A stretch of 20,097 nt of DNA from positions 1 through 20,097 of the IMG/VR virus record IMGVR_UViG_3300027782_000463; one strand, given 5' to 3'. Below the pieces are notes generated by a model. That model was not told the DNA's origin, did not search any database, and saw only the letters and a program-made list of their open reading frames with translations. This DNA is from a virus. This document shows positions 1 through 20,097 of the stretch, one piece after another. The translations under genes were made by a program, and so were the position numbers. Position 1 is the stretch's first letter; each line of letters starts with the position of its first letter.

Positions 1-300
1 AAAGCTTGAACGCTTTTGTTCACCACGAGCTAATTTCGCTAAACTATCAGAATTGTTCTCGATAGCATCTGCAAGGGTAGCATTAAACCCTTTTACTTCT
101 GTTTGATTCATTTTAACACGATTTTGTTTTGCTTCCATTTTTTCAATTTCATCCTTAACAACTGTGATTGAAGCTTTAGTAGCTTCTAATTCAGCCTTTA
201 TGCTTTCTAATGCACTAGCATTATCAGCCTTCGCACTTTCGATTGCTCCGTTTACTTCGGATTTAATGCCTTCGAATGCACTTTTAATTTCTTCTACCAT
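1..300 (-). CDS. Major capsid protein, HK97 family, N-terminal part (cut by window edge)
   Basis: The frame is open from an ATG at 300 to the window edge, giving the first 100 residues. They are rich in Glu, Lys, Ala and Ser in a heptad-like pattern with almost no aromatic residues (starts MVEEIKSAFEGIKSEVNG), as in the long coiled-coil delta or scaffold domain that precedes the cleavage site in HK97-type capsid proteins. The fold domain itself lies outside the window. The start overlaps the stop of the prohead protease as TAATG, so the two are probably translationally coupled. Protease followed by capsid protein is the standard HK97 order, and the identification rests on this order plus the coiled coil. 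Confidence 0.8.
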   Translation of the reverse strand, partial: MVEEIKSAFEGIKSEVNGAIESAKADNASALESIKAELEATKASITVVKDEIEKMEAKQNRVKMNQTEVKGFNATLADAIENNSDSLAKLARGEQKRSSF

Positions 301-1031
301 TAGTTAAAAATTTTAAATGATTGTAAATATTTGTTTACCTCTAGCTCGATAGAAATCATCGGATCAGCTTCCTCAGTTGGCAATGCTTCTTCAGCGGTTG
401 GCTCAGGTGTGATTGACTCTTCATCTTCCATCTCAGATAGATATTGTTGTAATTGTTTAAGTTTAAGTTCTAACAACTCGAATGTTTCGTCAGTAAAGTG
501 TCCATTTCTCAAAGACTTAATGGTCTTTCCCATCTCATCTACTAGAGTTGACTTAATCTGACTTTTAACTCCAACTGTTGGTGTATTAGCGTTTGCACCC
601 CACAATACTGAACTTCCCTCAAACAATTTAATTTCATTGATTTCATTGTAACCTGATTTCGCTTGTGACTTAATAGTCTGAAATCCGATACTATGTTCTG
701 TGATATGACCATCTTTATACAACTCATATAGGTCGTTGCCTAAGGTTGTATTAGGTAGTTTAACACTTGCCTTTAATCCAAAGGCATCTTCGCTGATCTC
801 AAAAGGTTTTGCAATAGGCTTATCAGTAGAATGGTTCATTAAATGCCACACTCTGTTTTTAGCTTGTGGGCCATTCTCTTTTAAGGTTTTAGTAAAAGCA
901 CCTGGTGTAATAATATCACCATCGCTATCTACGTTACCAAATGCAGAATAGTAGACTGTAATAACTCTACTATTGTCTTCCATATCTATGGGAGCACCTT
1001 CAATCGACTTTTTGTTATAAAAATTACTCAT
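300..1031 (-). CDS. HK97-type prohead protease (peptidase S78)
   Basis: A 243-aa protein expected to cleave the capsid delta domain during head maturation. Motifs of the S78 family are visible: FGNVDSDGDIITPGAF at about 31-46, NHS with the likely catalytic His at 67, EHSIGF with the likely nucleophile Ser at 114, and LFEGSSV with an acidic residue at 138. The last 70 residues are charged and low-complexity (many Glu and Pro), as expected of a disposable tail. It sits between the Mu F-like protein and the capsid protein in a minus-strand head operon. Start is ATG at 1031, 10 nt after the upstream gene. Confidence 0.92.
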   Translation of the reverse strand: MSNFYNKKSIEGAPIDMEDNSRVITVYYSAFGNVDSDGDIITPGAFTKTLKENGPQAKNRVWHLMNHSTDKPIAKPFEISEDAFGLKASVKLPNTTLGNDLYELYKDGHITEHSIGFQTIKSQAKSGYNEINEIKLFEGSSVLWGANANTPTVGVKSQIKSTLVDEMGKTIKSLRNGHFTDETFELLELKLKQLQQYLSEMEDEESITPEPTAEEALPTEEADPMISIELEVNKYLQSFKIFN

Positions 1032-1041
1032 ATTTATTTGT

Positions 1042-1872
1042 TTAAGCTATATACACCGTACAACATCGGCAGTTGCAGTTGTTTACTGCTCCACCGTTCT
1101 CATCGTGTGCATATTGCATTTCAATTACACCGTATTTAGGAGTGTTTACTAGGAATGGTTGATTCACAGGTATTCTCACTCCACCGTCATCAGGATTCGT
1201 CTGTCTATCTAAGGCTTGATGCCAAGCTCTAGGTAGTGCTACATATTCAGCGTGAACCCATTGTTTAAGCAAAGGTATATTAATTCCTCTTGTTGCTCCC
1301 ATTGCACCTGTACTTAAAGCTTGATGAGTTTCAGTTCTTGCAATTAATAAACTCCTTGCGTTATTTATTTTTCCTTCTCTTAAAGTCTGTATAGCCAAAC
1401 TATTTACTTCGTCTCTTGATAGGTTGTTATCTCTTCCGTATTGAATTACGTTATTGAGAATCCTTACTATCTCGTTATCCGTTGTATTCTGAATCCCAAA
1501 CATCTTAGGGCCACTAATGGCTGTCCAATAGGATAACATAAATGCTACCCACTCGTCTAAGATATTCAATGGATCTAAATCTATTGTCTCTTCTTTTTTA
1601 TACTTGTCAAATATCTTTTGATACCTCATTGCTGTGTATCCACCTGTACCTTCGTACAAAGTTCGTAAAATATTGGAAACTTTGTTATTGTCGAAAAATG
1701 TCTTGTTGAAATTAACCACCTGGTCTACACCTAGTTCTTTAACCAACTCTGCTGCTTTGTTAAAATCATACTGCAATGCTTCCTTTAATTTAGGAGCAAA
1801 TTCGTTTATTGATTTTCTAGCAATCTTTTGTTGCAGGTTAAACTGCTGAGAAGGTTGTAAGATTTTGGACAT
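1042..1872 (-). CDS. Phage head morphogenesis protein, Mu gpF / SPP1 gp7-like
   Basis: A 276-aa protein. The C-terminal third carries the family pattern: ARTETHQALSTGAM at about 178-191, a W-H-x-A-L-D-R segment, and a closing Cys-rich NCNCRCC cluster. Members are minor head proteins bound to the portal and are sometimes ejected with DNA. The N-terminal part is helical and unassigned. The start overlaps the stop of the 135-aa gene upstream as TAATG. No extra toxin or enzyme domain is seen after the core, which ends the protein directly. Confidence 0.87.
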   Translation of the reverse strand: MSKILQPSQQFNLQQKIARKSINEFAPKLKEALQYDFNKAAELVKELGVDQVVNFNKTFFDNNKVSNILRTLYEGTGGYTAMRYQKIFDKYKKEETIDLDPLNILDEWVAFMLSYWTAISGPKMFGIQNTTDNEIVRILNNVIQYGRDNNLSRDEVNSLAIQTLREGKINNARSLLIARTETHQALSTGAMGATRGINIPLLKQWVHAEYVALPRAWHQALDRQTNPDDGGVRIPVNQPFLVNTPKYGVIEMQYAHDENGGAVNNCNCRCCTVYIA

Positions 1873-2279
1873 TAACCATTCTTTTTTGCATCTATTTTTT
1901 CAATCATCTTACCTGCTGCTGTAAAAATAGCAGTTTGATTATTTTGAGCAGCTCTTTGTCTAATGGCTCTTAATCCTTGTCTATCTACTGTTTTAAAGTC
2001 AGAAGTATAAACATAACCATAATGTGCTTTTGTTTCAGGGTCTGCATTTGTGTCTACACCTAAATACCATTGAGAAAACTTATCAAAACCATTGGCTTCT
2101 AAATAAGCATTTTCCATTTCAGCAGTTGGGTGTTCCCAAGTAGATGGTTCTTTAACATCACCACTAGCAATCAAAGAATTTGCGTGAGCAATTCCTTTAG
2201 GGTTTGTCTTGTTAATTGATTTAATGTCTAAGCTTGTTAATAAAGCTTTTAGTAATACATCGAATGATTTGAATTCCAT
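1872..2279 (-). CDS. Conserved head-module protein of unknown function, 135 aa
   Basis: Lies between the portal and the Mu F-like gene. The sequence is globular, with aromatic-rich patterns (NGFDKFSQWYLGVDTNAD, then HYGYVYTSDFKTVDRQGLRAI) and a basic helix RQRAAQ near residue 108. No signal peptide or membrane segment is present. The second half resembles segments I associate with proteins encoded near or fused to head maturation genes in other phages, but I cannot name a family. It is 7 nt downstream of the portal stop and overlaps the next start by one base, so it is co-expressed with the head genes. A structural or assembly role is inferred from place only. Confidence 0.75.
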   Translation of the reverse strand: MEFKSFDVLLKALLTSLDIKSINKTNPKGIAHANSLIASGDVKEPSTWEHPTAEMENAYLEANGFDKFSQWYLGVDTNADPETKAHYGYVYTSDFKTVDRQGLRAIRQRAAQNNQTAIFTAAGKMIEKIDAKKNG

Positions 2280-2286
2280 ATTTATT

Positions 2287-3690
2287 TTATTTTACAGGGG
2301 GTACATTATAATCACCTTGTTGTTGAGCATTACGAGGATCTTGTAGCATTGTCAATTCATCAATAGGCAAATATCCAGCAGGAATATAGATAGAGTTCAT
2401 TACATCGTCTTGAACAGTATCGTAACGCATAGCTTGTCTTTTCTCGTTTGGAGTAATCCACCAAGATTGAGATAAGATAGCAGATAGTTCTTTCATATCC
2501 TCTTGTAGTTCAGGGAACACAGTAATATCAAAATCGATATAGTAACCTTGTCCTATTTCATTCTCAAAGAATCTATTAAACGCATCACGAATTAAAACTA
2601 ATTCAGGAAGTACTACTTGTGTAAGCATTTCCTTCTTAGCTTCCTTCATATTGTTGTAAGTCTTGTTATCAGGATCATTAAACAACGCAGAGTTCACTCC
2701 GTACACATTGCACAACTCACGAAGTGTAATCTTCTCTGATTCTAGTAATTGAAGGTCTACAGGAGACAATCCCATATTCACCCAGCCTAACTTAGCACCA
2801 GCGATTAAAATTTGTCCTGCGTTTTGAACTATCTTGTTTTTAGTTCCGTACTGATTATAAAAATCTTCTTTTAACTTACCAGCTTGTTCAGGGCCAAAGT
2901 CATTTGACTCATCTGCATACAAGATACCTTTAGGCCCTTGATTCTGCAACATACCTACAGAGGTATCCTTAGCATCGTTACTGCGTTGTACAGTTCGGTA
3001 AGCAGCCTGTAAAGGCGACAAACCATATAATTGTTGACCATTAGTGTTAAAGTAAGGGTTGAAGTATTTTAAGTGAATTACATCATTTGCAGCTAACTGA
3101 TCCCATCCTACTAAAGTAAAAGAGTATCCTTCAACCCCATTGATAGTACCATCGCTGATGATAGCTACATATTGAGATGGGAGTACAACTAGTTCGGCAA
3201 CCTTACCATTGGACAATCTATTCGCCCAGATATAAGAGTTGCCTGTAATAAGCTTATAGCCTACAATGTTTTCTAATAACTCTGATAAAGATTGGTATTG
3301 GTTAGGTTTTTCTAGTAATTTGTTTAATGGGCTATCAGCAATCTCATCAACTGCTTTAATTCTTACTAACTCAGCTTTAGCTACATCTGCACCACTTGAT
3401 GCGTTAGCCATCATTGCCTTGTAAGTATTTAGTTCTTTTTTGTTCTTAATCTTGTAAACGTAAAATGGAACTGTTGAGATGGTCTTAGAAATACGTTTGA
3501 TGATAGAATAGACTTCGCTATTGTTATCATAGTCTTGTACGAACTTCTCGTAATTCAAATTGGGGTAAAGTGTTCTACCGCCAATCAAACCACCAAAATC
3601 AGAGAAGGGATTATTAAGAGTTGTTTTTATTTTAGTGGCTGCCTTTTGTTTAAAAGGATTCACCGCACTTAGTATGTCCGTTAACTTCAC
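2287..3690 (-). CDS. Portal protein, HK97 family
   Basis: A 467-aa protein of normal length for HK97-type portals, which form the dodecameric ring at the head vertex through which DNA is packaged. Family features include the N-terminal VYSIIKRISKTISTVPFYVYK stretch, GNSYIWANR, the VIHLKYFNP region (about 204-212), PLQAAYRTVQ, and near the C-terminus the PNEKRQAMRYD segment. It lies directly between terL and the capsid-processing genes. A TTG-18 nt-TACTTTTG promoter ends 15 nt before the ATG, so a head operon may start here separately from terL. Confidence 0.93.
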   Translation of the reverse strand: MKLTDILSAVNPFKQKAATKIKTTLNNPFSDFGGLIGGRTLYPNLNYEKFVQDYDNNSEVYSIIKRISKTISTVPFYVYKIKNKKELNTYKAMMANASSGADVAKAELVRIKAVDEIADSPLNKLLEKPNQYQSLSELLENIVGYKLITGNSYIWANRLSNGKVAELVVLPSQYVAIISDGTINGVEGYSFTLVGWDQLAANDVIHLKYFNPYFNTNGQQLYGLSPLQAAYRTVQRSNDAKDTSVGMLQNQGPKGILYADESNDFGPEQAGKLKEDFYNQYGTKNKIVQNAGQILIAGAKLGWVNMGLSPVDLQLLESEKITLRELCNVYGVNSALFNDPDNKTYNNMKEAKKEMLTQVVLPELVLIRDAFNRFFENEIGQGYYIDFDITVFPELQEDMKELSAILSQSWWITPNEKRQAMRYDTVQDDVMNSIYIPAGYLPIDELTMLQDPRNAQQQGDYNVPPVK

Positions 3691-3705
3691 TATAAGATAT
3701 TTTTA

Positions 3706-3734
3706 CAAAAGTAACAAATTTTTAGCCTAAACAA
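3706..3734 (-). promoter_or_regulatory. Bacteroidota-type promoter upstream of the portal gene
   Basis: On the minus strand TTG (3734-3732) is followed by an 18-nt spacer and TACTTTTG (3713-3706). This matches the flavobacterial consensus TTG-N17-23-TAnnTTTG exactly. Transcription would start near 3700, about 10 nt before the portal ATG, so the leader would be very short. The same TACTTTTG core occurs twice upstream of terS. The call is by consensus only. Confidence 0.55.
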
Positions 3735-4863
3735 TCCAACCTCGCTTCGCTTTTGCATATTTGGAATAAATAGCATATCGCATAGCATCCATTAAATGGT
3801 CTCTAAACTTAACAGGCTCATCCATTGTATTGCCATCGTGGTCTGTTTTCCATTTATAGTTTTTAATCTCATCTAGTAAATCCAAAGATTCTGATTTTAC
3901 GAATAATGGGAATGATTTAACCTTGTTGATTCCTGCAAACACATCCTTGGTAGCTGACTTTAAATTAAACCCTGCTTTATTTATTTCAGCTATCGTTTTC
4001 GGTTCAGCAGCATCTGCAAATATCTCATCTCTACGAGAAAGGCCCATAGACTTAAGACGATCTATTAAAAGAGAGGTTGACATCTTAGTATCATATATCA
4101 GTTGCTCGACATATATGTCACCATCGAAGTTTTTACACCTTACCAAGGCTGTTTGGTTGTTATAACCAAAATCAAGGCCATAAAACACATCTCCACCCTC
4201 AGGGAAGTTTCTTCTTCTTCTCCAATGAGAATAAATCGTAGCTTCAGAAATAGCCCTTTCTCCTAGTCCATAAACTCTCCAATATTCGTGGTCAGCATCT
4301 TTAAGCCTTTCGATTTCTGCAATAATATTCTTATCTAGGAATGGGTTGTCCTTATAAGTCGTAATCGTAAAGTCAGTATCTTCTCTAGGGATGACCTTAT
4401 CATAAATCCAGGAGTAATAATCAGATGGGTTATAGTCAAGTACAATTTTATCCGTAGTTCTTAGGGCTAATTGCATCCAAGATTCGTAATTCACCTCATT
4501 TGCCTCGTTAATAAACAAATAATGCCTTTTACGACCTCTAATCTTCTGAGGTTGGTCGGTAGATACAAATTCTACAGTATTTCCATTTAGGAAATATAAA
4601 TTCTCTGATTTATTGTGTTTTTCTTCTGAGTATAGCCCATATTTAGACAATATCTCGATAAAGTCTCTCATAACGGAACCTTTGATGCTCGGTAGGGATG
4701 AACGGCAAATAGTTAAGGTTTTCCCTTTCTCTTGTAGCAGCTTTACAATAAACCAGGTAAGCACATTGTAAGTTTTACCTGACCTCGTTCCTCCTTGCAT
4801 CACAGAAATTCTCTTCTTAGATTCGTTCAATATCTGAAAGACGACATTGGTGGTTACTTCCAT
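3727..4863 (-). CDS. terL: Terminase large subunit
   Basis: A 378-aa protein, the ATPase and nuclease motor that cuts and packages phage DNA. Visible motifs: Walker A QGGTRSGKT (23-31), Walker B HYLFINEA (114-121), a coupling-type segment around LDYNPS (142-147), and the RNase H-like nuclease with acidic residues in GLDFGYNN (Asp231), FADAAEP (Asp284) and HLMDAMRYA (Asp359). The pattern suits PBSX/T4-like terminases. The protein is short but complete. It is followed after 36 nt by the portal. Upstream is an unusual 358-nt gap to terS. Confidence 0.95.
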   Translation of the reverse strand: MEVTTNVVFQILNESKKRISVMQGGTRSGKTYNVLTWFIVKLLQEKGKTLTICRSSLPSIKGSVMRDFIEILSKYGLYSEEKHNKSENLYFLNGNTVEFVSTDQPQKIRGRKRHYLFINEANEVNYESWMQLALRTTDKIVLDYNPSDYYSWIYDKVIPREDTDFTITTYKDNPFLDKNIIAEIERLKDADHEYWRVYGLGERAISEATIYSHWRRRRNFPEGGDVFYGLDFGYNNQTALVRCKNFDGDIYVEQLIYDTKMSTSLLIDRLKSMGLSRRDEIFADAAEPKTIAEINKAGFNLKSATKDVFAGINKVKSFPLFVKSESLDLLDEIKNYKWKTDHDGNTMDEPVKFRDHLMDAMRYAIYSKYAKAKRGWIV

Positions 4864-5221
4864 AGAAATAAATTAAAATTTTTGGTTTGCTCAAATCAAA
4901 GCTAATACTTTTCGTTTTATAGGGAGGTAGGGGTATCAATCAGTAAAGTCCCTTATATGAATCAAAAAACACCATATTTGACTCATATATGACTTTTTAA
5001 TGATTGATATAAGTCGAAAAGTCAAGTTATAGGTTTACTTTTTTTATTATTTTAGTAGTAATACTACCAAATGTAACCAAATTGGTAACAAGTTGTCTAA
5101 TAAGGCAACTTAACATAAAGGGCATTTAGAAGCGATTTAAGACACTCTATGTCATTTTGGATAGATAGTACTACTCTATGGTAGAAAGTGTCTGTATAAG
5201 CCTTAAAATGGCATTTAAACA
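4864..5221. other. 358-nt gap between terS and terL with nested inverted repeats
   Basis: No convincing gene is present. The part next to terS is organised: TAAGGC (5101-5106) pairs with GCCTTA (5200-5205), AGACACT (5140-5146) with AGTGTCT (5187-5193), and CTAC (5171-5174) with GTAG (5181-5184) around a TCTATG loop, giving one nested stem. GGCATTTA is repeated at 5121-5128 and 5210-5217, and ACTCTATG at 5144-5151 and 5173-5180. Nearer terL is a short G-rich run (GGGAGGTAGGGG, about 4921-4932) and a CATATATG palindrome. There is no run of T that would make this a simple terminator. A packaging-site or RNA-control role is possible. Confidence 0.6.
4897..4904 (-). promoter_or_regulatory. Possible -7 element (TAGCTTTG) for terL
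   Basis: The minus strand reads TAGCTTTG, fitting TAnnTTTG, about 34 nt before the terL ATG. No TTG is found at 17-23 nt upstream, so this is a weaker candidate than the portal promoter. It would allow terL to be expressed apart from terS. Confidence 0.35.
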
Positions 5222-5752
5222 CTATTCCTCGTAATTACCAGCTTCATTCTCTAATTCTACCTCTTTGTCGTACTCGTAAAGTGGTATATCTTGGATATTG
5301 GCAGCTTCAGTAGCAGGAACCACAAAACCACTATCCTCAATTAGTGCGTTCTCATCACCATCTAGCTTTTGAGTGCCATTAGTTAATTCATCAACGTGAC
5401 TAGCCTTTAAGACATTCACAGTAATCTGCTTAACCACATCTCCTTCGTGAGCAACCTCTTGTCTTTCGATGTAACCCCTACGCTTACCTTTTGTCTTAAG
5501 CAAGAACATTGTAGCTAATGTATCACCCTTAGCAATACGTTCCATCAGTTTATGCTCACCAAAGTCTAGCATTATCTCTTCAGGTTCTATTTCAGCTAGT
5601 TTCCTAGCAAACTCAGGATCATTCTTAACCCATACGTTATACGATGACCTAGATACCCCAGCCGATTCACAAGAGATGGTTATGTTACCGAAGTTCTCCT
5701 TGTAAGCTATGATAAAAGCTTCTTTAGTAATATCTTTGAATTCTGCATTCAT
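5222..5752 (-). CDS. terS: Terminase small subunit
   Basis: A 176-aa protein expected to recognise the packaging site and feed DNA to TerL. The N-terminal third forms a helix-turn-helix (GNITISCESAGVSRSSYNVW, residues about 22-41), followed by an EIMLDFGEHKLMERIAKGDT oligomerisation-type helix and the MFLLKTKGKRRGY segment (about 82-94) seen in many small terminases. The last 50 residues are acidic and low-complexity. First gene of the leftward block, with a long leader of over 200 nt if the promoters at 5979 or 6027 are used. Start is ATG at 5752. Confidence 0.85.
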   Translation of the reverse strand: MNAEFKDITKEAFIIAYKENFGNITISCESAGVSRSSYNVWVKNDPEFARKLAEIEPEEIMLDFGEHKLMERIAKGDTLATMFLLKTKGKRRGYIERQEVAHEGDVVKQITVNVLKASHVDELTNGTQKLDGDENALIEDSGFVVPATEAANIQDIPLYEYDKEVELENEAGNYEE

Positions 5753-5883
5753 ATTATTGGTTTTTATAATGTGTTATATAGAAAAATAAAAAAAATCAAA
5801 TGTCAAAAATGGTTAAGTCTTTGTTTTATATCAGAATAATGAAGGGCCCAAGGCATACGATTGTTTTTTGACACGAAAAAATA

Positions 5884-5909
5884 GGGTATGGGGTAGGGTA
5901 GGGGAGGGG
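5884..5909 (+). other. G-quadruplex-type tract
   Basis: Five runs of three or four G on the plus strand (5884-5886, 5890-5893, 5896-5898, 5901-5904, 5906-5909) are separated by loops of 3, 2, 2 and 1 nt, the classic pattern for a stable parallel quadruplex. It is striking in an AT-rich phage. The G strand is the template strand for the leftward terS transcript, whose leader would be C-rich here. Confidence 0.75.
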
Positions 5910-5978
5910 CTTAGTCCTATTTAACATAATATAAATTATAAGACCTATCCTCTCTCCTATTCTTAGCCTATCCAATGG

Positions 5979-5986
5979 CAAAAGTA
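5979..5986 (-). promoter_or_regulatory. Minus-strand -7 element TACTTTTG, proximal copy
   Basis: The minus strand reads TACTTTTG, an exact TAnnTTTG match, within the 12-bp repeat TGGCAAAAGTAA (5976-5987). Transcription would run leftward into terS with a leader of about 220 nt. No TTG is seen at the right distance, so it is a candidate only. Confidence 0.45.
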
Positions 5987-6026
5987 ATGTAGTTTTATTA
6001 TATTGATAGTTTACTCACTCTGATGG

Positions 6027-6034
6027 CAAAAGTA
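6027..6034 (-). promoter_or_regulatory. Minus-strand -7 element TACTTTTG, distal copy
   Basis: Second copy of the 12-bp repeat (6024-6035), exactly 48 bp from the first. A TTG on the minus strand at 6062-6060 lies 25 nt upstream, slightly longer than the usual 17-23. It could be a tandem late promoter, or the repeat could be a binding site of an activator. Confidence 0.45.
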
Positions 6035-6185
6035 ACAAACAGGCTTTAATACTTATATTCAATTTACTTTACTATACACTAATATAATAGGTAATATAAA
6101 CTCTATTATATAATATATACAATATAGTTGATAATATAACAATATACAATGTATAAACTATCTAATGTATACTAATTAGCTTACT

Positions 6186-6204
6186 TAGTGTACTAATTAC
6201 ACTA
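6186..6204. promoter_or_regulatory. Operator-like palindrome TAGTGTA-CTAAT-TACACTA
   Basis: A perfect inverted repeat with 7-bp arms and a 5-bp centre. The 9-mer TACTAATTA at its core (6191-6199) recurs at 6170-6178, 21 bp away, i.e. two helical turns, within a degenerate second palindrome. This is the usual look of tandem sites for a dimeric helix-turn-helix regulator. It lies about 105 nt before the first rightward gene. Confidence 0.6.
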
Positions 6205-6309
6205 TCTAAATCAATAAAATAATTAAATTATTTTTTACATTCTTTGATGTTTGTATTAATATCCTTTGTATATTACAGCGTCATTATAAAACAAAATGAC
6301 CCTTTATTT

Positions 6310-6405
6310 ATGCTTTATTTATACTTTATTCAATTGGCTTTATTCTGTTTCTTTATGGCCTTTGTAGGCAAATTATTTATTAACCTTTTAATAGATAAGC
6401 AATAA
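6310..6405 (+). CDS. Micro membrane protein, 31 aa
   Basis: The ATG at 6310 follows CCTTTATTTATG, the same start context as the genes at 6768 and 8144. The product starts MLYLYFIQLALFCFFMAFVG and continues with a short basic tail ending DKQ, giving one hydrophobic segment across most of its length. The stop overlaps the next start as TAATG. This appears to be the first gene of the early operon. The function is unknown; a small membrane effector acting early on the host envelope is possible. It is short, so coding status rests on start context and tight coupling. Confidence 0.5.
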   Translation: MLYLYFIQLALFCFFMAFVGKLFINLLIDKQ

Positions 6406-6506
6406 TGAACACTACAATAACACTACTAGAAACAATCTGTATCTGTGCTGCTAGTATACTAGTATATGCACTATTAAAAACTATTTATCAATCATTAAAA
6501 AAGTAA
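6405..6506 (+). CDS. Micro membrane protein, 33 aa
   Basis: The product begins MNTTITLLETICICAASILV and ends with the basic stretch KTIYQSLKK, giving one transmembrane helix of about 18 residues with a positive C-terminus. Start is coupled to the 31-aa gene by TAATG, and its stop is 2 nt before the 80-aa gene. The tight three-gene arrangement argues for real translation. No homologue is recognised. Confidence 0.5.
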   Translation: MNTTITLLETICICAASILVYALLKTIYQSLKK

Positions 6507-6508
6507 CA

Positions 6509-6751
6509 ATGTCAAACATTAAACGTCCTGTTTACAAAATTGCGGCCGATATTTTAAACGATTGGAACCGCCCCAACTATGCCGCTTTACCTTATCTTAC
6601 TGCTATGCTGACAATAAATAACGAGCAGGAGCAATACGGATGCGATACGGCTAAAAGTATTATTCTTTATTTTCTATCTAATGCAGGAACATACAAAGGA
6701 ATAAAAGCTAAAGAACTAAAAAACGAACTAAAAACACTATTAAACAAATAA
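6509..6751 (+). CDS. Hypothetical protein, 80 aa
   Basis: A small soluble protein with an N-terminal basic segment, NDWNRPNYAALPYLTAMLTI in the middle and a Lys-rich C-terminal helix. The pattern of an amphipathic middle helix ending in a flexible linker (LSNAGTYKGIKAKELK) suggests a helical bundle. It precedes the Gp88-family gene by 16 nt, and a similar small gene often travels with such cassettes. More GCC, GGC and CCC codons are used here than in the genes further right. Function unknown. Confidence 0.75.
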   Translation: MSNIKRPVYKIAADILNDWNRPNYAALPYLTAMLTINNEQEQYGCDTAKSIILYFLSNAGTYKGIKAKELKNELKTLLNK

Positions 6752-6767
6752 CCTTAAATCTTTATTT

Positions 6768-7511
6768 ATGCAAAACACACTACAAGAAACAAAAACTATA
6801 ACAGCTCCAACATATAGAGCCGTTAAGAACTTATTAAGCAAAGGCAATACCAACGCTAAAACAATCAAGAACGCTTTAGAGACTTTTATTTTATATTTAG
6901 CCCCTTATAATTTAAGCGGCTTCAATGTTTGTCCTTTTGCCTCTAGTGGTTGTATTAAAGGCTGTCTAAATACAGCGGGCCACGGAATTTTTAATTCGGT
7001 TCAAGATGCAAGGATTAACAAAACAAAGTTTTGGGGCTTTGATAGGTCGGCCTTTTATTTTCAATTGGCTAATGAGCTGTTAAAGATATTCGACAAAACA
7101 CTAAAAAAGGATATTAAAATAGCAATTCGTTTAAACGGCACCTCTGACATTGACCATTTAGATTTGCTTGAGCGTTACACAGGGATAAACTTTTTAGACC
7201 CTTTTTATAGTTCCCTTTTATTTTATGATTACACAAAAAATTATAATCACATTAAACGATATTTAAATACTAATTATAAATTGACCTTTAGCCGCTCAGA
7301 GGTTAACGATTTAGATGCCTATAGACTTTTAAAGGACGGCGGGAACGTTGCTGTAGTATTTAAAAACGAGCTGCCCCAATTTTGGAACGGGTTTCCTGTT
7401 ATTAATGGAGACGATACCGATTTAAGGTATTTTGACCCTATTAATGTAGTAATTGGCTTAAAGGCAAAAGGCAAAGCAAAAAAAGATATTAGCGGCTTTG
7501 TAGTGGCATAA
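6768..7511 (+). CDS. Gp88-family phage protein, 247 aa
   Basis: I recognise the pattern of the phage gene product 88 family (named from mycobacteriophages). It starts with a helical region, then NVCPFASSGCIKGCLNTAGHG with Cys at 55, 62 and 66, followed by IRLNGTSDIDH (about 122-132), FYDYTKN, LTFSRSE and the closing GDDTDLRYFDP and VIGLKAKGKAKKD. The three clustered Cys suggest a metal or Fe-S site. The reaction is unknown. Start is the ATG in TTTATTTATG at 6768. A tRNA-like fold follows 8 nt after the stop. It belongs to a cassette (6509-7826) with somewhat different codon use. Confidence 0.85.
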   Translation: MQNTLQETKTITAPTYRAVKNLLSKGNTNAKTIKNALETFILYLAPYNLSGFNVCPFASSGCIKGCLNTAGHGIFNSVQDARINKTKFWGFDRSAFYFQLANELLKIFDKTLKKDIKIAIRLNGTSDIDHLDLLERYTGINFLDPFYSSLLFYDYTKNYNHIKRYLNTNYKLTFSRSEVNDLDAYRLLKDGGNVAVVFKNELPQFWNGFPVINGDDTDLRYFDPINVVIGLKAKGKAKKDISGFVVA

Positions 7512-7519
7512 ATTGGCAA

Positions 7520-7565
7520 TCGTTTAACCTTTGGGAGGTTCAAAGGGTTCGAGCCCCTTAAACGA
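7520..7565 (+). other. tRNA-Pro-like fold lacking a D arm
   Basis: TCGTTT (7520-7525) pairs fully with AAACGA (7560-7565) as a 6-bp acceptor-like stem. Inside it, AACC/GGTT (7526-7529/7537-7540) holds the 7-nt loop TTTGGGA, identical to the anticodon loop of tRNA-Pro(UGG). After 2 nt, AAGGG/CCCTT (7543-7547/7555-7559) holds TTCGAGC, a perfect T-loop. There is no room for a D arm and no CCA. It starts 8 nt after the Gp88 stop and ends 21 nt before the next gene. It may be a tRNA mimic, an mRNA-processing signal or the decayed remnant of a tRNA. Confidence 0.55.
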
Positions 7566-7586
7566 GCAAAACAAAATCAAAACAAT

Positions 7587-7826
7587 ATGGCAGCTTTAAA
7601 GAACGTCTATTTTTTTAACGTCCTAACATATACGGACGATTTCAGTTTTATCCTTAAGTCTAAAAAAGAGGTTAAAGTAATTAGAACCAATTTTAGAACG
7701 GCTTACACCTACATTTTGGCTAAATATCCAATGTCAAAAGGTTATTTCATTGAGCTACAAAATAGCTGCTCAGTTTATACCTACAAAAAACATCGTAAAA
7801 GTTGGATGGAATATTTAGCAAAATAA
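7587..7826 (+). CDS. Hypothetical protein, 79 aa
   Basis: A small, aromatic- and Lys-rich protein (YFFNVLTYTDDFSF near the start; AYTYILAKYPMSKGYFIE in the middle). The alternating hydrophobic pattern suggests a beta-alpha-beta mini-domain. The start is the ATG preceded by an A-rich leader (CAAAACAATATG). It closes the Gp88 cassette and is followed by a long non-coding gap. Function unknown. Confidence 0.72.
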   Translation: MAALKNVYFFNVLTYTDDFSFILKSKKEVKVIRTNFRTAYTYILAKYPMSKGYFIELQNSCSVYTYKKHRKSWMEYLAK

Positions 7827-8143
7827 GGCGAAATAAGGCCGTTAAAAATAAATTTAATACTATGCCACCAACGTAAAAAATGGATCAAATTTTGGGCCTT
7901 AAAATAGCCTATAAACTGATTTTATTAGTATTATATCAATATGCAATAAATAATATTTAATGTTATAACATCAATGTTACAACTTTAGATCTATCAGAGC
8001 TATGACAAAAACTTCCCAAAAACTCCTCGGCAAAAACTTGCTAAAAATCTGCTTGGATTAACAAAATATTAACGCAAAAATCTTAAACAATAACAAAAAC
8101 TTCCTTTACTTTTATTTATTAAACACAACAAAAACCTTTATTT
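7827..8143 (+). other. 317-nt regulatory gap with palindrome and A-tract repeats
   Basis: No convincing gene. ATGTTATAACAT (7960-7971) is a perfect 12-bp palindrome, possibly an operator. From 8006 onward A-tract words follow: CAAAAACTT at 8006, 8031 and 8094, with close variants at 8017, 8042, 8075 and 8129. The first four are 11, 14 and 11 bp apart, i.e. roughly in phase with the helix, which would bend the DNA. A possible 19-codon upstream ORF (8003-8062) crosses part of the array. The final 117 nt resemble the leader at 9761-9859. Confidence 0.6.
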
Positions 8144-8401
8144 ATGAACACAAAATTTCATTTATTATTAGACAGGAGTGAGTACACTTCTGATGATATT
8201 TCCAAATTGGAAGTACTTTTAAAAGAGTATGCGATTTCGGAAGGACAAACAAACTGGCAAAAATCTTCTATAGTATCGCTAAAGGACACACCTAAAGACA
8301 CCATTGAAGAGGTGTGGATTGAGGAAGGAAAATTTAATGGCGAGGATGTAACTTTTATACATTGGTACAATGAACTTTGGTATATTATTCAAACAAACTA
8401 A
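8144..8401 (+). CDS. Hypothetical protein, 85 aa
   Basis: An acidic small soluble protein (LLLDRSEYTSDDISKLEVLL at the start, then VWIEEGKFNGEDVTF and a Trp/Tyr-rich end, WYNELWYII). The mixed alpha-beta pattern has no known motif. The start context CCTTTATTTATG equals that at 6310. First gene after the repeat-rich leader and followed by three similar small acidic proteins, so this looks like an early accessory operon. Function unknown. Confidence 0.75.
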   Translation: MNTKFHLLLDRSEYTSDDISKLEVLLKEYAISEGQTNWQKSSIVSLKDTPKDTIEEVWIEEGKFNGEDVTFIHWYNELWYIIQTN

Positions 8402-8412
8402 AAATAAACAAA

Positions 8413-8832
8413 ATGACAACACACGACTATGAACTAGGCTACAAACAAAAACTAGCTAAATCAAAAGAAATGAAACCGTTAAAGTCAAAAATTAAAGTAG
8501 ATGCTACTATTTTATTAGATGCTTCTATGGAAACAATTTTTAATACTTTACATAAAAAGTACAAAACATCGAGCGGTGACATATCACCATATCATCAATA
8601 TTTATTGGATGATTTGAAAACACAATTAGTTGATATGTTTACGCAACAGGTTTTTAGCAATATTGATTTTAATAAATCGAATATTAAAAATCTAAATAGA
8701 GATGAGTTAATGGAATTAGCTTACTCATTAGATTGGAATGGTTCTTGGGATTGCGATGAAGAAGGGCAAAAACCTATTACAAGACAAGAATTAATACAAT
8801 CAATCACTAACCTTATTTCACACCATAATTAA
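8413..8832 (+). CDS. Hypothetical protein, 139 aa
   Basis: Start taken at the ATG at 8413, which has the typical AAACAAAATG leader 11 nt after the previous stop; an in-frame ATG at 8377 would overlap that gene. The protein is charged and helical, with DELMELAYSLDWNGSWDCDEEGQ near the C-terminus, where a short EF-hand-like acidic loop DWNGSWDCDEE might bind a cation, though it is not a canonical EF-hand. No membrane segment is present. Function unknown. Confidence 0.7.
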   Translation: MTTHDYELGYKQKLAKSKEMKPLKSKIKVDATILLDASMETIFNTLHKKYKTSSGDISPYHQYLLDDLKTQLVDMFTQQVFSNIDFNKSNIKNLNRDELMELAYSLDWNGSWDCDEEGQKPITRQELIQSITNLISHHN

Positions 8833-8842
8833 ATTAAACAAA

Positions 8843-9133
8843 ATGAAAAACACAAAACAAACAAAAAAAGTAGTTATTAGCACAAGAGTAGTTTATCACA
8901 AGATTGCAGAAGTTACTATTGAAGTGCCTATTGAAATGTATGACGATGAAGTTGACGAGTATCTAATAAACAATGATGTATTTAGCGAACAACTAGAAAT
9001 AAATTTGTCTAAGGCTGAATTAGAAGGAGGCTTTGGTTTAAATGATAAATTTGATGAAATAGATTCAACTACTGAAACTAGATTCGATGTTTATAATTCT
9101 AAAGGTAAAACAACTTGGGGAGGGCATATTTAA
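8843..9133 (+). CDS. Hypothetical protein, 96 aa
   Basis: The N-terminus is a Lys/Thr-rich string followed by beta-strand-like alternation (KVVISTRVVYHKIAEVTIEV), then an acidic helix and a small C-terminal domain ending in TTWGGHI. The start is in an AAACAAAATG context, 10 nt after the previous stop. The pattern resembles small phage proteins of unknown function found in early operons. Confidence 0.72.
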   Translation: MKNTKQTKKVVISTRVVYHKIAEVTIEVPIEMYDDEVDEYLINNDVFSEQLEINLSKAELEGGFGLNDKFDEIDSTTETRFDVYNSKGKTTWGGHI

Positions 9134-9142
9134 AACAATCAA

Positions 9143-9757
9143 ATGAATGTACTAGAACTATTCGCTGGAAGTAAGTCCATTGGTAATTGTGCCGATGGAC
9201 TTTTATTTAACTCTTACTCAAGCGACATTGAACAATTCGGAGGCATTGATTATGTCACCGACATACTAGAATTTGATGTGACAAAAATCCCATTTAAGCC
9301 TGATATTATTTGGGCCTCACCACCTTGTACTGCCTTTAGCGTGGCGGCCATCGGTAAGAACTGGACAAAGATTGGTGACAACTACATACCTAAAAATCCT
9401 AGAGCAGACTTTGGCCTTAAGCTAGTCCAAAAAACCCTCGAGATTATAGAGTACTTTAAACCGACCTATTTTTTTATTGAGAATCCTAGAGGTATGTTAC
9501 GCAAGATGCCTATAATGGCACAATTAAAGAGGCAAGGAGTTACCTATTGTCAGTATGGAGATACCAGGATGAAACCAACTGATATATGGACTAATAGCGA
9601 CAAATGGATTCCTAGGCCTATGTGCTCAAATGGATCTTCGTGTCACATATCAGCACCAAGAGGCTCAAGAACAGGTACACAAGGGCTTTCCAATGCTTAT
9701 GAACGAAGCAAGATTCCTGAGGATCTTTGTATTGAGATACTAAAGTCTTGCATATAG
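9143..9757 (+). CDS. Minimal cytosine-C5 DNA methyltransferase-like protein
   Basis: A 204-aa protein. Motif I LELFAGSKSIG (4-14) would bind S-adenosylmethionine. Motif IV is SPPCTAFS (59-66) with the catalytic Cys at 62, and motif VI is FIENPRG (111-117). Typical C5 methyltransferases have PCQ and ENV and exceed 300 aa, so this is a compact variant with little or no target-recognition domain and altered motifs. It may modify phage DNA against host restriction, or act on another pyrimidine substrate. No restriction partner is nearby, so an orphan role is likely. 9 nt after the previous gene. Confidence 0.82.
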   Translation: MNVLELFAGSKSIGNCADGLLFNSYSSDIEQFGGIDYVTDILEFDVTKIPFKPDIIWASPPCTAFSVAAIGKNWTKIGDNYIPKNPRADFGLKLVQKTLEIIEYFKPTYFFIENPRGMLRKMPIMAQLKRQGVTYCQYGDTRMKPTDIWTNSDKWIPRPMCSNGSSCHISAPRGSRTGTQGLSNAYERSKIPEDLCIEILKSCI

Positions 9758-9760
9758 CAG

Positions 9761-9859
9761 CAAAAATCTTTTATGATTACCTTAACAAAAAACCTGCTAA
9801 AAATCCTTAACAATAACAAAAACTCCTTAACTTCGTCAAACAAAACAAAAACCCCATCT
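9761..9859 (+). promoter_or_regulatory. Leader similar to that at 8031-8143
   Basis: Shares with the earlier leader the order CAAAAA-x-C-TGCTAAAAATC, TTAACAATAACAAAAACT followed by CTT and ACTT, then an ACAAAACAAAAACC-type run ending 14 nt before the ATG. The common AAAAATC and CAAAAACT blocks are 19 nt apart in both places. TAACTTCG (9828-9835) is a degenerate TAnnTTTG. The frame is open from an ATG at 9773, but the Lys/Asn/Ser string it would encode looks like translated leader. It is probably a duplicated promoter or control segment. Confidence 0.5.
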
Positions 9860-10075
9860 ATGTCATTTGAATTAATTACGGTCAAGTACGATTGCAGATG
9901 CAGTCTGACTGGCAAAAACTTCTCACCAGGTGAGCAAGTCTATTACAACTACCAAGCAAAAACTTTCCTTGATCCTGTGTATTATGAGAATATGCAGAGC
10001 CAAATCAACTCAAGTGGAGTTCAATCTTATTTTCAAAGGCACCAAAAACTTAATAAAGTAACCCAAAAACCCTAA
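9860..10075 (+). CDS. Hypothetical protein, 71 aa, Cys-containing
   Basis: Start taken at ATG 9860 (MSFELITVKYDCRCSLTG) because upstream sequence in frame is leader-like. The CRC pair followed by SLTGKNFSPGEQVYYN resembles small treble-clef or rubredoxin-like zinc proteins with only one Cys pair visible. The gene itself contains three copies of CAAAAACTT, each in a different codon phase. It ends 4 nt before the next start. Function unknown. Confidence 0.68.
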   Translation: MSFELITVKYDCRCSLTGKNFSPGEQVYYNYQAKTFLDPVYYENMQSQINSSGVQSYFQRHQKLNKVTQKP

Positions 10076-10079
10076 TAAT

Positions 10080-10283
10080 ATGTCTAAATTCGAGTTTATC
10101 ACAGAAACTAATACTATCACAGGTGGTGTAAGATACTATACCGAAAAAGATGGTTATTATGTAGATAGTTCTATTAGTACTGACAAAGATAGTGCCTACG
10201 AAAAGTTTATAAAAGCTGCTAGTGGAGTATCTTTAAAGCCTACTAAAGAGGTAACTGAAACTATTTACTCCATAATTGAATAA
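10080..10283 (+). CDS. Hypothetical protein, 67 aa
   Basis: A small protein with two beta-strand-like segments (FEFITETNTITGGVRYYTEK, GYYVDSSIS) and a helix carrying DKDSAYEKFIKAA. It is flanked by gaps of 4 and 2 nt, so it is part of a compact early operon. No known motif. Confidence 0.7.
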   Translation: MSKFEFITETNTITGGVRYYTEKDGYYVDSSISTDKDSAYEKFIKAASGVSLKPTKEVTETIYSIIE

Positions 10284-10285
10284 GT

Positions 10286-10528
10286 ATGCACCCTACACCA
10301 TCACATCTAAAACAAAAAGGCCTTAAGGATTATTTTATGATAGTCGTTGATGGCGAGAGACTGAAAAAAGATTACATCTATCGTGGTATGTTTATCCATT
10401 GGGATAGCAAAAAACCCCTAGATAAGTTCTACTATTGGAGAGCTGATTATTTCACATCGATTGAAGGAGCTATGCGTAGCATAGACAGACATTACAAATT
10501 ATATAAAAAACTAAAAGATGCTAATTAG
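10286..10528 (+). CDS. Hypothetical protein, 80 aa
   Basis: A basic, aromatic-rich small protein (DYIYRGMFIHWDSKKPLDKF, then YYWRADYFTSIEGAMRSIDRHY and a Lys-rich helix). This layout suggests a compact alpha-beta domain that may bind nucleic acid, but no motif is recognised. It overlaps the next gene by 11 nt. Start is the ATG in TAAGTATG directly after the previous stop. Confidence 0.7.
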   Translation: MHPTPSHLKQKGLKDYFMIVVDGERLKKDYIYRGMFIHWDSKKPLDKFYYWRADYFTSIEGAMRSIDRHYKLYKKLKDAN

Positions 10529-10712
10529 AGACTATCGTGCCTTGCTTAAGTATGGCGATATAAAAAAGATTTGTGAGATTACAGGGTACACACCTTATAA
10601 GATTCGCACTAGGTTGGCTAAGGCTGACGAAGAGATGATTGAAATTGTAGAAGCTTTCTATCGCAAAAAGATAGAAGAATTAAAAAACCAAATATATGAC
10701 TTCACCGAATAA
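10518..10712 (+). CDS. Small helix-turn-helix-like protein, 64 aa
   Basis: The segment YGDIKKICEITGYTPYKIRTRL (about residues 12-33) has the spacing of a helix-turn-helix with a turn at TGYTP, followed by a long charged helix that could dimerise. It may be a small transcription regulator or replication accessory factor. It overlaps both neighbours (11 nt upstream, 17 nt downstream) and directly precedes the DnaA-domain gene. No family is assigned. Confidence 0.68.
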   Translation: MLIRDYRALLKYGDIKKICEITGYTPYKIRTRLAKADEEMIEIVEAFYRKKIEELKNQIYDFTE

Positions 10713-11091
10713 AATACACTACTACGCTATGCCAGGAATATTAAACTTTGAAGAACCTGATAGAGAATTACTAATTCAGTTTGTATGTAAGGAGATGAAT
10801 GTAAGGTACAAAGATGCCTTGTCTAAAGATAGATCACGCATTCTAGTGCTTACTAGGAATATGTGCTATGCCATCCTAAAAATTTATGTAGGAGCCACAG
10901 TAGCCTCAATAGGCAGGTTATTTTTTCGTGACCATACAACTGTCCTACACGGATTGCGTATGCACCAACAAGACCTTAAGACTAATGACATCTACCAGGA
11001 GCAATTCGATGAGATTAGATTCTTACTTAAACTTAATTTACCAACCAAAAAACACATAAAGTATGCTAAGTCAATTCGCACTATGGGATGA
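10696..11091 (+). CDS. DnaA domain IV-like DNA-binding protein
   Basis: A 131-aa protein. Residues about 22-95 follow the C-terminal domain of DnaA: ELLIQFVCKEMNVRYKDAL, then RILVLTRNMCYAILKIYVG, SIGRLFF and the signature RDHTTVLHG at 78-86, which reads the DnaA box. The AAA+ ATPase domain is absent. It can therefore bind boxes but not form the nucleotide-driven filament. Three DnaA-box-like sites start 14 nt after its stop, and the helicase genes lie downstream. It may mark the phage origin, recruit or exclude host DnaA, or repress its own operon. Short first 20 residues are unassigned. Confidence 0.85.
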   Translation: MTSPNKIHYYAMPGILNFEEPDRELLIQFVCKEMNVRYKDALSKDRSRILVLTRNMCYAILKIYVGATVASIGRLFFRDHTTVLHGLRMHQQDLKTNDIYQEQFDEIRFLLKLNLPTKKHIKYAKSIRTMG

Positions 11092-11266
11092 TTCTGAAAA
11101 GCGATTATTCATCGCTAAGATTATCCACCAAATTAATTATTCACAAGCTAATCTTGAGTTAATGGAATCTATCTTGTCTATATGGCAAAAGTATCCTACA
11201 AGAGAAGCTTATTATTATCAAGAAACACAACCAAAAAATCTAAACTATGGAACTACAAACAACTAG
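11063..11266 (+). CDS. Hypothetical protein, 67 aa, containing the DnaA-box array
   Basis: Overlaps the previous gene by 29 nt and the next by 20 nt. The protein is mostly helical (LFIAKIIHQINYSQANLELMESILSIW read in two parts around residue 25) with a polar tail. No motif. The first third of the gene carries the 16-bp-period boxes, so the DNA may be under double selection. Start at ATG 11063 is the only reasonable one. Confidence 0.62.
   Translation: MLSQFALWDDSEKRLFIAKIIHQINYSQANLELMESILSIWQKYPTREAYYYQETQPKNLNYGTTNN
11105..11145 (+). promoter_or_regulatory. Three DnaA-box-like sites at exact 16-bp spacing (candidate origin)
   Basis: TTATTCATC (11105-11113) matches TTATNCACA at 7 of 9, TTATCCACC (11121-11129) at 8 of 9 and TTATTCACA (11137-11145) at 9 of 9. 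All three are on the same strand, with start-to-start spacing of exactly 16 bp. Because 16 is not a multiple of three, the period is not caused by the protein repeat. They directly follow the gene for a DnaA domain IV protein. This fits an iteron-type binding site at an origin or autoregulation. Confidence 0.6.
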
Positions 11267-11921
11267 TCCTTCGTATGAGTTAATCAACAAGGATTCAATG
11301 CTTAAATTAAGCACAGAGTTATCTAAGCTAATCAAAGAGAAAGGCTTATCGTCTAACATTCAAGGTAAACAATTCGTTAATGTGGAGGGATGGCAATTTG
11401 CTGGAGCTTCACTAGGATTGATGCCAATTATTACATCTACTCAAGATCTATCCAATGAAACTGCTATTAAATATATGGCGACTTGTGAGGTACGCAATAT
11501 TACTACAGGTCAGCTCGTTGCTACAGGCATTGCCTTATGCTCAAATGCCGAAAAAACTAAGAGATACTTTGATGAATATGCTATTTTATCTATGGCACAG
11601 ACAAGGGCGATTGGTAAGGCTTATAGGAACTTACTTGCTTGGTTAATGAAAGCAGCAGGATTTGAAGCTACACCTGCTGAAGAGATGGACTTTGCAAAAG
11701 AGGAGCACAAAAAACCTGTCGTACAAGAGGTAGAAGTAGAAGAGATAGCAGAAGTAGAAGTTGATAGAGTAGAATTAATTAAGCAGATTACTGACTGCAC
11801 TAAAAATAAGGAGCTAGTAGATTTATATTATGGATACAAGCAATACATAGATGGCGACCAAGCTTTACTAATGTTGCTTAAGTCTAAAAAAGAATCATTC
11901 ACATCTAAAACAAAAAAATAA
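11247..11921 (+). CDS. Phage protein, possible recombination/annealing factor, 224 aa
   Basis: The core has a beta-rich segment (VNVEGWQFAGASLGLMPIIT; MATCEVRNITTGQLVATGIAL) followed by the conserved helix YAILSMAQTRAIGKAYRNLL (about 110-129) and AAGFEATPAEEM (about 134-145), a pattern I know from phage proteins encoded in replication and recombination modules. The acidic repeat VEVEEIAEVEVD links to a small C-terminal domain. A Rad52/Erf-like single-strand annealing role is possible but not shown. It precedes the 155-aa gene with a one-base overlap. Confidence 0.75.
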   Translation: MELQTTSPSYELINKDSMLKLSTELSKLIKEKGLSSNIQGKQFVNVEGWQFAGASLGLMPIITSTQDLSNETAIKYMATCEVRNITTGQLVATGIALCSNAEKTKRYFDEYAILSMAQTRAIGKAYRNLLAWLMKAAGFEATPAEEMDFAKEEHKKPVVQEVEVEEIAEVEVDRVELIKQITDCTKNKELVDLYYGYKQYIDGDQALLMLLKSKKESFTSKTKK

Positions 11922-12388
11922 TGAGTACAGAAATATTTTTACCTAAGGTAGAACTATCTACCTATGAACCTAGTAAGTTTAACAATGACTTAATCAAGAC
12001 AACTATTGTAGAACACTTTAAAGAGACAGGCGATAGTGCACTAGAAACATTAGTTCGTATGGATGCCATCGCACAATTATTTGATGGGGTTCGTAGCGAG
12101 CTTAGAGAAATTGTAGTAGATGAGTTAGCTAAGTATCCTGGTGGTAAGGCTGATGTCTTAGGTAGTGAGGTTACTAAGATTGAATCAGGAGTTAAGTACA
12201 TTTATGACCAAGATTACTCTTGGACTAAACTTAACAACGAAGTAGAGTCTCTTAAGTATGCTCTTAAGGAAAGAGAAAAGATGCTTAGAACTATTATTTC
12301 TGCTATGGTTGATCCTGAGACTGGCGAGATGGTACACCCAGCACCTAGAGTATCTACAACCACATTTAAAATATCTTTAAAGAAATAA
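11921..12388 (+). CDS. Conserved phage hypothetical protein, 155 aa
   Basis: Helical, with a coiled-coil-like stretch (LNNEVESLKYALKEREKMLR, about 104-123) and a closing STTTFKISLKK. It follows the annealing-like protein directly, and pairs like this are common in Bacteroidota phage replication modules. A Gam-like or SSB-like partner role is a guess. Start ATG at 11921 overlaps the previous stop by one base. Confidence 0.72.
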   Translation: MSTEIFLPKVELSTYEPSKFNNDLIKTTIVEHFKETGDSALETLVRMDAIAQLFDGVRSELREIVVDELAKYPGGKADVLGSEVTKIESGVKYIYDQDYSWTKLNNEVESLKYALKEREKMLRTIISAMVDPETGEMVHPAPRVSTTTFKISLKK

Positions 12389-12389
12389 T

Positions 12390-12503
12390 ATGAAAGCAAC
12401 ATTAGGGATGTTAAAATTTTTCTTTATTGCAGTACCTGTTTTTATTGTTGTCTATTGCTCTGCAATGGCAGTAGTAGAACTCAAAGAACTAATAAGAAAA
12501 TGA
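12390..12503 (+). CDS. Small membrane protein, 37 aa
   Basis: Reads MKATLGMLKFFFIAVPVFIV, then VYCSAMAVVELKELIRK: one transmembrane helix of about 20 residues followed by a charged helix. It begins 1 nt after the previous stop (AATAATATG), and its TGA overlaps the next start as ATGA. This coupling and the clear membrane pattern support it despite its size. Function unknown. Confidence 0.6.
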   Translation: MKATLGMLKFFFIAVPVFIVVYCSAMAVVELKELIRK

Positions 12504-12805
12504 TATACCAATTAAAAAATACAATAGATGTTCACACTCCACTTGGGTACGGAAAAGCAATCGCCTGGATTGACTACGGATCAGATACAAACACAGTTTG
12601 GAAAGTCGTACTATACGACACAGGTATGGTTAGGAACTTTTACGATGACGACATTCTCGTATATCCCAACGCAATGGATGGAGGAGAAATCGATGAAGAG
12701 TTCTTCGTCAAAAGAGAGTTTAAGTATAATAACAAACAATTTATAAAAGGGCTAAAAAACCATTTTAAACCATATGAGTCAAGAGATAAAGGGGATGGAG
12801 AATAA
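12500..12805 (+). CDS. Hypothetical protein, 101 aa, small beta-barrel-like
   Basis: Start taken at ATG 12500, coupled to the upstream stop; a longer version from 12455 would overlap the membrane gene for most of its extra length. The segment GYGKAIAWIDYGSDTNTVWKVV and DTGMVRNFYDDDILVYPN suggests an SH3 or KOW-like small barrel, often found in nucleic-acid or protein binding modules. A basic C-terminus follows. No exact family. Confidence 0.7.
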   Translation: MIYQLKNTIDVHTPLGYGKAIAWIDYGSDTNTVWKVVLYDTGMVRNFYDDDILVYPNAMDGGEIDEEFFVKREFKYNNKQFIKGLKNHFKPYESRDKGDGE

Positions 12806-12998
12806 CATACCAGTTAGAATGGTGTTTATAGACAACAAGGAAGAGATTCATTTTAAATCTATAGCAGCAGCTAGTAGGAAGTCTAAAGTGACAGCACAAA
12901 GCATCAGAGAGTCATTAAATCCTATTGCTAGGAAGAAGTTTATGGTTAAGCACTTAGATAAAGAGAGAGTAGTGGCTTTTAGAATACTATCTAAATAA
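12774..12998 (+). CDS. Small DNA-binding-like protein, NUMOD1-like, 74 aa
   Basis: The segment EEIHFKSIAAASRKSKVTAQ followed by SIRESLN (about 20-46) resembles the NUMOD1/helix-turn-helix repeat F-x-S-I-x-x-A found next to homing endonucleases, here with no nuclease. It may be a minimal DNA-binding repeat or a remnant. Start at 12774 overlaps the previous gene by 32 nt; an in-frame ATG at 12795 (11-nt overlap) is equally plausible. Confidence 0.6.
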   Translation: MSQEIKGMENNIPVRMVFIDNKEEIHFKSIAAASRKSKVTAQSIRESLNPIARKKFMVKHLDKERVVAFRILSK

Positions 12999-13001
12999 TC
13001 T

Positions 13002-13009
13002 TATATTTG
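13002..13009 (+). promoter_or_regulatory. -7 element TATATTTG
   Basis: Exact match to TAnnTTTG, directly before the hairpin element, predicting a transcript start near 13014. The -33 region has CTTTTA at about 12976-12981 rather than TTG. It would give the replication genes (13107 onward) their own promoter. Confidence 0.5.
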
Positions 13010-13100
13010 CTCTGTAATATGCGACATTACAAAAAAAGAGTTTATAGGGTGGAAGATGAACAGGTAGTCGCATTACCTGTAAGTCTGAAGCCCTTTTTTT
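13010..13100 (+). ncRNA. Structured leader with two hairpins and complementary 7-nt loops
   Basis: Hairpin 1: GTAAT/ATTAC (13014-13018/13026-13030) with loop ATGCGAC; CTCT/AGAG (13010-13013/13037-13040) may extend it across an A bulge. Hairpin 2: ACAGGTA/TACCTGT (13060-13066/13074-13080) with loop GTCGCAT, extended by AGA/TCT and AGGG/CCCT with symmetric 3x3 and 4x4 internal loops. It ends in TTTTTTT (13094-13100). The loops are exact reverse complements, so a kissing complex or dimer can form. The terminal T run suggests a terminator. The same DNA also encodes a possible 32-aa ORF. Confidence 0.5.
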
Positions 13101-13117
13101 ATTATTATGAATCATAA
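13019..13117 (+). CDS. Possible small protein, 32 aa, overlapping the hairpin element
   Basis: Frame open from ATG at 13019: MRHYKKRVYRVEDEQVVALP then VSLKPFFYYYES. It fills the only gap of its size in this operon and overlaps the next gene by 11 nt, like other genes here. The composition is protein-like (basic start, hydrophobic end), though GTC, GTG, CTG and CCC codons are unusual for this phage. The T run of the proposed terminator would encode Phe and Tyr. The start codon lies in the loop of hairpin 1, where it can pair with hairpin 2. Coding and RNA readings compete, or both hold. Confidence 0.4.
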   Translation: MRHYKKRVYRVEDEQVVALPVSLKPFFYYYES

Positions 13118-13724
13118 TTGGTACGCAGTTCTACCTGCACAGGTTTTATTAAGCAAGGAGCTTACTGATAAACAAAAGTTATTAATAGCTTTAATATCTA
13201 ATCTAAGCAATGAAAGAGGTTATTGTTTTGCATCTAACAAGTATTTAGGAGATTGTCTTGATTGTTCAGAGTCTACGATTAAAGACCACCTTAAAAAGTT
13301 AGAGGATATGAAGATACTAGGAAGGATTATTAAGTTAAAAGATAATGGCGATTTTGACTATAGATCATTGGTAATTAACATTGATATACCTAGGCCTGAA
13401 AAAACTACTACCTCAGCCGAAAAATCGGCTTACCCCTCAGCCAGAAAACTGGCACATAATAATATAGTTATTAATAACAAAGATATAATACCTAATAAGA
13501 TATATAACGATAAGGATTCTTTTATCAATAGACTAGAAGTTTTTAAGGATAAACTTGGGAATCAATATCAATCTTTTTTAGACTATTGGACTGAAGCAGA
13601 TGCTAAAGGTAAGATGAGATACCAAGACCAAAAATTCTTTGACATAGCTAGAAGAGTAGGAACCTGGCTTAAGAATAGTAAAAACTTTGAACCTAACACA
13701 CCAACTAAAATAAAGCTTAAATAA
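13107..13724 (+). CDS. Winged-helix replication protein, 205 aa
   Basis: The N-terminal domain (about 1-95) is a winged helix: LTDKQKLLIALISNLSNERG, then the recognition part YLGDCLDCSESTIKDHLKKL and a wing. It is followed by a polar linker and a C-terminal helical domain (SFLDYWTEADAKGKMRYQDQ, then FFDIARRVGTWLKNS), a layout known from phage replisome organisers that load DnaB. The gene overlaps dnaB by one base (TAATG), which supports the partnership. Target site unknown; local repeats upstream are candidates. Confidence 0.8.
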   Translation: MNHNWYAVLPAQVLLSKELTDKQKLLIALISNLSNERGYCFASNKYLGDCLDCSESTIKDHLKKLEDMKILGRIIKLKDNGDFDYRSLVINIDIPRPEKTTTSAEKSAYPSARKLAHNNIVINNKDIIPNKIYNDKDSFINRLEVFKDKLGNQYQSFLDYWTEADAKGKMRYQDQKFFDIARRVGTWLKNSKNFEPNTPTKIKLK

Positions 13725-15064
13725 TGGATGTAATAAACCTACCAAAAAACCTAGAGCTTGAAGAGAATATTCTAGGCTCAATTTTACTAGATAAAAGAGC
13801 TTTGCCTTTAGTAGTTAACTATTTAAACGAAGAAATATTTTACGATTTAAGACACCAACTGATATTTAGAACCATCAAGCAGATGTATGATAAGAATATA
13901 CAAATAGACTTAAGTACTGTTTTTCAACGACTTATAGACAACAAACATTCAGAAGAAGTAGGAGCCTTATACCTATCAAAGATTACGAATAGTGTCGTAT
14001 CTACTGCTCACCTAAACACTCATATAGAGGTAGTAATAGAATTATACAAGCGTAGAAAGTTAGCAACCCTGGGCAGATTAATGGAGGTATCGGCCTTTGA
14101 TGGTGCTGAATCTACTGATGATACCCTAGCTACGTTTGGTAAACAACTTTTAGGACTACAAGAGTTTGGTAATATATACGAAAAGACTATAGACCAAATC
14201 ATTATGCAGCTAAATGAAGGTCGTGATGCTGCTGTAAGTGGTCAGTTATTAGGCATAAACACAGGCTTTATGGAGCTTAATAACACTCTTTGCGGTTGGG
14301 TAGATCCTGACTTTGTTATCATAGCTGCTAGACCTGGAATGGGTAAGACTGCCTTTATGCTTTCTAGTATCTACCACATAGCAATCCAAGGAGGCATCGC
14401 TACGGCCATTTTTAGCCTCGAAATGAGCTCCAATCAGTTAGTTGAAAGGTTAGAGTCAATCAGCTCTGAACTGCCCTTAAAACGTCTTAGAATGAATTTA
14501 CTGACCGATAACGAAAAAGTTCACTTAATGCGAACTGACGACAAGATACTTACTTCCCCCATCTACATAGAGGATATGGGCGGTATTAGTGTAACCCAGC
14601 TACGAGCCAAAGCAACTATTCTTAAACAGAAGTATGGCATAAAGATTATCTTTATCGATTACCTTCAACTTATGAGTGGTACTGGCAAGTCAAACCAAAA
14701 CCGAGAGCAAGAGGTATCCTACATTAGCAGGAGCCTAAAAGCACTTGCCAAAGAGTTGGAAGTACCTATTATCGCCCTATCCCAATTATCACGAAGAGTA
14801 GAAGAACGAGGAGATAAGATGCCTCAGTTATCTGACCTTAGAGAATCAGGATCTATTGAACAAGATGCAGATGCTGTGATTATGCTAATGCGACCAGGCT
14901 ACTACGAACAAACTGAATCAGTAGAGATTGGTGGTAAAGAATATTCTCCTAATGATTTAGTAGTTTGTAAGGTGGAGAAGAATAGACACGGAGCTACTAA
15001 AAACCTAGCATTAAGATTTTTACCTGAAACAATGACCTTCCAAGATTATGTCCAAGGGCTATAG
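13724..15064 (+). CDS. dnaB: Replicative DNA helicase, DnaB family
   Basis: A 446-aa protein that unwinds phage DNA at the fork. The N-terminal helical domain begins LELEENILGSILLD. The RecA-like motor follows after a linker: Walker A ARPGMGKT (202-209), Walker B IIFIDYLQL (308-316), motif SQLSRRVEER (353-362) and DLRESGSIEQDAD (371-383) including the arginine region. Length and motifs are complete for the family. It is coupled to the winged-helix protein upstream and overlaps the 121-aa gene downstream by 17 nt. Confidence 0.96.
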   Translation: MDVINLPKNLELEENILGSILLDKRALPLVVNYLNEEIFYDLRHQLIFRTIKQMYDKNIQIDLSTVFQRLIDNKHSEEVGALYLSKITNSVVSTAHLNTHIEVVIELYKRRKLATLGRLMEVSAFDGAESTDDTLATFGKQLLGLQEFGNIYEKTIDQIIMQLNEGRDAAVSGQLLGINTGFMELNNTLCGWVDPDFVIIAARPGMGKTAFMLSSIYHIAIQGGIATAIFSLEMSSNQLVERLESISSELPLKRLRMNLLTDNEKVHLMRTDDKILTSPIYIEDMGGISVTQLRAKATILKQKYGIKIIFIDYLQLMSGTGKSNQNREQEVSYISRSLKALAKELEVPIIALSQLSRRVEERGDKMPQLSDLRESGSIEQDADAVIMLMRPGYYEQTESVEIGGKEYSPNDLVVCKVEKNRHGATKNLALRFLPETMTFQDYVQGL

Positions 15065-15413
15065 AAATAGAAGAAAGTTTGAGATAGAAGCAGCTAAAGC
15101 TGTAGATGGCACTTACCAGGCTATAAGAATATTTGCTAAGAGTACTAAGGTTTTAGTTATACATCAAACTGAAGCTTTAAAGAAGGGTTATTTTTTGCTA
15201 GAGTATGAGAACGATGGTCAGCCTAGTGGCATATCAGATGAAAGAGTAGAGTTCTTTGCTTTTAACTTAGACCTAAGAGATAGAATAGTTTTTATACGAG
15301 CAGAGTTTTTACGAGTAAAGGCTAGAAGATATTGGAGAATAGGTGAGATAAAAGTAAAGGATAAAATAAAATATGTCAAGATGCCAACCGATGAACTTAT
15401 ACGCTGGTATTAA
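15048..15413 (+). CDS. Conserved phage protein of unknown function, 121 aa
   Basis: A basic protein with a clear conserved look: RRKFEIEAAKAVDG, RIFAKSTKVLVIHQTEALKK, FLLEYENDGQPSGISD and FFAFNLDLRDRIVFI, ending in a basic tail with WRIGEIKVK. The alternating strands plus acidic residues (YENDG; D-E-R) could suit a small nuclease fold, and the neighbour downstream is a nuclease. I cannot assign it. Overlaps the dnaB stop by 17 nt, so it belongs to the replication operon. Confidence 0.75.
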   Translation: MSKGYRNRRKFEIEAAKAVDGTYQAIRIFAKSTKVLVIHQTEALKKGYFLLEYENDGQPSGISDERVEFFAFNLDLRDRIVFIRAEFLRVKARRYWRIGEIKVKDKIKYVKMPTDELIRWY

Positions 15414-15433
15414 TGTATATTAATAATATATTG

Positions 15434-15441
15434 TAATTTTG
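15434..15441 (+). promoter_or_regulatory. -7 element TAATTTTG beside the VRR-NUC start
   Basis: Exact TAnnTTTG ending 3 nt before the ATG at 15445. A transcript from it would have almost no leader or would start at the ATG itself. No TTG at -33 is seen. It could be chance in AT-rich DNA. Confidence 0.35.
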
Positions 15442-15444
15442 GTG

Positions 15445-15804
15445 ATGGCATACCTATCAGCAAGTAATTTAACAAAGATGATGTTAGACTTTTTAAAGGA
15501 TGGTGGCAATGAAGTATGGAGAAATAATAACTTAGCTGTTAGAGGTAGAGCCTTCATAGGTAGAAAAGGAGTTCCTGACATCATTGGTTACAATAAAAAG
15601 TATGGTTACTTTGTTTGTTGCGAGATAAAAGCTATTGGTGATAGAATGTCAGCAGATCAGATGGTATTTTTAGAAGAGTTATCAATGGCAGGAGGAACTG
15701 CAATGCTATGCCAACAAGTAAGAGATGAAACAATACAAGTAAAAATCTATAAAGATGGCGAAAACGAAGACTGGAGATTCGAGAAAGGTGAGCTTCGGAA
15801 GTAG
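15445..15804 (+). CDS. VRR-NUC domain nuclease, 119 aa
   Basis: A PD-(D/E)XK-type nuclease of the VRR-NUC group: GVPDII at 42-47 supplies the Asp, FVCCEIKA at 57-63 gives the E-x-K, and DQMVFLEELSMAGGTAML (71-88) gives the Gln-bearing helix. Stand-alone phage members are thought to act as structure-specific or Holliday-junction nucleases in replication and recombination. The start is taken as ATG 15445; a TTG two codons earlier is less likely. The last 50 nt overlap a small basic gene in another frame. Confidence 0.88.
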   Translation: MAYLSASNLTKMMLDFLKDGGNEVWRNNNLAVRGRAFIGRKGVPDIIGYNKKYGYFVCCEIKAIGDRMSADQMVFLEELSMAGGTAMLCQQVRDETIQVKIYKDGENEDWRFEKGELRK

Positions 15805-15880
15805 AAAACGAGGTTCAGCAAAGAAATCATTTAATAAACACAGCCCTAAGCCGAAGGTTTACCGAGGTCAAGGCCGTTAA
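15755..15880 (+). CDS. Small basic protein, 41 aa, out of frame with the nuclease end
   Basis: ATG at 15755 opens a frame reading MAKTKTGDSRKVSFGSRKRG, then SAKKSFNKHSPKPKVYRGQGR. It is highly basic, almost free of acidic residues, and ends in a YRGQGR tail. I have an impression of similar K-V-S-F-G and Y-R-G-Q-G-type small proteins in Bacteroidota phages but cannot name a family. It begins in the nuclease gene in the +1 frame and ends 11 nt before the next gene. A nucleic-acid-binding role is inferred from charge. Confidence 0.65.
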   Translation: MAKTKTGDSRKVSFGSRKRGSAKKSFNKHSPKPKVYRGQGR

Positions 15881-15891
15881 AACAAAACAAA

Positions 15892-16089
15892 ATGGAAGAA
15901 TTAGAATTAGAAAACAAAGAATTGAAAGCCCCTAAAACAGTAAAGAAAAACAAAGATGTTTTCTCACAGGAAACTTTTGACTTCTTTAATCAAGTCTTAA
16001 CAGATTTTGCAATAGATATGAAACATAGGCCTAAGCTAAAGGAAATATTAGCAGCTACAAAGCCTGAATCAAAGAGCAATAGTATTTAA
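15892..16089 (+). CDS. Hypothetical protein, 65 aa
   Basis: An acidic start (MEELELENKELK), a Lys-rich linker, then a helical segment SQETFDFFNQVLTDFAIDMK and a polar tail. Start in AAACAAAATG context. It lies between the nuclease-associated gene and the SSB-tip protein. Small helical adaptor or unknown. Confidence 0.68.
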   Translation: MEELELENKELKAPKTVKKNKDVFSQETFDFFNQVLTDFAIDMKHRPKLKEILAATKPESKSNSI

Positions 16090-16107
16090 TAAATAAAACA
16101 AAAAACA

Positions 16108-16359
16108 ATGGCAGTAACTAAAGAGAAGATTTTCCTAGGAAGGTCTTTCACAATGAAGACAGCATTTGGGGAGTTTAAGAAAGTATCTTTCGGCCCTGAT
16201 GATTTAAAGAAAATGAATGACTTCGCAGCAACTAATAATGGTTGGGCTAACATTCTTATTAAAAACAAAAAGGATGCTAAACCAGGTGAGGCAGGTTTCT
16301 ACATCGAGCTAGATACTTGGGTAGCTGACGGTAAGCCAAAAAAGGACTTGCCATTTTAA
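16108..16359 (+). CDS. Small protein with SSB-like C-terminal tip, 83 aa
   Basis: Begins MAVTKEKIFLGRSFTMKTAF and shows a single-domain beta-rich pattern (KKVSFGPDDLKKM; GWANILIKNKK; GFYIELDTWVAD) ending in KPKKDLPF. The last residues, D-L-P-F, match the acidic-hydrophobic tip by which bacterial SSB proteins (ending D-I-P-F) recruit partners. It may be a phage ssDNA-binding protein or a mimic that captures host SSB partners. No OB-fold motif can be proved by eye. Located at the end of the replication operon. Confidence 0.65.
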   Translation: MAVTKEKIFLGRSFTMKTAFGEFKKVSFGPDDLKKMNDFAATNNGWANILIKNKKDAKPGEAGFYIELDTWVADGKPKKDLPF

Positions 16360-16368
16360 CTTATTCTT

Positions 16369-16554
16369 ATGAAAACAAATATCAAGGAAATTATAATTAA
16401 TTTATTAGTTTTGTTTGCAGGTGTTTATTTACCATTTGCTTTTATAGTAAATGAGTTTAATCCACTTGTATGGCATTGGGTTACTAGAAGTTTATATGTA
16501 TTAACTTTAGTTGGTATGTTAACTTACGCAATGCAAGAGTTTAAAAAGAAGTAG
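16369..16554 (+). CDS. Small membrane protein, 61 aa, two predicted helices
   Basis: The sequence has two hydrophobic segments (IIINLLVLFAGVYLPFAFIV and VTRSLYVLTLVGMLTYAM) separated by a Trp-containing loop, and a basic C-terminus EFKKK. A two-helix hairpin with positive tail is compatible with a holin-like or envelope-acting protein, but it is in the early operon, so a superinfection or host-membrane role is as likely. Last gene before the terminator. Function unknown. Confidence 0.72.
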   Translation: MKTNIKEIIINLLVLFAGVYLPFAFIVNEFNPLVWHWVTRSLYVLTLVGMLTYAMQEFKKK

Positions 16555-16582
16555 TTTGTGTGTTTTTTTTGAAATAAAGGTA

Positions 16583-16611
16583 AGCCTCTCGTTTCTACGA
16601 GGGGCTTTTTT
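16583..16611 (+). terminator. Intrinsic terminator of the rightward operon
   Basis: AGCCTCTCG (16583-16591) pairs with CGAGGGGCT (16598-16606), nine pairs with one G-U, loop TTTCTA, followed by TTTTT. It is 28 nt after the last plus-strand gene. Confidence 0.88.
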
Positions 16612-16615
16612 ATAA

Positions 16616-16645
16616 TAAAACACCCCCAGTTTTTACCTGAGGGTG
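16616..16645 (-). terminator. Intrinsic terminator of the leftward right-arm operon
   Basis: CACCC/GGGTG (16621-16625/16641-16645) and CAG/CTG inside a 1x1 mismatch form a hairpin. On the minus strand it is followed by TTTTATTAT. With the plus-strand terminator alongside it makes a convergent two-way stop. Confidence 0.7.
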
Positions 16646-16677
16646 AAACCAAAAACCACCAACTATGAGAGAGCTTC

Positions 16678-16953
16678 TTATGTATTCCTATTTGTTTTAT
16701 CGTAGAACCTTGTTATAACGGTTCCGAATAAGGCCTCTTGATATCTCTTGATAAAAGAGTCTGAGCTCTCATTAATATAGAAGAAGTCTTGGGATTGCAT
16801 ATAGACATAGCATCTGTCTTTGTCTTCATCATCTTCTGTTACTGATTCAACTAAATGAATGTTTATCCAAGCATTACTTTGTTCGGTACACTCTTCTAAA
16901 TCATAGCTATCGTCTTCCGTAAGCTGTTCGATTTGCAGTAACATCTCTTGCAC
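16678..16953 (-). CDS. Hypothetical acidic protein, 91 aa
   Basis: Acidic N-terminal half (EQLTEDDSYDLEECTEQ; VTEDDEDKDR) followed by aromatic-rich CYVYMQSQDFFYINES and a basic end. The start may be GTG at 16953 or ATG at 16944. The N-terminal part overlaps the 53-aa gene by 47 or 38 nt in another frame. Strong negative charge may mean nucleic-acid mimicry, but that is speculative. Last gene of the leftward right arm. Confidence 0.65.
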   Translation of the reverse strand: MQEMLLQIEQLTEDDSYDLEECTEQSNAWINIHLVESVTEDDEDKDRCYVYMQSQDFFYINESSDSFIKRYQEALFGTVITRFYDKTNRNT

Positions 16954-17068
16954 TCTCTTTAATGATGATTAATCTTAGTTTCATTGCTACATCTTTCAGT
17001 CTATCTTCTAATAATTTCTGCTCTAATTTTAGAGCCTTAATTACTTCATCAGGATGTTGTTCGCCCAT
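16907..17068 (-). CDS. Small coiled-coil protein, 53 aa
   Basis: Reads MGEQHPDEVIKALKLEQKLL, then EDRLKDVAMKLRLIIIKESA and a basic tail, giving a continuous amphipathic helix with heptad spacing. It probably dimerises. It overlaps the 91-aa gene downstream. A TAAATTTG element (17077-17070) ends 1 nt before its ATG. The amphipathic pattern and position make it a credible gene. Confidence 0.6.
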   Translation of the reverse strand: MGEQHPDEVIKALKLEQKLLEDRLKDVAMKLRLIIIKESARDVTANRTAYGRR

Positions 17069-17069
17069 A

Positions 17070-17077
17070 CAAATTTA
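17070..17077 (-). promoter_or_regulatory. -7 element TAAATTTG adjoining the 53-aa gene
   Basis: Exact TAnnTTTG match on the minus strand, ending 1 nt before the ATG at 17068, so a transcript from it would begin at or inside the start codon. Either the gene is leaderless with a later start, or this match is incidental. The palindrome at 17114-17128 lies about 37 nt upstream. Confidence 0.35.
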
Positions 17078-17113
17078 CGTTTTAATTATTACAGAAATAA
17101 AAAGTGCATACCT

Positions 17114-17128
17114 TATTGATTATCAATA
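17114..17128. promoter_or_regulatory. Operator-like palindrome TATTGA-TTA-TCAATA
   Basis: A perfect inverted repeat with 6-bp arms and 3-bp spacer in the gap between the phosphoesterase gene and the 53-aa gene. It could be a repressor site for the 53-aa promoter or a small hairpin in the readthrough transcript. Confidence 0.4.
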
Positions 17129-17141
17129 TGATACACACTTA

Positions 17142-17178
17142 TTTGTTAATTGTCTAAAGTGAGTTTGTTAATTGTCTA
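17142..17178. repeat. Direct repeat of TTTGTTAATTGTCTA
   Basis: The 15-mer occurs at 17142-17156 and 17164-17178, 22 bp apart, i.e. two helical turns. The second copy includes the stop codon of the phosphoesterase gene. It may be a tandem regulator site or a recent small duplication. Confidence 0.6.
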
Positions 17179-17883
17179 CTTCCTAGGTAGCCTTATTATC
17201 TTGCTACCTAATGGCATAGGCACGAATATAGCAATTCTTCCGTTATCTAAAACAACCCCACAACCTAATGTTGGTCGTTTGGGGAAAGGTCGTGAATATT
17301 CCATTGCGTAAGCGTTAATATCTATACCACAACCTACATTCATACCGAATATCATATCCTTATCTGAGCTACTATAAAGCACACCACCGAAGGAGTGGAT
17401 GTGACCAATGACTGTTGATTGACGAGCATCTCTTGCTCTATTGATGGCACCAGCTTGTCCTGATGATCCTGTGCCGTGAGTATATAGAACACCATCTATT
17501 TCCCATTCTAAGGCCCATTTCCAGCCCTTAGGAGCTTCCCAAGCATCTTCATAAGATTTAATAAATCGTTCAGGTAATCCGTTCGCTATGGCCTTTCTTT
17601 TATGTAGGGCTGAGTGGTTACCGATACAGACTTTTACATTAGGGAATTTCTTGTACCAAATGTTAAGCTGTTGCATAGCCATAATAGCCTCCTTAGAAGC
17701 TGACTCCCCATTAGGGTTAGTCTCGTGGAATGATATAGCGTGGTTATCTACTTCATCACCGATGTGAACAATTTCAGAACATTGGAACTTGTTGAATACC
17801 TCATAACAAAAGTCGAGGTACTTAGGATGGCAGAAGGGGAAGTGCGTATCACCTATGATACCCACATTTTTGGTTTTAGCCAT
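17176..17883 (-). CDS. Calcineurin-like metallophosphoesterase, 235 aa
   Basis: The five family motifs are present in order: GDTH (11-14), GDEVDNH (42-48), GNH (88-90), the His of YTHGTG (about 136) and GHIHS (160-164), which together hold a two-metal centre. Phage members can act as nucleases, phosphatases or 2',3'-cyclic phosphodiesterases; the substrate is not shown. The ATG at 17883 follows the peptidase gene by 15 nt, so it may be co-expressed with lysis genes. The C-terminal 60 residues complete the usual fold. Confidence 0.9.
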   Translation of the reverse strand: MAKTKNVGIIGDTHFPFCHPKYLDFCYEVFNKFQCSEIVHIGDEVDNHAISFHETNPNGESASKEAIMAMQQLNIWYKKFPNVKVCIGNHSALHKRKAIANGLPERFIKSYEDAWEAPKGWKWALEWEIDGVLYTHGTGSSGQAGAINRARDARQSTVIGHIHSFGGVLYSSSDKDMIFGMNVGCGIDINAYAMEYSRPFPKRPTLGCGVVLDNGRIAIFVPMPLGSKIIRLPRK

Positions 17884-17898
17884 ATTGGTTGGTTTTGG

Positions 17899-18357
17899 TT
17901 AGTATGGTGAGTAATGGCTCTTGCCATTTACCTTGGTTGCTCTCAAGGTTTGCTTTCTATTGTCTTTACCTCTATATCCTACGTGCACCCAATCAGGTTT
18001 CTCTTTAGTACCAAATTCCCAAATTAGCTGGTCGTAGTCAAGATTGTCTTTTATATAATTAAATACCTCTGTATTAGTAACTCCTGTTCCACTATCATCC
18101 ATATCTATATCAGCCGCACGGCCTAGGCAATGATCTGAACTTACCGAGCCTCCAATGAAATGGTTGAGCATCTTTCCCCTGTATCCACTAGAAATATTGA
18201 TTGAGCCGAAACGTAATCTTATCGGCTCAAGCACCTTTTCGCAAAGTGTCTTTAGGTTTTCTAAATGTTCTGCTGTAGGTGTATTATCTAAGCCTTCTCT
18301 TTTAGCCGATTCACTTCTAGTAAATTCTGATAACGCAAAATGTGCTGATAACTTCAT
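17899..18357 (-). CDS. Endolysin, peptidase M15 family (D-Ala-D-Ala type)
   Basis: A 152-aa single-domain peptidase. SGYR at 57-60, SSDHCLGRAADID (73-85) with zinc ligands His76 and Asp83, and WVHVGY (123-128) with the third ligand His125 mark M15A enzymes that cut peptidoglycan cross-bridges or stems. No signal peptide, so export would need the holin. It is 2 nt from the holin candidate, the usual lysis pairing. Confidence 0.93.
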   Translation of the reverse strand: MKLSAHFALSEFTRSESAKREGLDNTPTAEHLENLKTLCEKVLEPIRLRFGSINISSGYRGKMLNHFIGGSVSSDHCLGRAADIDMDDSGTGVTNTEVFNYIKDNLDYDQLIWEFGTKEKPDWVHVGYRGKDNRKQTLRATKVNGKSHYSPY

Positions 18358-18359
18358 AA

Positions 18360-18569
18360 CTATTTTTTAAATATTTTCTCTACAGATGTTAAACCTAAAC
18401 ATCCGAACGCTAACAAAGCTACTGATTCTACTAGAATTGCTGAGGGGGCTATATGTTCTTCACTAAAACTATTGTGATACATAGTAACGCATAACGTTAC
18501 TACACATAACAAACCACATATACGCTTCATACTTAATTGACCTGATTCATCACAAAAGAATTGTTTCAT
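18360..18569 (-). CDS. Holin candidate, 69 aa, two membrane segments
   Basis: After a polar start (MKQFFCDESGQLSMKRICGL) come hydrophobic segments LLCVVTLCVTMY (about 20-31) and SAILVESVALLAFGCLGL (about 43-60), with a loop between them and a basic C-terminus KIFKK. Size, topology and position beside the endolysin suit a class II holin. Start overlaps the upstream stop as TAATG. Family not recognised by name. Confidence 0.7.
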   Translation of the reverse strand: MKQFFCDESGQLSMKRICGLLCVVTLCVTMYHNSFSEEHIAPSAILVESVALLAFGCLGLTSVEKIFKK

Positions 18570-18973
18570 TATTTTATAGTTTGAAATTGAAAAAATAATA
18601 TTGCTATTAAAATTACCTTTTGTGCGAAGTCGTATTTTTTGTCTTTTTCGACTTCGGTTTCTCTTGCGAAATAAGTGTTTCTATTTGCTTCATATTTCCA
18701 CTTCCAATTATAGAAGCTATCTTTTGTTTGATATATTGTTTGATATAAGCTATCATATTTATTCTTTAATTTATTGTAATAAAATAGTGTGTATTTAAGT
18801 GAGTCTATTTTGTTGTTAAGGTGTAAAAAAGTATTGTTAATCTCTTTGCCTTGCTCTAAGGTCATTATAACAACAGAGTCCTGGTTTATCTTCCTAACCT
18901 TTGGGTATTGGCAATAAGCTGAATGAACTACCAGTATCGATAGACATAGAATCCAAAATTGCTTTAGCTTCAT
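18569..18973 (-). CDS. Secreted coiled-coil protein with C-terminal hydrophobic end, 134 aa
   Basis: An N-terminal signal peptide (MKLKQFWILCLSILVVHSAY then CQ) typical of Bacteroidota secreted proteins is followed by a Lys/Tyr-rich coiled-coil region and a C-terminal hydrophobic helix (VILIAILFFQF). This could span the periplasm like a spanin. Its first 80 nt overlap the preceding gene in another frame, an arrangement reminiscent of nested Rz/Rz1 spanin pairs. Function is inferred from place and topology. Confidence 0.7.
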   Translation of the reverse strand: MKLKQFWILCLSILVVHSAYCQYPKVRKINQDSVVIMTLEQGKEINNTFLHLNNKIDSLKYTLFYYNKLKNKYDSLYQTIYQTKDSFYNWKWKYEANRNTYFARETEVEKDKKYDFAQKVILIAILFFQFQTIK

Positions 18974-19229
18974 TTAATTGAGTTTTAAGTTCTTTATTCT
19001 CGTTAGATAACTTAATTATCTTATTAGTCGTAGCTACTATTAGCTTCTCTTTAGCATCATCAGCTTGTACTTGTACCTTTTTATTATGTTCTAGTGTCTT
19101 ATTAAAGTCAGTCATTAATTGTTGGAACTCTTTGTCTTCCTTTTTTATAGGAGACTCAGTATCAGCTCCGACATTGACATAACCTATTAAAGAAAATATT
19201 GATATTAGGGATAATACTATTAATTTCAT
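18894..19229 (-). CDS. Membrane-anchored or secreted coiled-coil protein, 111 aa
   Basis: Starts with a hydrophobic signal or anchor (MKLIVLSLISIFSLIGYVNV), then a long charged coiled coil (KEFQQLMTDFNKTLEHNKK to NENKELKTQLNEAKAIL) and a short tail SLLPIPKG. The layout resembles inner-membrane spanins (Rz-type). It overlaps the 134-aa gene by 80 nt. No lipobox is visible. Spanin candidate, moderate confidence. Confidence 0.7.
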   Translation of the reverse strand: MKLIVLSLISIFSLIGYVNVGADTESPIKKEDKEFQQLMTDFNKTLEHNKKVQVQADDAKEKLIVATTNKIIKLSNENKELKTQLNEAKAILDSMSIDTGSSFSLLPIPKG

Positions 19230-19234
19230 TGCTA

Positions 19235-19540
19235 TTATTTGACTGATTTTTTAATAGCTCCCATATCTTCTAGGGTTTCTAGCTTAGTAGAAGTGGCACT
19301 TAAGGCTGTTTTACACTCAATTAAAGCTTGAGTCTTTAGCGAATCCTTGTGCTCTAGGTTGGTTATTCTGTATTCTTGGCTTTGAATTTGATCCTTAAAA
19401 GTGCCTTTGATGTCTATGTACAAATAGGAAATGCCGATTAAAACGACAAATAAGGTTCCTACGATTGGATTTTTAGCGAAATCTTTAAACGATATAGGCA
19501 AGGGATTTAACCCTATACCTGATTCTTTTTTGGCAGCCAT
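19235..19540 (-). CDS. Single-pass membrane protein with coiled coil, 101 aa
   Basis: A polar N-terminus, one membrane helix (PIVGTLFVVLIGISYLYI, about 25-42) and a C-terminal coiled coil (about 54-95). This is the topology of an Rz-like inner-membrane spanin, or of a protein tethered to the cell envelope. Gaps of 5 and 3 nt to its neighbours show operon membership. Function inferred only from topology and lysis neighbours. Confidence 0.72.
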   Translation of the reverse strand: MAAKKESGIGLNPLPISFKDFAKNPIVGTLFVVLIGISYLYIDIKGTFKDQIQSQEYRITNLEHKDSLKTQALIECKTALSATSTKLETLEDMGAIKKSVK

Positions 19541-19543
19541 TTA

Positions 19544-20097
19544 TTACTTTTTACCGATTTTGAAATACAAGCTACCTGAGTAGCCAATATTATAATTTTT
19601 GTTAATATCTACGCTAAAGCCTATTAGAGCCTTATTTTTGACACCTAGCATCAAGGAAGGACTTAGTACTTCCAAGCCATTAAGTGGGCTGTATGAGCCT
19701 CTAATGCCCAAATAAAGGGTATTAGTCGGTTTACTAGCGTAGTACTCTCTCTTAATTATGGTTTTTTCGGTTAAATTGGCTGTAAATCCTCTTGAAATAA
19801 TCCTATTTTGGCTGATAGTATCATTCACTACAAAGATATTAGAATCTTTTTTAATAGTGTCAGAATAGGCCTTGACCTTATAATAGTCGTTTAATACGTA
19901 TAAAGTATCGTGTACAGGAATCTGTACTGAATCAATGATATAGAATGGTATATCATTTCCCTTCTTGTACGTACTAATATAGACCTTCTTGTACGTAGTA
20001 TCGTGTATCTCTACTATCTTTTTGTACTGAGAAGTATCAAACTGCTTACCAATTCTAGGTAAGTAAGTAGGTTTTAGTAAAAAATATAGCCATAACA
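19544..20097 (-). CDS. Membrane-anchored beta-rich protein, C-terminal part (open to window edge)
   Basis: The frame has no stop up to the right edge, so the gene begins outside the window; a GTG at 19828 is internal and not the likely start. The visible 184 residues begin with a hydrophobic segment (LWLYFLLKPTYL), then extended, repeat-like strands (HDTTYKKVYISTYKK; HDTLYVLNDYYKVK) and a C-terminal part with alternating strands (LYLGIRGSYSPL; ALIGFSVDI; YSGSLYFKIGKK) like an outer-membrane beta structure. It resembles DUF6808-type Bacteroidota phage proteins, from memory. Possible outer-membrane partner in lysis. Confidence 0.75.
   Translation of the reverse strand, partial: LWLYFLLKPTYLPRIGKQFDTSQYKKIVEIHDTTYKKVYISTYKKGNDIPFYIIDSVQIPVHDTLYVLNDYYKVKAYSDTIKKDSNIFVVNDTISQNRIISRGFTANLTEKTIIKREYYASKPTNTLYLGIRGSYSPLNGLEVLSPSLMLGVKNKALIGFSVDINKNYNIGYSGSLYFKIGKK

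Follow-up and report, generated by a model that had tools for sequence, protein, structure and literature searches.

The replication origin of phage lambda follows a plan in which the iterons and an AT stretch lie within the initiator gene O, between the DNA-binding N-terminal and the partner-binding C-terminal domains, at a flexible linker (PMC5043065, PMC7466680, PMC6022878). In plasmid pPR9, an HTH_36 (pfam13730) N-terminal domain has been exchanged jointly with the ori, as a single module, and now stands before a C-terminal part of the pSK41 type; the plasmid replicates (PMC5703833). A DnaA without the AAA+ domain is also known to have an accessory origin role in iteron plasmids (PMC5043065). 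Among phages, stand-alone Bac_DnaA_C proteins are encoded beside a single-strand-annealing protein in Pelagibacter phages (HTVC100P, Greip EXVC021P and others), where some depositors annotate DNA replication initiation. Since this domain has already been annotated there, the stand-alone DnaA domain IV is a known kind of protein; our literature search yielded no study of what such proteins do in phages.

The locus compared here with these systems lies in a window of 20,097 bases, the virus record IMGVR_UViG_3300027782_000463 (Table 1). A preliminary description had noted a DnaA domain IV gene near winged-helix and DnaB genes, and all three indeed belong to the same gene block. It had also proposed that the phage carries its own origin-binding domain and its own iterons, the latter being a triple of DnaA-box-like sites behind the DnaA domain IV gene. 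Iterons of its own do seem to be present in the phage, but the triple is probably not among them, and the candidates lie 2.3 kb downstream. Taken together, we think it probable that the triple is a by-product of coding, that the origin is at 13.4 kb, and that the DnaA domain IV protein is a separate DNA binder.

Table 1. Features of the window discussed in the text
Feature	Position	Strand	Remark
64-aa protein	10518..10712	+	ORF; overlaps the DnaA domain IV gene from upstream; conserved left neighbour of the slot
Predicted stand-alone DnaA domain IV protein, 131 aa	10696..11091	+	Bac_DnaA_C, without ATPase domain
Small conserved protein, 67 aa	11063..11266	+	motif LFIAKIIHQINYSQ; houses the three box-like sites
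Three DnaA-box-like sites (starts 11105, 11121, 11137)	11105..11145	+	judged a coding by-product
Conserved 224-aa protein	11247..11921	+	right-hand anchor of the slot; ERF-like by eye only
HTH_36 winged-helix replication initiator (putative), 205 aa	13107..13724	+
Candidate iteron 1 (CCTAGGCCTGAAAAAACTACTA)	13389..13410	+
Candidate iteron 2	13411..13434	+	with dyad AGCCGAAAAATCGGCT
Candidate iteron 3	13435..13458	+	with dyad GCCAGAAAACTGGC
AT-rich stretch, 85% AT	13454..13513	+	candidate unwinding element
Phage DnaB-type replicative helicase, 446 aa	13724..15064	+	gene right after the initiator gene

The protein with the RDHTTVLHG signature had been described as a DnaA domain IV without an ATPase domain, and signature, Pfam, PDB and structural model agree on this. 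Its sole Pfam match is Bac_DnaA_C (E=4.6e-14), at 52.6 bits where the cut-off is 31.5, and its PDB sequence match is E. coli DnaA domain IV (1j1v, 3.7e-07). The predicted structure has a pLDDT of ~90 across residues 21-110 and aligns to two complexes of DnaA with DNA, 1j1v and 3pvp, at an rmsd of 1.1 Å and a target TM score of ~0.9 (0.91 for 1j1v). Five of the six residues known to contact the DnaA box (R399, P423, D433, H434, T435 and H439; PMC7561715) are kept, the exception being the P423 position, which is A. The phage protein thus has the fold and most of the box-contact residues of bacterial DnaA domain IV, but lacks the AAA+ domain, has the P423 position replaced and carries one residue fewer before RDHTT. 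With no AAA+ ATPase domain in the ORF, which holds domain IV alone, it does not qualify as a full DnaA initiator. On sequence and model, the gene is one for a stand-alone DnaA domain IV, with predicted binding to TTATNCACA. The Bac_DnaA_C proteins of the Pelagibacter phages are ~34-41% identical to it, with a longer N terminus in those examined, and no initiator or DnaB is annotated in the stretches examined. In HTVC100P and Greip EXVC021P (loci L093 and L094), a nuclease and a single-strand-annealing protein are encoded close to the gene, a similar company at ~35% identity.

Downstream of this gene, the three box-like sites were confirmed at their described positions with an exact spacing of 16 bp twice: TTATTCATC at 11105, TTATCCACC at 11121 and TTATTCACA at 11137 have 2, 1 and 0 mismatches to TTATNCACA. 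If the DnaA domain IV protein bound this triple as all or part of the phage origin, the retained contact residues would fit, as would the rarity of the arrangement, since no triple of such quality was seen in 180 simulations of order-1 to order-3 Markov sequences. When the codons were redrawn synonymously with the 67-aa protein fixed, a comparable triple appeared in 0.9% of cases, i.e., it is mildly unusual under such reshuffling, and this is before allowing for the free choice of motif and spacing. Boxes within one mismatch of TTATNCACA were not enriched in the window (22 observed, 29.7 expected); over ten related records, perfect TTATNCACA sites numbered 13 and those of a reversed control pattern 14, again without enrichment. 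In addition, the whole triple sits within the ORF of the small protein, a gene conserved among relatives, which argues against an origin at this site. The spacing had been taken to exclude the coding frame as its source, since 16 is not divisible by 3; the boxes, however, occupy all three codon phases, and a coding origin is possible.

Synonymous changes in relatives settle whether such sites are a by-product of coding or a site array. In boxes 1 and 2, most of the substitutions seen among 33 close relatives were synonymous. A set of 28 DNA haplotypes of relatives was retrieved using the protein motif as the search key, so the presence of the motif is given while the loss of boxes is informative. 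Within this set, box 1 had 4-7 mismatches in 19 haplotypes, and the triple was kept, with no more than 3 mismatches in total, in just 3 of the 28, with the protein motif retained. A 16-bp period conserved in relatives, whose absence had been named at the outset as grounds for refuting the array, was thus not found. Boxes 1 and 2 are lost at synonymous positions with the protein kept, and they show no conservation beyond that of coding. Box 3 (TTATTCACA) is the better preserved site, being perfect in 9 of the 28 haplotypes and in the majority of close relatives, with a single mismatch in most of the rest; this favors a site array, and there may be a single working DnaA box at 11137, but box 3 taken alone is ambiguous.

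Since the boxes decay in relatives while the protein stays, and since TTATNCACA is not enriched, we judge the 16-bp triple to be a by-product of the codons for the motif LFIAKIIHQINYSQ and not an iteron array. An origin at the triple appears highly improbable, with the period and boxes 1 and 2 not conserved where the protein is, and with the DnaA domain IV allele swapped beside an unaltered flanking site (see below). More generally, a conserved protein sequence can produce a regularly spaced motif array in its gene, also with a period that is not a multiple of three. The small protein is 64-68 aa long with an invariant INYSQ core, and in distant relatives it still reads L[FL][IV]AK[IV][IL]H[QNE]INYSQ, where the identity of the DnaA domain IV protein is only 26-45%. 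In all groups its gene sits between the DnaA domain IV gene and the 224-aa gene, an observation independent of the motif search. Scans of Pfam, PHROGs and NCBIfam gave no match for it, and neither did named phages.

A better candidate for the origin lies inside the gene preceding that for DnaB. The preliminary description had called its product a winged-helix loader; a winged-helix replication protein it is, but its HTH_36 domain matches many PHROG replication initiation families, and we read it as an initiator. The middle of the gene contains three repeats starting CCTAGGCCTGAAA, CCTCAGCCGAAAA and CCTCAGCCAGAAA, spaced 22 and 24 bp, with dyads in copies 2 and 3. Ranked by AT content among all 60-base windows of the gene block, the 60 bases past the repeats are in the top 0.35%. 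Further relatives, collected by initiator similarity, follow this plan at the same codons, though with other repeats (CCCCAGCCGAAAA, TATTCGGAA, GAAACTTTACC, TGACGRCATTTCG, CTCCGAAAACGG and ATGGTTGAAAA). For ten representatives, a score for three copies at a spacing of 21-24 was tested against 400 synonymous shuffles. It was matched by at most 3 of the 400 shuffles in nine representatives and by 28 of 400 in the tenth (L041); for the window alone the value was 3 of 400, a modest statistic. Every array in the ten representatives then runs into an AT-rich stretch of 65-85% AT.

Among these relatives, the iteron sequence changes in step with the N-terminal domain of the initiator. For example, in the TATTCGGAA and AAACTTTACC types, the two that differ most, the N-terminal domain is 25-33% identical to that of the window, while the C-terminal part is 72-88% identical. 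The locus therefore presents what a lambda-O-type origin calls for, namely at least three iterons within the initiator gene, an adjoining AT stretch, and co-change of the iterons with the N-terminal domain. The most likely position of the phage origin, as judged from these sequence features, is ~13389-13515, inside the HTH_36 initiator gene and 2.3 kb downstream of the triple. The initiator N-terminal domain would bind three iterons lying in the DNA for its own disordered linker, the AT-rich stretch beside them would melt, and the conserved C-terminal part might help to bring in the phage's own DnaB from the next gene. The structural model predicts disorder for linker residues 97-130, whose codons span the iterons and the beginning of the AT stretch. 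Mosaicism is seen in the initiator gene (window, L030, L006, L074, L063, L086 and L087), in which the N-terminal domain and iterons swap as a unit and the C-terminal half is conserved.

By analogy, the candidate origin is of an already known kind, one that follows the lambda-O/RepA_N plan. It has the same intragenic arrangement of iterons and AT stretch as ori-lambda and the lambdoid relatives, with some differences. Three iterons at 22/24 bp are present here, whereas lambda has four; a phage-encoded DnaB is directly adjacent and no P-type loader was identified; and the kinship of the initiator with lambda O is limited, at the sequence level, to weak matches to O-like PHROGs. RepA_N initiators have a central ori inside rep and an N-terminal domain with a DnaD-like winged-helix fold, which the model also suggests for the phage initiator. 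The best PDB folds for the latter include RepA_N-type plasmid initiators and DnaD, at partial TM scores of 0.3-0.5. In contrast to the RepA_N plasmids, the phage gene has another C-terminal part, no RepA_N Pfam match (the domain was found in none of 23 initiator family members, HTH_36 in all 23), and no plasmid copy control was seen. The exchange of N-terminal domain and ori as a module in pPR9 resembles the mosaic of the phage initiator. A testable origin on this plan can thus be placed for a group of uncultivated phages.

Another place to look for an origin is the region at 5753-6508. These ~750 noncoding bases separate divergent gene blocks, have ~28% GC and contain imperfect repeats, both direct and inverted, such as a pair of 40-nt copies at 6054 and 6114, 60 bp apart. 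A phage origin elsewhere than in the initiator gene, such as here, would be consistent with the low GC content, the absence of coding and the imperfect repeats. It is nevertheless improbable in view of the initiator-gene iterons found in every subfamily and their switching of specificity; for a region that separates divergent gene blocks, a regulatory role is simpler, and it probably is a regulatory region. A promoter and terminator scan of 5.7-6.8 kb gave no signal over chance. GC skew was discarded as an origin indicator because it tracks the coding strand and thus says nothing on the origin.

We return to the DnaA domain IV gene, which occupies a slot between the 64-aa protein gene and the small gene. 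Slot loci were anchored on the downstream 224-aa gene, and in all 68 readable loci, window included, the slot upstream of the small gene holds a DnaA domain IV protein, the metagenome contigs having been picked for similarity to the window and not being independent samples. These proteins fall into nine allele groups (<60% identity). The 64-aa protein is 37-95% identical between phage groups, and the 224-aa protein is strongly conserved (68-94% among relatives), with no match in Pfam or in 50,697 named phage records. In loci with alleles L219 and L232, the DNA flanks are ~90% identical on both sides and the gene itself 40-65%; between L162 and L159, the DnaA domain IV proteins are 29% identical and their neighbours 91-92%. 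The loci with this allele-swap pattern are those of the window (10696-11091), L219, L232, L159, L162, L214 and L220. The recognition helix differs among alleles (DHTT, DHST or DRTT). By analogy with lambda O, the DnaA domain IV genes of nine alleles were themselves searched for DnaA boxes or repeats, and no consistent excess emerged.

Three iteron types accompany the window-type allele, and two each were seen with the L191 and L219 alleles. From these sequence comparisons, the slot appears to be always filled, with alleles exchanged gene-precisely and independently of the iteron type. Given this free combination of alleles and iteron types, the DnaA domain IV protein would not be the cognate partner of the phage iterons. 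Its action as a pure iteron protein, one option raised at the outset, was ruled out on this ground, the iterons co-varying with the initiator's own domain and not with the DnaA allele. The target sites of the DnaA domain IV protein likely lie outside its immediate DNA context. To our knowledge, this swap slot is apparently new to the literature.

What, then, could the protein do? Tentatively, we regard it as a host-directed or regulatory DNA binder. As an ATPase-less binder it could act on DnaA-box-like sites outside the phage origin, e.g., host DnaA boxes, and its binding there could redirect or block host DnaA during takeover. We infer a host-directed role from just two observations, the lack of site enrichment in the phage and the exchange of alleles, and consider it possible, at somewhat below an even chance. 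A bolder proposal, and a rather doubtful one, is that of a specificity cassette: the slot must hold an ATPase-less DnaA domain, and its alleles swap independently of the origin as the target varies between hosts, be it host DnaA, its sites or a DnaA-sensing defence. If the swap slot holds up, phage proteins would be using a bare DnaA DNA-binding domain against a host-variable target.

Alternatively, the protein could be an accessory factor at the phage origin that uses non-canonical sites, as with the ATPase-less DnaA of iteron plasmids. Its gene does share a block with those of the initiator and DnaB, but the free pairing of alleles with differing iteron types and the lack of a box cluster by the iterons or in its own gene make this unlikely. 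Hardly more probable is a phage transcription regulator with its operator elsewhere in the phage genome and alleles swapped like those of immunity-type regulators. The allele exchange and the variable recognition helix would suit such a protein, and a repeat-rich intergenic region of 28% GC exists at 5753-6508; this region, however, is without DnaA-box-like sites, and nothing ties it to the allele.

As to the wider affinities of the phage, Rfam and tRNA scans gave no matches, and the search for DNA relatives among named phages returned short matches only. Prophage or host relatives were sought among genome contigs, with a single distant match. The terminase of this phage group is ~35% identical to the terminases of Flavobacterium and Bacteroides phages.

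Follow-up and report, generated by a model that had tools for sequence, protein, structure and literature searches.

We found that a small predicted structured RNA with two hairpins, whose 7-nt loops are exact reverse complements of each other, precedes the replication genes of the virus analyzed here, and that RNAs of the same arrangement precede replication genes of unrelated kinds in other viral contigs. It is apparently a widespread structured RNA of Bacteroidota phages (viruses of Flavobacterium-like bacteria) that is absent from Rfam. The RNA is very likely real and its structure is well supported; its anatomy makes a role in controlling termination and replication plausible.

The window, i.e., the whole stretch of DNA analyzed, is a virus record of 20,097 bases with its early genes on the plus strand. 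The original prediction had placed TATATTTG at the head of the element; it is indeed present, and our analysis adds that it fits the −7 promoter box of Bacteroidota (TAnnTTTG), which is kept in most relatives. In the available part of a study on Flavobacterium psychrophilum, the sigma-A box TAnnTTTG occupies positions −12 to −5 (PMC9723704), so the predicted RNA start is 13014, the first base of hairpin 1. The features are as follows.

12774..12998, plus strand: 74-aa open reading frame (ORF) whose stop codon ends 3 nt short of the −7 box; without match in PHROG or Pfam
13002..13009, plus strand: putative Bacteroidota sigma-A −7 box TATATTTG (TAnnTTTG), from the sequence and the published consensus
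13014..13030, plus strand: hairpin 1, GTAAT-ATGCGAC-ATTAC, 5-bp stem, 17 nt, from the sequence and predicted fold
13019-13025, plus strand: loop 1, ATGCGAC, from the sequence
13031..13045, plus strand: A/U-rich linker of 15 nt, from the predicted fold
13046..13094, plus strand: hairpin 2, the predicted terminator arm, from the sequence, fold and conserved arm length
13046-50/13090-94, plus strand: basal pairing of hairpin 2, AGGGT/GCCCT
13054-57/13083-86, plus strand: lower pairings of hairpin 2, AGAT/GTCT
13060-13080, plus strand: apical stem-loop of hairpin 2, ACAGGTA-GTCGCAT-TACCTGT, from the sequence
13067-13073, plus strand: loop 2, GTCGCAT, reverse complement of loop 1, from the sequence
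13094..13100, plus strand: T-run of seven T of the predicted intrinsic terminator, from the sequence
13107..13724, plus strand: replication initiator-like gene, HTH_36; PHROG replication initiation, from family matches
13724..15064, plus strand: DnaB-like replicative helicase gene, from family matches

Judged from sequence only, a terminator-like hairpin sits between a promoter-like box and the rep gene, and the gap from the T-run to the ATG (13107) of the initiator gene is 6 nt. The 74-aa ORF at 12774–12998 presumably resembles a small NUMOD1-type DNA-binding protein; ORFs of 70–75 aa (ending ...FRIxK), without family match, adjoin the RNA in many loci. Elsewhere, the window encodes a Bac_DnaA_C protein (DnaA C-terminal DNA-binding domain; 10696–11091) and a GP88 (gene product 88) family protein (6768–7511), and 756 nt between divergent gene blocks (5753–6508), where no 60-aa ORF is listed, are a possible control region. 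DnaA-like proteins are also annotated in phages tooticki and phi13:2.

The RNA from 13014 to 13101 folded with a predicted energy of −25.1 kcal/mol (z = −4.0), and none of 200 shuffles was as good. As originally noted, the 7-nt loops are perfect reverse complements, with complementarity confined to the loops; the match is also beyond chance, since the arrangement recurs in relatives with different, still complementary loops, and the detector described below passed none of 1100 shuffled upstream regions. The internal loops of hairpin 2, which had been given as 3x3 and 4x4, come out as 2x2 and 3x3 when the fold is predicted. In the thermodynamic fold, two pairs form within loop 2 and leave a 3-nt loop, so a kissing partner would have to displace them. 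No mutually exclusive antiterminator hairpin, as in a classical attenuator, appeared in the minimum free energy and centroid folds of five RNAs, which agreed with each other.

We investigated the distribution of the RNA upstream of replication genes chosen by protein, with a detector that required at least 6 nt of loop complementarity within 330 nt upstream. Set A came from a 205-aa initiator query (61 viral contig loci, of which 57 plus the window were counted), set B from a 203-aa initiator-like protein (best 80 of 251 loci), and set C from a 756-aa DUF3987/Prim-Pol protein (best 80 of 326 loci); loci that were partial or had short upstream DNA were left out (4, 1, and 6 in sets A, B, and C, respectively). 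The RNA was detected in 52 of the 58 loci of set A (22 distinct RNAs), 53 of 79 in set B (28 distinct; from the best 80 of 251), and 41 of 74 in set C (30 distinct; from the best 80 of 326). Over all the upstream DNA available, these same selections gave 62 of 78 loci in set B (a list outside which L190 and L240 stand) and 48 of 74 in set C, and the 16 and 26 loci without a match over that DNA include some that look positive by eye. Misses of the detector that look positive by eye include L226, L228, L229, L294, L318, L331, and L343; among the accepted RNAs, some have weak complementarity (6 nt), and for L259 a stem was reported in place of the loop. By eye, the set A upstream DNA of L027 and L059 has no RNA at this place, and in L041 it lies about 650 nt upstream, ahead of another gene. 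Among control windows, 20 of 4692 passed; in 18 of these, the locus coordinates were shifted and the window held the RNA that was expected anyway, and the remaining two are L324 and L341. A stricter detector applied to all loci collected returned 124 distinct RNAs, in which 64 loop strings occur; a few are due to chance. Three loci (L071:4458-4576, L093:2764-2885, and L111:1095-1213) show a 9-nt pairing variant, in which a bulge within the terminator arm, and not its loop, holds the 3′ partner in the predicted fold.

Viral contigs were also searched without reference to genes for a pattern of box, GCCC...GGGC, and T-run, which matched at least 120 stretches; six hits with the string GCTTTT, a repeated coding-like DNA, were dropped before counting. 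Complementarity of at least 6 nt between predicted hairpin loops was found in 58 of 99 distinct matches among those listed, compared with 9 of 990 shuffles. Without folding, 65 of 105 distinct matches among those listed (a set that included genome_contigs loci) shared at least 7 nt, against 9.2 expected from shuffles. The kissing filter passed 78 of the hits listed, corresponding to 61 distinct RNA strings, some on contigs that are also in the protein-defined sets. Among the matches listed, 71 loci were classifiable, and in 67 of these a replication gene (initiator-cluster, DnaB, or Prim-Pol) was one of the three ORFs next downstream, in 44 cases the nearest of them; in 43 of the 71, an ORF begins 1–7 nt past the matched Ts. 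The downstream genes are of unrelated kinds, HTH_36 initiators with DnaB and DUF3987/Prim-Pol. The initiator cluster was formed by single linkage, and the one representative tested lacks a Pfam match, so the label of many members rests on linkage; L164, one of the four loci outside the 67, starts with an HTH_36 gene. For bacterial or prophage copies, one strict pattern covering only GCCC/GGGC terminators gave seven hits in genome_contigs, none of which was accepted: in six, the two regions have no more than 5 nt in common, and in the seventh, L188, where they have 7 nt in common, nothing passes the hairpin detector. Two A/T-rich hits at other places in L184 were judged to be chance matches.

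The loop pairs in set A were ATGCGAC/GTCGCAT, GTCGGAT/ATCCGAC, GTACGAG/CTCGTAC, GGACGAG/CTCGTCC, and GTTGCAG/CTGCAAC, to which inspection by eye added GTCGCAG/CTGCGAC (L058) and a 6-nt pair in L057. Pairs were counted in alignment A1, which comprises 30 distinct RNAs of set B and was made without use of structure; the MAFFT alignment of set A (A2) misaligned loop 2 and was left out of the counts. Over the whole structure, 97.4% of A1 was paired, compared with 80.5% in shuffles (0 of 500 as high) and 36–54% when the structure was slid, and double changes occurred in 25 of 37 pairs, counts that are inflated by the relatedness of the sequences. Under the same inflation, the kissing helix was 96.1% paired (shuffles, 82.4%; slid, 39–70%), with double changes in six of its seven pairs (38 cells) and a covariation score of 0.510 versus 0.240 in shuffles; its further pair types were not above shuffles (451 of 500 at least as high). 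The original prediction had proposed a kissing-loop RNA before the replication genes and named co-varying loops as a check. The loops do co-vary, both in the pair counts against shuffles and in the alleles of isolated phages, and the proposal is supported by this covariation and by the protein-defined loci. As in a kissing-loop RNA, complementary hairpin loops thus appear to be conserved by compensatory change.

Because kinship inflates covariation scores, the clearest case is that of isolated phages. Three alleles with matched loop changes occur in isolated Baltic Flavobacterium phages whose DNA is 85–93% alike: tooticki and lillamy carry loop GTGAGACG with CGTCTCAC, mumin and snusmum GTGGAACG with CGTTCCAC, and morran GTGAGAAG with CTTCTCAC. 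One version is present in 46 Flavobacterium phage records (Blast, 85–100% identity, RefSeq duplicates included), and other versions occur in Elemovirus elemoA and in phage 11b, the latter picked up by a second detector after the first, which also overlooks RNAs with a 4-bp terminator base, had missed it. The RNA was present in three of five named genomes scanned, two of which were scanned whole; no copy was found in the approximately 50 kb scanned of the 72–73 kb of phi13:2 and of Calle_1. In tooticki, the upstream gene is closed by a terminator-like hairpin with eight T, followed by the box and the kissing RNA, and by eye no TAnnTTTG lies between the kissing RNA and the 70-aa gene or the replication genes. 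The same phage has a second kissing-loop RNA, GTCGTCG/CGACGAC (L356:11590-11685, MN812240), before an endonuclease gene annotated PF07463, of which L324:4873 is a look-alike with the matched change GTGGTCG/CGACCAC. Among named phages, the window region has no DNA relatives, and its protein relatives are all below 60% identity.

The RNA and its flanks (300 nt on the upstream and 600 nt on the downstream side) were compared separately in 25 hand-chosen sequences, pairs with less than 250 nt upstream being dropped. L012 and L014 were 96% identical upstream and 98% downstream and 60% identical in the RNA; the respective values for L005 and L011 were 89%, 94%, and 62%, and unlike flanks score about 50–54% by the same alignment. 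In L007 and L028, the RNA is 93% alike between flanks of 58% (upstream) and 61% (downstream). By these identities, the RNA is evidently exchanged as a cassette between near-identical phages, and a predicted promoter and a stem-loop are found at the borders of exchanged modules.

The 5′ arm from the terminator base to loop 2 measures 19–21 nt in 20 of 22 distinct RNAs of set A and 27 of 28 of set B, and 13–24 nt in set C. In sets A and B, the length is constant although sequence and internal loops differ, which fits the need of a fixed three-dimensional fold. Estimates based on A-form values indicate that stacked stems and a kissing helix need about 85–92 Å with little bending and 70 Å at a right angle, and that linkers of 13–17 nt reach about 84–117 Å, making intramolecular kissing in class 1 possible but taut. 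In class 2, by the same estimates, a complete 11-bp hairpin 1 leaves an 8-nt linker that reaches 54–58 Å versus the 78–107 Å needed, so that a full hairpin 1, a full terminator, and intramolecular kissing should not coexist. Intramolecular kissing in class 2 would thus demand opening of the lower hairpin 1 stem, which hints at, but does not prove, a two-state device. Pairing within one molecule is our default model.

On balance, we consider it probable that the RNA serves as a gate to the replication operon, in the form of a kissing-loop leader that terminates itself, and that the terminated form is a by-product small RNA. A phage leader RNA of about 87 nt would begin at the TATATTTG promoter, form the 5′ leader of the replication operon, and fold into hairpin 1 and the terminator hairpin, the loops being joined by a 7-bp kissing helix. 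Most transcripts would stop there, leaving a compact small RNA, and some, from the same promoter or one upstream, would pass and allow expression of the initiator and helicase. The 6 nt between the T-run and the start codon leave no room there for another promoter, and TAnnTTTG between RNA and gene is absent in all 123 RNAs that have an ORF no more than 120 nt away (an internal one occurs in 2 of 80 distinct RNA strings); the replication mRNA therefore most likely reads through the terminator, barring a promoter inside the RNA or gene or one of another type. Kissing would shift this balance by favouring or opposing closure at the base of the terminator, which it could affect because the linker has hardly any length to spare. 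In F. johnsoniae, structure in the region of −20 to +20 tends to accompany weaker translation, according to the available part of the report (PMC6847099), and a closed hairpin near the start codon could thus also hinder translation. Promoter activity, termination, partial read-through, and an effect of kissing on their balance are what we infer from this anatomy. Several observations count against a gating leader: the second tooticki copy precedes an endonuclease gene, not a replication gene; a fold without tertiary contacts partly closes loop 2; the class 2 geometry is unfavourable; further pair types of the kissing helix are not above shuffles; loci of sets B and C without a match exist, as do the scanned parts of phi13:2 and Calle_1 without a copy; and kinship inflates the pair counts.

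A free-standing small RNA that targets RNAs or proteins of the host or the phage in trans, and only happens to lie before the replication operon, would account for the predicted promoter and terminator of its own, the compact covarying fold, the one version shared by the 46 Flavobacterium phage records, and the second copy in tooticki. We regard it as unlikely because it leaves unexplained both the position of 67 of 71 copies before replication genes of unrelated kinds and the 1–7 nt spacing to the ORF in 43 of them, among the matches listed. Cassette exchange suggests another reading, in which a promoter-terminator cassette marks a PeSL-like boundary of recombination modules and the kissing helix merely stabilises the terminator. 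L012 and L014 differ mainly in the RNA, L007 and L028 share it between unlike flanks, and in some loci a NUMOD4/HNH gene, or a gene with a sub-threshold GIY-YIG match, directly follows the RNA; such a boundary, however, needs neither matched loops nor a fixed arm length, since promoter and terminator suffice, and we give it little probability.

That the loops pair between molecules, as in phi29 prohead RNA and bicoid mRNA, to form dimers or rings is very improbable: one molecule does have two mutually complementary loops, and class 2 geometry disfavours intramolecular pairing with an intact hairpin 1, but the conserved arm length and the adequate linkers elsewhere fit intramolecular pairing, and the neighbours are replication genes, not packaging genes. 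The original prediction had also offered a 32-aa gene whose start codon, in loop 1, is masked. The frame from 13019 is open in the window, L002, and L003 and spans 28 aa in L004, but in 10 of 15 entries with the same hairpin 1 (among which the window appears both under its own name and as L001) the A-run is one base shorter, so that the frame shifts and the product is only 20 aa long. No ATG is present within the loops of the other types, although one spans the boundary of stem and loop in the GTACGAG type. We rejected the gene, whose probability is practically negligible, on account of the frameshifts in close relatives.

Under the gating-leader reading, the loops might further act as replication-immunity types, terminated leaders building up, kissing the nascent leader of a like-typed incoming phage and lowering read-through into its replication genes. 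This extension is distinctly unlikely; if true, a phage would sense its own copy number and exclude like-typed competitors, and both the large number of loop types and cassette exchange among near-identical phages would be accounted for. Self-recognition would be written twice in one 87-nt RNA, so a new type would need only matched loop changes or a cassette swap. Since isolated phages with known hosts carry the RNA, early replication control, kissing in termination, and cassette exchange are directly testable.

Rfam 15 gave no gathering match in the window and none at E ≤ 5 for window positions 12950–13150, and the sole match in seven further RNA-bearing loci was a tRNA elsewhere in L094. The Rfam c4 model (P4 CI / C4 antisense RNA), RF01695 in the available part of its source (PMC2864571), matched neither the window nor these seven loci. 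Literature searches among openly licensed PMC papers showed no paper on such an RNA among the matches listed, and the word "kissing" is absent from the available main text of two structured-RNA surveys. A loop-loop helix is beyond ordinary covariance models, which may be why the RNA was missed.

P1 C4 RNA, like P4 CI, has complementary segments in a leader. For satellite phage P4, the available part of the report describes CI RNA with seqA/seqC, complementary leader segments before replication genes, and an early stop of transcription (PMC4825925). The window RNA is like P4 CI in having complementary segments in one leader transcript ahead of replication genes; unlike in P4, where a processed antisense RNA meets separate target sites, both partners here are loops of hairpins in a single RNA, one of which is a predicted intrinsic-terminator hairpin. 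Loop-loop pairing and replication control through a leader are found in the plasmid systems pT181, pIP501, and ColE1 RNAI/RNAII, the ColE1 loops being 7 nt long; in plasmid rep attenuators and antisense RNAs, the partner comes from the opposite strand, whereas here both loops are in the same transcript. The operon of Gifsy-1 IsrK encodes an antiterminator. In the available text on IsrK, a phage leader yields a small RNA at a terminator and an mRNA by read-through, as proposed here; unlike in the window RNA, no kissing loops were seen in that text for this enterobacterial prophage. The phi29 prohead RNA, part of the packaging motor, has two complementary loops that make an intermolecular contact; the window RNA likewise has two complementary loops in one phage RNA, and its neighbours are replication genes. 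We know of no kissing loops in PeSL and of no tie of PeSL to replication operons. PeSL of T4-type phages are, in the available part of their description, composite promoter-terminator units linked to gene shuffling (PMC4503421), and the RNA described here is like them in being a putative promoter-terminator unit at the borders of exchanged modules.
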